This document shows, piece by piece, positions 1-64,000 of a stretch of 64,000 bases of DNA. Under the pieces are notes generated by a model. The model saw only the letters and a program-made list of their open reading frames with translations, had not been told where the DNA came from and did no database searches. A program made the position numbers and the translations under genes. This stretch comes from Roseomonas sp. Lineage in GTDB: Bacteria > Pseudomonadota > Alphaproteobacteria > Acetobacterales > Acetobacteraceae. Each line of letters begins with the position of its first letter. Position 1 is the stretch's first letter. The stretch lies in contig JADCFQ010000025.1 in the NCBI GenBank assembly GCA_020249435.1, forward strand, positions 1-64,000, given 5' to 3'.

Positions 1-2
1 CG

Positions 3-95
3 CACCCGCTTTTCAAGATCAACATAGCTGAACAGGGAACCAGCCACCGCGTCATTGCCACGCATCGCAACCTCGACCAAATGCAACGACAGTGA
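3..95 (+). CDS. 3' end of an unidentified gene (partial)
   Basis: An open frame enters from the left edge and ends at a TGA at 93-95, giving about 30 C-terminal residues that finish in NLDQMQRQ. Codon third positions are mostly G or C, as in the neighbours. No domain can be recognised in so short a piece and the family is unknown. It converges on the dehydrogenase that ends at 171. The frame may be real only in part. Confidence 0.3.
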   Translation, partial: HPLFKINIAEQGTSHRVIATHRNLDQMQRQ

Positions 96-170
96 ATCAT
101 AAATACGCAAATCAGGCTACGAATTTCAGCAGCCTGTTAGAGGCTCTGGGTCAACATAACGTGGCTCTGG

Positions 171-1091
171 TCATCCACCCTGCCGCAAAATCCGCCGGCA
201 ATGTTCCAGTGACGCTTCGATCAGATTATCCGTGGCTTCCGGTGTGCGGAAAGCGGAATGGGTCGAAAGCGTCACATTGGACAATTTCGTCAGCGCATGG
301 CCCGCCGGCAGTGGCTCGGTCACGAATACGTCCAAACCCGCGCCGCCCAAATGGCCGGAAGTGAGTGCCTCCACCAGCGCATCCTCATCCAACACGGCAC
401 CGCGCGCCGTATTGATCAGCAGCGCGCCTTGGCGCATACGGGCGATATGCGCGCGCGACAAAAAGCCGCGCGTTTCATCATTCAGCAAAAGATGCAGGCT
501 GACGACATGGCTTTCCGCCAAAAGCCTGTCCAGATCAACAAATTCAACGCCAGGCGCTGATTTGGGGCTGCGATTCCAGGCCAGCACGCGCATGCCAATA
601 CCCTGACAAAGCCGCGCCATTTCCGCGGCAATCCCGCCAAAGCCAATTAGCCCAATCGTCTTGCCGGTAAGCTGCATGCCATCGGTGCGCGGCCAGCCGC
701 CGCCCATGATGGCGTGATGCATATTGCCCAAGCCCCGCGCCGCGCCCCACATCAGCGCGAAGGCCATCTCCGCCACTGCGGTATCGCCATAACCCTTGAT
801 GATATGCACCTTCACGCCGCATTCGGCATCCAATTCCTCGGGGTTCATGTAGGAACGCGCGCCGGTGCCAAGGAAGACAATGTGTTTCAAATCCGGGCAG
901 CGCTTGATCACCGCCAGCGGGCAATGCGTATGGTCATTGATCATGATCTGCACACCCTGAAGCACGCCCGGCAGATCATCCGGCGTGATATCGGGCGTTT
1001 CATGAATGGCCATCGGCAGATCATCGGCGCGATGGAGCTTGCGCATTACGGCAGCGAGTGAGGCATTGGCATCAATAAAGGCAGCGCGCAT
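171..1091 (-). CDS. D-isomer-specific 2-hydroxyacid dehydrogenase
   Basis: This is a cytoplasmic NAD(P)-dependent oxidoreductase that would interconvert a 2-hydroxyacid and a 2-oxoacid. The 306-residue product has the Rossmann motif IGLIGFGGIAAEMA mid-protein and the block NTARGAVLDEDALVEAL that carries the catalytic Arg. The Glu in DVFVTEPLP and the His in LSTHSAF complete the family triad. The ATG at 1091 is chosen because homology starts at MRAAFIDA and an AAAGG-like site precedes it; a frame open further upstream would overlap the next gene. It lies 22 bp downstream of the enolase-superfamily gene, so the two probably process one sugar acid or hydroxyacid. The exact substrate is unknown. 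Confidence 0.88.
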   Translation of the reverse strand: MRAAFIDANASLAAVMRKLHRADDLPMAIHETPDITPDDLPGVLQGVQIMINDHTHCPLAVIKRCPDLKHIVFLGTGARSYMNPEELDAECGVKVHIIKGYGDTAVAEMAFALMWGAARGLGNMHHAIMGGGWPRTDGMQLTGKTIGLIGFGGIAAEMARLCQGIGMRVLAWNRSPKSAPGVEFVDLDRLLAESHVVSLHLLLNDETRGFLSRAHIARMRQGALLINTARGAVLDEDALVEALTSGHLGGAGLDVFVTEPLPAGHALTKLSNVTLSTHSAFRTPEATDNLIEASLEHCRRILRQGG

Positions 1092-1113
1092 GGAAGGGCC
1101 TTTCAGCGTGGGA

Positions 1114-2202
1114 TCACGCATCAACCTGGAAATGACGCAGCGCCGCCTGATCCCAGTCAAGCCCAAGCCCTGGCGCATCTGGCACCAGCGCCATGCCATC
1201 CCGCACCGCCAAGGGCTGGCGCAGCAAGGGTGCGGCGATATCCAGATGTTCCAGATAATGCGCTGTCGGTGTCGCTTGCAGCAAATGCGCGCTGACTTCG
1301 ACAAAGATATGCGATGACATTGGCATGCGATGCGCTGCCGCCATGGCAGCGGCACGCAGCCAGCCGGTCACCCCACCAATCTTCATCGCATCTGGCATGC
1401 AGAAATCGCAGGCACCAGCCGCCAAGGCGCGCTGCATGCCAGCCGGCCCCCACCAATTCTCCCCACCCTGGATGGGGATTTCGAGCCGCGCGGCAAGTGC
1501 GGCCATCCCAGCATCATCCTGCACCGGCAGCGGTTCTTCCAGCCAGCGCACATCAAGCGCCTGCAACGCACGCCCGCGCCGTTCCGCTTCCGGCAGCGTC
1601 AGCGCCTGATTGTAATCCACGAAAATCGCGACATCATCGCCCACCACGCGACGCACCGCGCGCACCGTCGCCAGATCATCTTCCAGCCGTGGATGGCCTA
1701 GTTTGAATTTCACCGCCCGCGCGCCAAGCCGCGCCACCGCCTGACCGGCTTCTTCCGCGAGCATCGCCGGCCCCCAACCACGGAGCGAGGCGTATATCGG
1801 CATGGGCCGCGCCTCGGCGCCCAGCATGGCGTAAAGCGGCAGGCCAGCGCGGCGCGCAAGCGCATCCCAAAGCGCCATATCCACAAGCGAAAGCGCAATC
1901 TGCACCAGGCCTTCACTGCCCAGAATGCGAAACCCGTCATGCAATTCGCGCCAAAGCGACGTTGGCGCCAAAGGCCGCCCGATCAGCCCTTCCCCAATCG
2001 ACCGCGCGAGTGACGCGGTCGGCCCCAATGCAGCGCGCGTATAGGGAAAGACATAGGCCGTGCCGGTAACACCATCCTTCGTGGTGACATCCGCAATCAC
2101 CAGGGGCGCGCGGGGAATGACATTCAGGCTATTGCGCAGCGGCGGGTCAATCGGCGCATCCACGCAGTGAATGGTGATCGCGCTGATGGTGGTTTGGGTC
2201 AT
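1114..2202 (-). CDS. Mandelate racemase/muconate lactonizing enzyme family protein
   Basis: This is an enolase-superfamily enzyme of 362 residues that abstracts a proton alpha to a carboxylate, acting as an acid-sugar dehydratase or racemase. The sequence shows the KFKLG lysine motif, the metal-ligand Asp in VDYNQ, the Glu in WLEEPLP, the Glu in GGENWWG and the His in SSHIFVE. These are the expected catalytic and Mg-binding positions of the mandelate racemase branch. It is the upstream gene of a probable two-gene operon with the 2-hydroxyacid dehydrogenase, which suggests dehydration of a hydroxyacid followed by, or preceded by, redox chemistry. The substrate cannot be deduced from sequence alone. 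Confidence 0.88.
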   Translation of the reverse strand: MTQTTISAITIHCVDAPIDPPLRNSLNVIPRAPLVIADVTTKDGVTGTAYVFPYTRAALGPTASLARSIGEGLIGRPLAPTSLWRELHDGFRILGSEGLVQIALSLVDMALWDALARRAGLPLYAMLGAEARPMPIYASLRGWGPAMLAEEAGQAVARLGARAVKFKLGHPRLEDDLATVRAVRRVVGDDVAIFVDYNQALTLPEAERRGRALQALDVRWLEEPLPVQDDAGMAALAARLEIPIQGGENWWGPAGMQRALAAGACDFCMPDAMKIGGVTGWLRAAAMAAAHRMPMSSHIFVEVSAHLLQATPTAHYLEHLDIAAPLLRQPLAVRDGMALVPDAPGLGLDWDQAALRHFQVDA

Positions 2203-2244
2203 GCGGGGCCTCCGGCGCGATTCTGGCCCGGCGCTGCGCTGCTG

Positions 2245-3093
2245 TCACCACATGCCGGCGCGGTTCGCCAGCGCCACATTCAATTCAGCGCCGAGCAGCA
2301 CGACATATACGCTGACATAGAACCACATCAGCAGGCCTACCGTGGCACCCAGCGGCCCATACATGGCGTCATAGGTTGCGAAGTCGGAGACATAAAGGCT
2401 GAAGGCTGCCGACCCCAAGGCCCAAAGCAGCGTTGCCATGACAACACCTGGCAGGATGCGCCGGATCGGCAGCCGCCGCGATGCCGGCCCCAGCCGATAC
2501 ACTGCCAGCAGCGAAAGCCCCACCAGCAGCAACAGCGTCAGCAGCGAAAGCCCACGCAATGACAGGGCACGGAGCGCCGGCAGGCCAAACAGCGCCAGAA
2601 TGCCGGGCAAGGCGACCAGCGCCGCTATCGCAATCACCGCCGCAATGGTCGCCGCCAAGGTCAGCCCAATGGCCAGCGCATGATAGCGAAAGAAGGGCCG
2701 CGTTTCTTCCACATGATGCGCCATATTCAGCGCGCCAATGGTCGCGCGCGTGCCGGCCGAAGCACTCCAGATCGCGATGGCGGCGCTCAGGATCGCGCTC
2801 CATTCCAGGCGCGGGCGCGGCGCTTCAACCAAATCATGCACGCGGGTCGCGATCATCTCAAAGGTGTCTTCGGGGACCAATTCGCGCAGCACTTCAAGCT
2901 GCGGTTCCACCGCCGCCGCGTCGAAGACCATACCATAGAGCGAAATCAGCAGGAAAATGCCAGGAAACAGCGCCAGCATGGCGTAGAAGGCGCAGCCTGC
3001 GCTGGTGAGCGCAATACGATCGGAAGCGGAAGCCCGCAGCACGCGCATGACAATGGCGGTGGCGCCGAATTGGGCCGTCTCAGCTTGCGACAT
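2245..3093 (-). CDS. YihY/BrkB-family inner-membrane protein
   Basis: This is an integral membrane protein of 282 residues with about six hydrophobic segments, for example around residues 25-55, 140-170, 185-200 and 245-275. It has the family hallmarks AGCAFYAMLALFPG near the N-terminus and YGPLGATVGLLMWFYVS near the C-terminus. YihY/BrkB proteins were once annotated as ribonuclease BN, but they are membrane proteins of uncertain function. The gene starts 38 bp from the EF-hand gene end and reads away from it. It is probably a single gene. Confidence 0.87.
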   Translation of the reverse strand: MSQAETAQFGATAIVMRVLRASASDRIALTSAGCAFYAMLALFPGIFLLISLYGMVFDAAAVEPQLEVLRELVPEDTFEMIATRVHDLVEAPRPRLEWSAILSAAIAIWSASAGTRATIGALNMAHHVEETRPFFRYHALAIGLTLAATIAAVIAIAALVALPGILALFGLPALRALSLRGLSLLTLLLLVGLSLLAVYRLGPASRRLPIRRILPGVVMATLLWALGSAAFSLYVSDFATYDAMYGPLGATVGLLMWFYVSVYVVLLGAELNVALANRAGMW

Positions 3094-3131
3094 GCCCCCT
3101 TATAGGGTCAGGCCAGCGAACAGCGAAAGGT

Positions 3132-3491
3132 TCAGGTCTTGGCGCGTTCCGGCACCTGATAGGCACGTTTCGCAGAAGCCCTCAGCTCCAGCGGAGAGAT
3201 GCGACCGTCTTGGTCCGTATCGATCCGCTGGAGCATGGCAGCGAGCGTGTTGCCCGTGGGTGTCCCCGGACCGGCAGTTCTTGCCGGGCTTTGCCGCAAT
3301 TCTTGCAGCATGGGTGCGAATTCTTTTCGCCCCCCTGCGACGTCAAGCCGAGCCGCGTCTTGCGTGCTCTGCATGCGGCGGGCCCGGATCTCCTGAGGAG
3401 CTGTCAAAGACTTTTCCGGAACCACCAACATCGTCGCAACCCCGTTTTGGTTGGCGTCGGCGCTTTGGCCGACGGCACCGTTTTGGTACAT
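3132..3491 (-). CDS. Small EF-hand domain protein
   Basis: This 119-residue protein carries a textbook EF-hand loop, DTDQDGRISPLE, at residues 91-102: Asp at 1, 3 and 5, Gly at 6, Ile at 8 and Glu at 12. It probably binds Ca2+. A second, degenerate DANQNG stretch lies at residues 12-17. No convincing signal peptide follows the ATG at 3491, but the frame stays open upstream (through about 3550) and encodes a weakly hydrophobic run there, so an alternative upstream start is possible. The rest of the protein is not recognised. It follows the RlmM-like gene by 50 bp. Confidence 0.65.
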   Translation of the reverse strand: MYQNGAVGQSADANQNGVATMLVVPEKSLTAPQEIRARRMQSTQDAARLDVAGGRKEFAPMLQELRQSPARTAGPGTPTGNTLAAMLQRIDTDQDGRISPLELRASAKRAYQVPERAKT

Positions 3492-3541
3492 CCGGGCTAT
3501 TGCAGACGCCGTGCCAGCTTTGGCGAACGGGCGCCAAAAAT

Positions 3542-4453
3542 TCAGGGGGCCAGGCGCGCGAAGGTCACTTCATGCTTATTCTGGCTTGAATGAAATAGAA
3601 TAGAGTATTGAATTTGCTGAAATTCTGCGATGATGGCGTGGTCGGTTTCGCCCTGAAATTTGATGGTGCAGAAAATATTGTCGGCCTTTTCGGCCTCAAT
3701 CCAGCGCCGCACCAGGCCCAAAAGCCGCGCCGGGTAACAGATGACATCGCTGAACAACCAGGTGACCGGCGATTCTTGCCGGGGGTCCAGGCCAAAAGCG
3801 CTCTCTGGGCGGAAATTAACGCCGGGGAGGGCAGCAATGGCCGGGTCGAGCGGCGCCTTATCCACCGCCGTCACCTCGGCACCCAGGCGGGCAATCACCC
3901 AGGTCCAGCCACCGGGGGAGGCACCGAGATCGAGGCAACGGTCTCCGGGGCCAGGATGGCGGCCAAGCCGGGTCAGGCCCTCCCACAACTTAAGATAGGC
4001 GCGGGATGGCGGGCCGGATTTGTCTTCCACGAAGCGCGGTTCGCCATTCACGAAGGGGCTGGTCTTGCTGGGGCTGGCCAGCAGCCGATCCGGCGCCAGC
4101 AGCGTCCAGGCACCCAAGGGGGCGGTTGGCGCAGGCTCCGGAAAGACCAAAGGGCGCGCCTTCACCGGGGGCAGGCGTTCGGCGATCAGCGTGCTGCGGC
4201 GATGATGCAATAGCGGCAGATGGGACCAATTGCGCTGGATGGCGCGCAAGGCATCGGCGGCGGCCTTGACCGAAGGGGCAGGCAATTCGCGCGGGTCGGT
4301 CCAGATATCCAAGGCCCAGATCGCCGGGGCGGGAGGGTCGGGCGAAAGCGCAAGGCGACCATGCCAGGCCGCCAAGCGCCGGCCAGACAGGCGGAGTTCT
4401 TCGGCCAATTCCGCCTCAAAACCTTCGGCGGCGAGATAGGCAGCGCGGATCAC
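3542..4453 (-). CDS. RlmM-like SAM-dependent RNA methyltransferase
   Basis: This is a predicted 23S rRNA 2'-O-ribose methyltransferase of the RlmM/FtsJ type (303 residues). The SAM-binding motif is LDLGASPGGWTWVIARLGA, followed by AVDKAPLDP. Catalytic-type residues are visible in TWLFSDVICYP and in IKFQGETD (K-D-K-E style). I place the start at the GTG at 4453, because the frame upstream overlaps DUF423 and homology begins at IRAAYLAAEGFE. The GTG overlaps the DUF423 stop as GTGA, so the genes are translationally coupled. DUF423 and rlmM are also neighbours in enterobacteria (ygdD-rlmM), which supports the call. Substrate position is inferred from the family. Confidence 0.8.
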   Translation of the reverse strand: MIRAAYLAAEGFEAELAEELRLSGRRLAAWHGRLALSPDPPAPAIWALDIWTDPRELPAPSVKAAADALRAIQRNWSHLPLLHHRRSTLIAERLPPVKARPLVFPEPAPTAPLGAWTLLAPDRLLASPSKTSPFVNGEPRFVEDKSGPPSRAYLKLWEGLTRLGRHPGPGDRCLDLGASPGGWTWVIARLGAEVTAVDKAPLDPAIAALPGVNFRPESAFGLDPRQESPVTWLFSDVICYPARLLGLVRRWIEAEKADNIFCTIKFQGETDHAIIAEFQQIQYSILFHSSQNKHEVTFARLAP

Positions 4454-4812
4454 CGCTTTGCCGCCGCGAGCGCCAGCAAGGCCCAGCCCAGCATCAGCAG
4501 CATCCCACCCGAAGGCGCGATGGGGCCGAATGATTGGCCCATCAGCGCGCTGAGCCAGACCGCGCCACAAAACAGGATCATGCCGGCCAGAAAGGCCGCT
4601 GCGGCGACATGGGCAAGGCGGCGGCCCCTTTCAGCCATCAACCCGGCAATCAGCAGGGCAAGCGCATGCCAGCCCTGCATGGTCAGCGCGTTTTGCACGG
4701 CGGCCATGCGCGCCGGGTCCAACCGGGCGGGCAGCCCATGCGCTGCCCAGGCGGAAAGCCCAACCGCGACAAGCCCGGCCAAGGCGCCGGTGATCAGCCA
4801 AAGACGATGCAT
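4450..4812 (-). CDS. DUF423 membrane protein (YgdD family)
   Basis: This is a four-helix inner-membrane protein of 120 residues. Its N-terminal segment contains the family pattern AVGLSAWAAHGL, followed by LTMQGWHALALL and the C-terminal GPIAPSGGMLLMLGWALLAL. The function of DUF423 is unknown. It is the first gene of a two-gene unit and its TGA overlaps the GTG of the methyltransferase. Confidence 0.85.
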   Translation of the reverse strand: MHRLWLITGALAGLVAVGLSAWAAHGLPARLDPARMAAVQNALTMQGWHALALLIAGLMAERGRRLAHVAAAAFLAGMILFCGAVWLSALMGQSFGPIAPSGGMLLMLGWALLALAAAKR

Positions 4813-4856
4813 GGCAGGCCCTTACGCCGACCCTGCCTGGGTGGCCAGAGCGCGGC

Positions 4857-5138
4857 CTAAGTGCGCAGCCTGAACCGCATGGCCAAATGGCGCATGCGCA
4901 TCAGCATCCGCAGTTCCATGGCCTCGAGCTTGCCCACCATTTCAGGCCAGCGCCCCGCCACCCAGGCCCAGCGCCGCGCGGCCCAGATATGCTGGTCCCG
5001 CAGCGTGAAGACACCATAGGCCAGGAATAGGAAGCCTTGCAGGAAAGGCAGCACAAGGCCGAGCACGCCAAGTGCCAGCATGGCCCAGCCCATGATTTTG
5101 CGCGGCAGAGATGGACGCAGAATAACCATGCTCGCCAC
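4857..5138 (-). CDS. Small membrane protein, PGPGW/DUF454-like
   Basis: This 93-residue protein has a basic start, a double hydrophobic stretch (about residues 16-45) and an amphipathic, Arg/Met-rich tail. The order RKIMGWAMLALGVLGLVLPFLQG resembles short inner-membrane proteins of the PGPGW/YbaN type, but the match is weak. A slightly later ATG (MVILRPS) could be the true start. It is divergent from the binding-protein gene at 5229 and 45 bp upstream of DUF423. Confidence 0.6.
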   Translation of the reverse strand: MASMVILRPSLPRKIMGWAMLALGVLGLVLPFLQGFLFLAYGVFTLRDQHIWAARRWAWVAGRWPEMVGKLEAMELRMLMRMRHLAMRFRLRT

Positions 5139-5228
5139 ATGGTCGCGCGACGCCTTCGGAACAAGTCAGGGCTTGCCGATCCGCCCGGCCCCCGCCCATG
5201 GTGGCGGCGAAACTCCAAGGAACCGGCC

Positions 5229-6131
5229 ATGGACCCGCTGACGCTTGTTGTCGTCTCTCGCAATTACTTCAACCTGCCAGCCTGGATCGGCCTGCATGCC
5301 GGGCTATTCGCGGCGGAAGGAATCGCGCTGCAGATTGACCACATCGAAGGCATTGAGGAGGTGAATGAGCGTATCCGCGATGGCCGCGCGCAGCTTGCCT
5401 ATGGCGTCACCGAACATGTCATTCTGGATGCCGAAGGCGGCGGGCATCAGGCGATCATTGGCGGGAATGTGAATCGCCTGCCGTTTTCCTTCATCGCCCG
5501 GCCTGGCCTGACGCGGCTTGAGGATTTGCGCGGGAAGAAGATTGGCGTGTCATCGCTGCGTGCCGGCAGTTCTTCGCTGATCATGCGGCTGCTGGCAGCG
5601 CGCGGGCTGCATTGGCCGGGCGATTATGAATTGGTGCCCTGCGGTCCGATCCTGGCGCGCTGGGATATGCTGCGCCAAGGGGAAATTGATGCGGGGTTGC
5701 AGGGCGCGCCGCTCAATCACATCGCGCTTGATCTTGGTTTCGTATCCTTATGCGAACCGCGCGACGAAGTGCCCGATTTCCAATTCACCAGCCTGGATGT
5801 GGATTTGCGCTGGGCGCGCGCCAATCGTGACCTGCTGCTGCGCTTCCTGCGCGGTTTCCTGCGCGCGCATGAGAAATTCTACACCGACCAGGCCTTCGCG
5901 CGGGAAGTCGCCATGCGTGAAACGGGGATTGAGGCGCGCTACGCTGACCTCGCCTGGGCAGAATATACGCGTGATGCCATCTTCCCACGCGATGCGGAAG
6001 CAAGTGCCGCTGGCGTGCAGGCGCTGATTGAAACCAGCGCCCTGATCCGCGATTTGCCGGCCCGTGCCCGCACGCGGGCAGAGGATTATATAGACCGAAG
6101 CTGGCTTGCCGAAGCGCGGGCATCACTCTGA
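5229..6131 (+). CDS. NMT1/THI5-like periplasmic-binding-fold protein without signal peptide
   Basis: The 300-residue product has the type 2 periplasmic-binding fold of the NMT1/THI5-like family: an N-terminal NYFNLPAWIGLHAGLFAAEG block and a middle LEDLRGKKIGVSSLRAGSSS block. Such proteins usually feed ABC transporters, but no permease or ATPase gene is nearby and the ATG at 5229 is followed directly by the first beta strand, with no export signal. It may therefore be cytoplasmic, possibly a binding-protein-fold enzyme such as the 4,5-dihydroxyphthalate decarboxylase type. Its TGA overlaps the next ATG by one base, which implies coupling to the maleate-isomerase-like enzyme. Confidence 0.75.
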   Translation: MDPLTLVVVSRNYFNLPAWIGLHAGLFAAEGIALQIDHIEGIEEVNERIRDGRAQLAYGVTEHVILDAEGGGHQAIIGGNVNRLPFSFIARPGLTRLEDLRGKKIGVSSLRAGSSSLIMRLLAARGLHWPGDYELVPCGPILARWDMLRQGEIDAGLQGAPLNHIALDLGFVSLCEPRDEVPDFQFTSLDVDLRWARANRDLLLRFLRGFLRAHEKFYTDQAFAREVAMRETGIEARYADLAWAEYTRDAIFPRDAEASAAGVQALIETSALIRDLPARARTRAEDYIDRSWLAEARASL

Positions 6132-6853
6132 TGATTGATTACGGCGCCCGCGCGCGGCTTGGCCTGATGGTGCCTTCAGGCAATGCCATTTGCGAAGCCG
6201 AATTGCATGCGATGCTGCCGGAAGGTGTGGTGGCGCTGATCACGCGCTTGGAATTACGCGGCAGTTCGGAAGCCGAATTGTCCAAAATGCTCGACAGGCT
6301 TGAAGAAGCGGCGGGCTTGCTGGCCGATGCGCGCCCTGGCCTGATCGGCTTTCATTGCACGGCGGTGTCGACCTTTGCCCCTGATCGGGCGGCCGAGATT
6401 CCAGCCCGCATGAAAAAGGCAACAGGCCTGCCCGCAGTGACAACGGCCGATGCGATTCTGGCAGCACTCAGCGCCCTCGGCGTACGGCGTATCCTGCTGG
6501 TGACACCCTATATCGCCGCCGTGCATGAACGGGAGATCACCTTCCTTGCTGCGCATGGTTGCACGGTGATGGGCGGCGATATGATGGGCATCAATACCAA
6601 TGCCGAAATGGCGCAGATTGCGCCGGCGGAGATCGCCGCCCAGGCCCGCCGCGCCGCGGCCACCCATCCCGGCGCTGATGCGCTTTTCATTTCCTGCACG
6701 GCCATTCGCTCCGCTGGGCTGATTGCGTCGCTGGAAGCGGAATTGGGCCTGCCGGTCATGACCAGCAATCAGGTCATGGCCTGGCATGCGCTGCGGCGCC
6801 TTGGGGTGGCGGATGCCTGCCCTGGTTTTGGGCGCTTGATGGACCTGGCCTGA
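6131..6853 (+). CDS. Maleate isomerase / Asp-Glu racemase family enzyme
   Basis: This 240-residue cytoplasmic enzyme belongs to the maleate cis-trans isomerase and arylmalonate decarboxylase branch. It starts with the conserved RLGLMVPSGN loop and shows two catalytic-type cysteines, in GFHCTAVS in the N-terminal half and in FISCTAIRS in the C-terminal half. These enzymes isomerise or decarboxylate dicarboxylates through a Cys thiol and an enolate. It is coupled to the upstream binding-fold protein and lies 87 bp before the TRAP genes, which typically carry C4 dicarboxylates, so a dicarboxylate substrate is plausible. Confidence 0.82.
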   Translation: MIDYGARARLGLMVPSGNAICEAELHAMLPEGVVALITRLELRGSSEAELSKMLDRLEEAAGLLADARPGLIGFHCTAVSTFAPDRAAEIPARMKKATGLPAVTTADAILAALSALGVRRILLVTPYIAAVHEREITFLAAHGCTVMGGDMMGINTNAEMAQIAPAEIAAQARRAAATHPGADALFISCTAIRSAGLIASLEAELGLPVMTSNQVMAWHALRRLGVADACPGFGRLMDLA

Positions 6854-6940
6854 AGGCGGTTGCGCCATGCGCGGGCCGGATTATGCTGAAGCACACAAAC
6901 CCCGCGCCATAAGTCGCGGGCATTAAGGGAGGATCAAAGA

Positions 6941-7936
6941 ATGACCCACTTCACCCGCCGTTCTCTTGGCGCTGGCGTGTTCGCGCTTGGCATGGCGCCC
7001 GCCATTTTGCGCGCACAAGGCAAGACCGTGTTGCGCCTTGGCTGGACCAGCGGCGATGGCGCGCTTGATCCCTACGCCACCGGCGCGCGGCTTTTCAAGC
7101 AAGCCCTGGAAAAACGCGTGGGCGACCGTGTGGAGGTGCAGCTTTTTCCCAATCGCGCCATTGGCGATGAACGCCCGCTGATTGATGGCATGCGCCTTGG
7201 CACGGTGGATATGGGCATCATCACCAATGCGGTGATTGCGCAGATCGAACCAGCCTTTCAGGTAAATGACATGCCCTTCCTGTTTTCCAGCGAAGCACAA
7301 GGGCATCGCGTATTGGATGGCGCTGTCGGCCAGGCACTACGCACACGGCTTGAATCGCGCGGTGTGCTGGCGCTTGGCTATATGGAAGGCGGCTTCCGCC
7401 ACATGATCAATAACGTCCGCCCGATTGTGAAGCCGGAAGATCTGCGCGGCATCAAGTTCCGCGTGCTGCAAAGCCCGATCTATATTGAAATGTTCCGCAG
7501 CCTGGGCGGCAATGCCGTACCCATGGCCTGGGGGGAAACCTTCACTGCCGTGCAGCAGGGTGCGGTGGATGGGCTCGAAATTCCCCTCGGCATCGTGGAT
7601 CAGAGCAAATACTACGAAGTCACGAAGTTCCTGTCCCTGACCGGCCATATCTATTCCATGATCGGCTGCCTGATTTCGAAGCGCAGCTTTGATCGCCTGC
7701 CGGCTGACCTTAAAACCGCCGTCACCGAAGCCGCCGCTGAAGCCACGCCCGCGCAGCGCGCCGCGAATGCACAGGCAACGGCAGGTTTCCGCGACAGCCT
7801 GCAAAAGCACGGCATGCAGATCAATGAAGTGCCGGACAAGGCAGCCTTCCGGCGCGGCGTGCTGCCCATGTATGAAAACTTCCGTGGCCAGATCGGTGCC
7901 GATATTATTCGGGATGCCCTGGCCGCGGTGCAGTGA
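6941..7936 (+). CDS. dctP: TRAP transporter substrate-binding protein DctP
   Basis: This is the periplasmic receptor of a TRAP carboxylate transporter (331 residues). It begins with an export signal that has a twin-arginine look (THFTRRSLGAGVFALGMAP) and is cut after ILRAQ. The family signature KFRVLQSPIYIEMFRSLGG, with the carboxylate-binding Arg, is followed by PMAWGETFTAVQQGAVDGLE. A strong GGAGG ribosome site precedes the ATG. The permease subunits follow with 4-bp overlaps, so this is a complete dctPQM operon. Confidence 0.93.
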   Translation: MTHFTRRSLGAGVFALGMAPAILRAQGKTVLRLGWTSGDGALDPYATGARLFKQALEKRVGDRVEVQLFPNRAIGDERPLIDGMRLGTVDMGIITNAVIAQIEPAFQVNDMPFLFSSEAQGHRVLDGAVGQALRTRLESRGVLALGYMEGGFRHMINNVRPIVKPEDLRGIKFRVLQSPIYIEMFRSLGGNAVPMAWGETFTAVQQGAVDGLEIPLGIVDQSKYYEVTKFLSLTGHIYSMIGCLISKRSFDRLPADLKTAVTEAAAEATPAQRAANAQATAGFRDSLQKHGMQINEVPDKAAFRRGVLPMYENFRGQIGADIIRDALAAVQ

Positions 7937-8430
7937 CCGTTCTGGGCTCCATCGCCCGTTTTCTGGCGGGGGCGACGCGCTTTTCCATCGCGCTCGCCGC
8001 CGCCTTGATGCTCTCCGCGATTCTCTATCAGGTGGTGACGCGCTATGTGCTCGGCGCCGCTTCTTCCTGGAGCGAGGAATTCGCGGTGCTGATGTTTTCC
8101 TGGAGCGTGCTGGCCGGCCTCGCGCTCGGCGTGCATGAAGGCTTTCATGTGCGGCTGAGCCTGCTGACGGATGCGCTGCCACTTGCCGGGCGCATTGCGG
8201 CGGAACGCGTTCTGGATTTTGTGACGGCAGCGCTTGGCGTGTTTCTCGCCTGGTCGGGTTGGCGGTTCCTGGACATGACCAGCGGTTCGGTTTCCGCCGC
8301 CATGGGCTATCCCATCGAAATCCTGAATGCGCTGGCGCCGATTGCCGGCGCGCTGATGGCGGTGTTTGGGCTGGAACGCGCGCTTAGGCCCGGCGGTGCG
8401 CTACCGGCAGATGAGGCTGCAATAGAATGA
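7933..8430 (+). CDS. dctQ: TRAP transporter small permease DctQ
   Basis: This is the small membrane subunit of the TRAP transporter: 165 residues with four predicted transmembrane helices, including FSIALAAALMLSAILYQVVTRY and LMFSWSVLAGLALGVHEG. It starts at a GTG inside the end of dctP (GTGA overlap) and ends inside the start of dctM (ATGA overlap). DctQ assists DctM in sodium-driven uptake of the substrate delivered by DctP. Confidence 0.92.
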   Translation: MTVLGSIARFLAGATRFSIALAAALMLSAILYQVVTRYVLGAASSWSEEFAVLMFSWSVLAGLALGVHEGFHVRLSLLTDALPLAGRIAAERVLDFVTAALGVFLAWSGWRFLDMTSGSVSAAMGYPIEILNALAPIAGALMAVFGLERALRPGGALPADEAAIE

Positions 8431-9707
8431 CCGCCATTGCCTGGTGCCTGACGGCCGGCTTCGGCGCCTTGGTCACGCTTGGTGTGCCCTTTGCGATTGC
8501 GATTGCGCTGGTCATTACCGCCGCGCTGATCGCCGCCGATATTGAACCCGCCTTTCTGGCGCAATCCATCATCAGCGGTTCGCAGCAATTCAGCCTGCTG
8601 GCTATTCCGCTGTTCATGCTGGCCGGCGAATTGATGTCGGCGGGCGGGCTTTCGCGCCGCCTGGTGGATTTCGCTTCCACACTGGGGCAGCATTTGCGCG
8701 GTGGGCTTGCGATGGTGACGGTGCTGGCGGCGCTGGTGTTTTCGGCAATTTCTGGGTCTGCCCCCGCCACCACGGCGGCGATTGGCGCCATCATGATCCC
8801 GGCCATGGTGCAGGCGGGTTATGACAAGGGCTTTGCCGCTTCCATCGCGGTATCGGCGGGCGTGCTAGGGCCGCTGATCCCTCCTTCCATTGCCTTTGTG
8901 ATTTGGGGCATTGTCGCCGAACAATCCATCGGGCGGCTGTTTCTGTCGGGCATTGTGCCCGGCCTGCTGATTGCGGCGGGCTTGCTGGTAATTTGCTGGG
9001 TGCATGCCAAGCGTGCCAATGTGCCGCGCCTGCCGCGCGCGAGTGCCGCTGACGCTGCGCGCGCCTTCGCCGATGGGCGCTGGGCGCTGGCATCACCTTT
9101 AGTGGTGCTGGGCGGCATTTATGGCGGCATTTTCACGCCAACCGAAGCGGCGGCGGTTTCCTGCCTTTACGCCATCATCATTGGGCTCTTTGTCGAACGC
9201 AAACTCAGCTTGCGCGCGCTACCTGGTATTTTCGTGCGGGCGATGCGCACCAGCGCCATTGTCTGCGGCATTATCGCCGTATCGGCAGGGTTCGGCATTC
9301 TGGTGGCACAGGAACAAATCGCCATCCGCTTCGCCACCTGGATGGCGCAGGCCATTGGCGAAAAATGGGCTGCACTCGCCACGCTGAACATCGCCTTCTT
9401 CCTGCTGGCCGCGGTGATGGATGAAATCGCCATCATGGTCATTCTGGGGCCGATGCTGATTGCGATTGCCAATCGCTTCGGCGTGGACCCGATCCATTTC
9501 GGCGCCATCATCGTGACCAATGTTTCCATCGGCATGGCTGCCCCACCCATCGGCTATTGCCTCTTCATCGGCATGGCGATCAGCGGCTTGTCATTGGCGC
9601 GGATCAGCCGCGCGATTTGGCCGCAAATCCTGTGGATGCTGGTGGTGCTTTTCCTGACCACCTATGTGCCGAGCTTTGCACTCATGTTCCAACCCGCCGG
9701 GCGCTGA
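8427..9707 (+). CDS. dctM: TRAP transporter large permease DctM
   Basis: This is the transport channel subunit of 426 residues with about 12 membrane helices. Family features are LLAIPLFMLAGELMSAGGLS, the GSAPATTAAIGAIMIPAM segment, the PLIPPSIAFVIWGI loop and the C-terminal NVSIGMAAPPIGYCLFIG. It belongs to the ion-transporter superfamily and uses a Na+ gradient to import carboxylates with DctP and DctQ. It is the last gene of the operon; 71 bp without an obvious terminator hairpin follow. Confidence 0.93.
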   Translation: MTAIAWCLTAGFGALVTLGVPFAIAIALVITAALIAADIEPAFLAQSIISGSQQFSLLAIPLFMLAGELMSAGGLSRRLVDFASTLGQHLRGGLAMVTVLAALVFSAISGSAPATTAAIGAIMIPAMVQAGYDKGFAASIAVSAGVLGPLIPPSIAFVIWGIVAEQSIGRLFLSGIVPGLLIAAGLLVICWVHAKRANVPRLPRASAADAARAFADGRWALASPLVVLGGIYGGIFTPTEAAAVSCLYAIIIGLFVERKLSLRALPGIFVRAMRTSAIVCGIIAVSAGFGILVAQEQIAIRFATWMAQAIGEKWAALATLNIAFFLLAAVMDEIAIMVILGPMLIAIANRFGVDPIHFGAIIVTNVSIGMAAPPIGYCLFIGMAISGLSLARISRAIWPQILWMLVVLFLTTYVPSFALMFQPAGR

Positions 9708-9778
9708 ACCGATGGCGCGGGGCTTGCCATCCGCGCCAGCCCCCGTAAAACCTGAGTCGAATTCACCTAGGATTTTTT

Positions 9779-10441
9779 ATGACTTCCCTGAGACCAAGTC
9801 TAAGGATCGCCCTGTTTGTGGCGGCTATGTTAAGCTTTGCCCCTGCATCCTTTGCCCAAACGACGCCTCCTTCGGGGATTTCCGTGGCTGATCGCGCGCG
9901 GGAATTGGCCGATGCGCGGCCCTGGGCCGGCATGATCTTCGCCGGGTCTTCCGTGACGGATGGCAAGCTGCGCGATATTGTCGTGGCACCTTGGACCGGT
10001 TCCTGGGGCGATGACACGTTGCTCGGCGGCGCCGCCAGCTATCGCCTCGCGCGCTTCTGGCGCTTCTTCATGCTGGATGCGGAATTGGGCGGCGCCTATC
10101 GCTTTGGCGATACGGAAGGCGGTGAATTCTGGGCCGCTGCCTTTCTCCGCTATGATGGATTTCCCTGGACCAACTACGTCTATACGACTTTCGGGCTTTC
10201 CATGGGGCCGAATTACGTCACACGCCTGCCGCAGGTGGAACGCGGCACGGATGCGCGGCCAGAGCCGAACCAATCGCATGTCCTGAATTTCTTCTCGCCA
10301 GAGCTTACCTTCGCCCTGCCCAGCCGGCCGGACCGCGAAATCGCGATCCGTTACATGCATCGCAGCGGCATCTTCGGCACCTTCAACGGCGTTTACGAAG
10401 GGGCCAATTCGCTGATTGTCGGATATCGCATGCGGTTTTGA
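9779..10441 (+). CDS. PagL-like outer-membrane beta-barrel (lipid A 3-O-deacylase family?)
   Basis: This is a secreted protein of 220 residues. A Sec signal (RIALFVAAMLSFAPASFAQ) is followed by a sequence rich in alternating aromatic strands and ending in a terminal Phe (YRMRF), as outer-membrane barrels do. Near the C-terminus it has IRYMHRSGIFG and, 13 residues after the His, a Glu in VYEGANS. PagL uses a His-x-Ser pair and a Glu with almost the same spacing, so this is probably an acyloxyacyl/PagL-type deacylase. Overall similarity is otherwise weak. It is monocistronic, and the tRNA follows at once. Confidence 0.6.
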   Translation: MTSLRPSLRIALFVAAMLSFAPASFAQTTPPSGISVADRARELADARPWAGMIFAGSSVTDGKLRDIVVAPWTGSWGDDTLLGGAASYRLARFWRFFMLDAELGGAYRFGDTEGGEFWAAAFLRYDGFPWTNYVYTTFGLSMGPNYVTRLPQVERGTDARPEPNQSHVLNFFSPELTFALPSRPDREIAIRYMHRSGIFGTFNGVYEGANSLIVGYRMRF

Positions 10442-10449
10442 GGGACGCG

Positions 10450-10525
10450 TGGTGGGCGCACGTGGGATCGAACCACGGACCTCCTGCGTGTCAAGCAGGC
10501 GCTCATACCACTGAGCTATGCGCCC
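10450..10525 (-). tRNA. tRNA-Val(GAC)
   Basis: The minus strand folds as a 76-nt tRNA. The acceptor stem GGGCGCA pairs with TGCGCCC, the D arm is AGCTCAGTGGTATGAGC, and the anticodon loop TTGACAC gives anticodon GAC. The T arm is CGTGG-TTCGATC-CCACG. The 3' CCA is encoded (10450-10452 on the plus strand). It lies in the gap between the barrel gene and the DsbA-like gene. Confidence 0.96.
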
Positions 10526-10572
10526 TCACCGACAAAGCTTTCCATAAACGCCCCGCCCTGGCGGCGCAAGCC

Positions 10573-11256
10573 TCAGCGGCCATCGCCCCCGCTGTAGTGA
10601 TATTGCTGAAGCGCCACATCCAGAAGCCTTTCCAGCACCTCTGGCTCCTGCGCCCCGGCGATGGCCTGTTGCCCGGCAATGATGAAGCAAGGCACACCAT
10701 TGATCCCAAGGCGATGGGCGCGGAGGTTTTCCGTATGCACTGCCTCAGCCTCCTCACTGGAACGCAGAAAGGCCAGCGCCGCATGGGGGTCCAGGCCGAT
10801 CCGCCCGGCCATGGTGGCAAGCCGGCCAGGGTCGCCAATATCCACGCCATCGGCGAAATAGGCATAGAACAGCGCTTCCACCATCATCTCGCCCAGGCCT
10901 TCGCGCACCGCATAGCGCACCAGCCGATGCGCATTGATGCTGGAAGGCACGCGCCCCATCAGGTCAAAGCGAAAGCTGATCCCTTCTGACCGACCAAGCT
11001 CCGTCAGCGCATTTTGCAGGCGCCGCGCGCGATCCTCACCGCCGAATTTGCGCGCGACGAATTCCGCGCGCGAGACACCACCTGGCGGAATATCCGGATT
11101 CAGCAAAAAAGGCCGCCAGACCAGTTCCGGGATGATATCCGGCCTAGCCCGCAAGGCACGGCGCAGCCGCCTGACGCCCAGATAGCACCAGGGGCAGATC
11201 AGGTCGAAGGCGACTTCAATATCCAGCCGCGGCTGGAGGGGTGCCAGAATATTCAC
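10573..11256 (-). CDS. DsbA-family oxidoreductase, FrnE-like
   Basis: This is a thioredoxin-fold protein of 227 residues with the active-site CPWC in FDLICPWCYLGVRRL (residues 21-24). The conserved cis-Pro lies in GVPCFIIAG in the C-terminal part. FrnE and 2-hydroxychromene-2-carboxylate isomerase relatives share this layout, and the CxxC favours the FrnE thiol-disulfide type. There is no signal peptide, so it is predicted to be cytoplasmic. It is a single gene that reads towards tRNA-Val. Confidence 0.86.
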   Translation of the reverse strand: MNILAPLQPRLDIEVAFDLICPWCYLGVRRLRRALRARPDIIPELVWRPFLLNPDIPPGGVSRAEFVARKFGGEDRARRLQNALTELGRSEGISFRFDLMGRVPSSINAHRLVRYAVREGLGEMMVEALFYAYFADGVDIGDPGRLATMAGRIGLDPHAALAFLRSSEEAEAVHTENLRAHRLGINGVPCFIIAGQQAIAGAQEPEVLERLLDVALQQYHYSGGDGR

Positions 11257-11296
11257 GCAACCAGCTTAGCGCAGCCGCGCGGCGCGGGCAGCCCCC

Positions 11297-12283
11297 TTAT
11301 TCGGCGATGAGATTGAGCCGGCGGATCAGCGGCGCCCAGCGTTCGCCATCGCGCTTGGCCCGCGTCGCGAAATCCTCGGCCGAGGCCGGTTCAGCCGGGT
11401 CAGCGCCCACACGCTTATAGGCGGCGCGCACTTTTTCATCTGCCAGCGCCTCCCGCAGCGCGGCATTGAGCCTGACGACGATCTCACGCGGGGTTTGGGA
11501 AGGCACGGCCAGGCCGAAATAGCTTGAACCCTCAAAGCCCGGAATGGTCTGGCCCATGGTGGGCACGCCCGGCCATTCGGGGCGCGGTTCAACGGTGGTG
11601 ACAGCCACGGGGCGCACGCTTTGCACCTGACGCAGCGGTTCGCCTTCCGGCAGGCCAAGGCAGCGCGCATGCACGCGCCCGGCGATCAGATCCGTCATGG
11701 CATTGGTGGTCTGGCGATAGGGCACATGCACCATATCCAGCCCGAGCCTTGCCCCCATATCTTCCATGATCAGATGGGTAATGGCGCCAACCCCCGCCGA
11801 GGCAAAGGTGAATTTGCCGGGATTGGCCTTGATCCAGGCGGTAACTTCATTGAAGTCTCGTCCGGGGATCGAATGATGCACAATCAGCAGGTTTGATGTG
11901 GTGCAGAACATGCCAACCGGCGTGAAATCACGCTGCGCATCATAGCCAACGGATTTATAAAGCAGCGCATTCAGCCCGCTATTCGTGCCCATGGTGGCGA
12001 CCAGCACGGTATAGCCATCACCCGGCGCGCGCGCGACCATTTCGGCAGCCAGATTGCCGGCGCCGCCGGGGCGATTATCGGATAGCACCGGCTGACCGAG
12101 CCGTTGTTGCAGAGCCTCAGCCGTGACGCGGGAAACGATATCCGTCTGCCCGCCGCCGCCAAAGGGAATCACCAGCCTGATGGGACGATCCGGATAGGTG
12201 CTGGCGCGTGCCAGGCTGGGCGCGGCAAGCCCCGCCAGACCGGCAAACAGTATTGGACGACGCGTAATGTTGTTTCCCGACAT
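11297..12283 (-). CDS. Bug/TctC-type tripartite tricarboxylate receptor protein (copy 1)
   Basis: This is a periplasmic solute receptor of 328 residues. The signal peptide (about residues 1-27) is followed by YPDRPIRLVIPFGGGGQTDIV, the typical first strand and ligand loop. The SDNRPGGAGNLAAEMVARAP and FTFASAGVGAITHL blocks also match. Family members bind small carboxylates for TctAB permeases, but no tctA or tctB is present in the window. It is one of five such receptors here. It is divergent from copy 2 at 12393, and the short space between them probably carries both promoters. Confidence 0.93.
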   Translation of the reverse strand: MSGNNITRRPILFAGLAGLAAPSLARASTYPDRPIRLVIPFGGGGQTDIVSRVTAEALQQRLGQPVLSDNRPGGAGNLAAEMVARAPGDGYTVLVATMGTNSGLNALLYKSVGYDAQRDFTPVGMFCTTSNLLIVHHSIPGRDFNEVTAWIKANPGKFTFASAGVGAITHLIMEDMGARLGLDMVHVPYRQTTNAMTDLIAGRVHARCLGLPEGEPLRQVQSVRPVAVTTVEPRPEWPGVPTMGQTIPGFEGSSYFGLAVPSQTPREIVVRLNAALREALADEKVRAAYKRVGADPAEPASAEDFATRAKRDGERWAPLIRRLNLIAE

Positions 12284-12392
12284 GGCTTCCTCCTTACTGG
12301 CGCGGCACTGATTGGCCGGCTATGTAGTGGGCGAAAGATCAGCATGAATTGCGCCAGCGTCAAAGCGCATGGCCGGGAAAGGAAGGAAGCGC

Positions 12393-13364
12393 ATGTTGCA
12401 CCGCCGTAGCCTTTTGGCCGCGCCCGCCTTGCTGGCAGCCACACCGCTGGCCGCGCAAGGCGTGTGGAATCCTCAGCGCCCGATTCGCATCCTGGTTGGT
12501 TTCGCCCCAGGTGGCGGGACGGATATCACCACGCGCACGCTGACGAACAAGCTGCAGGCGCTTTTGGGCCAGCCGATCATTGTGGAAAATCGCCCAGGTG
12601 CGGGCGGCAATCTGGCATCAGAAGCCACGGTAAATTCGCCATCCGATGGCTATACTCTGATGATGGGTACCATCGCATCCCTGGTGTTGAACCCCATCCT
12701 GGCGAAGCTGCCCTTTGATGTCATGACCGACCTGACGCCGATTTCGCGTTCCGTTGAGGTCACCAATATCCTGGTAGTGCCGATGGATCGCCCGTGGCGA
12801 AGCCTGCCGGAATTGATCGCCGCGGCGCGCGCCAAGCCGGATCAATTGACCTATGGATCATCAGGCGTTGGTAGCGCGGGGCATTTGGGCGGCGCCTTGC
12901 TGGATTCCATGGCCAAGATCAGCACGGTGCATGTGCCCTATCGCGGTGGCGGGCAATTGATCACTGATTTGATCTCGGGAAAGGTGGATTTCTCGGTGGC
13001 CACCGCTGCAACCGTGTTGCCGCAGATTGAAGCGGGCAAGCTGCGTGCTTTGGCCGTGCCGCTCCCGCAGCGCAGCCGGCTTTTGCCTGATACGCCAACC
13101 ATCGCGGAAGCAGGGCCTTTGCCAGGTTACGAGGTGGCAAATTGGTATGCGCTGATGGGCCCGCGCAATCTGCCGCGCCCAATTGTGACAAGGGTCAATG
13201 AAGCGCTGGTCGAATCGCTGCGTGACCCGGAAATTGTCGCGCATCTGGCGCGCCATGGCTTGGAAGCAGCCCCCAGCACGCCTGAGGAATTGGCCGGCTT
13301 CATGCGTGCCGAGACCGCGAAATGGACGCCCATTGTCAGGGCATCTGGTGCTTCCATCAACTGA
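12393..13364 (+). CDS. Bug/TctC-type receptor protein (copy 2)
   Basis: This is a periplasmic receptor of 323 residues. The ATG at 12393 is chosen because AAGGAAG lies just upstream and the product then starts with a proper signal peptide, LHRRSLLAAPALLAATPLAAQ. Typical blocks are RPIRILVGFAPGGGTDITTR, VENRPGAGGNLASEATV and TYGSSGVGSAGHLGGALL. It is divergent from copy 1 and only moderately similar to it, so this is not a recent duplication. No permease genes are adjacent. Confidence 0.92.
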   Translation: MLHRRSLLAAPALLAATPLAAQGVWNPQRPIRILVGFAPGGGTDITTRTLTNKLQALLGQPIIVENRPGAGGNLASEATVNSPSDGYTLMMGTIASLVLNPILAKLPFDVMTDLTPISRSVEVTNILVVPMDRPWRSLPELIAAARAKPDQLTYGSSGVGSAGHLGGALLDSMAKISTVHVPYRGGGQLITDLISGKVDFSVATAATVLPQIEAGKLRALAVPLPQRSRLLPDTPTIAEAGPLPGYEVANWYALMGPRNLPRPIVTRVNEALVESLRDPEIVAHLARHGLEAAPSTPEELAGFMRAETAKWTPIVRASGASIN

Positions 13365-13486
13365 TCAGGCTCTGGATTTCGCGCCAAATTCAGGGTTTTT
13401 GCGGCGCCAGGGCAGGGATTTGCGAATCATTCGGCTGACACTGTGAAATTTTCTTGTCAAGGACGCAAAAAAATAGGTTGCACCTG

Positions 13487-13515
13487 CTGACAAGCCGCGA
13501 ATCCTCGGCTATGCC
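13487..13515 (+). promoter_or_regulatory. Putative sigma-70 promoter of the HU gene
   Basis: CTGACA at 13487-13492 and TATGCC at 13510-13515 are separated by 17 bp and end 27 bp before the HU start codon. The preceding 60 bp are unusually AT-rich for this genome (AAAAAAATAG), as in upstream elements of strong promoters. The -10 box is only a partial match. Confidence 0.35.
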
Positions 13516-13542
13516 AAGCCATCCTTAAGGGAGAATCGAACC

Positions 13543-13851
13543 ATGTCGAAGAAATTTCTTACTGATGTGATCGCCAAGTCTGGCGACATGTCTGCCGTTG
13601 CGGCGGGCAAGCTTGCCGCCGATATCATTGACGCGATCAAGGCTGAAATCGTCAGCTCTGGCCGTTTCACCATTCCTGATTTCGGTGCTTTCGCCGTGCG
13701 CGAAACCCCGAAGCGTACCGGCTTGAACCCCAAGACCGGCGAAAAGGTGCAGATCAAGGCCGGTGCCACTGTCCGCTTCAAGGCGAGCCCGGCGCTGAAG
13801 GGCGCTGCTCTGGCCGGCGTGAAGAAGGGCAAGCGCAAGGCGAAGGCCTGA
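13543..13851 (+). CDS. hup: HU family DNA-binding protein
   Basis: This is a nucleoid-associated protein of 102 residues. It shows the HU fold from MSKKFLTDVIAKSG, the RFTIPDFGAFAVRETPKRTGLNPKTGEKVQI arm region (conserved Asn-Pro at the tip), and a Lys-rich tail ending GKRKAKA. HU homodimers bend and compact DNA. It has its own promoter region and is followed by a strong intrinsic terminator, so it is an independent, probably highly expressed unit. Confidence 0.95.
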   Translation: MSKKFLTDVIAKSGDMSAVAAGKLAADIIDAIKAEIVSSGRFTIPDFGAFAVRETPKRTGLNPKTGEKVQIKAGATVRFKASPALKGAALAGVKKGKRKAKA

Positions 13852-13867
13852 TTTTTCGCTTTCCTAT

Positions 13868-13903
13868 AAAGGCGGTGTTCCAATGGGACACCGCCTTTTT
13901 TTG
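13868..13903 (+). terminator. Strong intrinsic terminator after HU
   Basis: The arms AAAGGCGGTGT (13868-13878) and ACACCGCCTTT (13888-13898) pair perfectly, and inner TCC/GGG pairs extend the stem around an AAT loop. A run of T residues follows immediately. The arrangement is classic for rho-independent termination of the HU transcript. Confidence 0.92.
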
Positions 13904-13920
13904 TGCCGAATTTCTCGGCT

Positions 13921-14061
13921 TCAATCCTCAATTGCCCCGCCGCGCAGCCGCTTGACCGCGCCGCGGCGTGTTTTCGATTCAAGGCGCCGCGCTTTTGAAC
14001 CAGCGGTTGGTTTGGTGGCCTTGCGCGGTGGCGGTGGCGGCAGCGCTGCCTTGCGCAACAG
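13921..14061 (-). pseudogene. arfB: 3' fragment of the original arfB
   Basis: The minus strand encodes 46 residues, LLRKAALPPPPPRKATKPTA and onward to RGGAIED, followed by TGA at 13921-13923. An in-frame TAG stands immediately upstream at 14062-14064. The text matches the C-terminal tail of ArfB (poly-Pro then a Lys/Arg-rich ribosome-binding tail) and aligns to residues from about LIKEAA to the end of the intact copy at 16152. It has no start codon. The matching N-terminal fragment lies 2.5 kb away at 16571-16684 in the same orientation. Confidence 0.88.
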
Positions 14062-14221
14062 CTAAAACGCGCGCATTGACCTACCTCGATGCGCGGAATT
14101 GCGGATCACTGACAAGCAAGCGAGCGTAAACCCAAAGGCGGTCCGATCTTTCGATGAGAGATTCCGCTACCACCGGCGCTGCCGCAGAGAGTTCAACAGC
14201 AACTCGGCTTCATCACGAATA

Positions 14222-15646
14222 TCATGGAGACCGCCTCGACGTTTCATGAGGAATCACACCGCAGCACGCCGATGAAACGGTCGGCCTCAAAGCTGGTTCG
14301 ACAGCACTGCTGGGGCCACAGTTGCCGCCGGTGATCGCCGACACTGATACAGGGCGCTGCGTTGAGCATACGCCTGTTTCGGGCAGAACGAGTTCCACGC
14401 GCCGTGCGGCAGCAGTGTCACCGGAAAGGTGGGCAGCAATGCTGCGCACCTGCTCGTGACCTGTTGCCAACAAAAAGGTCGGCGCTCGGCCGTATGCCTT
14501 CATGCCCGCAACATAGAAGCCCGGCTCATCCGGATGCCGAAGCTCGGCCTCGCCATGCGGACGCACCGTCCCGCAGGAGTGGAGGTTGGGATCGATTAGG
14601 GGTGCCAGCGCGGGTGTCGTCTGCACGGCGGGATCAAGTGTAAGACGCACCTCCCCAAGCCATGACAGATCAGGTCGGAAGCCGGTAGCGACGATGATGC
14701 GGTCAGTCAGCACCGTATCGGCGTTGCCGCCTCGGTCGCCATGGACCAGTAGGCGGTCACCTTCGCGCTCGATCCGATCCACCAGAAAGGGCGCCAGCTC
14801 CTGTACCTGTTGGGACTCGATCAGCGCCTTGGCCTTCGCGCCAAGCGCACCGCGCGCCGCCAGACCGTCTGCTTCGCCACCGCCGAAGTTTATATCGGCC
14901 AACGGGCGGCGGAATGCCCACATGATGCGTGTGCCCGGCGCTTGCCTAGCTAAGGTAACGAGATCGAGAATTGCGTTCATCGCGGAATGGCCGCCGCCGA
15001 GCACGAGCGTCGTTGCGCCCGCATGGTTGCTTCTACTGATGCCAAGCACGTCGGGGATGCCATAGGCGATTCGGTCGGCATTTGCGGTCTCACCGGGCGC
15101 CGGAAGGCCATGCGCACCGGCCGGGTTGGGGCTGGCCCATGTGCCAGAGCAATCGATCACCGCGCGCGCCTCGACCACCTGAATGGTGCCGTCAGGCGCG
15201 GCTAGATGCAGCACGAAGGGGGCGGCATCCCGCCCGCGACTGGCGGCGCGCTGTCCTTCACGCAAGCGATCGTGGTGACGACGAGAGACGCCAATCACCT
15301 TCGCATTATAGCGGAGGCCAGCACCCGCCTTGGCGAGCGCCGCAGCCAATGGTGCGAGGTAGACGGCAAAAAGATCAGCGCCTGTGGGAAAGGCGTCCGC
15401 GTCAGGGGCTTTCCACATCTCGGCTTCAAGCAGCCTGCGGGCCGCAGCATCCACGTTGAACCGCCATGGCGAGAACATGCGCACATGGCGCCATTCGCGG
15501 ACGGCGCTGCCGGGTTCGGACCCGGCTTCAAAGACGCACGGGCGCAGACCGCGTTCAATGAGGTGAGCGGCGGCGGCGAGGCCGACTGGGCCACCCCCGA
15601 TGATGGCGACCGGCAAGGAGCGATCAAGGCAGACGGCATCTGGCAT
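14222..15646 (-). CDS. FAD/NAD(P)-binding flavoprotein of arsenic-type operons
   Basis: This is a flavin-dependent oxidoreductase or monooxygenase of 474 residues. It has an FAD-binding IIGGGPVGLAAAAHL near the N-terminus, a second nucleotide site LVLGGGHSAMNAILDL mid-protein and the VATGFRPDLSWL motif towards the C-terminus. The tail after VELVLPETGVCS holds scattered Cys (GGNCGPSS and SSACCG), which recalls the Cys-rich tail of related proteins next to arsR genes. The ATG at 15646 lies 2 bp after the arsR stop, so the two form an operon. A role in arsenic or thiol-reactive metalloid handling is inferred from context. Confidence 0.78.
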   Translation of the reverse strand: MPDAVCLDRSLPVAIIGGGPVGLAAAAHLIERGLRPCVFEAGSEPGSAVREWRHVRMFSPWRFNVDAAARRLLEAEMWKAPDADAFPTGADLFAVYLAPLAAALAKAGAGLRYNAKVIGVSRRHHDRLREGQRAASRGRDAAPFVLHLAAPDGTIQVVEARAVIDCSGTWASPNPAGAHGLPAPGETANADRIAYGIPDVLGISRSNHAGATTLVLGGGHSAMNAILDLVTLARQAPGTRIMWAFRRPLADINFGGGEADGLAARGALGAKAKALIESQQVQELAPFLVDRIEREGDRLLVHGDRGGNADTVLTDRIIVATGFRPDLSWLGEVRLTLDPAVQTTPALAPLIDPNLHSCGTVRPHGEAELRHPDEPGFYVAGMKAYGRAPTFLLATGHEQVRSIAAHLSGDTAAARRVELVLPETGVCSTQRPVSVSAITGGNCGPSSAVEPALRPTVSSACCGVIPHETSRRSP

Positions 15647-15648
15647 CG

Positions 15649-16020
15649 TCAATTCTCCGGCGATTCAGGAAGTGGGCAACAGGGTGCCGCTGCGGGCGGC
15701 AGTGCGGCGTCGAGCAGGGGCGCGCAGACCTCTGGGCGCCCCTTGCAACAGTCTTGGAGCAAGAAGGCGATCAACCGCCTTAGCCCAGCGTAGTCGGCGG
15801 CATAGATCACCGACCGGCCGTCACGCCGCGAGGTGACAAATCCCGCGCGGGCAAGGATGGCGAGGTTAGTGGACATCGTGTTCTGTGGCGTCCCGAAGTG
15901 ACGCGCAATGTCCCCGGCAGGGACACCTTCGGCCCCAGCCTCAATCAGGAGGCGCAGCACCGCGAGGCGGGTCTCCTGCGAGAGAGCGCTGAAGCCTTCG
16001 GCTGCATGTATTATATCCAT
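15649..16020 (-). CDS. arsR: ArsR-family transcriptional repressor
   Basis: This is a winged-helix repressor of 123 residues. The recognition helix is GTPQNTMSTNLAILARAGF and the wing is VTSRRDGRSVIYAA. A C-terminal LLQDCCKGRPEVC cluster resembles the Cys-Cys...Cys As(III) site of AfArsR-type repressors, and another Cys pair lies in APCCPLP. The start is set at MDIIHAAE (16020), because upstream sequence in this frame shows no family similarity and includes the promoter. It probably represses itself and the flavoprotein gene, with release by arsenite or a similar metalloid (family knowledge). Confidence 0.85.
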   Translation of the reverse strand: MDIIHAAEGFSALSQETRLAVLRLLIEAGAEGVPAGDIARHFGTPQNTMSTNLAILARAGFVTSRRDGRSVIYAADYAGLRRLIAFLLQDCCKGRPEVCAPLLDAALPPAAAPCCPLPESPEN

Positions 16021-16033
16021 AATTCTGGATATA
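16012..16033. promoter_or_regulatory. ArsR operator palindrome overlapping the arsR start codon
   Basis: TATATCCA (16012-16019) and TGGATATA (16026-16033) form a perfect 8-bp inverted repeat with a 6-bp spacer. The arsR ATG (16020-16018 on the minus strand) lies inside it, and the putative -10 box overlaps the right arm. This fits direct occlusion of RNA polymerase by bound ArsR. Confidence 0.7.
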
Positions 16034-16055
16034 TTGATGTAAATGGTTCTGTCAA
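16028..16055 (-). promoter_or_regulatory. arsR promoter (TTGACA / TATATC)
   Basis: On the minus strand a perfect TTGACA (16055-16050) is followed after 16 bp by TATATC (16033-16028). Transcription would start about 7 bp downstream, at or next to the A of the arsR ATG at 16020, so the mRNA would be leaderless or nearly so. No ribosome-binding site is visible upstream of that ATG. Confidence 0.6.
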
Positions 16056-16151
16056 GGGCTGGTTCAGCGCGCAGGATATGGCACGGAAGGCCGATGAAGT
16101 GAGGTTGCCGCACCGACCGTCGGGGATGGTGGTAGCTAATGTCGCTGTCGC

Positions 16152-16574
16152 TCAATCCATATCGGGTCGTCCGCGCCCACGCTTGATGGTTGATCGAAGC
16201 GCTTTGCCCTGAAGCCTACGAACCTTCGAGGCAAGAGTTGGTCGCGTTTTCTTGCGAGGCGGGGGCGGAGGGCGCGCTGCCTCCTTGATCAATTCGACCA
16301 GGCGGGCCAGCGCATCCTCCCGGTTCCGATGCTGTGTCCGGTGCTGCTGAGCGGTGATGAGGATCACGCCTTCCCGCGTTGCCCGGTGACCTGCCAAGCG
16401 AAAAAGGCGGGCTTTCACCGCATCGGGTAGGTTCGGACTGTTTGCGGCATCGAACCGCAGTTGAACGGCCGTCTCCACCTTCTGGATGTTCTGCCCGCCC
16501 GCGCCACTCGACCGAAGAAAATCCTCGTGGAGTTCCGCCTCGTCAATGCTGATCGACTCCGTAACGCGGATCAT
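16152..16574 (-). CDS. arfB: ArfB-type alternative ribosome rescue factor (intact, divergent copy)
   Basis: This is a peptidyl-tRNA hydrolase that frees ribosomes stalled on truncated mRNA (140 residues). It has the catalytic GAGGQNIQKVETAVQLRFD (GGQ near residue 26), the central AGHRATREGVILITAQQHRT block, and the PPPPPRKKTRPT linker with a basic C-terminal tail. The ATG at 16574 overlaps the TGA of the truncated N-terminal arfB reading frame as ATGA. It is therefore translationally coupled to the original arfB start and probably uses the original promoter. It is clearly divergent from the flanking fragments (roughly half to two thirds identical by eye). Confidence 0.92.
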   Translation of the reverse strand: MIRVTESISIDEAELHEDFLRSSGAGGQNIQKVETAVQLRFDAANSPNLPDAVKARLFRLAGHRATREGVILITAQQHRTQHRNREDALARLVELIKEAARPPPPPRKKTRPTLASKVRRLQGKALRSTIKRGRGRPDMD

Positions 16575-16684
16575 GGACTTGGCTCGAACATGTTCACATT
16601 CTGCCCACCAGGGCCCGAGGCGCGCAAAAACGCCTCCTTAAGTTCACTCTCGGCAATGCTGATGGCGGGGGTGATGCGGATCAT
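16571..16684 (-). pseudogene. arfB: 5' fragment of the original arfB
   Basis: This frame encodes 37 residues. MIRITPAISIAESELKEAFL runs into ASGPGGQNVN, where ArfB identity stops, and six unrelated residues MFEPSP precede a TGA. The normal continuation after GGQNVN (K-V-E-x-A-V) is absent; homology breaks at about 16591/16592. The start at 16684 is the MIRIT methionine. Its stop overlaps the start codon of the intact divergent arfB, so this fragment now acts as a leader peptide for it. The rest of the original gene survives only as the 13921-14061 tail. Confidence 0.88.
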
Positions 16685-16771
16685 GCGGATTTCATAGAAC
16701 AACCAGCGCCCTCCTGTCTTGCCATGAAGGCCCGGGCGCAGGATGTTGGGGCCATCAAGGAACGGGAAACC

Positions 16772-17323
16772 ATGGACGAACATTCAATAGACAAGGCGCC
16801 CGACGCCGCCGCCGATTGGCCGGATCAGATCTATTCCCTGCTCAAGACGCATAACATCACGCAAGTGGCCCTGGTGCCGGATGCCGGGCATTCCCGGCTG
16901 ATCCGCCGCTGCCTTGCCGATAATGAAATGAAGGTGGTGACGCTGACCACCGAAGAAGAAGGCATCGCGCTTTTACAGGGCGCCTGGCTTGGCGGTGCGA
17001 AGGGCGTGCTGCTGATGCAATCCTCTGGCGTTGGCAATTGCATCAATATGCTCTCGCTCTCCATCATGCATCGCTGCCCGCTGCCCATGCTGGTGACGAT
17101 GCGCGGCGATTTCGGTGAGTTCAATCCGGCGCAGGTGCCTATGGGCAATGCGACGCAAACCGTATTGGAAGCGATGGGCACGCTGGTGCGCCGCGCCGAT
17201 ACGCCGGAAGATATCGCGCCCACGGTGAATGCCACCATTCGCCTCGCCTTCAATACCTTCCGCCCTACCGCAACCCTGATTGGCCAGCGCGTGCTCGGCG
17301 CCAAGACTTTCGGGAAGGACTGA
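16772..17323 (+). CDS. ThDP-dependent decarboxylase, alpha subunit (sulfopyruvate/phosphonopyruvate type)
   Basis: This is the PYR-domain subunit of a two-subunit thiamine diphosphate decarboxylase (183 residues). It has the cofactor-activating Glu in LTTEEEGIALLQGAWLGG and the family signature LLMQSSGVGNCINML. ComD-type sulfopyruvate decarboxylase and phosphonopyruvate decarboxylase share these. The start at 16772 follows AAGGAACGGG. The beta subunit starts 3 bp downstream. It is divergent from arfB. The oxoacid substrate is not determined; sulfopyruvate is one candidate. Confidence 0.83.
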   Translation: MDEHSIDKAPDAAADWPDQIYSLLKTHNITQVALVPDAGHSRLIRRCLADNEMKVVTLTTEEEGIALLQGAWLGGAKGVLLMQSSGVGNCINMLSLSIMHRCPLPMLVTMRGDFGEFNPAQVPMGNATQTVLEAMGTLVRRADTPEDIAPTVNATIRLAFNTFRPTATLIGQRVLGAKTFGKD

Positions 17324-17326
17324 AAA

Positions 17327-17929
17327 ATGCTCGCCGCTTCAGGAAAACTCGACCGTCGCGAATTGACCCGTGCGCTGCTTACGGATCGTGGCGAAATGCT
17401 GGTGATTGCCGGGCTTGGTGCGCCGGCCTGGGATATCACGGCCATTGGTGATTGCGCGGAAAACCTGCCGCTTTGGGGCGGCATGGGTGGTGCTGCCATG
17501 ATCGGGCTAGGTCTGGCCTTGGCGCAGCCCAAGCGCAAGGTGCTGGTGATTACCGGCGATGGCGAAATGCTGATGGGCATTGGCGCGTTGGCCACGATTG
17601 CGGTGCAAAAACCCGCCAATCTTTCCATTGTGGTGCAAGATAATGAACATTACGGCGAAACCGGCATGCAGGAAACCGCGACACGCCACGGCGTTGATCT
17701 GGTGATGATGGCGAAGGGTGCCGGCATTTCAAACACCATGTTCGTGACCAAGCCCGATGAAGTGCCCGCGCTGCATAAGGCGATCCATGCCGGCAAAGGC
17801 CCCTTCTTCGCGGTCGCGAAAATTGACGCCACCAGCAAGCCCTTGGTGCTGCCGCCGCGCGAAGGTGCGCTATTGCAAGCGCGCATGCGTGAAGCGGTGA
17901 TGGGGCCGGCCGCGCATCATCAATTGTGA
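17327..17929 (+). CDS. ThDP-dependent decarboxylase, beta subunit
   Basis: This is the ThDP pyrophosphate-binding subunit of 200 residues. The diphosphate/Mg motif begins GDGEMLMGIGALATI and ends in VVQDNEHYGETGMQET, the expected GDG to N spacing. N-terminal LWGGMGGAAMIGLGLALAQP is also typical. With the alpha subunit it would decarboxylate a 3-substituted pyruvate to an aldehyde. The next gene, a Bug receptor, is 54 bp downstream in the same orientation. Confidence 0.85.
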   Translation: MLAASGKLDRRELTRALLTDRGEMLVIAGLGAPAWDITAIGDCAENLPLWGGMGGAAMIGLGLALAQPKRKVLVITGDGEMLMGIGALATIAVQKPANLSIVVQDNEHYGETGMQETATRHGVDLVMMAKGAGISNTMFVTKPDEVPALHKAIHAGKGPFFAVAKIDATSKPLVLPPREGALLQARMREAVMGPAAHHQL

Positions 17930-17983
17930 CATGACCGCGCCAGCCGGCGAAGACCGGCGGCGCCCAAACAAAGGGAAGAGACG

Positions 17984-18949
17984 ATGCAAAGACGGCATAT
18001 TCTTGTGGGGCTCGCAGCAATCGCAGCACGCCCTGCGCTGGCCCAGGCGCAATGGAGTCCAGACCGCCCGCTACGCGTCATTGTTCCCTTCGCGCCAGGC
18101 GGCAGCACGGATATCACTGCGCGCCTGGTCGCTGAGGCGATTTCGCCCCGGCTTGGCCAGCCTGTGGTGATTGAAAATCGCCCCGGTGCCGCCGGGAATA
18201 TCGGGAGTGAAGCTGTCGCGCGCGCAGCCCCTGATGGCTATACGTTGGTGATGGCGACGAGTTCTACGCATGCAACGAATGGCGCGCTTTATCGCAATAT
18301 GCCCTTTGATGCGCAGCGTGATTTCGCGCCGATCAGCCAAACCACCTTCATTCCGAATTTGCTGGTGGTGCATCCGGATGTGCCGGCGCGCGATTTCGCT
18401 GGGCTGGTGGCGGAAGCCAAGGCGAAGCCGGGTGTACTTAATTTCGGCAATGCTGGGTCAGGTACATCGCAGCATCTTTCTGCCGCGCTGATCGCCGCAC
18501 GCACGGGCATTGATGTCACGCATGTGTCCTATCGCGGTGGCACGCCGGCGGTGACGGATCTGATCGGCGGGAAAATCCAGGCCATGGCAGCGCCTTTGGT
18601 GGAAGTGATTGCGCATGTGCAGGCCGGGCGACTGCGCGCCATTGCCGTCACCACCGCGCGCCGTTCGTCCCTGCTGCCCGATGTGCCAACCATTGCGGAA
18701 ACCCTGCCTGGCTTCGAAGTGGCACTCTGGAATGGCTATATGGCGCCGGCCAATACACCTGGCCCCATCGTCAATCGCATCGCCGCTGAAATCCGCGCCG
18801 TGATGCGCACGGATGACATGAAGGCAAAGCTCGCCCAGCAGGGCAGCGAGCCCGTTGGTTCAACGCCTGAGGAATTTCGTGCCTTTATCGCTTCCGAAAT
18901 TCCGAAATGGGCCGAATTGGTGCGCATTTCCGGCGCCAAGGTAGAATAG
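17984..18949 (+). CDS. Bug/TctC-type receptor protein (copy 3)
   Basis: This is a periplasmic solute receptor of 321 residues with the signal MQRRHILVGLAAIAARPALA, then RPLRVIVPFAPGGSTDITAR, VIENRPGAAGNIGSEAVARA and NFGNAGSGTSQHLSAALI. GGGAAGAGACG precedes the start. It lies between the ThDP decarboxylase and a 2-hydroxyacid dehydrogenase in one apparent operon, so it may deliver the acid that these enzymes consume. No TctAB permease is present. Confidence 0.92.
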   Translation: MQRRHILVGLAAIAARPALAQAQWSPDRPLRVIVPFAPGGSTDITARLVAEAISPRLGQPVVIENRPGAAGNIGSEAVARAAPDGYTLVMATSSTHATNGALYRNMPFDAQRDFAPISQTTFIPNLLVVHPDVPARDFAGLVAEAKAKPGVLNFGNAGSGTSQHLSAALIAARTGIDVTHVSYRGGTPAVTDLIGGKIQAMAAPLVEVIAHVQAGRLRAIAVTTARRSSLLPDVPTIAETLPGFEVALWNGYMAPANTPGPIVNRIAAEIRAVMRTDDMKAKLAQQGSEPVGSTPEEFRAFIASEIPKWAELVRISGAKVE

Positions 18950-18957
18950 GAAACACC

Positions 18958-19932
18958 ATGCCCCATATCGTTTGCCTGAGACCGCTGCACGCCGATGCCA
19001 TGGCAAGGCTGCATGCGGAACCCGATTTCAAGGTCACGATGTTGACCGAGGTGAATGCGGATACCCTGCGGGAGCCGATGCAAACCGCGGAAGCCATCAT
19101 CGTCCGCGCCACCCCGATCAATCGCGATTTTTTGGCCAATGCACCAATGCTTTCCATCTGCGCGCGCCATGGCGTTGGCTATGACGCCGTTGATGTGAAG
19201 GCGCTGACCGAACGCGGCATTCCGTTGACCGTGACACCCGATGCGAATGCGCTTTCGGTTGCCGAGCATGCGATGATGCTGATGCTGTCCACGTCTCGGC
19301 GCACGCTGGATTATGATAAGAATCTGCGTGCGCTGGATTGGGGTTCCAAGCCTTCTTTGAAAACCTGGGATCTGTCCGGGCGCAAGGTGCTGATCATCGG
19401 CTTTGGGCGCATCGGTGGGCGCGTCGCGCGGCTTTGCGCTGCCTTCGGCATGGAGGTGCTGGTGCATGACCCCTATATCCCGCAAAACACCATCAAGGGC
19501 GCAGGCTTCCGCCCGGTGAAGGTGCTGCATGAAGGCCTGGCGGAAGCCGATATCGTCACCACGCATTGCCCCAGTAATGAGGAAACGCGCGGCATGGTGA
19601 ATGGCACTTTCCTGGCCGCCATGAAGCCAGGCGGCACCTATATCAATACCGCACGCGGCACTTTGGTGGATGAAGCGGCACTGACTGCCGCGCTCAAAAC
19701 CGGCCATCTTGCGACTGCCGGGCTTGATGTGTTTTGGGAAGAACCCGTCACCACGCGCCTGCCGCTGCTTGATTTGCCGAATGTCGTGGTTTCCCCACAT
19801 TCCGCCGCCGCGACGGAACAGGGCATGCGCCGCATGGGGCTTTCCTGCGCGGAGAGCATCATCAGCCATTTCAAGGGTCAGCTCGACCCCGATGTTGTCA
19901 TCAATAAGGAGGTGCTGCGCGGCAACGCGTAG
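18958..19932 (+). CDS. D-isomer-specific 2-hydroxyacid dehydrogenase
   Basis: This NAD-dependent dehydrogenase of 324 residues has KVLIIGFGRIGGRVARLC for cofactor binding. The Arg in NTARGTLVDEAAL, the Glu in DVFWEEPVTTRLP and the His in VSPHSAAATEQG form the catalytic set. The ATG at 18958 follows AGGAAAC, 8 bp after the receptor gene. It would oxidise a hydroxyacid to the 2-oxoacid that the upstream ThDP enzyme could decarboxylate. The SlcC-type sulfolactate dehydrogenases belong to this family, but nothing here fixes the substrate. Confidence 0.88.
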   Translation: MPHIVCLRPLHADAMARLHAEPDFKVTMLTEVNADTLREPMQTAEAIIVRATPINRDFLANAPMLSICARHGVGYDAVDVKALTERGIPLTVTPDANALSVAEHAMMLMLSTSRRTLDYDKNLRALDWGSKPSLKTWDLSGRKVLIIGFGRIGGRVARLCAAFGMEVLVHDPYIPQNTIKGAGFRPVKVLHEGLAEADIVTTHCPSNEETRGMVNGTFLAAMKPGGTYINTARGTLVDEAALTAALKTGHLATAGLDVFWEEPVTTRLPLLDLPNVVVSPHSAAATEQGMRRMGLSCAESIISHFKGQLDPDVVINKEVLRGNA

Positions 19933-19934
19933 CA

Positions 19935-21317
19935 ATGCCCAACATGGAAAACCCCTTGCTGATTCTGGCGGATCACGCCGCTTCCTGGCGGAGCCGCGCG
20001 GTGGATGCTGAAGTTGCGCATCACGCGCGCCGCGCCTTGGTGGATTGGTTCGCCGCCTTGCTCGCCAGCGCATCGCGTGCGCCCGCCACGCTGATGTCTG
20101 CCGCGCTTGAAGATGAAACGCGCGGCGGCGGAGGTGCGGTTTGTTACGTAAGCGGTCGTCAGGTGCCGCTGCGCCACGCGGCGCTGTTGAATGGCACGGC
20201 ATCTCATACGGTGGAATTCGACGATATCTATCGTTACGCTGTCTATCATCCAGGCTGCCCCACCATTGCGGCGGCGCTCGCAGCAGCGCAATCACGCGGC
20301 GCGGATATGGATTTGTTGCTGCGTGCGATGATTGCTGGCTATGAGGTTTCCTGCCGCATCGGTGTTGCCGTGCAGCCTTCTCACTACGATTTCTGGCATA
20401 CGACCGGCACGGTTGGCACTTTCGGTGCGGCGGCGGCGGTGGCGGTGGCGCTCAATTGCGATACCGAACGCACGGCGCATGCCATTGCAACCTGCGCCAC
20501 CATGGCAAGCGGCCTGCAACAAGCCTTCCGGGGTGAGGGCATGTCCAAGCCTTTGCATCCCGGCCATGCGGCGGAAGCTGGCGCCATGGCGGCGATGGCA
20601 GCGGCGCGCGGCATGACTGGCGCGTTGGATGTGCTGCATGGCCCGGCGGGCTTTGCAGCGGCCACCAGCGAAGATACCGGCAAATGGGAAAAGTCACTCG
20701 CCAATATCGGCAAGCCCTATGCCATCACCGATATGACCTTCAAGAATCACGGCTGCTGCGGGCATATTTTCGCAGCGCTTGATGCCGTGCGAGATTTGCA
20801 ACGCGAAGCCGGCTTCAGCGCGGGCGATGTGCTTGGCGTACATGTCGGCGGCTATAAGGCGACCAAGGATGTCTGTGATCGCCCAACCGCCGCGACTGAA
20901 CAGGATTGCCGCTTTTCCACGCAATTCACCGTCGCGACCATGCTGTTGCATGGCGGTGTGCGCCTGGCCGCGTTCGAGCCAGAACGCCTGACCGATCCCG
21001 CCATCCGCGCGCTGATGCCGAAAGTGAGTGTCGCGCTTGATCCGGAATGCGCCGCGGCCTTCCCATCCAAGCGTTCGGCCAAGGTGGAAATCAAGCTGCG
21101 TGATGGGCGCGTGCTGAACCGGCATCAGCACACGCGCAAGGGTGATCCTGATGCGCCGCTTTCGGATACTGATCTGTCCGATAAATTCCTAGAACTGACG
21201 GCGGATGCGATTGGCGTGCAGGAAGCCAAGGCGCTGCTGGAAGCGCTATGGAAGGGCTCTGCCCTTCCCGGCATTGTGAAGCTGCGCAACCAAACGGCGC
21301 TGCGCGCGGCGGAGTAA
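19935..21317 (+). CDS. MmgE/PrpD family protein
   Basis: This 460-residue protein belongs to the 2-methylcitrate dehydratase / cis-aconitate decarboxylase superfamily. It has the HAALLNGTASHTVEFDDIYR block near residue 85, HPGCPTIAAALAAA after it, and the C-terminal HTRKGDPDAPLSD segment with conserved charged residues. Members dehydrate or decarboxylate tricarboxylate-like acids; the substrate here is unknown. It starts 2 bp after the dehydrogenase stop and closes the operon, which ends in a hairpin. Confidence 0.87.
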   Translation: MPNMENPLLILADHAASWRSRAVDAEVAHHARRALVDWFAALLASASRAPATLMSAALEDETRGGGGAVCYVSGRQVPLRHAALLNGTASHTVEFDDIYRYAVYHPGCPTIAAALAAAQSRGADMDLLLRAMIAGYEVSCRIGVAVQPSHYDFWHTTGTVGTFGAAAAVAVALNCDTERTAHAIATCATMASGLQQAFRGEGMSKPLHPGHAAEAGAMAAMAAARGMTGALDVLHGPAGFAAATSEDTGKWEKSLANIGKPYAITDMTFKNHGCCGHIFAALDAVRDLQREAGFSAGDVLGVHVGGYKATKDVCDRPTAATEQDCRFSTQFTVATMLLHGGVRLAAFEPERLTDPAIRALMPKVSVALDPECAAAFPSKRSAKVEIKLRDGRVLNRHQHTRKGDPDAPLSDTDLSDKFLELTADAIGVQEAKALLEALWKGSALPGIVKLRNQTALRAAE

Positions 21318-21323
21318 AACCAT

Positions 21324-21349
21324 CGGGCGCAGGTTCACGCCTGCGCCCG
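21324..21349. terminator. Bidirectional hairpin between convergent genes
   Basis: CGGGCGCAGG (21324-21333) pairs perfectly with CCTGCGCCCG (21340-21349) around a TTCACG loop, in the 39-bp gap between prpD-family and amidohydrolase stops. There is no long T run on either side, so termination may be partly factor-dependent. Confidence 0.65.
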
Positions 21350-21356
21350 TGCTTGC

Positions 21357-22856
21357 CTATCCCGCCAGCACATAGCCATAAGCCTTGTTGCTGCGATTGC
21401 CGCCGGCTGCGGCATATTGCGCCTTCACGCGCGCCACACCATCGCCATCAAGCCCCGCGCGGCGCTGATCATAGCGATACATTTTCGCTGAATTGCCGCC
21501 AAAGATCGCGGTCTTCACCGGCCCATCCGCGGGGCCCAGTGGTGCGAAGCCGTGGCGGCGCTGCATGTCTTCCGGAATCTCAAGCCGCCGCAGCGCTTCA
21601 ATCTGCCATTGTGGAGAACCCGTCCAAATCGCATCCGTGCCCCAAACAACATGATCCGCGCCAAGGCCGCGAATAAGCGTGCCCATCAGCGCGGCGCAAA
21701 GCCCGGGTTCAATCACCGTTGTTTGTGCGAAAATCTGGCCAAGATCACCATAGACATTGGTGACACCATATTTCGCCGGAATCTCCGACAAATCCGTGGT
21801 CCAATCCACGCGGCCCGTGCGTGCGAATTGCTCAACACCCATGCCCGCACCACCGCCGCCCGTCCAGCGATAGGCAGAATGGTAGATGACGAAATTGATC
21901 TGCGGCCAATCCTTTGCCGCCTTGCCCACATCATCAACGCCGGCAAAGGGCAGCAGATGCGGGAATTGCTGCGTCACCTGCTGCGGGAAAAGTCCCTTAT
22001 GTACGCAAACAATATTGATGCCGGCCTTCAGCAGCCTTTCATAGAATGGATAGAGCAGCTTTTCATCATCCATCCGCCATGGGTGAATGGCCAGATGCTT
22101 GTTGGTATTGTCGCCAATCGTATAGCCCTTGAAGCTATCGGGCTTGAGCTGTTCGATGGAACGTTCCACCTCATCCATCCAGCCTGGCTTACCGGGTGTG
22201 AAAATCGCGTGCGATAGAACGCGCTTGGTGCCCGATGCATCATTCACGCGTTTGCGGGCGTCGAACTTCATGTCATTGGTCAGGAACCAATCAATCGGTT
22301 CTTCGGAAGGCGCGCCGCTGATCAGCGCGACCTTGGTATCCGAATCAAGAAACACTTCCTTGAACCAGCTTGCTTCCATCAAATCCTGAATGGTCTGTTC
22401 CTTGCCGACCAAATCCGGATTCCAGCCAGCTTGGCCGACAGCCCGGCGCGCATTCACAAAGGTCATGATGCGCGTATCGGGGCGGAGGAAATGCGTATGC
22501 ACATCCATGATGAATTGGTCTTTCAGCGCCGCCGCACGCGCTGCTGCCGCGTCAGGCTGCTGCGCCTCGGCACGGCTCACGGCATAAAGCGGGCCATGGA
22601 CTTCATTCATCGCAAGGAAAGCTGCCGCCATGCCGGATGCGGTTTGCAAAAAGCGCCGCCGGCCCAGGCCCTGCTTTGCGCCGATCTCATCGGCCATTTC
22701 CTTGATGCGCGCTTCAACTGCTTTCTGCTTTTCGGTCTGCGGCATCGGCCAGAATTCGTCGGATGACACGACCTGCGTCGGTATGGGCGAGGGAAACATC
22801 ACCTCATCCGCCGGTTGCAATTGGTTCAGATCATCATCGGTGAGAAACCCGCCCAT
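21357..22856 (-). CDS. Tat-exported amidohydrolase-family protein
   Basis: This TIM-barrel amidohydrolase (ACMSD-like amidohydrolase_2 type) has 499 residues. A twin-arginine signal GRRRFLQTASGMAAAFLAM lies unusually far in, at residues 65-83, after a Pro-rich N-terminal extension that starts at MGGFLTDDD. The catalytic domain begins with metal-ligand FIMDVHTHFLRPD; further ligand candidates are in VYHSAYRW and WGTDAIWTG. The start at 22856 follows an AGGAGA site. A similar long extension before the Tat motif is, as I recall, usual in this subfamily. It probably hydrolyses or decarboxylates a cyclic or aromatic acid in the periplasm. Confidence 0.82.
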   Translation of the reverse strand: MGGFLTDDDLNQLQPADEVMFPSPIPTQVVSSDEFWPMPQTEKQKAVEARIKEMADEIGAKQGLGRRRFLQTASGMAAAFLAMNEVHGPLYAVSRAEAQQPDAAAARAAALKDQFIMDVHTHFLRPDTRIMTFVNARRAVGQAGWNPDLVGKEQTIQDLMEASWFKEVFLDSDTKVALISGAPSEEPIDWFLTNDMKFDARKRVNDASGTKRVLSHAIFTPGKPGWMDEVERSIEQLKPDSFKGYTIGDNTNKHLAIHPWRMDDEKLLYPFYERLLKAGINIVCVHKGLFPQQVTQQFPHLLPFAGVDDVGKAAKDWPQINFVIYHSAYRWTGGGGAGMGVEQFARTGRVDWTTDLSEIPAKYGVTNVYGDLGQIFAQTTVIEPGLCAALMGTLIRGLGADHVVWGTDAIWTGSPQWQIEALRRLEIPEDMQRRHGFAPLGPADGPVKTAIFGGNSAKMYRYDQRRAGLDGDGVARVKAQYAAAGGNRSNKAYGYVLAG

Positions 22857-23001
22857 ATTCTGTCTCCTGCCCTTGGGGAGTGAACAGTCTTCTCCAGCCA
22901 GGCACCGGAAAGCAAGAAAAACCGACGAGGCTGAAAAGCTGCTTGCCATGCCCAGCCGGTCAATCCTATTGAAGCCTCAAGAAACACTTGAGGAGGATGC
23001 C

Positions 23002-23970
23002 ATGATTTCTCGCCGTAACCTTGCCCTGCTTGCTGCCCCCGCGTTGCTGCCCGCCACGGCCCGCGCGCAGGATGCCTGGCCAAGCCGCCCTGTCACGCTT
23101 GTGGTACCCTGGGCCGCGGGTGGTTCCACCGATGCGGTGGCGCGCATTCTGGCGCAAAAGCTTTCCACCGATACGGGCCGCAGTTTCGTGGTGGATAACC
23201 GCACCGGCGCCAATGGCACGATTGGCTTCAATAGCGTCGCGCGCGCGCGGCCCGATGGGTATACCATGCTGGTCAGTACCGTCAGCACCTATGCCATGGC
23301 GCCGCATCTGATGCCGCTGCCTTACGACAATGAAAAGGATTTTATCGGCATCGGGCTGATCGCTTCCATGCCGATCATTATGGTGGTGCACCCAAGCTTC
23401 CCCGCCCGCACCCTCGCGGAATATGTCGAGATCGCGCGCCGGCCGAACAGCAACCTGACCTATGCCAATTCGGGCACAGGGTCTTCGACGCATCTCGCGA
23501 CCGAGCTGTTCTTGCAGGAAGCGCGGCTGACCATTCAGGATGTCGGCTATCGCGGCGGCGCGCCAGCGGTTCAGGCAGTGCTTGCCAATGAAACGCCGAT
23601 GGTTTTCCAGGCGGCATCAGGCATTTTGCCGCATATCCGTTCCGGTTCCTTGCGCGCCCTGGCCGTGGCGACGAAGGAAAGAAGCCCCCTCACACCCGAA
23701 ATTCCAACCTTCGCCGAACAGGGCTTTCCGGGCGTGGAGGTGGTGGAACACATCGCCCTGCAAGCGCCAACTGGCGTGCCTGCCGATATTCTGGCGCGCA
23801 TGCATGCGCTGACAAAGGCCGCGATGGAAGCGCCCGATACGCGCGAACGCCTGAGCGCGCTTGCCGTGGTGCCAACGGTTGGCAGCACTGCGGAATGGCC
23901 GGCCTATTTCTCGGCAGAAAACGCCAAATGGCGCAATATGATCCAGGCGCGCAACATCAAGCTGCAATAG
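23002..23970 (+). CDS. Bug/TctC-type receptor protein (copy 4)
   Basis: This is a periplasmic receptor of 322 residues. AGGAGG lies 6 bp before the ATG at 23002, and the signal ISRRNLALLAAPALLPATARAQ follows. Family blocks are RPVTLVVPWAAGGSTDAVAR, VVDNRTGANGTIGFNSVARA and TYANSGTGSSTHLATELF. It is divergent from the amidohydrolase, so the 145-bp gap probably serves both, and the pair may belong to one pathway. No permease is encoded nearby. Confidence 0.92.
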   Translation: MISRRNLALLAAPALLPATARAQDAWPSRPVTLVVPWAAGGSTDAVARILAQKLSTDTGRSFVVDNRTGANGTIGFNSVARARPDGYTMLVSTVSTYAMAPHLMPLPYDNEKDFIGIGLIASMPIIMVVHPSFPARTLAEYVEIARRPNSNLTYANSGTGSSTHLATELFLQEARLTIQDVGYRGGAPAVQAVLANETPMVFQAASGILPHIRSGSLRALAVATKERSPLTPEIPTFAEQGFPGVEVVEHIALQAPTGVPADILARMHALTKAAMEAPDTRERLSALAVVPTVGSTAEWPAYFSAENAKWRNMIQARNIKLQ

Positions 23971-23977
23971 GAAGCGA

Positions 23978-24445
23978 TCAGGCCGAGGCGGGCTTGCCAA
24001 TGCCAGCCGCGCCCGGCCGCCCATAAAGATGCATCGCGCGCCTTTCGAAGGCGCGCACCATCAGCCGCACCGCTTCATTGAAGACAACGCCAATCGCCAC
24101 CTGCAGAATGCGGCTGCGGAATTCGAAATCCACGAAGAAATCTACCTCCGTCCCGCCCGCCACCGGCGTGAAGCGCCAATGATTGTTTAAATATCGGAAT
24201 GGACCATTTTCATAGACCACATGAATATGGCCAGGCTTGTTCAAGCCCACGCGGGACCGGAAGGTTTCGCGAAACATGCGAAAGCCGATGGTCAAATCCG
24301 CCACCAACACCTGTTCATCGCGGCTCAGCACCCGCGCGGCGGCGCACCAGGGAAGGAATTCCGGATAGCGCGCCACATCGGCGACCATGTCGAAAAGCTG
24401 CTCCTCCGTATATCGGAGCACCTTCTTTTCCGCATGGGTCGGCAT
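23978..24445 (-). CDS. RatA/COQ10-type SRPBCC protein
   Basis: This START-fold protein of 155 residues begins MPTHAEKKVLRYTEEQLFDM and contains DVARYPEFLPWCAAARVL, the signature of the RatA/COQ10 family. These proteins bind ubiquinone or act on ribosomes (RatA was described as an association-blocking toxin in E. coli). Here it is the last gene of the PDH/lipoate operon and begins directly after lipA, an order that favours a role in quinone or respiratory metabolism rather than a toxin. A long KPASA tail is present. Confidence 0.82.
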   Translation of the reverse strand: MPTHAEKKVLRYTEEQLFDMVADVARYPEFLPWCAAARVLSRDEQVLVADLTIGFRMFRETFRSRVGLNKPGHIHVVYENGPFRYLNNHWRFTPVAGGTEVDFFVDFEFRSRILQVAIGVVFNEAVRLMVRAFERRAMHLYGRPGAAGIGKPASA

Positions 24446-24446
24446 G

Positions 24447-25466
24447 TCAGGCTTTTGCGGCCAATTGCGCGTTGCGCGCCGCGCTCAGCGCCGCGAAGTC
24501 GCGATCCGCGTGATAGGAAGAACGCGTCAAAGGTGTTGCGGAGACCAGCAAAAAACCCTTGCCGCGCGCAGCCTGGGCGTAATCCTCAAACTCATCGGGG
24601 GTGACAAAGCGATCCACCGCGGCATGCTTCACCGATGGTTGCAGATATTGGCCAATGGTCAGGAAGTCCACCTCGGCGCTCCGCAGATCATCCATCACTT
24701 GCAGCACTTCAATGCGCTTTTCGCCAAGCCCCACCATGATGCCGGATTTGGTGAAGATGGAAGGGTCAAGCTGCTTCACACGATCCAGTAAGCGCAGGGA
24801 ATGATAATACCGCGCGCCGGGCCGAATCGAGGGATAAAGCGCCGGCACGGTTTCCAGATTATGATTGAACACATCAGGCCGTGCCGCCACCACCACTTCC
24901 AAAGCGCCATCCTTGCGCAGAAAATCCGGTGTCAGCACCTCAATCGTTGTGCCGGGTGCGGCGGCGCGAATGGCGCGAATGGTCTCGGCAAAATGCGCCG
25001 CACCGCCATCGGCCAAATCATCCCGATCCACACTGGTGATCACCACATGGCGCAGTCCAAGCGAAGCGACGGCTTCCGCCACGCGACGCGGTTCATCCGT
25101 ATCCAAAGGCTTCGGAATGCCGGTTGCGACATTACAAAAGGAGCAGGCGCGCGTGCAGGTCTCGCCCATGATCATCATGGTGGCGTGGCGCTGAGACCAG
25201 CATTCGCCGATATTCGGGCAGGCCGCTTCTTCACATACCGTGACCAGCTTCTTCTCCCGCATCAGGGCGCGGGTTTCCAGATAAACCGGATGCGTCGGCG
25301 CCTTTACCCGGATCCAGGCAGGCTTGCGCTGGATGGGGTTGTCCGGGCGATGCGCCTTTTCCGGATGCCTTTCGGCACCCGTCTTGGCGGCGCGATGGTC
25401 AATTTCGATGCGAGTCGGGGGCATAATAGGACTTGATTTGAGCGGCTGATTCACCGCTTCGGTCAT
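24447..25466 (-). CDS. lipA: Lipoyl synthase
   Basis: This radical-SAM enzyme inserts two sulfurs into octanoyl groups on lipoyl domains (339 residues). The auxiliary cluster cysteines are C78, C83 and C89 ([12 protein letters not shown]), and the SAM cluster cysteines are C104, C108 and C111 (CTRACSFC). The C-terminal RSSYHAD supplies the conserved Ser ligand. It lies 21 bp after lpdA and directly before the RatA-like gene. It matures the lipoyl domains of PdhB and PdhC encoded upstream, a functionally coherent operon. Confidence 0.97.
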
Positions 25467-25487
25467 ACGACCTACGCGGATCAGACG

Positions 25488-26882
25488 CTAGATGTGGATC
25501 ACCCGGCCGTAAGCATCAAGCACGCTTTCATGCATGGCTTCCGAAACCGTGGGGTGGGGGAAGACGGTGTGCATCAATTCGGCCTCGGTTGTCTCCAGCG
25601 TGCGGGCAATGCCATAACCCTGGATCATTTCCGTGACCTCCGGCCCCACCATATGGGCGCCGAGCAGCGCACCCGTCTTGGCATCAAATACTGTTTTCAC
25701 AAAGCCTTCGGGCTCACCCATCGCAATCGCCTTGCCATTGCCGATGAAGGGGAAGCGCCCGACCCTCACCTCATGCCCGTGCGCCTTGGCCGCGGCTTCC
25801 GTCAGCCCAACCGAAGCCACCTGAGGCCGGCAATAGGTGCACCCGGGGATGTTCAGCGTATCCATGGCATGCGGATGCAGCCCGGCAATGGCTTCGACGC
25901 AAATGATCCCCTCATGAGATGCCTTATGCGCCAACCAGGGCGGGCCGGTCAGATCGCCAATGGCATAGATACCGGGTTCACCGGTGCGGCCGAAAGCATC
26001 GGTCACGATATGGGTGCGGTCCACCTGAATTTTCGTGCCCTCAAGCCCAAGGTCTTCAACATTGCCGACGATGCCAACGGCGCTGATCAGCCGATCCGCT
26101 TTGATTTCAGAGACCTTGCCGCCGGCTTCCACAATCGCGGCAATCGCATCGCCTTCCTTGCGCACGCCTTGCAGCTTGGCGCCCACCAGCACCTTCATGC
26201 CTTGTTTTTCAAAAGCCTTATGCACAAAGGCGGAAACCTCGGCATCTTCCACCGGCAGAATGCGATCCATCGCTTCAATCAAGGTCACTTCGGACCCCAT
26301 ATTGCGATAGAAGGACGCGAATTCAGACCCAATCGCGCCAGACCCGATCACGATCAGCCGCTTCGGCAAGGCCGGCGCGGTCATGGCTTCGCGATAGGAC
26401 CAGATCAGCTTGCCATCCGGTTCAATCCCCGGCAGCACGCGCGCCCGCGCACCCGTCGCCAGAATGATGTGCTTCGCCACCAATTCCGCCACCGGCTTGC
26501 CATCCTTGGTCACCGCCAGCTTGCCACCGCCGGCCAGCTTGCCATGGCCATCAAACACCGTGACCTTGTTCTTGCGCAGCAAATGCTTCACGCCACCCGA
26601 AAGCTGCCCCGCGACACCGCGCGAGCGTTTCACCACTTTCGCGAAATCAAACCGGATATTGTCAGCCGCGAAGCCATAGGCATCCAGGCTATGCAGCAAA
26701 TGATTGATTTCCGAAGCGCGCAGCAGCGCCTTGGTTGGGATGCAGCCCCAATTCAGACAAATGCCGCCCAGATTCTCGCGCTCCACCAAAGCAACCTTCA
26801 TCTTAAGCTGGCTCGCGCGAATGGCCGCGACATAGCCGCCAGGCCCACCGCCCACCACCACCAGATCAAATGCCTCAGCCAT
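25488..26882 (-). CDS. lpdA: Dihydrolipoyl dehydrogenase (E3)
   Basis: This is the FAD enzyme that re-oxidises dihydrolipoamide with NAD+ (464 residues). GGGPGGYVAA binds FAD, the redox disulfide is C42/C47 in GGICLNWGCIPTKALL, and VIGSGAIGSEFASF binds NAD. The C-terminal active-site motif HTVFPHPTVSEAMHE is intact. It is the E3 subunit of the pyruvate dehydrogenase complex of this operon, located after the acetyltransferase gene with a 17-bp gap. Confidence 0.96.
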   Translation of the reverse strand: MAEAFDLVVVGGGPGGYVAAIRASQLKMKVALVERENLGGICLNWGCIPTKALLRASEINHLLHSLDAYGFAADNIRFDFAKVVKRSRGVAGQLSGGVKHLLRKNKVTVFDGHGKLAGGGKLAVTKDGKPVAELVAKHIILATGARARVLPGIEPDGKLIWSYREAMTAPALPKRLIVIGSGAIGSEFASFYRNMGSEVTLIEAMDRILPVEDAEVSAFVHKAFEKQGMKVLVGAKLQGVRKEGDAIAAIVEAGGKVSEIKADRLISAVGIVGNVEDLGLEGTKIQVDRTHIVTDAFGRTGEPGIYAIGDLTGPPWLAHKASHEGIICVEAIAGLHPHAMDTLNIPGCTYCRPQVASVGLTEAAAKAHGHEVRVGRFPFIGNGKAIAMGEPEGFVKTVFDAKTGALLGAHMVGPEVTEMIQGYGIARTLETTEAELMHTVFPHPTVSEAMHESVLDAYGRVIHI

Positions 26883-26899
26883 TGCGCAGGCTCCTTCCT

Positions 26900-27385
26900 C
26901 TATTCGGCCAGGCGATCAAGCGCCGCGCCGTCAACACGTTGCATGGTCCATTGATCCAGCCCGCGCGCACCCATGGCGCGATAGGCGCCAATCGCGGGCT
27001 CATTCCAATCCAACACATTCCATTCCAGCCTGGCGCCGCCTTCATTCTTCACCTGTTGCGCAAGGCGACGGAAGATGGCGCGCGCAATACCCTGTCCTCG
27101 ATAGGCGGGCTCGACAAAAATATCCTCTACCCAAATGCCGTGCCGCGCGGTGAAGGTCGAAAAAGTCCGGTACCAGATGCAAAGCCCAACCGGTTTGTCA
27201 TCCACTTCCGCGATGATGGCCGCAGCGCGTGGCGTTTCGCCAAAAAGGGCGGCGGCGAAATCCGCCTCGGTCCCCTTGGCCTCATGCAGCAGCTTTTCAT
27301 ATTCGGCCAAGGCACGCACGAAATGCAGCACCACCGGCACATCGGCGGGTGTCGCATCGCGTAGCGTGAAGTTGCCCAGCATCAA
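26900..27385 (-). CDS. GNAT-family N-acetyltransferase
   Basis: This is a GCN5-related acetyltransferase of 161 residues. It starts [18 protein letters not shown], and the acetyl-CoA pyrophosphate loop is in [18 protein letters not shown]. The overall arrangement resembles spermidine/diamine or thialysine acetyltransferases, but the acceptor is unknown. It sits inside the PDH operon, overlapping pdhC by 4 bp (ATGA), an arrangement that couples its translation to an acetyl-CoA-producing complex. Confidence 0.88.
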
Positions 27386-28650
27386 AGCATCAGGCTCAGC
27401 GGATCCTCAATATTGCGCTTCAGCGCTTGCAGGAATTCCGCCGCCAAAGCGCCATCAATCACGCGATGATCCACGGAAAGCGTGAGTGTCATCACCGTTG
27501 CGATAGCGAGCGCACCATTCTTCACCACCGGGCGCTGTTCGCCAGCGGATACCGCCAGAATGCCAGACTGCGGCGGGTTGATGATGGCGGCGAAATCGCG
27601 CACGCCATACATCCCCATGTTCGAGATGGAAAACCCACCGCCCTGAAATTCCTCCGGCTTCAGCTTGCCGGATTTGGCGCGCGCAGCCAAATCCTTCATT
27701 TCATTGCTGATGGCAGCCAGGCCCTTGATATCGGCGCCCTTCACAATCGGCGTGATCAGCCCATCGGGAATGGAGACCGCGACCGAGATATCCACATCAT
27801 GCAATTGCAGAATGGCATCTTCTGTCCACATGGCATTCACATTGGGGAAGCGGCGCAACGTCACCGCCGTTGCCTTGATCACCAGATCATTGACCGAAAG
27901 CTTATAGGCGCCGGGACCATCCTTTGGGCTCCGCGCATTCAAATCAGCACGGATTTTCAGCAACGCATCAATTTCCACATCAGTGCTGACATAGAAATGC
28001 GGGATGGTCGCCTTGGATTCGGAAAGCCGGCGCGCAATCACCTTGCGCATGCTGCTATTCGGAATGGCGGTATGCGGCGCAGTGATGGCTACCGGCGCGG
28101 CGGGACGTGGCGCCGCAACAGGCGCGGGCGCGGCAGCCGGTGCAGCGGCGGGCGCAGGGCCACGCGATAGCGCCGCATCCACATCCGCCTTCACGATCCG
28201 CCCATTGGGGCCGGACCCGGCGATTTTGCTGATATCCAAACCAGCCTGAGCGGCCATGCGACGCGCCAGTGGGCTCGCGAAAACGCGATCACCTGATGCG
28301 GGCGCGGGTGCTGGCGCAGCAGCGGCAGGCGCTGCCGCAACCGGCGCGGGTGCAGGTGCCGCTGCGGGCGCCGCTTTCGGTGCAGCGCCGACGGCGGGCA
28401 CGGCTTCGCCCGCTTCCACCAGCACGGCGATCACGTCATTCACCTTCACGGCTTGCGTGCCGGCGGGCACCAGGATGCGGCCCAGAATCCCCTCATCCAC
28501 TGCTTCCACTTCCATCGTCGCCTTATCGGTTTCGATTTCCGCAATCACATCGCCGGCCTTGATCCGGTCGCCTTCCTGCTTCAGCCAGCGCGCCAGATTG
28601 CCTTCCGTCATCGTCGGAGACAAAGCCGGCATCAGGATATTCGTTGCCAT
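27382..28650 (-). CDS. pdhC: Pyruvate dehydrogenase E2, dihydrolipoamide acetyltransferase
   Basis: This is the core of the PDH complex (422 residues). A single lipoyl domain occupies residues 1-80 with the lipoylated K43 in [17 protein letters not shown]. An Ala/Pro-rich linker leads to the peripheral-subunit binding domain [20 protein letters not shown], and the catalytic domain ends with [17 protein letters not shown], which contains the active-site His. The gene follows pdhB with an 11-bp gap and overlaps the GNAT gene. Confidence 0.96.
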
Positions 28651-28661
28651 GATCTTTCCCC

Positions 28662-30002
<1,341 letters not shown>

Positions 30003-30003
30003 C

Positions 30004-31026
30004 TCAATTCGCCTCCACCAGAATATCGGTCATCAATTCGGATTCCGGCGGTTCCGGGCTTTCCTGCGCGAAATCGGCGCTGTCCTGGACAATCGCCTTC
30101 ACATCATCATCAATCACCTTCAGGTCGGCTTCGGTGACGCCGAAATCATCCAGCAGCGCCTTGCGCGCAGTCTCGATACAATCCGATGTTTCGCGCATTT
30201 TCTGCACTTCTTCGCGGGTGCGATACTTCGCGGGGTCGGACATGGAATGGCCGCGATAGCGATAGGTTTTCATCTCCAGCAGATACGGCCCCTTGCCGGC
30301 GCGGCAATGCGCCACCGCGCGTTCGCCCGCTTCGCGCACGGAAGCCACATCCATGCCATTCACCTGCTCACCCGGAATGCCCCAGGCCGCGCCATTCTGC
30401 GACAAATCGCGTGAGGCAGAGGCACGCTCCACGCTCGTGCCCATGCCGTATTTGTTGTTTTCGATGATGAAAATGCAGGGCAGCTTGAACAGCGCCGCCA
30501 GGTTCAGGCTTTCAAACACCTGGCCCTGGTTGGATGCGCCTTCGCCGAAATAGGTCACCGCGACCCGCCCATCCTGCCGATACCAATTCGCGAAGGCGAG
30601 ACCGTTGCCGAGCGAGACCTGCGCGCCGACAATGCCATGCCCGCCGAAGAAGCCCTTCTCCCGGCTGAACATATGCATGGACCCGCCCTTGCCCTTGGAA
30701 TAGCCGCCAATGCGCCCGGTGAGTTCCGCCATCACGCCGCGGGCTTCCATGCCGGTGGCCAGCATATGCCCATGGTCGCGGTAGGAGGTGATCACCTGAT
30801 CCCCCGGCTTCAGGCACATTTGCATGCCCACCACCACGGCTTCCTGGCCGATATAAAGATGGCAGAAGCCGCCAATCAGCCCCATGCCGTAAAGCTGGCC
30901 GGCCTTTTCCTCAAAACGGCGGATCAGCAGCATGTCGCGATAGGCGCGCAGCATTTCATCGCGCGACAGGGACGGTGCTTTGGCTTTGCCGCGCCGCTTG
31001 GTGGCGGCTTCTGTGGCCTGGGGCAT
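30004..31026 (-). CDS. pdhA: Pyruvate dehydrogenase E1 alpha
   Basis: This is the ThDP-binding alpha subunit of pyruvate dehydrogenase (340 residues). The ThDP motif is [19 protein letters not shown] with [12 protein letters not shown] closing it, and the phosphorylation-loop-like [19 protein letters not shown] is present. The ATG at 31026 follows AGGAGGAAAT, which decides it against a longer frame. It is the first gene of the operon pdhA-pdhB-pdhC-GNAT-lpdA-lipA-ratA-like. The upstream 31027-31259 region carries AT-rich sequence likely to contain the operon promoter. Confidence 0.96.
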
Positions 31027-31259
31027 GGGATTTCCTCCTGCGCTTAGCTTCCTGGCACCATTAGCGCCCGGCAATCGCGAATTTCAAGCCATGAAAGACT
31101 AAAAAACCGTGTTTCTGCAATGCAATAATGCAATTAACCGCAATTCAGTTAAGTGCTTGTTTCGCCATGTAGGATGCGCGCATGCTGCCTCCCCAGCGCC
31201 ATAAGCCGGGTTCCCTAAGGCTTGAAAAATCAGCAAAAGCCGGGCGCAGCGCCCGCTGG
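31027..31259. promoter_or_regulatory. Non-coding region between ftsB and pdhA
   Basis: This 233-bp gap holds no gene. It contains an AT-rich patch around 31090-31150 (CAATGCAATAATGCAATTAA), the likely promoter region for the PDH operon. At 31236-31248 the GGGCGCAGCGCCC palindrome lies just past the ftsB stop on the minus strand and may help terminate ftsB. No exact -35/-10 pair could be assigned. Confidence 0.4.
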
Positions 31260-31589
31260 TCAATAAAGCCGGCGTTCCGGCCCATAGGGGACAATCACCT
31301 CATCCCGCCCGACCATATTCAGCAGCGACCGGGCACGTTCTTCAAGCTGATCCCGGTCCAGCCGATCACCGCGCAAGCCGGTCACGCGGCGTTCCATCGC
31401 ATCGCGCTCGGCCTCGGCCTGCTGAAGTGCGGCCCGCGCCGCCACGATATCACCCTGGCGCTTGTCGCGCGCCATCAGCCCGCGTTCGCCATGCACCGCA
31501 TGCCAGGCGAAATAGCCCGACACCGCAAGGAACACGGCCGGCACGAACACCCCTTTCAGGATGCGCTTGAAGATGGAAAGCAGCGCCAT
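31260..31589 (-). CDS. ftsB: Septum formation initiator FtsB/DivIC-like
   Basis: This is a small bitopic division protein of 109 residues. The membrane helix FVPAVFLAVSGYFAWHAVHG (about residues 14-33) is followed by a coiled coil, ARAALQQAEAERDAMERRV, and a C-terminal LDRDQLEERARSLLNMV block with the VIVPYGPE motif, as in FtsB. The start is set at MALLSIFKRIL because the upstream frame has no similarity. FtsB links FtsL and FtsQ in the divisome. It lies upstream of the PDH operon, a common alphaproteobacterial order. Confidence 0.88.
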   Translation of the reverse strand: MALLSIFKRILKGVFVPAVFLAVSGYFAWHAVHGERGLMARDKRQGDIVAARAALQQAEAERDAMERRVTGLRGDRLDRDQLEERARSLLNMVGRDEVIVPYGPERRLY

Positions 31590-31770
31590 AAGCGCGATAA
31601 CCCCATGACTTGAAGTGATCTCTAAAGAATCCATTCTTGGGGCGCTTGTCCAGAGAGAAATGGCAGAGCCCCACGAAATCGCGCGAAAATCGGCTTTTCT
31701 TGACATTCATCATCCCGGCGCCGCCAGATTAACGCCACGAAAAGCATCCCAACCCCAAGCCGGAACCCGC

Positions 31771-32601
31771 ATGCACCCCGCGCCCGAAATCAGCATCCTG
31801 ATGGCCGCACATCAGCTGCGCGCGGAAATCGGCGCTGCCGTCGCCTCGGTCCTTTTGCGTGCTGAGGGGGCTAAGGTGGAGGTGATTATTGCTTCCGATG
31901 ACGGCACGGATTACCGCGCATGCCTGCCCGCCGACCCCAGGCTGGTTTTTGCCCCCATCGGGCCGATTGCCTCCGGTGCGCCAGCCGCGCGCAACCGTGC
32001 ATTGGTACTGGCGCGCGGTGATTTCATCACCATGCTCGATGCCGATGATGGCTATGAGGGGGCAGCGGATGGCCTGGCTGCAACCCTCGCCTTGGCGCGT
32101 GCGCATGGCGCCGCCGTGATCCCCAGCATCATCCGCACCCCGGATGGCGCGGAACTCCGCCGCGTGCCGCCGCCCGGTACGCAAAGCCTGGGCTGGCTTG
32201 AATGGCGAGAGGTCTTCGCCTCACTTCATGTGGTGCGCCCGCGCGCGACCGCCGAGCCCTTTCGCCCCTTCCGGCTGATTGACGATGTCTGGGCGGATTT
32301 GCAGGCCCTGGCCGGGGCCGGGGGGCGCGCGCCGGTTTCGGCGGCGCTTGCCTATCGCTACCAGCTCCGCGAGGGCCAGCTCACTGAAACGCGCGCCAAT
32401 AGCTTTGATGCGGATTACGCCGAAGCCTTGGCGATGCTGCGCGACGATCCTGGCAGCTTTGGCGCCGCCACGGCGGAAGTCGCGCGCATCCTATGGCGCT
32501 GGCGCGCGATGAACCGCTGGGTGGACCGCAGCGCACAAGGCAAGCCGCGCCAGCTTGGGCATTATCATCGCCATGTCGCTGAATACCTGGCGCGTGCGTG
32601 A
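31771..32601 (+). CDS. Family 2 glycosyltransferase
   Basis: This is a GT-A fold transferase of 276 residues. It starts EISILMAAHQLRAEIGAAVA, with VIIASDDGTDY contacting the nucleotide and the metal-binding MLDADDGYEG motif near residue 90. There is no membrane segment, so it is cytoplasmic. The sugar and acceptor are unknown. It is divergent from ftsB and ends 10 bp before tRNA-Leu. A GTG upstream at 31615 is less likely, since the extra residues lack family character. Confidence 0.8.
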   Translation: MHPAPEISILMAAHQLRAEIGAAVASVLLRAEGAKVEVIIASDDGTDYRACLPADPRLVFAPIGPIASGAPAARNRALVLARGDFITMLDADDGYEGAADGLAATLALARAHGAAVIPSIIRTPDGAELRRVPPPGTQSLGWLEWREVFASLHVVRPRATAEPFRPFRLIDDVWADLQALAGAGGRAPVSAALAYRYQLREGQLTETRANSFDADYAEALAMLRDDPGSFGAATAEVARILWRWRAMNRWVDRSAQGKPRQLGHYHRHVAEYLARA

Positions 32602-32610
32602 ATGAAAAAA

Positions 32611-32693
32611 TGCCCCCAGGGAGACTCGAACTCCCATGCCCTTACGGGCGGACGATTTTGAGTCGTCTGCGTCTACCGTTCCGCCACAGGGGC
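32611..32693 (-). tRNA. tRNA-Leu(CAA)
   Basis: The minus strand folds as an 83-nt class II tRNA. The acceptor GCCCCTG pairs with TGGGGGC, the anticodon loop CTCAAAA gives anticodon CAA, and the long variable arm is GCCCGTAAGGGC. The T arm is GGGAG-TTCGAGT-CTCCC. CCA is not encoded. The gene stands between the glycosyltransferase and the SDR operon end. Confidence 0.96.
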
Positions 32694-32745
32694 AACGCTG
32701 AACATTTCTTACCCAAGCCAGGGGCCGGGGTCCAGAGGGGGCGGA

Positions 32746-33516
32746 TCAGAACAGCGAATAGCCGCCATCAATCACCAGGCAATCGCCGGAATGATAGGCG
32801 GAGGCTTCGCTTGCCAGATAAACTGCGATGCCGCCGAAATCCGCCGGTTGGCCCCAGCGCCGGGCGGGGATGCGGGGCAGCACGGCGCCACTGAAACGCT
32901 CGTCGGCAACATTGCCGGCGGTCATGGCAGTTTCGATCCAGCCGGGCAGGATGGCATTGGCGCGAATGCCATGCCGGGCCATCTCCACCGCCAAGGCGCG
33001 AATCATGGCCACCAGCGCGCCCTTGGTGGCGCCGTAATGCGCATTGCGCGCCGCCCCTTCAATGGCGGCGAGGGAGGCTGTGGCTACCAAAGAACCACCG
33101 CCGCCGCGTTCCGCCATATGCCGCGCCGCGGCGCGCAGCGTGAAAAAGGCGCCATCCAGATTGATGCGCATCACGCGCTGCCATTCGGCGGTCTCGAGCG
33201 CCGTGAAGCGCGCAGCATGGCCATAGGTGCCGGCATTGGCGAAACACGCATCCACCCGGCCGAGTTGTGCGACGGTTTCCGCGAAGGCGCGTTCCACTGC
33301 CGCTTCATCACTGATATCGCAGGCCAGCGCATGAAGGCGCACGCCAAACGGCTTCAGGCTTTCCAGCGCGGCTGCGTTCTTCGCGGCATTGCTGCCCCAA
33401 ATCGCGATATCCGCACCCGCTTCGGCAAGCGCGCGGGCCATGCCAAGCCCAATGCCGGAATTGCCCCCCGTGATCAGCGCAACCTTGCCGCTGAGATCAA
33501 AGGGCCGGTATGTCAT
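32746..33516 (-). CDS. SDR-family oxidoreductase
   Basis: This is a short-chain dehydrogenase of 256 residues. The cofactor motif TGGNSGIGLGMA lies at residues 17-28, NAG appears in ACFANAGTY, and the catalytic Ser/Tyr/Lys are in TASLAAIEG and AHYGATKGAL. The C-terminal YHSGDCLVIDGGYS is typical of classical SDRs. It is the last gene of a four-gene operon and starts 5 bp after the hydroxyacid dehydrogenase. The substrate is unknown. Confidence 0.9.
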   Translation of the reverse strand: MTYRPFDLSGKVALITGGNSGIGLGMARALAEAGADIAIWGSNAAKNAAALESLKPFGVRLHALACDISDEAAVERAFAETVAQLGRVDACFANAGTYGHAARFTALETAEWQRVMRINLDGAFFTLRAAARHMAERGGGGSLVATASLAAIEGAARNAHYGATKGALVAMIRALAVEMARHGIRANAILPGWIETAMTAGNVADERFSGAVLPRIPARRWGQPADFGGIAVYLASEASAYHSGDCLVIDGGYSLF

Positions 33517-33521
33517 GGCAC

Positions 33522-34478
33522 CTAATACCCCGCCTTGCGATCCACCACTTCCTTGAGCGGCGCGCCATCCAGAAAGCGGCGCAGATTTTCCACCAGCAGC
33601 GCCGCCACCATGGAATCTCGCGCCGGATGCAGCCCGCCAATATGCGGCAGCACCAGGATGTTTTCCGTGCCCCAGAAAGGATCATCCTTGGGCAAGGGTT
33701 CCTGGCGAAACACATCCAGGATGGCTCCCGCAATGGTGTCGGCCTTGGCAGCGGCGACCAAGGCCGCATCATCAATCAAGGCGCCTCGGCCAAAATTGAG
33801 CAGCCAGGCGGTTTTCTTCATGCGGGCGAGCCGCGCGGCATTGATGATATTCTCGGTCTCCCGCGTGGCGGGCAGCAGCAGCACGACGAAATCGGATTGC
33901 GCCAGCACCTCATCCGTCTCTTCCGGTGCATAAACACGTTCCACATGCGGCAGGCTGCCGCCTGCGCGACGCGTGCCAATGACGCGCATTTCGAGTGCCG
34001 CCGCCTTACGCGCTAATTCCTGCCCGATCGCGCCAAGACCAAGAATACCAAGCGTCTGCCCTGCAAGCGTTGAGGAAACCCGCCGTGTCCAGGTGCCAGC
34101 CGCATTGTCACCGACAATCGCCGCATAGGGTTTGGTGATGTGAAACAACGCGCCCAGAATATTCTCCGGCATTTGCACGCGATGTGTGCCGCGCGCGCAG
34201 GTGAGCATCAGCCCTGGCGGCAGATCAGCGCGTGCCAGCCAATGTTCCACCCCGGCGGTCAGTGCTTGCGCCCAGCGGAGCTTTGGCATTTGCGCAAGCG
34301 TGCCGGCGGGCGGCCCCCAGGTCAGCATTGCCTCCGCTTCCTGCAATTGTTCGGCTGTTGGCGTGGCATTGCGCGCCAGCACCTCCAACCGGATGCGCTG
34401 GTCCAGCCCGGCATCGGTGATCGCCTTGCGATAGGCATCCGCGCCATCGGTCCAGAGCAGGAAAAGCGGTTTGGTCAT
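33522..34478 (-). CDS. D-isomer-specific 2-hydroxyacid dehydrogenase
   Basis: This NAD(P)-dependent 2-hydroxyacid dehydrogenase of 318 residues has TLGILGLGAIGQELARKAA. The catalytic Arg is in NFGRGALIDDAALV, the Glu in DVFRQEPLPKDDP and the His in LPHIGGLHPARD. It lies 7 bp after the ADP-forming acyl-CoA ligase in a minus-strand operon led by a serine-glyoxylate-type aminotransferase. This context suggests it may reduce hydroxypyruvate or glyoxylate; that is inference. Confidence 0.88.
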   Translation of the reverse strand: MTKPLFLLWTDGADAYRKAITDAGLDQRIRLEVLARNATPTAEQLQEAEAMLTWGPPAGTLAQMPKLRWAQALTAGVEHWLARADLPPGLMLTCARGTHRVQMPENILGALFHITKPYAAIVGDNAAGTWTRRVSSTLAGQTLGILGLGAIGQELARKAAALEMRVIGTRRAGGSLPHVERVYAPEETDEVLAQSDFVVLLLPATRETENIINAARLARMKKTAWLLNFGRGALIDDAALVAAAKADTIAGAILDVFRQEPLPKDDPFWGTENILVLPHIGGLHPARDSMVAALLVENLRRFLDGAPLKEVVDRKAGY

Positions 34479-34485
34479 GATGGCC

Positions 34486-36621
34486 TCAGGCTTTCACAAT
34501 CAGCGCATCCACCGCCACAGCGTCACTGCCGGCGATGATGATGGGGTTCACATCAAGCTCGGCGATCACATCGCGCTGATCGGCCGCGAATTCCGAGAGC
34601 CGCACGATGATATCCGAAAGCCGATCCATATCGGCCGCCGGCGCACCGCGGAAGCCTTCCAGCGCCGCGCGGCCTTTCAGGCGGCCGAGCAAATCGCGGG
34701 CTTCCGTCTTGGTAACGGGCGCCAGCGCCAAGGCTGAATCGCGCATCAATTCCACCAGCACACCACCCAAACCGACCACCACCAACGGCCCCATCAGCGG
34801 ATCAATCCGCGCACCGACCATGATTTCGACGCCAGGCTTCGCCATGGGCTGCACCAGCACACCATTGATGCGCGCCTGTGGCGCATGGTGTTTTGCGTTG
34901 GCCATGACAGCGCGGAAGGCTTCGCGCAATTCAGCCTCATCCTTCAGTTTCAGGCGGATGACGCCCGCTTCCGTCTTATGCGGCAAATCCGGGCTTTCCA
35001 CCTTGATGGCCACCGGCCAACCCAGCGCCTTTGCAGCGGCAAGAGCCTCATCCTCCGTATTGGTCAGGCGTTCCGGCACCACCGGCACGCCATAAGCGGC
35101 CAGCACCTGCTTCGCTTCACGTTCCGTCAGCGTGCGATCCGCTGCCGCCGCGATCAGCCGCGCCGCTTCCTGCGCGGCTTCCGGGCGTGCCAGGCGCTTG
35201 TATTGGCGCGGGCCAGCGCTGCGACGTTCCTCGCGCTTATGCCAATGATCGAGTGTGGAAAAGCAGCGATCCATGGACCGGAACAGGCCGATGCGCGGGT
35301 TTTGCTCCGCCTCACGAGAGCCATGGCCTTCCAGCCATTCCGTTGTCCAAACCACACAAATCGGCTTGTCATGCTTTTCCGCAATGGCGGCCAATTCGCC
35401 GGGGCGCTTGGCGGAAAGCTCGGTCGAATAGATCTGCGCGTAAAGCAGCGTGCCGTAATGATCCTCACCCAGCATGGCGGAAGCGCACGCCGTCAGGCTT
35501 TCCGGGTCATTCGCGACTTGTGCGGTGACATCGCAAGGATTGCGCGCGGAACCGAAATCCGGAATGCGCGATTCCAGAATGGCCTGCACTGGCGGGGTTG
35601 GCTGCGGCAGCGGAATGCCGCGTTCCTCCGCACGGTCAGCTGACATGATCGCGGCCCCGCCCGAGACCGCCACCACCGCGACCCCGCGCGCCTTGGGTTT
35701 GGGCGCCTTGGCCATGAAGGAAGCGGTTTCCACCATGGCTTCGAAATTATCCACGAGGATCGCGCCCGCACGTTCAAAGGCCGCGCGATAAGCGGCTTGG
35801 GACCCCGCAAGTGACCCGGTATGCGACATCGCCGCCGCCGCGCCCTGTTCACCGGTGCCGAGCTTGAAGACAATCAGCGGCTTGTCGGCAGCATCGGCAA
35901 TTTGCGCCGCTTCAATAAAACGCATCGGGTCCGGCATGCCTTCAAACACGCAGGCAATCGCGCGGCAGCCCGGATCATCCGCCAGGAAGGAAACGCAATC
36001 CGCCACATCAATATCGGAAGAATTGCCGGTGGTGAGCAAATGGCTCACGGACACACCACGCATCACCGCCTGCGCGAGCGAAAAACCAAGTGCGCCGGAT
36101 TGGCTGACCAGGCCCAGCGCATGCGGCAAGGGCGCTTCCATGGGCGGCGGGATCATGAAGGTCACGCCGGCCCTGCTGCCGAAATTCAGCATGCCGATGC
36201 AATTCGGCCCAACAATGCGCATGCCCGCATCGCGGCCAATCGCCGCCAGGCGCTGCTGTGCGGCGATATCCTCAGCGCGTCCGGTTTCCGAAAAGCCAGA
36301 GGCATAGATCATCACGCCACCCACACCGGCCTTGGCGCAATCGCTGGCGATTTCTTCCACCGCATCCTTGGCGGCGACCACAATGCAGCAATCCGGCACT
36401 TCGGGCAGCGCTGCCACGGAAGCAAAACAAGGCCGCTCACCAATCTTCTCATAGCGGCTATTCACCAGATAAAGCCGCCCCGTATAGCCAGACAGCGCGC
36501 TGATGGTGCGATCCGCGAAAGACCCTGCGCGCGGGGAGGCACCAATCACGGCGATGGATGCAGGATCGAACAAGCGCTTCATATCGGCATGGCGATAGAC
36601 GCTGCGCTGGGTGATGGACAT
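34486..36621 (-). CDS. Acetate-CoA ligase family protein (ADP-forming acyl-CoA synthetase)
   Basis: This fused alpha/beta NDP-forming acyl-CoA synthetase has 711 residues. The order is a CoA-binding domain (IAVIGASPRAGSFADR), then the succinyl-CoA-ligase-like domain with the phospho-His loop AAAMSHTGSLAGSQAAY, and a C-terminal ATP-grasp domain (WPVAIKVESPDLPHKTEAGV). It would couple acyl-CoA formation to ATP. AGGAGGAAGC lies ahead of the ATG at 36621. It is the second gene of the operon, after the aminotransferase. The acid is unknown. Confidence 0.9.
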   Translation of the reverse strand: MSITQRSVYRHADMKRLFDPASIAVIGASPRAGSFADRTISALSGYTGRLYLVNSRYEKIGERPCFASVAALPEVPDCCIVVAAKDAVEEIASDCAKAGVGGVMIYASGFSETGRAEDIAAQQRLAAIGRDAGMRIVGPNCIGMLNFGSRAGVTFMIPPPMEAPLPHALGLVSQSGALGFSLAQAVMRGVSVSHLLTTGNSSDIDVADCVSFLADDPGCRAIACVFEGMPDPMRFIEAAQIADAADKPLIVFKLGTGEQGAAAAMSHTGSLAGSQAAYRAAFERAGAILVDNFEAMVETASFMAKAPKPKARGVAVVAVSGGAAIMSADRAEERGIPLPQPTPPVQAILESRIPDFGSARNPCDVTAQVANDPESLTACASAMLGEDHYGTLLYAQIYSTELSAKRPGELAAIAEKHDKPICVVWTTEWLEGHGSREAEQNPRIGLFRSMDRCFSTLDHWHKREERRSAGPRQYKRLARPEAAQEAARLIAAAADRTLTEREAKQVLAAYGVPVVPERLTNTEDEALAAAKALGWPVAIKVESPDLPHKTEAGVIRLKLKDEAELREAFRAVMANAKHHAPQARINGVLVQPMAKPGVEIMVGARIDPLMGPLVVVGLGGVLVELMRDSALALAPVTKTEARDLLGRLKGRAALEGFRGAPAADMDRLSDIIVRLSEFAADQRDVIAELDVNPIIIAGSDAVAVDALIVKA

Positions 36622-36672
36622 TTTTTGCTTCCTCCTGCTCTGCCGGCTTCAAGCGCCGGTCTGGTCTGTGAA

Positions 36673-36694
36673 GGGCGCGCGCAATGGCGCGCCC
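36673..36694. terminator. GC hairpin between aminotransferase and acyl-CoA ligase genes
   Basis: GGGCGCGC (36673-36680) and GCGCGCCC (36687-36694) pair around GCAATG, 8 bp beyond the aminotransferase stop. On the minus strand no T run follows, so it may be a partial terminator or an mRNA 3'-end stabiliser that separates the two cistrons. Confidence 0.5.
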
Positions 36695-36702
36695 CTTTTC
36701 GT

Positions 36703-37899
36703 TCACGAACGCGCCGCTTCCGCCAGATATTCCATCGCTGCCGCCACACCGCCTGGCGCATGCGGCACGCCGTTCAGCTTCAGCGCCATTTCAACGACAG
36801 AAAGCGTGCCCAGGATCATCGGTTCGTTCAAATCGCCCAAATGGCCAATGCGGAATACCTTACCGCCCAAGGGCCCAAGCCCGCCACCGAGCGAGACATT
36901 GAAGCTTTGCAGCGCCGTACGCCGTACCGCTTCCGCATCATGGCCTTCGGGCATCATCACCGCGGTCACACTATCGGAATAGCGATCCGGATTGGTGCAG
37001 AAAAGCTGCGGCCCGGCATTGCCCGACCAATGACGCACGCAGCGCCGTACCGCTTCGGCAAGGCGCGAATGCCGCGCGCAAACCTCATCGAGCCCTTCTT
37101 CCTCCAGCAGGCGCAGGCTTTCCTGCAAACCATAGAACAGGGAGGTCGGCACCGTGCCGACGAAGGATTTATGCTTGCGCGTCAGCATATTCGTCCAGGA
37201 CAGATAGGATTTCGGCAAGCGCGATGTCTTATGCGCTGCCAGCGCCTTGGCCGAGACACCGGTGAAGGACATGCCGGTTGGCAGCATCAAGCCCTTCTGG
37301 CTGCCACCGACCGCGACATCAATGCCCCAATCATCCATCCGAAATTCAAGCGACCCGAGGGAGGAGATGGTATCGCTCAGCAGCAGCGCGGGATGCCCGA
37401 CCTCATCCATCACGGCACGCACCTGTTTGAGCGGCAATTCCATGCCCGTCGCGGTTTCATTATGCACCGCGCAAATCGCCTTGATGCTATGCGTCGTATC
37501 CGCCGCCAGCGCAGCCCGCAGCGCGGCGAAATCAAGGCCCCGCCGCCAATCAGCAGCGATGGTTTCAACCTCCAGCGACAAATCCTTCGCCATCTGCGCC
37601 CAGCTTAGCGAAAAATAGCCGGTTTCGATAATGGCAACCTTGTCACCGGGAGAGAATAGATTGACGAGGCTCGCTTCCCAGGCGGCGTGGCCCGACCCGG
37701 TGTACATGAAGATTTCCTGTTCGGTCTTCAAAACGCGCTTCAGACCCGCGACGCATGCCTCATAAACCGGCATGAAAGCCGGATCGTTGAAATCCACCGT
37801 CACATGCGCGACCGCATGCAAAACGGAATCGGGAATATTGGTCGGGCCTGGATTGGCAAAGAATTGCCGCCCGCGCGGCAAACGAGGCTTAGTTGCCAT
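36703..37899 (-). CDS. Alanine/serine-glyoxylate aminotransferase family protein
   Basis: This PLP-dependent class V aminotransferase has 398 residues. The PLP Lys is in VAVGGSQKGLMLPTGMSF, and MYTGSGHAAWEASLVNLFSP and CAVHNETATGMELPL are characteristic of serine-glyoxylate aminotransferases. It would convert serine plus glyoxylate to hydroxypyruvate plus glycine. It leads the operon with an ADP-forming ligase, a hydroxyacid dehydrogenase and an SDR. The upstream VWA gene ends 46 bp before its start. Confidence 0.89.
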   Translation of the reverse strand: MATKPRLPRGRQFFANPGPTNIPDSVLHAVAHVTVDFNDPAFMPVYEACVAGLKRVLKTEQEIFMYTGSGHAAWEASLVNLFSPGDKVAIIETGYFSLSWAQMAKDLSLEVETIAADWRRGLDFAALRAALAADTTHSIKAICAVHNETATGMELPLKQVRAVMDEVGHPALLLSDTISSLGSLEFRMDDWGIDVAVGGSQKGLMLPTGMSFTGVSAKALAAHKTSRLPKSYLSWTNMLTRKHKSFVGTVPTSLFYGLQESLRLLEEEGLDEVCARHSRLAEAVRRCVRHWSGNAGPQLFCTNPDRYSDSVTAVMMPEGHDAEAVRRTALQSFNVSLGGGLGPLGGKVFRIGHLGDLNEPMILGTLSVVEMALKLNGVPHAPGGVAAAMEYLAEAARS

Positions 37900-37944
37900 G
37901 AAACAGCGTTTCCTTCTTGTGATGATTTGATTGTGGTGCGGGCA

Positions 37945-39123
37945 TCATTTCGCCAATTCCCGCGCCATGGATTCAAGCCCCGCCAATGTCAGCGGGTGCA
38001 TGCGGTTTTCCATCAGCCCCTGCATCATGCCAATGGAATGGGTATAGCGCCAATGCTGTTGATTCACGGGATTGAGCCAGGCGGCGCGGCGGAAATGCCG
38101 CGTCAGGCGGCCCATCCAGACCACGCCTGATTCCTCATTCCAATGTTCAACCGAACCGCCGGGCTGAGAGATTTCATAAGGCCCCATGGTGGCATCGCCC
38201 ACCAGAACAAGCCGCCAATCCGGGCCATAGGTGCGCAGGACCTCCTGCGTGGATTTTTCGGTTTCCTTCCGCCGGCGATTTTCGCGCCACAGCCTCTCAT
38301 AGGGGCAATTGTGGAAATAGTAGAATTCCAGATGCTTAAATTCACCGCGCGCGGCAGAAAACAATTCCTGGCAGATGCGGATATGGTCATCCATCGAACC
38401 GCCAATATCCATCAGCAGCAGCACCTTCACCGCATTGCGCCGTTCCGGCACCATATGCAGATCAAGCGACCCGCCATTGCGTGCGGTCGCGCCAATCGTG
38501 CCCGGCATATCCAATTCGGTCGCCGCACCCGTGCGCGCAAAACGCCGTAGTCGGCGCAGTGCAACCTTCATGTTGCGCGATGACAGCGCCTCATCCTCAT
38601 CCAGATCCTTGTAGATGCGCTTGTCCCACACCTTGGCCGCACGGCGATTACGGCTTTCTTCCTGCCCAATCCGCACACCTTCCGGATTATAGCCATAGGC
38701 ACCGAAGGGCGACGTGCCGGCAGTGCCGATCCATTTAGACCCACCCTGATGCCGGCCCTTTTGTTCCGCGAGCCTTTGGCGCAGCGTTTCCATCAGCTTG
38801 TCGAAACCGCCAAGCGCTTCGATTTGCGCACGCTCTTCCTCGGTCAGGAATTTCTCGGCCATTTTGCGCAGCCATTCGGCGGGGATTTCCACCACAGGCC
38901 CACCGGGCGGTGCTTCCAGCCCTTTGAAGATTTCGCCAAAAACACGATCGAAGCGGTCCAGATGGCGTTCATCCTTCACCAGCGCGGCGCGCGACAGATG
39001 GTAGAAATCCTCAATATCAAAACCCGCCACGCCAGCCTTCAACGCGCGCAGCAGGGCCAGATATTCCGTAATGGATGCCGGAACCCCGGCAGCGCGCAGC
39101 GCAATGATGAAGGGCGCGAACAT
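37945..39123 (-). CDS. VWA-domain protein, CoxE-like
   Basis: This 392-residue protein has a C-terminal von Willebrand A domain with the metal-ion site VLLLMDIGGSMDDHI (D-x-G-x-S). The N-terminal half is the CoxE/DUF-type region that starts FAPFIIALRAAGVPAS. Such proteins act with MoxR ATPases as chaperone-like units for metal or complex insertion. The MoxR gene is 29 bp upstream, forming the usual pair. No CO dehydrogenase genes are nearby, so the client is unknown. Confidence 0.88.
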   Translation of the reverse strand: MFAPFIIALRAAGVPASITEYLALLRALKAGVAGFDIEDFYHLSRAALVKDERHLDRFDRVFGEIFKGLEAPPGGPVVEIPAEWLRKMAEKFLTEEERAQIEALGGFDKLMETLRQRLAEQKGRHQGGSKWIGTAGTSPFGAYGYNPEGVRIGQEESRNRRAAKVWDKRIYKDLDEDEALSSRNMKVALRRLRRFARTGAATELDMPGTIGATARNGGSLDLHMVPERRNAVKVLLLMDIGGSMDDHIRICQELFSAARGEFKHLEFYYFHNCPYERLWRENRRRKETEKSTQEVLRTYGPDWRLVLVGDATMGPYEISQPGGSVEHWNEESGVVWMGRLTRHFRRAAWLNPVNQQHWRYTHSIGMMQGLMENRMHPLTLAGLESMARELAK

Positions 39124-39152
39124 TGGCCTTGCCTATCGCTGCAACCGCCGCA

Positions 39153-39998
39153 TCAGACCTTCCGCCGCGTCAGGAAGGCCAGGCGTTCAAACAAATGCAC
39201 ATCCTGTTCGTTCTTCAGCAGTGCACCATAAAGCGGCGGGATGGCAGTTTTGGCATCCTGGCTCCGCAGCGCCTCGGGCGGCATGTCTTCAATCGTCAGC
39301 AGCTTCAGCCAATCCAGCAATTCCGATGTGGCTGGCTTCTTCTTCAATTCATTCACGCCGCGCACATCGAAGAACACCGTCAAAGCCTCTCGCAGCAAAT
39401 CCTGGCGGATATTCGGGAAATGCGTTTGCACGATCCGCTCCATCGTCTCCCGATCCGGGAAGCGGATGTAATGGAAGAAGCAACGGCGCAAAAACGCGTC
39501 CGGCAATTCCTTTTCATTGTTGGAGGTGATGATGACCACCGGCCGATGCCGCGCCTTCACCGTCCGCCGCAATTCATAGACATAGAATTCCATCCGATCG
39601 ATCTCCAACAACAGATCGTTTGGAAATTCGATATCGGCCTTGTCGATTTCATCAATCAGCAGCACCACCGGGGCGTCTGATTCAAAAGCCTCCCACAGCT
39701 TGCCGCGCACAATGTAATTCGCAATGTCATGCACGCGCGGATCGCCAAGCTGGCCATCACGCAGCCGGCTGACGGCATCATATTCATAAAGGCCCTGCTG
39801 CGCCTTGGTGGTGGATTTGATGTGCCATTCAATCAGCGGATAGCCGAGTGCCTTGGCGATTTCCTGCGCCAGCACGGTCTTGCCCGTGCCGGGTTCACCC
39901 TTGATCAGCAGCGGGCGTTCCAACGCCACCGCGGCATTGACCGCAACCTCCAGCTCTCGGGTTGCGACGTATCTTTCAGTACCTTTGAACTGCGCCAC
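39153..39998 (-). CDS. MoxR-family AAA+ ATPase
   Basis: This is an AAA+ ATPase of 281 residues. Walker A is IKGEPGTGKTVLA, Walker B is VVLLIDEIDKAD, and sensor residues are in VIITSNNEKELPDAFLRRC. I choose the GTG at 39998 (VAQFKGTERYVA), which follows GGAGCAGAG; a longer frame would overlap pbpC. It partners with the VWA protein encoded directly downstream. The C-terminus is rich in the family-specific lid helices. Confidence 0.9.
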   Translation of the reverse strand: MAQFKGTERYVATRELEVAVNAAVALERPLLIKGEPGTGKTVLAQEIAKALGYPLIEWHIKSTTKAQQGLYEYDAVSRLRDGQLGDPRVHDIANYIVRGKLWEAFESDAPVVLLIDEIDKADIEFPNDLLLEIDRMEFYVYELRRTVKARHRPVVIITSNNEKELPDAFLRRCFFHYIRFPDRETMERIVQTHFPNIRQDLLREALTVFFDVRGVNELKKKPATSELLDWLKLLTIEDMPPEALRSQDAKTAIPPLYGALLKNEQDVHLFERLAFLTRRKV

Positions 39999-40060
39999 GC
40001 TCTGCTCCGTCTTTCTGCCCTTATGGTCGGGCGAGCGCCCCTTGCGCGCAAGCCCCCAAT

Positions 40061-42091
40061 TCACTCGGCGGGGGTCAGGCGCAGAAGGGCACCTTCCGCG
40101 CGCGGTGCGCCGGGGGGAGCCACCCGCACATCGGCGGCAACAAGCGCGCCTTCGGCATCCATCACCGCAATGCGGTAGAAGCCGGGGCCGGGCGGGGTCC
40201 AGCCCAATTCGCGCCGCGCGGCATCCCGCGCGAGCGGCGCGCCATCCACCAAAAAAACTAGAGGCCGCCGCCCACCGGCCACGCGCAGCACCACCGGCCC
40301 CGCGCCTTCCGCCAGAACCGCGCCGGGCGGAGGGAAGATCAGGCGCAAGGGATCACTCCCCAAGGCCGCCATCGGCGCATCCGGGCGGCTTGGCGCGCGT
40401 TCCAAAGGTGCCTCCGGCAACAAGGCAAAAACCCGCGCGAGCACGGGCAGCGCCGCATCCCGCCCGGTCAGGCCAGGGATGGGCGTGCCATCGGGCCGCC
40501 CCACCCAAACCCCGGCCACGTGCCGGCCATCAAAGCCAAAGGCCCAGGCATCCCGCCCGCCCCAGGAGGTACCGGTCTTCCACGCCACACCACGTGGCCC
40601 ACCGCCCGGAAATTCCTGCACCAAAAGCCCGGCTACGGCTGCGGCAGCGCGTGCTTCCAAAACCGGCGCGTCTTGTGGTGCCGGCCCAGGGGTGAAGCGA
40701 AGCCCGCCCGCCCGCCCGCCATCACCGAGCAGCGCATAAAGCCCAACCATGTCACGCAGCGTTGTCCCTGCGCCGCCGAGCGCCAAGGGCAGGGACGCAT
40801 CCACCCCACGCGGCAGTACCGGCGCTGCTCCGGCTGACCGCAACGATGCCGCAAACCGCGCCGGCCCAATGCCATCCAATAGCGCGACCGCGGGCAGGTT
40901 GAGCGAAAGCCTAAGGGCCTCGGCGGCTGTGATGCGGCCCACAAAACCGCGGTCGAAATTCTCCGGCGCATAGGCGCCAAAGCGGCGCGGCAGATCGGAA
41001 AGCAGCGTATCGGGCCGCACCAACCCCTGTTCGAAGGCCATGGCATAAAGAAAAGGCTTTAGCGCAGAACCAGGCGAACGGATCGCGAGGGTCAAATCCA
41101 GCGCCCCGGCGCGGCTTTCGGCACCAAAGGCGCCACCGACCAAGGCGCGGGCCTCGCGCGTGGCCAGATCAGCGATGATCAGCGCAATGCTGGCGCGTTC
41201 CGGCAGGCGCGCCAGTGCCTCCTGCGCCAATCTTTCGCTGGCGCGTTGCAGCCCGGCATCCAGGCTGCTGCGGATGGGGGAATCGCCCCGCCGCGCCAAT
41301 TCCCGCGCGAGATGCGGCGCGAGGCCAGGCATGGGCAGCCGCGCATTGGGCAAGGGTGCCACCAAAGCCAAAGCCTGATCCTCGGCGGAGAGCATCGCGG
41401 CCCCGCGTCGGCGCAGCACATCATCCCGTGCGGCGCGCGCCGCTTCCGCGTGGCGGTCAGGGCTGAGCGCTGCCGGGCGGCGGGCGAGCGCAATCAGCAA
41501 GGCGGCTTCCGCTGCATCAAGCCGGCTGGCGGGGCGGCCAAACCAGGCCAAGGCGCCGGCGCGTATGCCTTCAATGTTCCCGGTTTGCGGCGCAAGCGTC
41601 AGCCAAATCCCCAGGATTTCCTGCTTGCTGAAACGCGCTTCCAATTGAAAGGCGCGGAAGATTTCAATCGCCTTGGCGCGCAGCCCGCGTGGGCGCGGTT
41701 CCAAAAGCCGCGCCGCCTGCATGGTGATAGTGGACCCGCCCGAGACCACCCGCCCCGCGCGGACCCACTGCCCTGCCGCACGCGCCAGCGCCAGCGGATC
41801 AACGCCGACATGGTCATAAAAGCGCCGATCCTCTGCCGCGATCAGCAGATCGAGCAGAATGGGCGAAACATCCTCAGGCCGCGTTGCCAAGCGCCAAAAG
41901 CCGCCTGGTGCGGGCAGCACAGACAGGATGCGCCCGTCACGATCCTGCACCTCCACCCCCGCGCTATGGAGGCGCGTGAGATTGGGCGGGAATAGCCGAT
42001 CCAGTGCGAGGGGGGCGAGCAACAGCGCGCCCAGGCAAGCGGCGAGCACCCAAAGCCACCGCTTGCGCAGCATGGCGCGCGGCGGCTTCAA
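40061..42091 (-). CDS. pbpC: Penicillin-binding protein 1C
   Basis: This is a bifunctional peptidoglycan synthase of 676 residues. The N-terminal membrane helix (residues 10-32) is followed by the glycosyltransferase GT51 domain with LIAAEDRRFYDHVGVDP and GGSTITMQAARLL. The transpeptidase domain shows SPGSALKP (SxxK), SLN in ALRLSLNLPAVA and KTGTSWGGRD. A BiPBP_C beta domain closes the protein. PbpC is often paired with a bacterial alpha-2-macroglobulin, which is not found here. It is a little shorter than typical members (about 750-800). Confidence 0.93.
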   Translation of the reverse strand: MKPPRAMLRKRWLWVLAACLGALLLAPLALDRLFPPNLTRLHSAGVEVQDRDGRILSVLPAPGGFWRLATRPEDVSPILLDLLIAAEDRRFYDHVGVDPLALARAAGQWVRAGRVVSGGSTITMQAARLLEPRPRGLRAKAIEIFRAFQLEARFSKQEILGIWLTLAPQTGNIEGIRAGALAWFGRPASRLDAAEAALLIALARRPAALSPDRHAEAARAARDDVLRRRGAAMLSAEDQALALVAPLPNARLPMPGLAPHLARELARRGDSPIRSSLDAGLQRASERLAQEALARLPERASIALIIADLATREARALVGGAFGAESRAGALDLTLAIRSPGSALKPFLYAMAFEQGLVRPDTLLSDLPRRFGAYAPENFDRGFVGRITAAEALRLSLNLPAVALLDGIGPARFAASLRSAGAAPVLPRGVDASLPLALGGAGTTLRDMVGLYALLGDGGRAGGLRFTPGPAPQDAPVLEARAAAAVAGLLVQEFPGGGPRGVAWKTGTSWGGRDAWAFGFDGRHVAGVWVGRPDGTPIPGLTGRDAALPVLARVFALLPEAPLERAPSRPDAPMAALGSDPLRLIFPPPGAVLAEGAGPVVLRVAGGRRPLVFLVDGAPLARDAARRELGWTPPGPGFYRIAVMDAEGALVAADVRVAPPGAPRAEGALLRLTPAE

Positions 42092-42278
42092 GGGTGGGTT
42101 CCGTTCTGATGCATCATGCGCATGTCATTCGGATTGGTGGATCATATCAAGCAAAAGCGTTGTCTGAAACCTCGCTCCTGCCCCTGGGCTGCTTCCCGAA
42201 TTCGGATAAGCTTTGCCCAGGCGCCCCAATACGGCCAAGGCCGGTAGGGAGACACCGGGCGCGATGAAGGGGGCGGGC

Positions 42279-43211
42279 ATGGCAACGCGCATCGGTATTG
42301 TGGGCTTGGGGCAAATAGCGCGTAAGCGGCATGTGCCGACAATCCTGGCCGACGCCAATTTCACCTTGGCCGGGCTCGCTGATCTTGCCGGTGGGGAACC
42401 CATTGCCGGTTTGCCTATCCACAAGGATCATCAGGCCATGTTCGCGGCCTCAGCGCTGGATGCGGTCGCGATCTGCACACCCCCAGCGGCGCGCTTTGCC
42501 ATTGCGCGTGATGCGCTGCTCGCGGGCAAGCATGTCCTTTTGGAAAAACCCGCCGCCGCAACAATGGGCGAGGCCGAGGCACTGGTGCAATTGGCGGCAC
42601 GCTGCGGGCGTGTTGTCTATGCATCCTGGCATTCGCAATGCAACCAGGCGGTGGAAGCCGCACGGCAGTTTCTGGCCGATAAGTACCTCGCCCGACTGCG
42701 CGTGGATTGGCATGAGGATTTTCGCGTCTACCACCCCGATCAGGATTGGATTTGGCAGGCTGATGGGCTTGGTGTTTTCGATATGGCGATCAATGCGCTT
42801 TCGGTGATCAGCCGGATCTTCACACCACCGCCTTTTGTACGCAGCGCGGAATTGCGCATCGCCGAGAACCATGCCGCGCCGCTTGCCACCACGATCCGCT
42901 TCGGCGCCTTGGACAGTACCGGCCCGCTGGAGCTGCACGCGAATTGGGGTCATGTCGGCCCGGATCAGCGTGAATTACGCATGACCACAGGCTGCGGCCA
43001 TGAATTGGCGTTGCTCGATAGCGGCGGCACGTTGGTGATTGACGGCAAGGTGACAGTGCAGGAGGTGCGGGCGGAATACCCGATGCTCTATGCCCGCTTC
43101 GCCGAATTGCTGCGGCGTGGTGAGAGCGAGGCCGATCTGACACCGCTGCAAATGACACTGGATGCGCTGGCACTCGGCAAGCGCGTGGCCCTGCCCCGCT
43201 TCGAACGGTAA
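42279..43211 (+). CDS. Gfo/Idh/MocA-family oxidoreductase (galactose 1-dehydrogenase-like)
   Basis: This NAD(P)-dependent sugar-type dehydrogenase has 310 residues. The Rossmann motif TRIGIVGLGQIARKRHVPTI is followed by AVAICTPPAAR and the catalytic EKPAAATMGEAE. The start at 42279 follows a GAAGGGGGC site; an earlier ATG at 42264 is possible. The N-terminal text resembles D-galactose 1-dehydrogenases, but this is not certain. The stop TAA abuts directly the first copy of the 44-bp palindromic repeat. Confidence 0.83.
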   Translation: MATRIGIVGLGQIARKRHVPTILADANFTLAGLADLAGGEPIAGLPIHKDHQAMFAASALDAVAICTPPAARFAIARDALLAGKHVLLEKPAAATMGEAEALVQLAARCGRVVYASWHSQCNQAVEAARQFLADKYLARLRVDWHEDFRVYHPDQDWIWQADGLGVFDMAINALSVISRIFTPPPFVRSAELRIAENHAAPLATTIRFGALDSTGPLELHANWGHVGPDQRELRMTTGCGHELALLDSGGTLVIDGKVTVQEVRAEYPMLYARFAELLRRGESEADLTPLQMTLDALALGKRVALPRFER

Positions 43212-43255
43212 GCATCTTCAAGCCAAGTGGAAACACTTGGCGACTCGGAAAATGC
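43212..43255 (+). repeat. REP-like palindromic repeat, copy A
   Basis: This 44-bp element has outer arms GCATCTTC and GAAAATGC (one mismatch) and a perfect inner hairpin CCAAGTG-GAAA-CACTTGG, followed by CGACTCG. It begins immediately after the TAA of the MocA-type gene. ACAAAC follows 6 bp after the right arm (43262-43267), as in copies B and C. Confidence 0.88.
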
Positions 43256-43268
43256 GACTGAACAAACT

Positions 43269-43312
43269 TTAGTGCGCGCCAAATGAACGAATGTGAACGG
43301 GGCGCGCACTAA
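43269..43312. repeat. 12-bp inverted repeat hairpin
   Basis: TTAGTGCGCGCC (43269-43280) pairs perfectly with GGCGCGCACTAA (43301-43312) around a 20-bp loop. It stands between repeat copy A and a second hairpin, in the intergenic space between two convergent genes. Confidence 0.7.
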
Positions 43313-43315
43313 TCG

Positions 43316-43350
43316 CTGGCCTGCCTGGGCTGAACGCTCAGGCAGGCCAG
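43316..43350. terminator. Strong hairpin after threonine aldolase
   Basis: CTGGCCTGCCTG (43316-43327) pairs perfectly with CAGGCAGGCCAG (43339-43350) around an 11-nt loop. It stands 8 bp beyond the aldolase stop on the minus strand. T-run tails are short, so this may be a bidirectional, factor-assisted terminator for the convergent genes. Confidence 0.6.
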
Positions 43351-43358
43351 AGATTATG

Positions 43359-44426
43359 TTAAGCCGCCTTCAGCGCGGCGCGGATTTCGGTAACCGCCTC
43401 ATCAATCATGGGCGCGGTCACATCCAGATGCGTACACGCCCGCACCCGCCCACCAAGGCCGCTCACGGCAATGCCGCGCATTTGCAGCTTTTCCTGCAAG
43501 CGGGCGACATCCATGCCGGTGCCGCTAATATCGAAGAACACCAGATTGGTTTCCGGGTCTTCCACCTTGACACCTTCAATCTGCGCCAAGCCGCGCGCAA
43601 GCGCCTTGGCATTGGCGTGGTCTTCGGCCAGCCGATCAATATTGTGATCCAGCGCATAAATGCAGGCGGCGGCGCAAATGCCGCCCTGCCGCATGGACCC
43701 ACCCAGGCGCTGCTTCCAACGCCAGGCGCGGCCAATGAACTCATTGCTGCCGCACAACACGGCACCCAGCGGCGCGCCGAGGCCCTTGGTGAAATCCAGC
43801 CACACACTGTCATAGGACGCGACCATATCCTTGGGCGCCACACCGGCAGCGACACAGGCATTCATCAGCCGCGCACCATCCATATGCGTGGCCCAGCCTT
43901 CGCCATGCGCGACGGCGGCGACGGCATTAAGCTGCGCCAGCGGCCATACCGCACCACCGCCGATATTGGCCGTTTGTTCCACTTCCAGCAGGCGCTGCGG
44001 CGGGGTGTAGCGGGTTTTAGGGCGAATGGCGGCGCGCAATTCATCCGCGGTGAACATGCCCTTCGGCCCGCGCATCGGCATGATCTGCACGCCAGTCAGC
44101 GCGGCATGGGTGCCGCCTTCGCTATGCAGGATGTGGCTGGTTTCATGCGCCACCACCTCATCACCCTTTTGGCAATGCGTCAGGATCGCGACCACATTGC
44201 ACATGGTGCCGGATGGCAAATACATCGCCGCTTCCTTGCCCATCAGCGCGGCCATGCGGTCACAAAGCTCATGCACCGTCGGGTCATCGCCATGCTGCTC
44301 ATCGCCCACTTCGGCGCGCATCATGGCGTCCTTCATGGCCGGTGTCGGGCGGGTTTGCGTATCGGAGTATAGGTTGATGCGCACAGGCGGCGCACCTGGC
44401 GGCGGACGGTTCGGAGCATGGACCAT
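43359..44426 (-). CDS. Low-specificity threonine aldolase family protein
   Basis: This PLP-dependent aldolase of 355 residues cleaves L-threonine or L-allo-threonine to glycine and acetaldehyde. It starts INLYSDTQTRPTPAMKDAMM, and the PLP Lys lies in WLDFTKGLGAPLGAVLCG. The ATG at 44426 follows GGAATA; the frame upstream runs into the palindromic repeat B and is not coding. The gene is framed by directly oriented repeat copies A and B. Confidence 0.9.
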   Translation of the reverse strand: MVHAPNRPPPGAPPVRINLYSDTQTRPTPAMKDAMMRAEVGDEQHGDDPTVHELCDRMAALMGKEAAMYLPSGTMCNVVAILTHCQKGDEVVAHETSHILHSEGGTHAALTGVQIMPMRGPKGMFTADELRAAIRPKTRYTPPQRLLEVEQTANIGGGAVWPLAQLNAVAAVAHGEGWATHMDGARLMNACVAAGVAPKDMVASYDSVWLDFTKGLGAPLGAVLCGSNEFIGRAWRWKQRLGGSMRQGGICAAACIYALDHNIDRLAEDHANAKALARGLAQIEGVKVEDPETNLVFFDISGTGMDVARLQEKLQMRGIAVSGLGGRVRACTHLDVTAPMIDEAVTEIRAALKAA

Positions 44427-44448
44427 GGCGGTATTCCTTTTATTCTGA

Positions 44449-44492
44449 GCATTTTCAAGCCAAGTGGACTCACTTGGCGACTCGGAAAATGC
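44449..44492 (+). repeat. REP-like palindromic repeat, copy B
   Basis: This 44-bp copy has perfect outer arms GCATTTTC and GAAAATGC and the inner hairpin CCAAGTG-GACT-CACTTGG. Only the loop differs from copies A and C. It is preceded by TGA and followed after 6 bp by ACAAAC (44499-44504). An imperfect TTAG...CTAA hairpin follows, as after copy A. Confidence 0.88.
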
Positions 44493-44675
44493 GAGCAAAC
44501 AAACCATTTAGGGCGTATCCGGGGAGCGGATGCGAACCGGAGACGCTCTAATTACGCAGGATGCAACGCGGCTGAGGTTTCTGCCAGGGGGGCAAGGCTC
44601 GCCCGGTCTTGCCATTCGATCATGGCTGGCCCCGGAAAGCCAAAGCGCGCCACCGGGTGCATCATGGTCAAAGCC

Positions 44676-44921
44676 CTAGCCCGGTGGGTCCTGGCGCCTT
44701 GCCTGACGGAACATTGAGACGAGCCGCTCCTCCACTTCGGGTGGCGGCGGCTCGGTTGCTGCATGACGGGCCAAACCCATCGCGATTTTGAGCTGCTGCA
44801 GATAACGCCGGCAGGCAGGACAGAAAAGCAGATGCGCCTTGATGCGCAGCCGCCTGGGCGCGGGCAAGGAAGCGTCCATATAGGCCGCTGCGTCGTCGGA
44901 TAGGCTTTGGCACGTCAACAT
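44676..44921 (-). CDS. Zinc-finger (zf-HC2) anti-sigma factor
   Basis: This 81-residue soluble protein carries the anti-sigma zinc site His-x3-Cys-x2-Cys in AHLLFCPACRRYL. An upstream Cys (MLTCQSLSDD) and a Pro-rich tail complete it. There is no membrane helix, so it is a cytoplasmic ZAS-type regulator. It lies 85 bp downstream of the ECF sigma gene in the same orientation and would sequester that sigma factor. Confidence 0.82.
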   Translation of the reverse strand: MLTCQSLSDDAAAYMDASLPAPRRLRIKAHLLFCPACRRYLQQLKIAMGLARHAATEPPPPEVEERLVSMFRQARRQDPPG

Positions 44922-45006
44922 CTGGGCAATTCCCTTGGGCCCCGGCTAGAGCACCCGTCCCCACGTTCCTGTCCCTGCAAGCCAGCAAAAGTTACAGCGT
45001 CTTGCA

Positions 45007-45612
45007 TCATTTTATACGCAGATCCTCATCTGCTGCCTCCCGCAGGCGATTGCGCGCCCGATGCAGGAGAACACGGAGATTCACCTCCGAGATGTCCAAT
45101 TGCCGACAGATCTCAGCGGGTTCGAGCCCCTCAACGTCGCGCAGCAGCACCGCCACGCGCTGCGCGGGGGGCAGGCCTTCCAGTGCTTCCGCAACCTTCC
45201 GCAGCAATTGGCGCGCCCCCAAAAGGCGTTCTGGTGTGACAACCTCCCAGGCGGGCATGCCATCGGCCCAATGGCCATCGGCGGCGAATTTCTCAGGCGC
45301 GATCGCGGGGCCATCAGCATCCGCCATGGCTTCAAAGCTGATCATGCGCTGTTCCTTCCGCGCCCGTGCCCGCGCCTTATTGACCACAATGCCAGCGATC
45401 CAGGCACTCAGCGCGGACCGGCCTTCATAAGCGTCTATGTTCTCCATCACGACGACCCAGGCATCCTGCACCACCTCCTCCGCGATAGCCCTTGACTGGG
45501 TGAAGCCTGTGGCAAGGAGGATCAGGCGGTGATGCTGCGCGCGCACCAGGCTGCGAAATGCCTCCGCGTCACCTGCGCTCAGCTTTCTGGCTAGCGAAAG
45601 ATCAGCGTGCAA
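45007..45612 (-). CDS. ECF-type RNA polymerase sigma factor
   Basis: This sigma-70 family extracytoplasmic-function factor has 201 residues. Region 2 includes LILLATGFTQSRAIAEEVVQDAWVVV, and region 4 includes LPPAQRVAVLLRDVEGLEPAEI followed by SEVNLRVLLHRARNRLRE. It is longer than minimal ECF factors because of a Glu/Asp-rich linker near residues 95-125. The anti-sigma gene follows it, and a DoxX-like gene and opgC diverge from it. Confidence 0.92.
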   Translation of the reverse strand: MHADLSLARKLSAGDAEAFRSLVRAQHHRLILLATGFTQSRAIAEEVVQDAWVVVMENIDAYEGRSALSAWIAGIVVNKARARARKEQRMISFEAMADADGPAIAPEKFAADGHWADGMPAWEVVTPERLLGARQLLRKVAEALEGLPPAQRVAVLLRDVEGLEPAEICRQLDISEVNLRVLLHRARNRLREAADEDLRIK

Positions 45613-45707
45613 ACGCTTTTTCCTTTTTCCGGCGCAAATCCTGGCGGCAGGCTAGCCTTCGGGAGGCGCTGAAGAAAGCGGCAAACGGTTAAAATAATTT
45701 CACGACA

Positions 45708-45738
45708 GGAACCAGGCCCTGGCGGCTTGATGGTGTAA
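45708..45738 (+). promoter_or_regulatory. Possible ECF-type promoter of the DoxX-like/opgC unit
   Basis: GGAACC (45708-45713) and GTGTAA (45733-45738) resemble ECF -35 and -10 elements, with a 19-bp spacer that is slightly long. They precede the DoxX-like start by 58 bp. The adjacent ECF sigma gene makes a regulatory link plausible. Confidence 0.3.
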
Positions 45739-45796
45739 CGCGGCGCCGGGTCGGCGCACTTAGAACCACGAGAGACTGTGACAAAGGGGCCTATCC

Positions 45797-46249
45797 ATGA
45801 CCATGCACTATATCCGCCTTGGTGTCGCTTGGCTGGCAGCGGCCTGGATTGCCTTTGAATTCACTTGGTATCAGCAGTATAAATTGACCGGCCCGACCCT
45901 GGTATTTGAGCGTTTATCCGAATGGTCAGGCATCCCTGAAATGCCATTCCGCCTGTTTGTTGCGGGCATGGAAATTGTTGCGACCATCTTGGTATTGATC
46001 CCGCGCACCCAGGCTTTTGGTGGCTTATTCACCATGGGCATCATGGCGGGTGCCATTTTCTTCCATCTGTTCACACCGCTTGGCGTTGATCCTTATGAAG
46101 ATGGCGCGCGCCTATTCAAGGAAGCGTGCTTCACCTTCGCCATGGGCGCCGTGATCGTTTTGGCCCGTTGGCCTGAAGTGTTGTCCCTTGGCGCAAAGCT
46201 GCCCGTGTTGCGGCGCATCTTGGCGCCAACGCAGCAACATTCGGCCTGA
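45797..46249 (+). CDS. DoxX-like membrane protein
   Basis: This 150-residue protein has four hydrophobic segments (about residues 6-22, 55-75, 80-100 and 115-130). MPFRLFVAGMEIVATILVLIP and FTMGIMAGAIFFHLFTPLG suggest the DoxX-like fold. Function is unclear; DoxX relatives are often linked to redox or envelope stress. It is co-directional with opgC (12-bp gap) and divergent from the ECF sigma gene. Confidence 0.65.
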   Translation: MTMHYIRLGVAWLAAAWIAFEFTWYQQYKLTGPTLVFERLSEWSGIPEMPFRLFVAGMEIVATILVLIPRTQAFGGLFTMGIMAGAIFFHLFTPLGVDPYEDGARLFKEACFTFAMGAVIVLARWPEVLSLGAKLPVLRRILAPTQQHSA

Positions 46250-46261
46250 GGATAGACGACA

Positions 46262-47377
46262 ATGTCCAAGCCATTGATGCCGCCGCCGCGTGACCTGCGG
46301 CTTGATATCCTTCGGGGCTGGATGCAGCTTTCGATCTTCATTTCCCATGTCGCCGGCAGCCTTTACTTCTATGGCATTCACGCGGCCTGGGGCCTTTCTG
46401 ACAGTTCAGAGCAATTCATTTTGCTCTCCGGTCTCGCGCTTGGCAGCTTGTTCACGCTGAAAGCATCGCGTGGCGGCTTTGGCATGGCTTGGCAGGATCT
46501 GCGCCTGCGCATTTGGAATCTATGGCGCATGCATATGCTGGTCTTTTTCATTTTCGCCACCTTGGTTTTGGCCGTCACCCTGACCGGCGCAGTACCCGAT
46601 GAGGCGACGCGCCTTGGCTGGGATTGGCTGATCGAAAAACCCTGGCTTGCCGTGCCGGCCGGCGCAATTGCGCTGTATCAGCCGCAATTCATTGGTATCC
46701 TGCCCTTGTTCATTTTTGGCATGCTGCTGCTGCCCGTGTTCATGTGGCTCACGGCACGCTGGGGCGGCTTAGCGCTGGTGCCAAGTTTTCTGCTTTGGCT
46801 CGCCGTTCAATGCGACCTGGTGGCGACGCCTGCTTTGGGCGGCCAGCCCGTGGCCTTTGACCCGCTGGCTTGGCAGTTTCTGTACATGATTGGCGCCTAT
46901 CTTGGGCGGCGATCATTGCTCACTGGCGGGCACGCGGTATCACGGCATCCTTTTTTGATTGCCGGCGCCCTTATGGTGGTGGTGGTTGGCCTTGTTGCGC
47001 GGCTGGTGGAGCATGGTCTTCTGCCCGGCAATATTGGCACTGCGGTGCATCTTTACGAAGGAAAGACGACGCTGAGCGCCTTGCCGCTGCTGCATGCGCT
47101 GAGCCTGGCCTATCTGGTAGCTGTCTTTGTTCCGCGCGATCACCGCTGGATGCATCATGCGATTGGCGGGATATTGGCGACACTGGGGCGCAATAGCCTG
47201 CATGTATTCTGCCTTGGCCTTTTCCTTTCATGGGGCATTACCACCATGATGATGATTCAGCCGGATAGGATGCGGCTGATGGATTTGGTCCTGGTGCCAA
47301 TGGGCGTGGTAGCGCTTGTGGTCTTTGCCCGTGCAAAGGAAACCCGGACGATGCGGGCAAAGGCCGCGCGGGCTTAG
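46262..47377 (+). CDS. opgC: OpgC-like membrane acyltransferase
   Basis: This 371-residue membrane protein has about ten helices. The N-terminal signature RDLRLDILRGWMQLSIFISH, with LDxxRG, is typical of OpgC, the succinyltransferase that modifies osmoregulated periplasmic glucans. No other opg gene is nearby, and the acceptor may differ. It forms a unit with the DoxX-like gene. Confidence 0.8.
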   Translation: MSKPLMPPPRDLRLDILRGWMQLSIFISHVAGSLYFYGIHAAWGLSDSSEQFILLSGLALGSLFTLKASRGGFGMAWQDLRLRIWNLWRMHMLVFFIFATLVLAVTLTGAVPDEATRLGWDWLIEKPWLAVPAGAIALYQPQFIGILPLFIFGMLLLPVFMWLTARWGGLALVPSFLLWLAVQCDLVATPALGGQPVAFDPLAWQFLYMIGAYLGRRSLLTGGHAVSRHPFLIAGALMVVVVGLVARLVEHGLLPGNIGTAVHLYEGKTTLSALPLLHALSLAYLVAVFVPRDHRWMHHAIGGILATLGRNSLHVFCLGLFLSWGITTMMMIQPDRMRLMDLVLVPMGVVALVVFARAKETRTMRAKAARA

Positions 47378-47514
47378 AAAAGTTTTCGCCACCCCAGAGG
47401 TAAAGCTGTCGTGCAGCGAGCTTGAAGGCCTCTTGCCTGAAAGCGCTGCCTGGCTTCCATGGCCGCGATAAAGGTGCAAGCTTTGTCGCGTTCATGGATC
47501 AGGGGGATGGGCGC

Positions 47515-48060
47515 ATGCCCGATATCCGCAAACTTGTTTACCTGCGCGAGGAAAGCTTCGCCGAGGCCGGGCGCGCAGCCCCGCGCCCCATTATCCGCGC
47601 CGTGGCGCTGATCCTGATCGGCAATCCCTATGCCGGGCGCTATCAGGCGGATTTGTCGCCCCTGGTGGAGATTGGCCCCAAGCTTTCCGCCCAAGTCGCG
47701 CCGGAATTGGTGAAGCTGTTGGGCGGGCCGGCAGTTTCCTACGGTAAGGGCGCGATTGTGGGCGCGGCGGGGGAATTGGAACATGCCGCGGCGATTTTGC
47801 ACCCGGCCCTTGGCCGGCCATTGCGGGAAGCGATTGGCGGCGGTGCGGCGATTATTCCATCCTCGGCCAAGATGGGCGGGCCTGGCAGCGCGCTCGATCT
47901 GCCGCTTGGGCATAAGGATGATGTCTGGTCGCGCGGGCATTTTGACGCGATCACCGTGAGCCTAGGCGATGGCCCGCGGCCGGATGAGATTCTGGTGGTG
48001 ATTGGGCTCGCGGATGGCGGGCGGCTGTTGCACCGGATTGGGGAAGGGGCGCCGCGATAG
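47515..48060 (+). CDS. Amino acid synthesis family protein (UPF-type, PF06684-like)
   Basis: This 181-residue cytoplasmic protein starts DIRKLVYLREESFAEAGR and has ILIGNPYAGRYQADLSPLVE and a dense Gly-rich GKGAIVGAAGELEHAAAILH region. It resembles the so-called amino acid synthesis family, which is common beside amidohydrolases and Bug receptors. Biochemical function is not established. The ATG at 47515 is preceded by AGGGGGATGG. Confidence 0.7.
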   Translation: MPDIRKLVYLREESFAEAGRAAPRPIIRAVALILIGNPYAGRYQADLSPLVEIGPKLSAQVAPELVKLLGGPAVSYGKGAIVGAAGELEHAAAILHPALGRPLREAIGGGAAIIPSSAKMGGPGSALDLPLGHKDDVWSRGHFDAITVSLGDGPRPDEILVVIGLADGGRLLHRIGEGAPR

Positions 48061-48081
48061 GGTGACCCCGTTCAATTCCCC

Positions 48082-48540
48082 TCACCCAAGGCGCCTGCGG
48101 AAACCATGCCGCGCCTTGTCGAAGGCAGCGTCAAACAAGGGCGATAGTGCCGCCAATGTGCTGTGCGATGGGTTGAGCACTGCCACCCAGCCCATCCAGG
48201 CGTAAATTGGGTGCGGCGAAAGCTGGTCCAGGGCGGTGAAATCCCAAGGCCCCAGAACCACGCCCCCTTTACCCGGGCGAAACGGCATTGGCCCAAAGCG
48301 CGAAATATAGTCTCCCCGCGGCAGGCCAAGGCTCAGACGAAAAACACCAGGCCGATGCAGCGCGGATGCCTTGTCATTCGCGCCATCATGGTCCTTGAGC
48401 GTGGCAAAATAGATACCCCTGGGAAGGCGCTTGCCGGGGTTGTAGAATAGCGCTGTTTCGCCCCAGCTGGTGGCAAGAGAAACATCGGCATAGCGGGCAG
48501 ACAGCATGGCGGCGACCTCGTTCATTGTTGGTGCGGCCAT
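48082..48540 (-). CDS. DUF6194-family protein
   Basis: This cytoplasmic protein has 152 residues if it starts at the MAAPT ATG (48540, preceded by GGAAGAA). An ATG at 48576 would overlap the upstream gene by 11 bp. The SWGETALFYNPGKRLPRG, YFATLKDHDGANDKAS and LSPHPIYAWMGWVAVLNP blocks are characteristic of DUF6194. Function is unknown. It is coupled to the small alpha/beta-barrel gene and probably controlled by the WYL regulator. Confidence 0.78.
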   Translation of the reverse strand: MAAPTMNEVAAMLSARYADVSLATSWGETALFYNPGKRLPRGIYFATLKDHDGANDKASALHRPGVFRLSLGLPRGDYISRFGPMPFRPGKGGVVLGPWDFTALDQLSPHPIYAWMGWVAVLNPSHSTLAALSPLFDAAFDKARHGFRRRLG

Positions 48541-48565
48541 GACTTTTTCTTCCAGGACAGAAAAC

Positions 48566-48901
48566 TCAGGCTTCATGCCCGGCACGCCGCAGTACGGCGC
48601 AATGTTCCATCTTTGGTTCGGCATTTTCTATGTCCATGAGAATATGGGCAAGAAACCGCCCTGCCGCGTCTGAAGCCTGGGAATGCTCCAAGGCAGCGTC
48701 AGCATGGGCCTGGCTTTCCCAAAGCACGACATCAACATAAGACCCATCATCCCGCCGCGCCGTGAGCCTCAGCAGGAAGCCTTCCTGCTTTTGCAGGAAT
48801 TCCGACTGGCAAATGCCTGATGCGGCCAGCATCTCCACCTCGGAGCTTCCAGGCGCCAGCTTGAATGAGACCAATTCCAGGACTTGCTGCTTCACGATCA
48901 T
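48566..48901 (-). CDS. Small dimeric alpha/beta-barrel protein (ABM-like)
   Basis: This 111-residue protein (start MIVKQQVLELVS) resembles antibiotic biosynthesis monooxygenase or stress-responsive alpha/beta-barrel proteins: VSFKLAPGSSEVEMLAAS, then FLQKQEGFLLRLTARRDDG and VDVVLWESQAHADAAL. The active site, if any, is not evident. It starts divergently from the WYL regulator across 87 bp and overlaps or abuts the DUF6194 gene. Confidence 0.68.
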   Translation of the reverse strand: MIVKQQVLELVSFKLAPGSSEVEMLAASGICQSEFLQKQEGFLLRLTARRDDGSYVDVVLWESQAHADAALEHSQASDAAGRFLAHILMDIENAEPKMEHCAVLRRAGHEA

Positions 48902-48945
48902 CCTCCATTCCCGGCGTCTTGCGCGCGGTGCCTGTCTTGTACGGA

Positions 48946-48972
48946 AAAATATGTCGCTTTCTGGCATATTTT
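48946..48972. promoter_or_regulatory. Inverted repeat in the divergent WYL promoter region
   Basis: AAAATATG (48946-48953) and CATATTTT (48965-48972) form a perfect 8-bp inverted repeat with an 11-bp spacer. It lies between the divergent starts at 48901 and 48989, in an otherwise GC-rich area, and is a candidate operator of the WYL regulator. Confidence 0.55.
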
Positions 48973-48988
48973 GCGCCATAGGGACCGG

Positions 48989-49717
48989 ATGACGATGTCC
49001 ACCCGCCTCGCGCGCCTTGATCGGCTTGAGGCTTGGTTGAAGAACGAAGATGCGGTCGCTTTGCGGGATGCCGCGATCGAATTCGGCGTATCCCTGCGGA
49101 CGCTGCACCGGGATTTGGAAATCCTGCGCGAACGGGGCGTTCCCGTGGAAAGCGAAAGGGGCCGAGGCGGCGGTGTGCGCATTGCACCTGGTTGGGGAAT
49201 CGGGCGGATCAACCTGTCACGCCGGGAGGCACTTGATCTGCTGATCGGCCTCGCCATCGGCGAAAGCCTGTATGCATCACTTCAAATGAGCCATGCCGAT
49301 GCAATAAGGCGCAAGGTCATGGGCAGTTTCGCGCCTGGTGAGCAGCGCCGGATTGCGGCGATGCGCAAACGCATCAGGATTGGTGGGGCAGCGTCTGGCG
49401 CAGTGATGGCATCCCTTGAAGAGACCCGAAAGCAATGCGGACACGCCCTGAAGGAAGCTTTCGCCCTCAATCGCGTTATCAGCATGCGCTACCGGGACCG
49501 ACACAGGAACCATACGGAACGGTTGATTGAGCCTCATTTCCTGCTGCTCAATCCGCCGGTCTGGTATGTGCTCTGCTGGGATCAATTGCGCCGCGATATT
49601 CGCGCCTTTCGGTGCGACAGGATCACGGTTGCCTTTGTCACCGATACCATCTTCAAGCCACGCCCCTGGGATGATTTCGCCAGGATGCTGGAGGGGCACC
49701 CCACACGTGAGGCTTAG
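48989..49717 (+). CDS. HTH/WYL-domain transcriptional regulator
   Basis: This 242-residue regulator has an N-terminal DeoR/HTH_11-like helix-turn-helix (LRDAAIEFGVSLRTLHRDLEILR) and a GRGGGVRIAPG wing. A C-terminal WYL domain (FALNRVISMRYRDRHRNH through FRCDRITVAFVT) may sense a small ligand. It probably represses the divergent ABM-like and DUF6194 genes and itself. The ATG at 48989 follows AGGGACCGG. Confidence 0.88.
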   Translation: MTMSTRLARLDRLEAWLKNEDAVALRDAAIEFGVSLRTLHRDLEILRERGVPVESERGRGGGVRIAPGWGIGRINLSRREALDLLIGLAIGESLYASLQMSHADAIRRKVMGSFAPGEQRRIAAMRKRIRIGGAASGAVMASLEETRKQCGHALKEAFALNRVISMRYRDRHRNHTERLIEPHFLLLNPPVWYVLCWDQLRRDIRAFRCDRITVAFVTDTIFKPRPWDDFARMLEGHPTREA

Positions 49718-49720
49718 GGA

Positions 49721-49756
49721 GCTTTCAGGCCAAGAAGGTAACTTGGCTTGAAAATA
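49721..49756 (-). repeat. Degenerate REP-like repeat, copy D
   Basis: Read on the minus strand, this copy has TATTTTCAAGCCAAG and CTTGGCCTGAAAGC around a TTACCTT loop. It retains the CCAAG/CTTGG core and the left arm but has drifted. It begins 3 bp after the WYL-regulator stop and is arranged in tandem with copy C. Confidence 0.65.
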
Positions 49757-49775
49757 CGCGAAAGTTTGTAAGATC

Positions 49776-49819
49776 GCATTTTCCGAGTCGCCAAGTGTTT
49801 CCACTTGGCTTGAAAATGC
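49776..49819 (-). repeat. REP-like palindromic repeat, copy C
   Basis: Read on the minus strand, this is the same 44-bp sequence as copy A apart from one base in the left arm, with the same GAAA loop. It begins directly after the TAA stop of typA, exactly as copy A follows its gene. ACAAAC follows after 6 bp (49769-49764). Confidence 0.88.
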
Positions 49820-51649
49820 TTACGCCGCCTCACTCTCCGCCCGACGCGCATGGCGCTTGCGCTCATGCGGATCAAGGTGGCGCTTACGGAGCCGAATGGC
49901 ACCCGGCGTCACCTCAACCAATTCATCGTCTTCAATATAGGCAATCGCCTGTTCCAGGCTCATCTTGCGCGGCGGGATCAGCAGCAAAGCCTCATCCTTG
50001 CCGGCGGCGCGGATATTCGTCAGCTTCTTTTCCTTGATCGGGTTCACTTCCAGATCATTGTCGCGCGAATGTTCGCCCAGGATCATCCCGACATAAACCT
50101 TCACGCCGGGATCAACGAACAGCGTGCCGCGTTCCTGCAAATAGAACAGCGCGTATTGAATGGCTTCCCCATCCGAATTTGAAATCAGCGAACCATTGCG
50201 CCGGCCTTCAATCGGCCCCGCCCAGGGGCGATAGCCGAGGAACAGCCGGTTCATCATGCCCGTGCCGCGCGTATCGGTCAGGAATTCGCCGTGATAGCCA
50301 ATCAGGCCACGAGACGGGATATGAAAGGTCAGCCGCACCTTGCCGCCGCCCGAAGGCCGCATATCCTGCATCTGGCCCTTGCGGAGCGACATCTTCTCCA
50401 CCACCACGCCGGAATAGCTTTCATCCACATCAATCAAGGCTTCTTCGAAGGGTTCCTCACGCTCACCGGTTTCGGGATTGTCGCGCGTCAGCACGCGCGG
50501 GCGCCCGATGGTGAGTTCAAACCCCTCACGCCGCATGGTCTCGATCAGAACGCCCAACTGCAATTCACCGCGGCCGGCGACTTCGAAAGCGTCAACTTCC
50601 TCGCTCACCTTCACCTTGATGGCGACATTGCCTTCGGTTTCCTTGAACAGCCTTTCGCGAATCTGCCGCGACGTGACCTTCTTGCCCTCACGCCCACCAA
50701 GCGGCCCGTCATTGATGCGGAAGGTCATGGCGAGTGTCGGCGGGTCCACCGGCAGCGCAGGCAGCGGTTCGGTCACTTCCGGCGCTGCGATGGTGTCGGG
50801 AATGGTCGCATCCGAAAGCCCGGCAATGGCGATGATATCGCCCGCCTGCACCTCATCCACCGGCACGCGATCAAGGCCCGAGAAGGTCATGAGCTTCGTG
50901 AGCCGCCCGGTTTCCACCACCGTGCCATCCTGGCGCAGCACGCGCACGGGCATATTCAGCCGCGCAACGCCCTGCTCCACACGTCCGGTCAGGATGCGGC
51001 CCAGGAAATTGTCGCTTTCCAGAATTGTCGCATTCATCGCAAAGGGCTTTTCAAGGTCCACCTTCGGTGCCGGCACATGGGACAGGATCAGGTCAAACAG
51101 CGGCGACAAATCCTTGCGCGCGCCTTCCAGTTCCAGATCCGCCCAGCCCTGCCGGCCGGAAGCAAACAGCGTGTGGAAATCAAGCTGCTCATCGCTCGCA
51201 CCCAGCGCGGCGAAAAGGTCAAAGACTTCGTTATGCACTTCATCCGGGCGGGCATCCTGGCGGTCCACCTTATTGATGACCACAATCGGCTTCAGCCCGC
51301 GCGCGAGCGCCTTCGTCAGCACAAACTTGGTCTGCGGCAGCGGGCCTTCGGCGGCATCGCACAGCACAATCGCGCCATCCACCATGGACAGGATGCGTTC
51401 CACCTCACCGCCGAAATCGGCGTGGCCCGGCGTGTCCACGATGTTGATCTTCACACCCTTCCATTCCACGGCGGTGGATTTGGCGAGGATGGTGATGCCC
51501 CGTTCGCGTTCCAGATCGTTTCGGTCAAGCGCGCGTTCGGCAACCTGCTGATTGGCGCGGAAGGCACCGGCCTGGCTCAGCAGCTTGTCCACCAGCGTGG
51601 TCTTGCCGTGGTCAACATGGGCGATAATGGCGACGTTACGAATTTGCAT
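49820..51649 (-). CDS. typA: Translational GTPase TypA/BipA
   Basis: This is a ribosome-associated elongation-factor-like GTPase of 609 residues. The G1 motif is [16 protein letters not shown]3 is [14 protein letters not shown] and G4 is [17 protein letters not shown]-like domains III-V and the BipA-specific C-terminal region ([22 protein letters not shown]) follow. The start is set at [12 protein letters not shown] (51649). BipA aids ribosome assembly at low temperature and stress adaptation. The stop codon abuts repeat copy C. Confidence 0.96.
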
Positions 51650-51804
51650 TGAGCACCTGGGGGAAGAGCCTGGCAAAAACGCCACCAACCCGGCTCCCAG
51701 GGCTTGGGGGCGGGCGGTGGTTTCCATCCAGGCGTTTCGTTATGGCGGGGAGATAGGCGCTCCCACCGGAAAAAGCCAGAGAAAAGCGTATGACAGCTAA
51801 AAGA

Positions 51805-52815
51805 CTAGCCGAGCGCTGCCGCCACCCCGCCGGGCCGGCTGCTGACCAGCGCCGCCAGATCGGCCTGGGGCCGGGCGCCGAAATGGGAAATCACCTCAGC
51901 CGCGGCAATGCTGCCCCAGCGGCCACATTCGGCCAAAGCCAGGCCACGGGTCAGCGCCGCCATGAAGCCGGCGGCATAGGCATCCCCCGCGCCGGTGCTA
52001 TCCACCAGCCTGGTCGGCTCGGCGCGGATTTCATGGGTCTCGCTGCCCGCGATGATGCGGCTGCCCTTTTCGCTGCGGGTGAGCGCGGCAATGGCGACCT
52101 CGGCGCGCACCGCCTCAGCCGCTGCATCGAAATCCTCGGTCTCATAAAGGGCGCAAATCTCAGCCTCATTGGCGAAGACGATATCGGCTTCCTCGCGGAT
52201 GAAGGCGCGGAAGGCAGCGCGGTGGCGGCCCACGCAGAAGGGGTCGGATAGCGTGATCGCCACTTGCCGCCCGGCCTGATGGGCGATGCGCGCGGCGGCG
52301 CGGAAGGCGGCCTGGGCCGCCGGCGGGTCAAAAAGATAGCCCTCCAGATAGACAATGCGCGCGCTGGCAATGGCGGCTTGGTCCAGATCCGCCTCCCCAA
52401 AGGTCACGCAGGCGCCAAGGAAGGTATTCATGGTGCGCTGGCCATCGGGGGATACCAGGATCAGGCAGCGCGCGGTGGGGGCACCGCCGGCCAAGGGGGG
52501 CGTCGGGAAAGCGACCCCGGCGGCAGTAATGTCATGGCGGAATACCTGGCCGAGGCCATCATCCGCGACCTTGCCCAGATAGCCGACCTTGGCGCCAAGC
52601 CCCGCGGCGACGGCGCAGGTATTGGCAGCGGACCCGCCACTGCTTTCAACGCCTGGGCCCATGGCAGCGTAAATCGCCTCGGCCTGGTCGGTGCCGATCA
52701 GCGCCATGCCGCCCTTGGCCATGCCGTGTTCTTCCAGAAAACTGTCCTCGGCACGCGCCAGCACATCCACAATGGCATTGCCGATGCCAAGAATATCAAG
52801 GCTGGGGGGGGTCAT
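51805..52815 (-). CDS. PfkB-family kinase, adenosine kinase-like
   Basis: This ribokinase-fold kinase has 336 residues. It shows the substrate-binding ESSGGSAANTCAVAAGLG and the PfkB signature DSTGAGDAYAAGFMAAL with the catalytic Asp. The overall arrangement LGIGNAIVDVLARAEDSFL matches alphaproteobacterial adenosine kinases. It would make AMP from adenosine and ATP. It is divergent from the EI24 gene. Confidence 0.87.
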   Translation of the reverse strand: MTPPSLDILGIGNAIVDVLARAEDSFLEEHGMAKGGMALIGTDQAEAIYAAMGPGVESSGGSAANTCAVAAGLGAKVGYLGKVADDGLGQVFRHDITAAGVAFPTPPLAGGAPTARCLILVSPDGQRTMNTFLGACVTFGEADLDQAAIASARIVYLEGYLFDPPAAQAAFRAAARIAHQAGRQVAITLSDPFCVGRHRAAFRAFIREEADIVFANEAEICALYETEDFDAAAEAVRAEVAIAALTRSEKGSRIIAGSETHEIRAEPTRLVDSTGAGDAYAAGFMAALTRGLALAECGRWGSIAAAEVISHFGARPQADLAALVSSRPGGVAAALG

Positions 52816-52876
52816 GGGCGAGGGCTCCGGGAAAAGGTTGCGGCGGCATTAGCCTTGGGCGAGGGTGGCGTCCACC

Positions 52877-53575
52877 ATGCCGCAAGCGCTTTTCCTCGCC
52901 TTTCGCCAATTGGGCGACCCTGCCTTTCGTCTGCCGCTGATCCTGGGCGTGCTGGGGGCGGCTTTGGCGGTGCTGGGGCTGATCGGCTTGGCGGCCTGGC
53001 TGGCCGGGTGGGCGGCGGCGGGCGGGCCGGAATGGCTTTCCTGGATCACCCAGGCGGGCGGTGCGGCGGCGGGGGTGTTTCTCGGCTGGTGGCTGTTTCT
53101 GCCCGTGGCTCTCGGCATTGCGTCCCTGTTCACGGATAGCATCGCGGGCGCGGTGGAACGGCGGCATTACCCAGGACTCGCGGCGCCTTCCGGTGCTTCG
53201 GCGCTGGCGCAGCTGGGGCATGGGCTATGGTTCGGGGTGAAATTGCTGGCGCTGCAAATGCTGCTATTGCCGCTGTTCTTCATTCCCGTTTTTGGCGCGC
53301 TGCTGGCCTTGCTGATCGCGGCCCATGGGCTGGGCGCGGGGCTACTGCGGGAAGTGGCGCTCAGGCGCATGAACCTGGCGCATTCGCGCATCGCCTGGCA
53401 GCGGCTGCGCTGGCAGGGGTGGCTGCTTGGCATTGTATTGGCTTTGATGGCGATAGTGCCGGTGCTGAATTTATTGGTGCCGATCATTGGCATTGCGACG
53501 GCGGCGCATTTGCTGATCCGCGGCTTGGCCGGCTTCGAAAAATTTCCGAGTGCATCACCAGAAAACGGGGGATAA
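52877..53575 (+). CDS. EI24 domain membrane protein (CysZ-like)
   Basis: This 232-residue membrane protein has six or so hydrophobic segments, beginning FLAFRQLGDPAFRLPLILGV and ending in LALMAIVPVLNLLVPIIGIATA. EI24/CysZ proteins include sulfate transporters, but this does not prove sulfate transport here. The ATG at 52877 is preferred over a GTG 12 bp upstream. Bactofilin follows at 80 bp. Confidence 0.8.
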   Translation: MPQALFLAFRQLGDPAFRLPLILGVLGAALAVLGLIGLAAWLAGWAAAGGPEWLSWITQAGGAAAGVFLGWWLFLPVALGIASLFTDSIAGAVERRHYPGLAAPSGASALAQLGHGLWFGVKLLALQMLLLPLFFIPVFGALLALLIAAHGLGAGLLREVALRRMNLAHSRIAWQRLRWQGWLLGIVLALMAIVPVLNLLVPIIGIATAAHLLIRGLAGFEKFPSASPENGG

Positions 53576-53655
53576 CCTGTTTTCGCCCGTTGTGGCGTTC
53601 CAGAGTCGCATGCTAGCCGAAGGCATCAGCAACACGAATCACCAAGGGGGCTAAT

Positions 53656-54276
53656 ATGTCGCTTTTCCGTCGCAAGGATGAAGCCACCACTCCGTCAGCA
53701 CCGGAACCCAGCAGCGTGCCGACAGCGCGCGATCCCGACCTGGCGGTGCCGCCCTTCCGGCCTGCGGCGGCGGTGGTGCCACCGGTGGCGAGTGCAGCCG
53801 CCACGCCGGCGAAGCCGACCATCGCGCCATCCCCCGCCGCGCGCCCCACGACGCCAACTGCTGGCCGCCCCATCGGCCGCGCCGAGGCTGGTGAAAAGCG
53901 CGTCCTGCAATTGGGCAAGGGCATCAGCATCCAGGGCAGCGTGACGGAAGCCGAGCGCATCGTCATTGAAGGCACCATGGAAAGCCAGCTTTTGCAGTGC
54001 CAGGAATTGGCCATCAGCCATTCCGGCGTCTTCAAAGGCGAAGCTCAGGTGGAAGACGCCGATATCGCCGGCGTGTTTGACGGTACGCTGAACGCCACCG
54101 GCAGCCTGATCATCCGTGCCACGGGCCGAGTTTTGGGTGTAGCGCGGTCCCGCCGCCTTTCCGTGGAAGATGGCGGGCAGTTGACCGGGCGCATGGAAAT
54201 GCTCACCGAAGCGACGGCCAACCCATCCATGCCGGTGGCGCCGCCCGTGCGCGTGGTCGAATCCAGCGATTCCTGA
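53656..54276 (+). CDS. Bactofilin-family polymer-forming protein
   Basis: This 206-residue protein has a disordered Pro/Ala-rich N-terminus (residues 1-75) and the bactofilin beta-helix core GKGISIQGSVTEAERIVIEG through VEDGGQLTGRMEM. It polymerises without nucleotide and scaffolds cell-envelope shape proteins. The upstream AAGGGGGC provides a ribosome site. The C-terminal tail is short and low complexity. Confidence 0.9.
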   Translation: MSLFRRKDEATTPSAPEPSSVPTARDPDLAVPPFRPAAAVVPPVASAAATPAKPTIAPSPAARPTTPTAGRPIGRAEAGEKRVLQLGKGISIQGSVTEAERIVIEGTMESQLLQCQELAISHSGVFKGEAQVEDADIAGVFDGTLNATGSLIIRATGRVLGVARSRRLSVEDGGQLTGRMEMLTEATANPSMPVAPPVRVVESSDS

Positions 54277-54332
54277 TCTGGCGCCGCGTGCGCCAGGGGC
54301 CGAGGCCAATAATCCCGTCACCGCGGCGCCGC

Positions 54333-54866
54333 ATGGCGCCGCGGTTGCTTCCCCTTGGCGCCGCCAGCTTGGCCGTGGCGGCGTTATTGCTCACCCCCGC
54401 CTGCCGTAAATCGGAAGCGGAGGGGGCAACGCTTGGCCTGGAACAGGCGTTGCGAGATACCAGAGCAAGCTTGGCTGCCATTGGCCTGCCATCTGCGCCA
54501 GACGCCACACAAACGGAACGGCCCGCGCCCTTGCCGCCGCCGAGCAGCGCCAGCGCCCCGCGCCGCCAGGGTGCCAACCCACCCGCCGCCGCCAGCGCCT
54601 TGCAGGGACAAATGCCCGAAGCCGTGATTTCTGCCCTTGGGGAGCCCGCCTTGCGTCGGCGCGAAGGCGACGCCGAGATCTGGCTTTATCAGGCGCCGGA
54701 TTGCCGGCTGGATTTGGTTTTCTACCCTGAGGCCTCGCGCCTGGTGCTGACCCATGCTGCGGCGCGGGCCTTTGGTGCCCGGCGCCTGACTGAATCAGCC
54801 TGCCTGGAAGCGCTGGCCCGCGCGCCCAATCCGCCCCCCTGGACCGCCCCCGGCGGCGGAGGCTGA
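54333..54866 (+). CDS. Probable lipoprotein with a BamE/SmpA-like segment
   Basis: This 177-residue protein has a signal ending in LLLTPAC with Cys at residue 24, a near-lipobox. A Pro/Ala linker precedes AVISALGEPALRRREGDAEIWLYQ and LDLVFYPE, an order like the SmpA/OmlA/BamE repeat. Function is unknown. The ATG at 54333 is preferred because the upstream GTG lacks homology. It lies between bactofilin and an AEC transporter. Confidence 0.6.
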   Translation: MAPRLLPLGAASLAVAALLLTPACRKSEAEGATLGLEQALRDTRASLAAIGLPSAPDATQTERPAPLPPPSSASAPRRQGANPPAAASALQGQMPEAVISALGEPALRRREGDAEIWLYQAPDCRLDLVFYPEASRLVLTHAAARAFGARRLTESACLEALARAPNPPPWTAPGGGG

Positions 54867-54875
54867 ATAGCGCGT

Positions 54876-55790
54876 ATGAACCTTTGGCTTGATGCCTTTG
54901 TACCGGCCTTTGCGCTGCTGGGCCTTGGTGCGCTGCTGCGCCGCATTCTGCTGCCCTTGGATGCGGTTTGGGCGGGCATGGAAAAGCTGATCTATTGGGT
55001 GCTGCTGCCGAGCCTGATTCTTTCAGCCCTCGCCGCGCTTGATCCCGCGAGCCTGCCACTCGGCGCCATGGCCTTCACCATTTGGGGCGCGCTGGCGATC
55101 GGCACGCTGATTTCCGTGCTGCTGTCGCGTAGCATGGGGCATGGGCATGCGGCCATGACGTCTATTCTTCAGGGTGGCATTCGCTTCAACAACCTGATGG
55201 GTTTTGCGATTGTGGGTGCGATTTTCGGCGCCGAGGGCATCAGCTTTGGCGCCGTAGCTACCGGCATCATCGTGCCCTTTGTGCAAAGTGTAACAACACT
55301 CGCCTTCGCCATGGATGGCAGCCGAGGTCGACCAAAACCACTCACGATCCTGCGGCAATTGATCCTGAACCCGCTGATCATCGCCTGCATCCTGGGCTTC
55401 ACCATCGCTGCCCTTGGCGGCTTTCCGCCTGGCGTGAAGCCAACCATTCAAACGCTCGGTCGCGCCTCAGTGGCCCTTGGCCTGCTTTGCGTTGGCGCGG
55501 CGCTATCCTGGGAGAGTTTCACCGATCGCGTGCCAACCCAGGCGCTGACCGGCGTTCTGAAGCTGGTGGGCATGCCGGCCATCACCTATGGCTTGGGGAC
55601 ATTTGCCGGGCTGCCCCCTTTGCCGCTGGCGGCGGCGGTGATTTTCATGGCACTGCCAACGGCGGCCACTTCCTATGTCATGGCGCGCGCCATGGGCGGC
55701 GATGCCAAGCTGATGGCCGCGATCACCACGACGGAACACATCGCTTCCATCCTGACATTGCCTTTTTGGGTGATGCTGGTTTTGGGGTGA
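54876..55790 (+). CDS. AEC-family (auxin efflux carrier) transporter
   Basis: This membrane permease of 304 residues has about ten helices, beginning DAFVPAFALLGLGALLRRIL and including the conserved GIRFNNLMGFAIVGAIFG helix and the C-terminal ALPTAATSYVMARAMGGDA motif. AEC carriers export or exchange small carboxylates; the direction and substrate here are not known. It starts 9 bp after the lipoprotein gene. Confidence 0.9.
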   Translation: MNLWLDAFVPAFALLGLGALLRRILLPLDAVWAGMEKLIYWVLLPSLILSALAALDPASLPLGAMAFTIWGALAIGTLISVLLSRSMGHGHAAMTSILQGGIRFNNLMGFAIVGAIFGAEGISFGAVATGIIVPFVQSVTTLAFAMDGSRGRPKPLTILRQLILNPLIIACILGFTIAALGGFPPGVKPTIQTLGRASVALGLLCVGAALSWESFTDRVPTQALTGVLKLVGMPAITYGLGTFAGLPPLPLAAAVIFMALPTAATSYVMARAMGGDAKLMAAITTTEHIASILTLPFWVMLVLG

Positions 55791-55860
55791 AGCTCTTGGC
55801 GCTGCGCTTGCGCCTTCCCATATCCAAGATATCTTCGTGTCTGACAGGGAAAATCCACCG

Positions 55861-56154
55861 ATGATGCGTCTTCTTCTTGTCCTTTGCGCGCTTTACGCTG
55901 GCAGTACCGTGGCGCAAGCCGCGCCGCCATCCACCGCGCAAGATGCCGTACCTGTGCATGAGGAGCGGCGCCTTTCGGAACGCGCCAGCGCCGCCATGGG
56001 TCGCGCGGCTGAGGAAACCACCTCGGCCTTCGGGCGTGCCTTGCAATGGACCGGGCGGCAATTGGAAGGCGCCGGTCAATGGACCGCGCGGCAGGGAGAA
56101 ACCATCGGGACCGAGCGGCCGGCAAACGCGCCTACGCCTGGTCCGGCAAGGTAA
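55861..56154 (+). CDS. Small secreted protein of unknown function
   Basis: This 97-residue protein has a clear signal peptide (MRLLLVLCALYAGSTVAQA) and a Thr/Gln/Arg-rich mature part, RALQWTGRQLEGAGQWTARQ, resembling amphipathic periplasmic helices. No family is recognised. Its last 23 bp overlap, in convergent orientation, the end of hyuA. The ATG at 55861 is used; a GTG at 55837 would add 8 residues ahead of the signal. Confidence 0.6.
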   Translation: MMRLLLVLCALYAGSTVAQAAPPSTAQDAVPVHEERRLSERASAAMGRAAEETTSAFGRALQWTGRQLEGAGQWTARQGETIGTERPANAPTPGPAR

Positions 56155-58186
56155 TCTCCAACCACCCGCGCGCATCCATCCGCGCGGCATCACCGGGCAG
56201 CAGCAGCACAGTCGTGGTATCGCTTTCCACAATCGCTGGCCCCGCCACCGGCTGATCCGCGCCAAGTGCGGCGAAATCATAAACCGGCACCTCGGCCACA
56301 CCGCCTTCCAGCATGATGCGCCGAGCACCGCGCGGCGTCACCATGGCGCCCGCTGCCTTGCCCGCCGGTGCGGGCATGGGCGGCAAGCGGCCAATCACCG
56401 CCAGCCTGGCATTCACCAGCACAACTTCTTCCTGCCGTAGCGCATAGGTGAACAGCGCCTCATGCCGCGCGTGAAAAGCATCGCGCAGCCGATCTGCAAG
56501 CCCCGCCCCTTCCCAAGCGACATGATCAAGCGGCACGGCGATATCAAAAACCTGCTCGCCATAGCGCATATCCGCCGCGCGGCGTGTTTCCACAGTGCCG
56601 CCAAACCAGCTGGCGACCCGCGCGCGGCCTTCCTTTTCCAAAGCGGCCCAAATGGCGCGCAGCGCATCATCATCCGGCACGCCGCCCGTGTTCAATTCGC
56701 TGCGCGCCATTTCGTACCGCAAATCCGTATGCAGCATGCCCCAGGCGGAAAGCCCGGCGGCGAAGAAGGGCACCGCCACGCGCCGCATGCCCAACTCCCG
56801 CGCCACGGCGCTGGCATGCAGCCCCGCCGCACCACCAAAAGCGAGCAGACAGAAATCGCGCGGATCAACGCCGCGCCGGACCGTCGCCACGCGTATTCCA
56901 TCCGCCATGCGGATATTGGCCAAGCGATGCACGCCCGCCGCCGCGGCCATGGCATCAAGCCCAAGCCTGGCGCCGAGGCTTGCAAAAGCGCGTTCCGCCG
57001 CTGCCATATCCAACTTGCGCTTGCCGCCGAGGAAATTCGCGGCATCCAGATAGCCCAGCACGAGATTGGCATCTGTCACCGCTGGTTCCGTGCCGCCCTG
57101 CCCATAGGCCGCCGGCCCTGGCACCGCGCCAGCGCTGCGCGGGCCGACCTGTAGCGTACCGCCCGCGCCGACATGGCCGATGGAACCGCCACCTGCGCCA
57201 AGCGTCACGATATCCAGGCTTTCCAGCGCAATGCGTTCACCGGCCACATCGCGGCCTCGGCCAAGCGCGGCATCGCCTTCCTGGATCAGCGCAATATCGG
57301 TGGAGGTGCCGCCTACATCAAACGTGATCAAATCCTGCCCGAGACCTCGTTCCGCCAAGGCAACACCGGCCGCCACACCGCCCGCCGGGCCTGACAGCGC
57401 CGTGCCCGCCGCCAAGCGCGCCGCTTCTTCCACCGGCGCAACACCGCCATGGGAGAGGATAACGAAAACCGGCCCGCCATAGCCCGCCTGTTCCAAACGC
57501 CCGCGCAGCCGCTCCAGATAGCGCGAGACAATCGGGCCCACATAGGCATTCACCGCCGCGGTCGAAAAGCGCTCAAATTCCTTGATCTGCGGCAGAACTT
57601 CCGCCGATGTCGTGATGAAAACTCCAGGCAAGGCCGCGCGCAAAGCCTCGGCTGCCGCGTTTTCATGGCGCGCATCGCGCCAGGAATGGAGGAAACAAAC
57701 CGCGACGGCTTCCACTTTTTCCGCGCGCAATTGTGTAATCGCTGCGTCAAGCGAAGCGTGATCCAGCGGCACTTCCACCCGCCCGTCCGGGCGCAGCCTT
57801 TCGCGCACCGCAAGCCGCAAACGGCGCGGCACCAGCGCGGGTGCGGCGGGCAGGCGCATATTATAGCGTTCGGGCTTGAGACCTTCCCGCATTTCAATCA
57901 CATCGCGATGTCCTTCCGTAGTCAGCATCGCAATTTTCGCGCCCTTGCGTTCCAACAAGGCATTGGTGGCAACAGTGGTGCCATGCACGATGCGCTCTGT
58001 CTGGCGCAGCAGATCGGCCAGCGTGACGCCAAGTGATTCCGCGAGAACGGCAAGCCCCGCAACCACGCCTTCCGATTGATCCGCCGGCGTGCTGGCTGCC
58101 TTTGCGAGAGTGGTTGTTCCATCCGCCGCGACACAGACCACATCGGTGAAAGTGCCGCCGACATCAACGCCGATACGATAGGTCAT
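56132..58186 (-). CDS. hyuA: Hydantoinase A/oxoprolinase family protein
   Basis: This actin-like ATPase-fold subunit has 684 residues: an N-terminal IGVDVGGTFTDVVCVAADGT, a central LITFDVGGTSTDIALIQEG and a C-terminal VESDTTTVLLLPG. HyuA/OplaH-type subunits drive ATP-dependent hydrolysis of cyclic amides such as 5-oxoproline or N-methylhydantoin. It overlaps hyuB by 4 bp (ATGA). It shares a DNA end with the small secreted protein gene. Confidence 0.92.
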   Translation of the reverse strand: MTYRIGVDVGGTFTDVVCVAADGTTTLAKAASTPADQSEGVVAGLAVLAESLGVTLADLLRQTERIVHGTTVATNALLERKGAKIAMLTTEGHRDVIEMREGLKPERYNMRLPAAPALVPRRLRLAVRERLRPDGRVEVPLDHASLDAAITQLRAEKVEAVAVCFLHSWRDARHENAAAEALRAALPGVFITTSAEVLPQIKEFERFSTAAVNAYVGPIVSRYLERLRGRLEQAGYGGPVFVILSHGGVAPVEEAARLAAGTALSGPAGGVAAGVALAERGLGQDLITFDVGGTSTDIALIQEGDAALGRGRDVAGERIALESLDIVTLGAGGGSIGHVGAGGTLQVGPRSAGAVPGPAAYGQGGTEPAVTDANLVLGYLDAANFLGGKRKLDMAAAERAFASLGARLGLDAMAAAAGVHRLANIRMADGIRVATVRRGVDPRDFCLLAFGGAAGLHASAVARELGMRRVAVPFFAAGLSAWGMLHTDLRYEMARSELNTGGVPDDDALRAIWAALEKEGRARVASWFGGTVETRRAADMRYGEQVFDIAVPLDHVAWEGAGLADRLRDAFHARHEALFTYALRQEEVVLVNARLAVIGRLPPMPAPAGKAAGAMVTPRGARRIMLEGGVAEVPVYDFAALGADQPVAGPAIVESDTTTVLLLPGDAARMDARGWLEITLPDQA

Positions 58187-59829
58187 ACCAAACCCTCCGC
58201 CGCATCAGCCGCGCGCGCGGCAGGATCGCGTTTCTCGGGTGGCCCCCAACCGCCGCCGCCGCCGGAGAGCACATGCAATTGATCCCCCGGCGAAAGCGGA
58301 ATGCCGACTTCCTTGGTGCGCAAATCCCGCGCGCTGCCATCGGCGCGTTCCAGCCGGTAGTGGTGTGGTGCGCCATCCTGACCACCCAGCATCCCCGCCG
58401 CACCGTAACGCACCCCATCGCCTGCGGTATTCGCCACTGATGGGCCATCGGTTTCCAGCTTCAGCAGCAAATCGCCGCCAAGCCCGCCGCGATAAGTGCC
58501 ATCGCCCGCGCTGCCGGGGCGGAATTCATGCCGCGCGAAGAACAGCGGGAAACGCGCTTCTGCCATTTCCACACTGCCGAATTTCAAACCGCCGGCAGAA
58601 TGCCATTCGCCGGCCGTGGACCAGCCATCGCCGCCCGAGGAACCCCCGCCACCTGGCCGCGCATGGAACATATGCCAGACGAAAAAGCGCCCTGGCCTGC
58701 GCGGGTCGCGCCCCTTGATCGCCACGCGAAAACGCCGCCCCCAACCACCCATGGCACGATCCGGGCAGGCATTGGCAAGGGCTTTCACCACTGCCTCCAC
58801 AACCTCATTCGAACAATGCGATGTGCACATGGTGACCGGCGCGCCTTCCGCGGCCCAAACCACCGTGCCTTCGCGCGCCTTGATGGTGAGCGGGCGGAAG
58901 CAGCCATCATTCTTCGCGACTTCAGGATCGAGCAGAAAGGCAAGTGCCATGCGCACCGCACTCGCCATATTGGGATAGGATGAATTGACGAAGCCAGGCG
59001 TCTGCGGCGCGCTTTCCGTGAGGTCCACCGTCAGATGATCGCCCTGTTTCGTGACGCGCGCGCGAATGGCAATATCCTTGCCGCCAAAGCCATCATCATC
59101 CAGAAACGCCTCCCCCAGCCAGGTGCCATCGGCCCAGGTGGAAATGATGCGCCGCGTATGCGCTTCCGCGAGCTTCAAGATGGCGTCCACGGCGGCGACG
59201 GTGGTATCAGCGCCATAACGCGCCAGCACTGACAGCAGGCGCTTTTCGCCGAGATGTGCCGCACCGATCATTGCCATCAGATCACCGCGCACATCGCGCG
59301 CCAACCGCGTATTGGTGATGATCATACGGACCAAATCTTCGCGCGGCAGGCGCCCCTGGCCCAATAGAATGGGCGGCACGCGCAAGCCTTCTTGCCAAAT
59401 CTCTGTCGCACCCGGATTATAGCCGCCATGGGTCGCGCCACCGATATCCGTGTGATGCGCACGCACGACCGACCAGAATACCAAGCGACCTTCGGCAAAG
59501 ACCGGCACAATGGCCGTGAGGTCCGGCAAATGCGACCCGCCATGATAGGGATCGTTCAACAGATAGATATCGCCTTCCTGCACGCTATCGCCAAAGGCAT
59601 CGCGCACCGCTTGCACGGCGAATGGCATGGCGCCGACATGCACCGGAATGTGATCCGCCTGCGCCACCAGCCGCGCTTCCGCATCGCAGAGCGCAATCGA
59701 GAAATCGCGGGACGAATTCAGGATTTGCGAATAGGCGGTGCGCAGCATCGCCTCCCCCATTTCCTCCACAATGGCGCGGAAACGGTTATCGAGGACCGAG
59801 AGCGTGACGGGATCAGGGGCGGTTTTCAT
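58183..59829 (-). CDS. hyuB: Hydantoinase B/oxoprolinase family protein
   Basis: This HyuB-type partner has 548 residues. It has the QADHIPVHVGAMPFAVQAV block near residue 65, the DPYHGGSHLPDLTAIVPVF motif and SGGGGGWGPPEKRDP near the end. HyuA and HyuB form the ATP-dependent hydrolase. The ATG at 59829 is chosen because homology starts at MKTAPDPVTLSVLDN. The gene is divergent from the SMP-30 gene. Confidence 0.92.
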   Translation of the reverse strand: MKTAPDPVTLSVLDNRFRAIVEEMGEAMLRTAYSQILNSSRDFSIALCDAEARLVAQADHIPVHVGAMPFAVQAVRDAFGDSVQEGDIYLLNDPYHGGSHLPDLTAIVPVFAEGRLVFWSVVRAHHTDIGGATHGGYNPGATEIWQEGLRVPPILLGQGRLPREDLVRMIITNTRLARDVRGDLMAMIGAAHLGEKRLLSVLARYGADTTVAAVDAILKLAEAHTRRIISTWADGTWLGEAFLDDDGFGGKDIAIRARVTKQGDHLTVDLTESAPQTPGFVNSSYPNMASAVRMALAFLLDPEVAKNDGCFRPLTIKAREGTVVWAAEGAPVTMCTSHCSNEVVEAVVKALANACPDRAMGGWGRRFRVAIKGRDPRRPGRFFVWHMFHARPGGGGSSGGDGWSTAGEWHSAGGLKFGSVEMAEARFPLFFARHEFRPGSAGDGTYRGGLGGDLLLKLETDGPSVANTAGDGVRYGAAGMLGGQDGAPHHYRLERADGSARDLRTKEVGIPLSPGDQLHVLSGGGGGWGPPEKRDPAARAADAAEGLV

Positions 59830-59923
59830 GGGGTGAAGGCTTCCCCCGAAGGCGCCTGCCGTCAAGGCTTCGCAGCCGGGCAAAACGGGGCCATGATCAG
59901 GGCAACCAAACCAGGAGGAAACC

Positions 59924-60862
59924 ATGGCCGTTCATGTTGCATCACCCGACCTGAAGATCATCGCCGAGGGGCTGCGCTTCCCCGAAGGCCCGGTTGCCAT
60001 GCCCGATGGGTCCGTGGCGCTGGTGGAAATCGAGGCGCGGCGCATCACCAAAGTGGCACCCAATGGCGCGAAAACCACAATCGCGACGGTGGAAGGCGCG
60101 CCGAATGGCCTCGCCCTTGGGCCGAATGGCAGTTTTTACGTCTGCAATAATGGCGGCTTCACCTGGCATGAGGAACCCGGGATGCTGCGCCCGAGCGGTC
60201 AGTCACCGGATTATTCCGGCGGGCGGATTGAAAAGATTGATCCGGCCACCGGCAAGGTTGAAGCGCTGATCCGCGTATGTGACGGGCGGCCCTTGCGTGG
60301 CCCGAATGATTTGATGTTCGATGGCAAGGGTGGTTTTTGGTTTTCTGATCTCGGCAAGGTGCGCGCGCGGGATCGCGACCATGGCGGCGCCTATTGGGCA
60401 TCAGAAGATGGATCGCGCGTGGTGGAAGCGGCCTTCCCCGTATTTGGCGGTGCCAATGGCATTGGCATCAGCCCGGATGGCAAGGTGCTTTATGTGGCCG
60501 AGACCGAAACCGGTCGGCTTTGGGCCTGGGATATTGAAGCGCCCGGCAAGCTGAAGAAGGAACCCTGGCCATCCAGCGCGGGCGGGCGCGTGCTGTGCCA
60601 ATTCCCTGGCTATCGGCGCCTGGACAGCATCGCGATTGCCGCTTCGGGCAATATCATTGTGGCGACACTGGTGGCGGGGGAGATCACCACCGTGTCACCT
60701 TCGGGCGAGATCCTCCGCACCGTGAAAATGCCCGAACGCATGCCAACCAATATCTGCTTTGGCGGGCCGGATATGCGCACGGCTTATATTACGTTGTCCA
60801 ACACGGGAAAGTTGGTGGCGATGCAGTGGGATGAACCGGGACTAAGACTCCCCCATAATTGA
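59924..60862 (+). CDS. SMP-30/gluconolactonase/LRE-family protein
   Basis: This six-bladed beta-propeller protein has 312 residues. The metal-site Glu is in GLRFPEGPVAMPDGS, an Asn in NGLALGPNGSFYVCNNGG, and the Asn/Asp pair in GPNDLMFDGKGGFWFSD and GISPDGKVLYVAETE. It would hydrolyse a sugar or other lactone with a divalent metal. No signal peptide is visible. It converges on the CoA transferase gene. Confidence 0.88.
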   Translation: MAVHVASPDLKIIAEGLRFPEGPVAMPDGSVALVEIEARRITKVAPNGAKTTIATVEGAPNGLALGPNGSFYVCNNGGFTWHEEPGMLRPSGQSPDYSGGRIEKIDPATGKVEALIRVCDGRPLRGPNDLMFDGKGGFWFSDLGKVRARDRDHGGAYWASEDGSRVVEAAFPVFGGANGIGISPDGKVLYVAETETGRLWAWDIEAPGKLKKEPWPSSAGGRVLCQFPGYRRLDSIAIAASGNIIVATLVAGEITTVSPSGEILRTVKMPERMPTNICFGGPDMRTAYITLSNTGKLVAMQWDEPGLRLPHN

Positions 60863-60875
60863 GAAGGGGCGCGCC

Positions 60876-61988
60876 TTACCCCAATTCAGCCAGCACATCC
60901 GCCGTATGCTGACCAAGCGCCGGGGCTTCCGCCATCCAATGGCCAAGCCCCGGCAGCATCGGCAGCGGCACCGCGCCCAATTGCGGCTGCGGAATGCGCG
61001 CGGCGGCGCCATAGGCGACCACATGGTCATTCGCCAGCCAATCAAGCGGTGTATTCACGCGGTCAGCGAGCAGCCTTTCGCCCTGCAAGATCGTCACCCA
61101 TTCCGAAACAGTTTTTTTCAGGAAGGCCGCGCGAATAATGGCGTAAAGCGCATCCCTGTTCTGCCAACGCAAATCAAAGTTCAAGAAGCGCGGATCAGCG
61201 GCGATATCCGCCAGGCCCAGCGCGCCGCAAAGCTTTGGCCATTCCGCTTCACGCACCAGGGTAATCATCACCCAGCCGCCATCCGCCGCGCGATAGGCCC
61301 CGGCCGGCGCATTGGGTGGCGCGGCTGATTTGCCCTGCACGCCCCATTCGCCGATTTGATGCGTCAGCAGATTGGATGTCGCGGCCATCAGCGACATGTC
61401 AATCACGCGCTGTCGTGGCGTGCTATCCTGCGCGCGCGCGGCGAGGGCGACTTGCACGGCCGAAAACGCATAGATACCGGTTGCCATATCAGCGATAAAG
61501 GCGCCGGCCTTATGCGGCGCGCCATCCGCGCCCTCATTCAGGCTGACAAAGCCGGAAAAGGCTTGCGCGACCGAATCCGTGCACGGCCGTTCCGCATAAG
61601 GCCCGCTTTGCCCGAAGCCGGAAATGGAAAGACAGACCGCATCCGGCTTGGCGTTTTCTGGCCCAAGCCCGATGCGCGCGGCGACACCGGGGCGGAAGGC
61701 TTCAATCAGCACATCGGCTTGTGCCGCCAAGGCGGCAGCGGCGCGCTTGCCATCTTCCGATTTCAAATCCAGCACCACGGAACGTTTGCCGCGATTGAAG
61801 CACACCGTCATGACCGAAACCGTATCCTTGGCCGTGCCAAGCCCGCGCGACCAATCGCCTTCGGGCGGTTCCAGCTTGATCACATCGGCGCCGCAGGCGG
61901 CCAGCATCATGCCGCAATAGGGCCCGGCAATGCCCTGGCCGGCATCCAGCACCCGAAGCCCCTTATAGGGCCGCATCGCTTCATTCAT
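60876..61988 (-). CDS. CaiB/BaiF-family CoA transferase
   Basis: This 370-residue class III CoA transferase has GLRVLDAGQGIAGPYCGMML at the N-terminus, DVIKLEPPEGDWSRGLGTA, and the Asp in AFIADMATGIYAF that would carry the acyl-anhydride. The substrate may be a dicarboxylate or a carnitine-like acid. It is divergent from the fifth Bug receptor. Confidence 0.92.
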   Translation of the reverse strand: MNEAMRPYKGLRVLDAGQGIAGPYCGMMLAACGADVIKLEPPEGDWSRGLGTAKDTVSVMTVCFNRGKRSVVLDLKSEDGKRAAAALAAQADVLIEAFRPGVAARIGLGPENAKPDAVCLSISGFGQSGPYAERPCTDSVAQAFSGFVSLNEGADGAPHKAGAFIADMATGIYAFSAVQVALAARAQDSTPRQRVIDMSLMAATSNLLTHQIGEWGVQGKSAAPPNAPAGAYRAADGGWVMITLVREAEWPKLCGALGLADIAADPRFLNFDLRWQNRDALYAIIRAAFLKKTVSEWVTILQGERLLADRVNTPLDWLANDHVVAYGAAARIPQPQLGAVPLPMLPGLGHWMAEAPALGQHTADVLAELG

Positions 61989-62055
61989 CGCGTTTCCTCC
62001 AGCGCCAAATCATGCCTATCCTGACGCCAAAGCTGAATAAGGGAAGGGGCCAGCC

Positions 62056-63021
62056 ATGAAGATCACTCGCCGCGCAGCAATCGCCGGTGCCTTGCTGCCA
62101 TTTGCCGCGCGCGCACAGGCTCCAGAATGGCCAAGCCGCCCGGTGCGCTTCATTGTGCCCTATCCTCCCGGGGGGCCGACCGACATTATGGGCCGCATCG
62201 TCGCGCAAGCCGTGCAAGGGCCTCTTGGTCAGCCTTTCGTGGTGGAGAATCGCGCCGGCGCCAATGGGCTGATCGGGTCAGAGCAAGCGGCGCGCGCGGC
62301 ACCGGATGGCAGCACCTTTCTGGTCAATGCCTCGGCCCATGTGATTGTGCCGCATCTGACGCCCAATATGCCGATTGATGTGCTGGCGGATTTCGCACCG
62401 GTGACGAATATCGCTGCCGTGCCGCTCTGGTTGGTGGTGAATCCGGCGCTACCAGTGCGCAGTGTCGCGGAATTCATCGCCTATGCGCGCGCCAATCCGG
62501 GGCGGATTGCTTATGCGTCTTCCTCGCAGGGCGGTGCGCCACATTTGGCCGGCGAATTGTTCAAGCTCATGACAGGAACCGATCTGGTACATGTGCCCTA
62601 TCGCGGCAGTGGCCCGGCCGGGCAGGATCTGATCGCGGGCACGGTGCAGGCGATGTTCGACTCGGTGCCGGCAACCGCGGGCGCGGTGCGGGATGGGCGC
62701 TTGCGCGCGCTGGGCGTCACCACACGCAATCGCATCGCGCCCTTCCCGGATTTGCCGACCATCGCTGAAGCCGGCGTGCCTGGCTATGAAATTTCCACCT
62801 GGTACGGCATTTGGGCGCCGGCGCGCACACCGCCTGCCATCATCGCGCGTTTGCAACAGGCGGTTGCCGCCGCCGCACGCAACCCCGAAACGCGCGCGCG
62901 TTTTGATGCCCTGGGTGCAGAGCCCGTCGCCGATAGCCCAGAAGATTATGCGCGTTTCGTGCGCGCGGAATATGATCGCTGGGGTGCCTTGGTGCGCAAT
63001 GCGAAAATAAAACTGGATTGA
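62056..63021 (+). CDS. Bug/TctC-type receptor protein (copy 5)
   Basis: This is a periplasmic receptor of 321 residues with a signal ITRRAAIAGALLPFAARAQ. RPVRFIVPYPPGGPTDIMGR, VENRAGANGLIGSEQAARA and AYASSSQGGAPHLAGELF mark the family. GAAGGGGCC precedes the start. It lies next to the CoA transferase and a GMC oxidoreductase, which may use the imported compound. No TctAB permease is in the window. Confidence 0.92.
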   Translation: MKITRRAAIAGALLPFAARAQAPEWPSRPVRFIVPYPPGGPTDIMGRIVAQAVQGPLGQPFVVENRAGANGLIGSEQAARAAPDGSTFLVNASAHVIVPHLTPNMPIDVLADFAPVTNIAAVPLWLVVNPALPVRSVAEFIAYARANPGRIAYASSSQGGAPHLAGELFKLMTGTDLVHVPYRGSGPAGQDLIAGTVQAMFDSVPATAGAVRDGRLRALGVTTRNRIAPFPDLPTIAEAGVPGYEISTWYGIWAPARTPPAIIARLQQAVAAAARNPETRARFDALGAEPVADSPEDYARFVRAEYDRWGALVRNAKIKLD

Positions 63022-63031
63022 GGGCGAAGTG

Positions 63032-64000
63032 ATGGAAACGGATTACCTGGTGATTGGCGCGGGTTCCGCCGGCTGTGTGGTGGCAAGCCGGCTTGGCATG
63101 GCGGGTCGGCGCGTGACCTTGCTGGAAGCCGGGCCGAAGGATCGCCACCCTTGGATTCACATTCCCGCCGGCATGCTGAAGCTGATGCAGAATCAGAAAC
63201 TGGTGAATTGGGGCTATACGACGGAAGCGGATGGCGGCAGCAATAATCGCGAAATCCGCTGGCCGCGTGGCCGCACCTTGGGCGGCACATCTTCCATCAA
63301 CGGCATGCTTTATGTGCGCGGCAATCCGGCCGATTTTGATCTTTGGGCGCAAATGGGCTGCCGTGGCTGGAGCTATGAGGAAGTGCTGCCGCTGTTTCGC
63401 CGCAGCGAAACCTATCGCAATGGTGGCGATCCTTCCGTGCGTGGGCAGGATGGGCCTTTGCAGGTGGAAGATTACCGCACCATCCTGCCGCTCACGCATC
63501 GCTTCATCGAAGCAGCGCAGCAGGCGGGCCATCCCTTCCGCCAGGATTTGAACGGCGTTGAACAGGAAGGTGTCGGCTATTCGCAAATGACGCGCATTGG
63601 CCGTTGGCGCGGTTCGACCGCACGCACCTATCTGGCGCAGGCGGGTGATAAGGTCCAGGTGGAAACCGAAGCTCAGGTCACGCGATTGTTGTTTGAAGGC
63701 AGGCGTTGCGTGGGTGCGGAATTCCGCCAGGGCGGCACGCTCAAGCAAATCCACGCCAGGCGAGAAGTCATCCTGTCAGGCGGTGCGGTAAATTCGCCGC
63801 ATGTACTGCAAATCTCCGGCATCGGTCCCGCCGAGCATTTGCGTGGGCTGGGCATTGAGGTGGTGCAGGATATGCCCCAGGTCGGCGCCAATTTGCAGGA
63901 TCATTACGTCACGCGCGTACAGCATCGCGTGAAGGACAGCATCAGCACCAATCAATTGGCGCGCGGCTTGCGCCTGGTGGAACAGGTGGCGCGCTTCTTC
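63032..64000 (+). CDS. GMC-family oxidoreductase (5' part, runs off the window)
   Basis: An open frame of 323 codons starts at 63032, 10 bp after the receptor stop, and is cut by the window edge. The N-terminus DYLVIGAGSAGCVVASRL binds FAD, the GMC signature is GRTLGGTSSINGMLYVRGNP, and VILSGGAVNSPHVLQISGIG is the second signature. It resembles choline/alcohol dehydrogenases. The C-terminal catalytic His-containing region is not present in the window. Confidence 0.92.
   Translation, partial: METDYLVIGAGSAGCVVASRLGMAGRRVTLLEAGPKDRHPWIHIPAGMLKLMQNQKLVNWGYTTEADGGSNNREIRWPRGRTLGGTSSINGMLYVRGNPADFDLWAQMGCRGWSYEEVLPLFRRSETYRNGGDPSVRGQDGPLQVEDYRTILPLTHRFIEAAQQAGHPFRQDLNGVEQEGVGYSQMTRIGRWRGSTARTYLAQAGDKVQVETEAQVTRLLFEGRRCVGAEFRQGGTLKQIHARREVILSGGAVNSPHVLQISGIGPAEHLRGLGIEVVQDMPQVGANLQDHYVTRVQHRVKDSISTNQLARGLRLVEQVARFF

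Follow-up and report, generated by a model that had tools for sequence, protein, structure and literature searches.

How does the gene for a ribosome-rescue factor come to lie in two pieces with a complete second copy between them, and what brought in the DNA that separates the pieces? In the window (the whole stretch of 64,000 nucleotides that was analysed), the minus strand reads in order: an N-terminal fragment of the native arfB, an intact foreign arfB, an arsR gene, the gene for an FAD protein, and last the C-terminal fragment of the native gene.

A native arfB split at its GGQ codons

The N-terminal fragment (16584..16684, minus strand; placed by nhmmer, by the ArfB model NF006718 and by alignment with 10 uninterrupted loci) covers about the first 32-34 codons, GGQNVN included. 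The C-terminal fragment (13921..14068, minus strand; nhmmer and NF006718) runs from about codon 92 and includes the stop codon. Matches to NF006718 cover profile positions 3-35 for the former (E 9.6e-11) and 99-136 for the latter (E 6.4e-11). A DNA profile made from the 10 uninterrupted native loci assigns the fragments to native nucleotides 1-101 (window 16684-16584, E 7.7e-29) and 276-420 (window 14068-13924, E 1.3e-40) in nhmmer, so about 174 nucleotides, or 58 native codons, are gone; an earlier, sequence-only reading of this DNA had put the loss too high, at about 70 codons. Its central claim, an arfB split in two with a module between the parts, is borne out by both model matches and by eight genomes that share the arrangement. 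It also had the N-terminal part ending exactly after GGQNVN; the codons through this motif are indeed native, but native homology may extend two to three codons farther. The reading frame itself continues six codons beyond the motif and stops on the intact gene's start codon, making 37 codons plus a TGA (16571..16684, minus strand) that overlaps the next ATG as ATGA.

Uninterrupted arfB occurs at this locus in nine genomes of the genus (10 loci), between the same neighbors, which the sequence-only reading had proposed to look for. These are the HU gene (13543..13851, plus strand; PF00216) and the genes of a two-subunit ThDP decarboxylase-like enzyme (16724..17929, plus strand), for which PF02775 scores above its cut-off and TIGR03845 below (122.1 bits against 147.95). 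A search of the window's own genome (99.23% complete) finds arfB in three places, namely the two fragments and the intact copy. Pairwise and nhmmer searches for the native middle between the flavoprotein gene and the C-terminal fragment give no significant match in this genome. Across the eight occupied loci, nhmmer finds native sequence there in G026 alone, from nucleotide 259; none of 300 shuffles reaches the G026 pairwise score, which comes from the right-hand end of this interval. In the other seven loci 23-279 of 300 shuffles reach that score, and a hidden native middle was rejected. On these alignments, interruption of the native arfB by a foreign block and loss of the native middle are shown; the block (complete arfB, arsR and flavoprotein gene) breaks the gene directly behind the codons of the catalytic GGQ loop.

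The foreign arfB and its cargo

The intact arfB (16152..16574, minus strand) encodes 140 aa with a GAGGQNIQ loop, scores 187.3 bits against the equivalog model NF006718 (cut-off 100), and is the sole full arfB found in the window's genome. The sequence-only reading called it divergent, which is apt for its sequence (58% identity to the N-terminal fragment over 36 residues) but not for its orientation, the same as that of the fragments. In a tree that omits the module copies of G017 and G034, it falls outside the clade of the genus's 22 native arfBs (split supported at 100/99). A GGQ motif and a positively charged C-terminal tail are hallmarks of ArfB, according to sections of PMC8012679; GGQ and a basic tail are present, and internal stops absent, in all eight module copies. 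The dN/dS of 0.091 over the eight genomes (native gene, 0.110) indicates purifying selection. These results support the foreign gene as the predicted rescue factor that replaces the broken native one, and so uphold the earlier proposal that a module displaced the middle of arfB while bringing an intact copy.

The arsR-type regulator (15649..16020, minus strand) is assigned to the ArsR/SmtB class by its score to NF033788 (67.6 bits, cut-off 55). The adjoining gene (14222..15652, minus strand; 476 aa), which overlaps the arsR stop codon, encodes an FAD/NAD(P)-binding flavoprotein, with Pfam DAO and Pyr_redox_3 both above cut-off; identification as an ArsO flavin monooxygenase was rejected, since NF040505 gives 37.6 bits, far under its cut-off of 425. 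Over seven of the eight genomes (G034, with a partial match, omitted), dN/dS is 0.185 for arsR and 0.210 for the flavoprotein gene. A TTGACA (16055-16050) and a palindrome, ATATCCA-N6-TGGATAT (16013-16032), that lies over the arsR start codon are likely the promoter and operator of arsR (16013..16055, minus strand). The TTGACA is found in 8/8 genomes, at an equal distance from the arfB stop codon in 7/8; the palindrome varies in some module-bearing genomes. The foreign arfB would likely be expressed from the native arfB promoter, and arsR and the flavoprotein gene from their own.

Spread of the insertion allele within the genus

Among 35 genomes of the genus, eight have the interrupted arrangement, always with the same flanking genes (G017 lacks the N-terminal fragment). 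Occupied and empty genomes interleave on a tree of rpoBC and are sisters on well-supported forks (e.g. G033/G019 and G000/G025), so the insertion allele has moved between species. Module distances range over 0.018-0.175 against 0.044-0.079 for rpoBC; for the pair G005 and G033 the values are 0.018 and 0.061. The N-terminal fragments are closest in sequence to different native alleles: over 93 nucleotides, differences to the nearest native allele number 0 in G005, 1 in G034, 2 in G000, 4 in G033, 6 in G024, 7 in G014 and 9 in G026. In G017 native upstream sequence runs directly into the foreign arfB, with the junction at the start codon, and native and foreign genes share ATGATCCGC there. Homologous recombination at the flanks (HU, ThDP genes and leftover arfB ends) is the likely route of spread between species.

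A second insertion in arfB

G163, from another genus of the Acetobacteraceae, has an arfB into which 6.0 kb of DNA has been cleanly inserted at roughly the same codons, again with a complete arfB first. Its recombinase (586 aa) is intact, with Resolvase, Recombinase and Zn-ribbon Pfam models all above cut-off, and a 12-bp repeat, GCAGAACGTCAA, stands at both ends of the insertion. Empty sites are contiguous in four genomes (G217, G073, G292 and G259) of the six in this genus, G321 being left out of the comparison. The insertion has a GC content of 0.617 between flanks of 0.70-0.71. With an intact recombinase, a core shared by both ends and empty sites in relatives, it is classed as a large-serine-recombinase integrative element in arfB, with mobility predicted. 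It is a fresher case, independent of the window's module. The left break lies at about native nucleotide 92 rather than at 96-101 as in the window's genus, 4-9 bp apart; the cargo differs; and the tree does not support the two element arfBs as sisters, since the G163 copy groups with those of its own genus (85/95, a fork that is not firmly supported).

Whether arfB is a recurrent landing site was left open by the sequence-only reading; in the genomes compared here it has been one at least twice in the Acetobacteraceae, although rarely among the matches listed for the samples searched. The family survey used full sets of matches for 65 of the 103 family genomes picked for having at least two arfB matches. 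Searches at a threshold of E 1e-6 miss short eroded fragments (e.g. those of G005, G014 and G024), and the finding of rarity therefore applies chiefly to fresh insertions. In G387 a complete arfB lies about 8 kb from a near-identical copy with a frameshift; this was rejected as a further case, there being no split at GGQ. G313 has two arfB matches, of which the 38 kb retrieved contain only the full copy. Recombinases related to that of G163 occur in 16/397 genomes of the family at 1e-30 (identity no higher than 39% once G163 itself is set aside) and 5/385 class genomes at 1e-50 (at most 38%); within its own genus, G163 is the one carrier among six. Relatives on mobile DNA, all under 60% identity, comprise 20 plasmid and 18 phage records for the recombinase and 69 plasmid and 7 phage records for the foreign arfB; viral contigs gave none for either. 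No arfB was found beside the other recombinase loci retrieved, where the two weak matches have E 0.33 and 0.95.

For the window's module, no recombinase remnant was found in any of the eight module-bearing loci, which agrees with the earlier remark that a recombinase is absent. No recombinase match falls below E 0.019 in the window or at 17 further loci from the genus, and the seven weak ones lie outside the module or occur in empty sites too. One exact att core is present in the window, inside the N-terminal fragment (16593); the module has no second core within two mismatches, right end included. That non-coding right end (14069..14221) contains no recombinase remnant, att core or significant native-middle match. 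Lacking a recombinase gene and a core at both ends, and because no remnant of the gene was detected, the module is not classed as a large-serine-recombinase integrative element. In composition, which the sequence-only reading had proposed to compare, the GC content hardly differs (0.63 in the module, 0.61 in the flanks).

How the module may have arrived

The arrangement is probably best read as an immobile insertion allele of arfB, a decayed integrative element. The block would have arrived as an arfB-targeting element with a replacement arfB, like that of G163; the recombinase and the right att site would have been lost later by deletion, together with some of the native gene. We give this origin about an even chance, and infer it rather than read it directly, since the module has neither recombinase nor second att site, the left breaks are 4-9 bp apart and the element arfBs are not sisters. 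The earlier suggestion of a lost integrase thus gains a parallel in the large serine recombinase of G163 but no remnant in the module loci. A tentative extension is that such elements compensate for their own damage: the recombinase would target the GGQ codons of arfB, the most conserved DNA of this rescue gene, a complete foreign arfB would come first, and in the window's genus the element would have become a domesticated allele, spread by ordinary recombination. The complete foreign gene would let the host keep ribosome rescue, and its own GGQ codons, differing from the target core, would bar the element from re-entering its own copy. Native cores read GQNVN, and the att core is removed in the module copies, which read GQNIQ in 6/8, GQNVQ in G024 and GQNTQ in G017; target immunity is kept as a hypothesis, since NIQ or NVQ also occurs in 10 of 17 listed family arfBs that belong to neither element.

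A one-step illegitimate recombination, in which foreign arfB-arsR-flavoprotein DNA replaced some 58 codons with no site-specific recombinase and survived through its arfB, would account for the missing recombinase and att pair and for a deletion of the target rather than a clean insertion. It is nevertheless somewhat unlikely. Of 80 flavoprotein loci kept, the 74 outside the clade have no arfB in their flanks (up to 6 kb, often less), so that the block corresponds to no known chromosomal neighborhood, and elsewhere in the family a recombinase element headed by an arfB interrupts a second arfB less than 10 bp from this point. A homologous event between incoming arfB-bearing DNA and the native gene, whether by a single crossover or by homologous exchange at one side combined with illegitimate joining at the other, fits the position of arfB at one module end, and G017 hints that recombination between the starts of native and foreign arfB is possible. 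A single crossover, however, should give chimeric arfBs, whereas N-terminal fragment, complete foreign arfB and C-terminal fragment stand side by side, and we regard such an event as very improbable.

It is also improbable, if less so, that the fragments persist as functional short genes, whether a leader peptide for translational coupling or a C-terminal peptide. The N-terminal frame is open in 7/7 genomes that retain it, with an identical TGA/ATG overlap on the arfB start codon in each (in G163 the frame ends within 4 nt), and its dN/dS is 0.12 against 0.11 in the same native stretch; for the C-terminal fragment the values are 0.20 and 0.255. Recombination with native alleles explains such near-native values, as would selection on the fragments. 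Shuffled leaders, on the other hand, often reproduce this geometry, in 74-86% of trials for G000 and 32-38% for G163; coupling was dropped as evidence, the geometry not being above chance. The GGQ glycines are mutated in 2/7 N-terminal fragments, G017 has none, and the C-terminal fragment is eroded to different lengths among relatives, G014 and G034 retaining about 15-16 codons of it. The sequence-only reading had counted relatives with the same arrangement against itself if the fragments there belonged to separate functional genes; the arrangement is shared, but the fragments in those relatives are still truncated arfB ends. Finally, the window's genome and its relatives are draft assemblies, but an artefact of assembly or binning is excluded in practice, because the arrangement recurs in eight genomes between the same native flanking genes.

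Comparison with known gene-targeting elements

SXT/R391 elements sit in prfC, and the integrases of dusA islands are of the tyrosine type. Both SXT/R391 and the prophage CP4-57 resemble the arfB elements as mobile DNA whose target genes serve ribosome rescue or peptide release. CP4-57 and other prophages sit at ssrA, and CP4-57 excision changes the ssrA end; the sections of PMC10107115 that describe this give no full second gene as supplied, unlike the arfB elements. The dusA-specific islands and prophages integrate site-specifically in a conserved gene, and the islands supply sequence thought to keep its product working (PMC4482086, in part). Like the arfB insertions they lie within a conserved protein gene serving RNA of the translation apparatus, but they break the 5' end and fuse a new one to the old gene, whereas the break in arfB falls at the catalytic loop and the inserted DNA brings a complete additional gene. 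Serine-recombinase elements such as those in rumA of Streptococcus disrupt host-dispensable genes (PMC5704250, in part); like the G163 element they have a serine recombinase and lie inside a translation-apparatus gene, but a replacement copy goes unmentioned in those sections, and the window's module itself has no recombinase. A survey of large serine recombinases describes many that target conserved coding-sequence sites, e.g. in a prolyl isomerase gene (PMC10083194); ArfB, release factor, peptidyl-tRNA and RF-1 do not occur in its main text. No element in arfB/yaeJ is reported in the literature searched, which includes few subscription papers and parts of PMC4131195 and PMC4687380.

The two arfB cases complement each other, the window's genus providing occupied and empty sites for comparison and G163 the recombinase and att sites. 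Known gene-inserting elements, in the parts of PMC4482086 and PMC5704250 cited, restore a gene end or disrupt dispensable genes. The arfB insertions, with catalytic codons broken and a whole foreign replacement supplied, would exchange the host's own rescue factor for a foreign protein in a single step, and point to another use of a near-universal target.

The native arfB and its replacement

On the minus strand of the window a native arfB N-fragment is followed by a complete arfB, arsR, a gene for an FAD-binding protein (the flavoprotein) and a native arfB C-fragment, with ThDP genes (16724-17929) flanking the locus on one side and the HU gene (13543-13851) on the other. A genome search finds arfB in three places in this genome (G000), all at this locus. 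The sequence-only reading had taken the two fragments for the ends of one arfB, and each indeed matches one end of the ArfB model (E ~1e-10). Against a DNA profile from 10 uninterrupted loci, the N-fragment is native nt 1-101 and the C-fragment native nt 276-420, so about 58 native codons are missing; the loss of the arfB middle stands, and the earlier figure of about 70 codons gives way to this one. A palindrome, ATATCCA-N6-TGGATAT, lies over the arsR start codon downstream of a conserved TTGACA (16013-16055), a putative operator through which the ArsR protein likely autoregulates.

The search set comprised 59 relatives plus G000 itself, with 35 genomes belonging to the genus. The module (complete arfB, arsR and flavoprotein gene) is present in 8 of these 35 (G000, G005, G014, G017, G024, G026, G033, G034). 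An uninterrupted arfB at the same locus, between the HU and ThDP genes, was looked for in the relatives and is present in 9 of the 35 (G002, G007, G012, G019, G022, G023, G025, G029, G031), on two contigs in G012. A single uninterrupted arfB with no HU match within the 1.5 kb fetched per side occurs in 16, including G004 and G010, where it adjoins the ThDP genes; no arfB was detected in G008 (78% complete) or G027 (77% complete).

An ArfB tree with 56 rows places the six module arfBs included outside the clade of 22 native genus arfBs, at a split of 100/99. The module arfB is open and retains GGQ in all eight occupied genomes, with a dN/dS of 0.091 vs 0.110 for native arfB at empty sites; values for arsR and the flavoprotein gene are 0.185 and 0.210 (seven genomes each). 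Sequence comparison shows that the native arfB has been replaced by a foreign copy. Alpha-type tmRNA is present in 12 of 12 genomes tested, including all eight occupied ones, and arfB is therefore a second rescue path there. The tmRNA gene of G000 (C18 72752-73068) is on the same contig as the arfB locus, about 56 kb away. The nearest arsR-flavoprotein pairs of the same spacing occur in two species: Belnapia mucosa, at identities of 76% for the flavoprotein and 71% for arsR, and Roseococcus pinisoli, at 70% and 72% respectively; the fetched flanks of 74 flavoprotein loci outside the clade contain no arfB.

A second insertion in the family

Whether arfB is a recurrent landing site, a point left open by the sequence-only reading, is answered by a second insertion in G163, from another genus of the Acetobacteraceae. 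It is the one further case of a full arfB plus a cut arfB (at residue 27-28) found among the matches listed for 397 family genomes, full match rows being examined for 65. Here native arfB runs to GCAGAACGTCAA; after it come 72 bp and then a complete arfB, an N6/N4 DNA methyltransferase (L195 4898-6538) and a repetitive 299-residue protein (L195 7005-7904) with no Pfam or PADLOC match; at the right end an inward-facing large serine recombinase of 586 residues precedes GCAGAACGTCAA and the remaining native arfB. The 6.0 kb element (L195 4138-10178) has a GC of 0.617 vs 0.70-0.71 in its flanks. Four genomes of the same genus have these flanks joined without an insert, with overlaps of 11-15 nt. 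G073, an empty-site genome of that genus, has about 0.9 kb extra farther downstream.

At a threshold of 1e-6, which misses eroded fragments (such as those of G005, G014 and G024 in the order-genome search), G000 alone has a split arfB among 385 class genomes, of which 129 gave a match, and G000, G095, G313 and G387 have more than one arfB match among those listed for 250 order genomes, of which 194 gave any. The second match is a weak stretch (38%) on a different contig in G095 and a duplication in G387; that of G313 was not located. The G387 copies are nearly identical and about 8 kb apart (L225 3887-4281 and 12190-12585), and one has a frameshift; this suggests that a segment was recently duplicated. 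Among the class genomes, G444 has two full copies on separate contigs.

Two apparent features do not rise above chance. In all 7 genomes that keep the N-fragment, its frame stops on the foreign arfB start codon, and the stop in G163 begins 4 nt past the first base of that codon, but shuffled leaders match in 74-86% (G000) and 32-38% (G163) of cases. The IQ or VQ loop of the element arfBs is common: of the 17 other family arfBs listed, 10 have it too.

Spread of the module allele

Occupied and empty genomes are interspersed on an rpoB+rpoC tree of 19 genomes, which has weak support at some forks; well supported forks also pair occupied with empty genomes, namely G033 with G019, G000 with G025, and G014 with G007 and G022. 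Module distances (0.018-0.175) do not track rpoBC distances (0.044-0.079): between G005 and G033 the module distance is 0.018 and the rpoBC distance 0.061. The flanks jump likewise (G033 vs G034: ThDP genes 0.012, rpoBC 0.058), and the N-fragments are close to differing native alleles (0-9 differences per 93 nt). Three pairs of genomes have similar right junctions. Two of them are sister pairs on the module tree, G005 with G033 and, at a support of only 0.73, G014 with G034. The third, G017 with G024, is no sister pair there, and its native sequence beside the junction is nearest G000 and G023 for G017 and G019 and G031 for G024. These junction and distance patterns are explained by recombination of the allele, with crossovers near the module. 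On the left side, repeated site-specific insertion is possible, but the loss of the native middle, common to the occupied loci, speaks against it. G017 has no N-fragment; its native upstream sequence joins the foreign arfB directly at the start codon (L036 / L053), a point at which both the native and the foreign gene read ATGATCCGC.

The GGQ glycines are mutated in the N-fragments of G024 and G026 (SPVGQ, GPSGQ). Differences from native alleles in codons 1-22 of these two are nearly all synonymous, which may reflect selection, recombination or chance.

Origin of the module and comparison with known elements

From one parallel, G163, we infer that the module may have arrived as a recombinase element. 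In favour of this, a random insert into arfB is not expected to bring an arfB, and the family has two arfB-carrying inserts that lie at almost identical codons (the exact break is at nt ~92 in G163 and nt 96-101 in the genus of the window). Selection for replacement, however, would give the same pattern under any insertion route, and for this reason we retain, as the doubtful alternative, one-step illegitimate recombination by foreign arfB-bearing DNA with no site-specific recombinase involved. Recombinase remnants, looked for at the eight occupied loci, were found at none, which counts against arrival as a recombinase element. The window module and the G163 element are alike in insertion place, in the leading complete arfB and in its orientation, and unlike in arfB lineage, cargo, recombinase, exact break and deletion.

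The literature searched, including the portions available of PMC8012679, PMC4131195 and PMC4687380, yielded no report of an element inserted in arfB. Related arrangements are described in the available portions of other papers: islands inside a translation-related gene that restore the gene's end (PMC4482086), serine-recombinase elements that disrupt dispensable genes (PMC5704250), conserved coding sites as recombinase targets (PMC10083194), and ssrA as a site of prophages or islands (PMC10107115).
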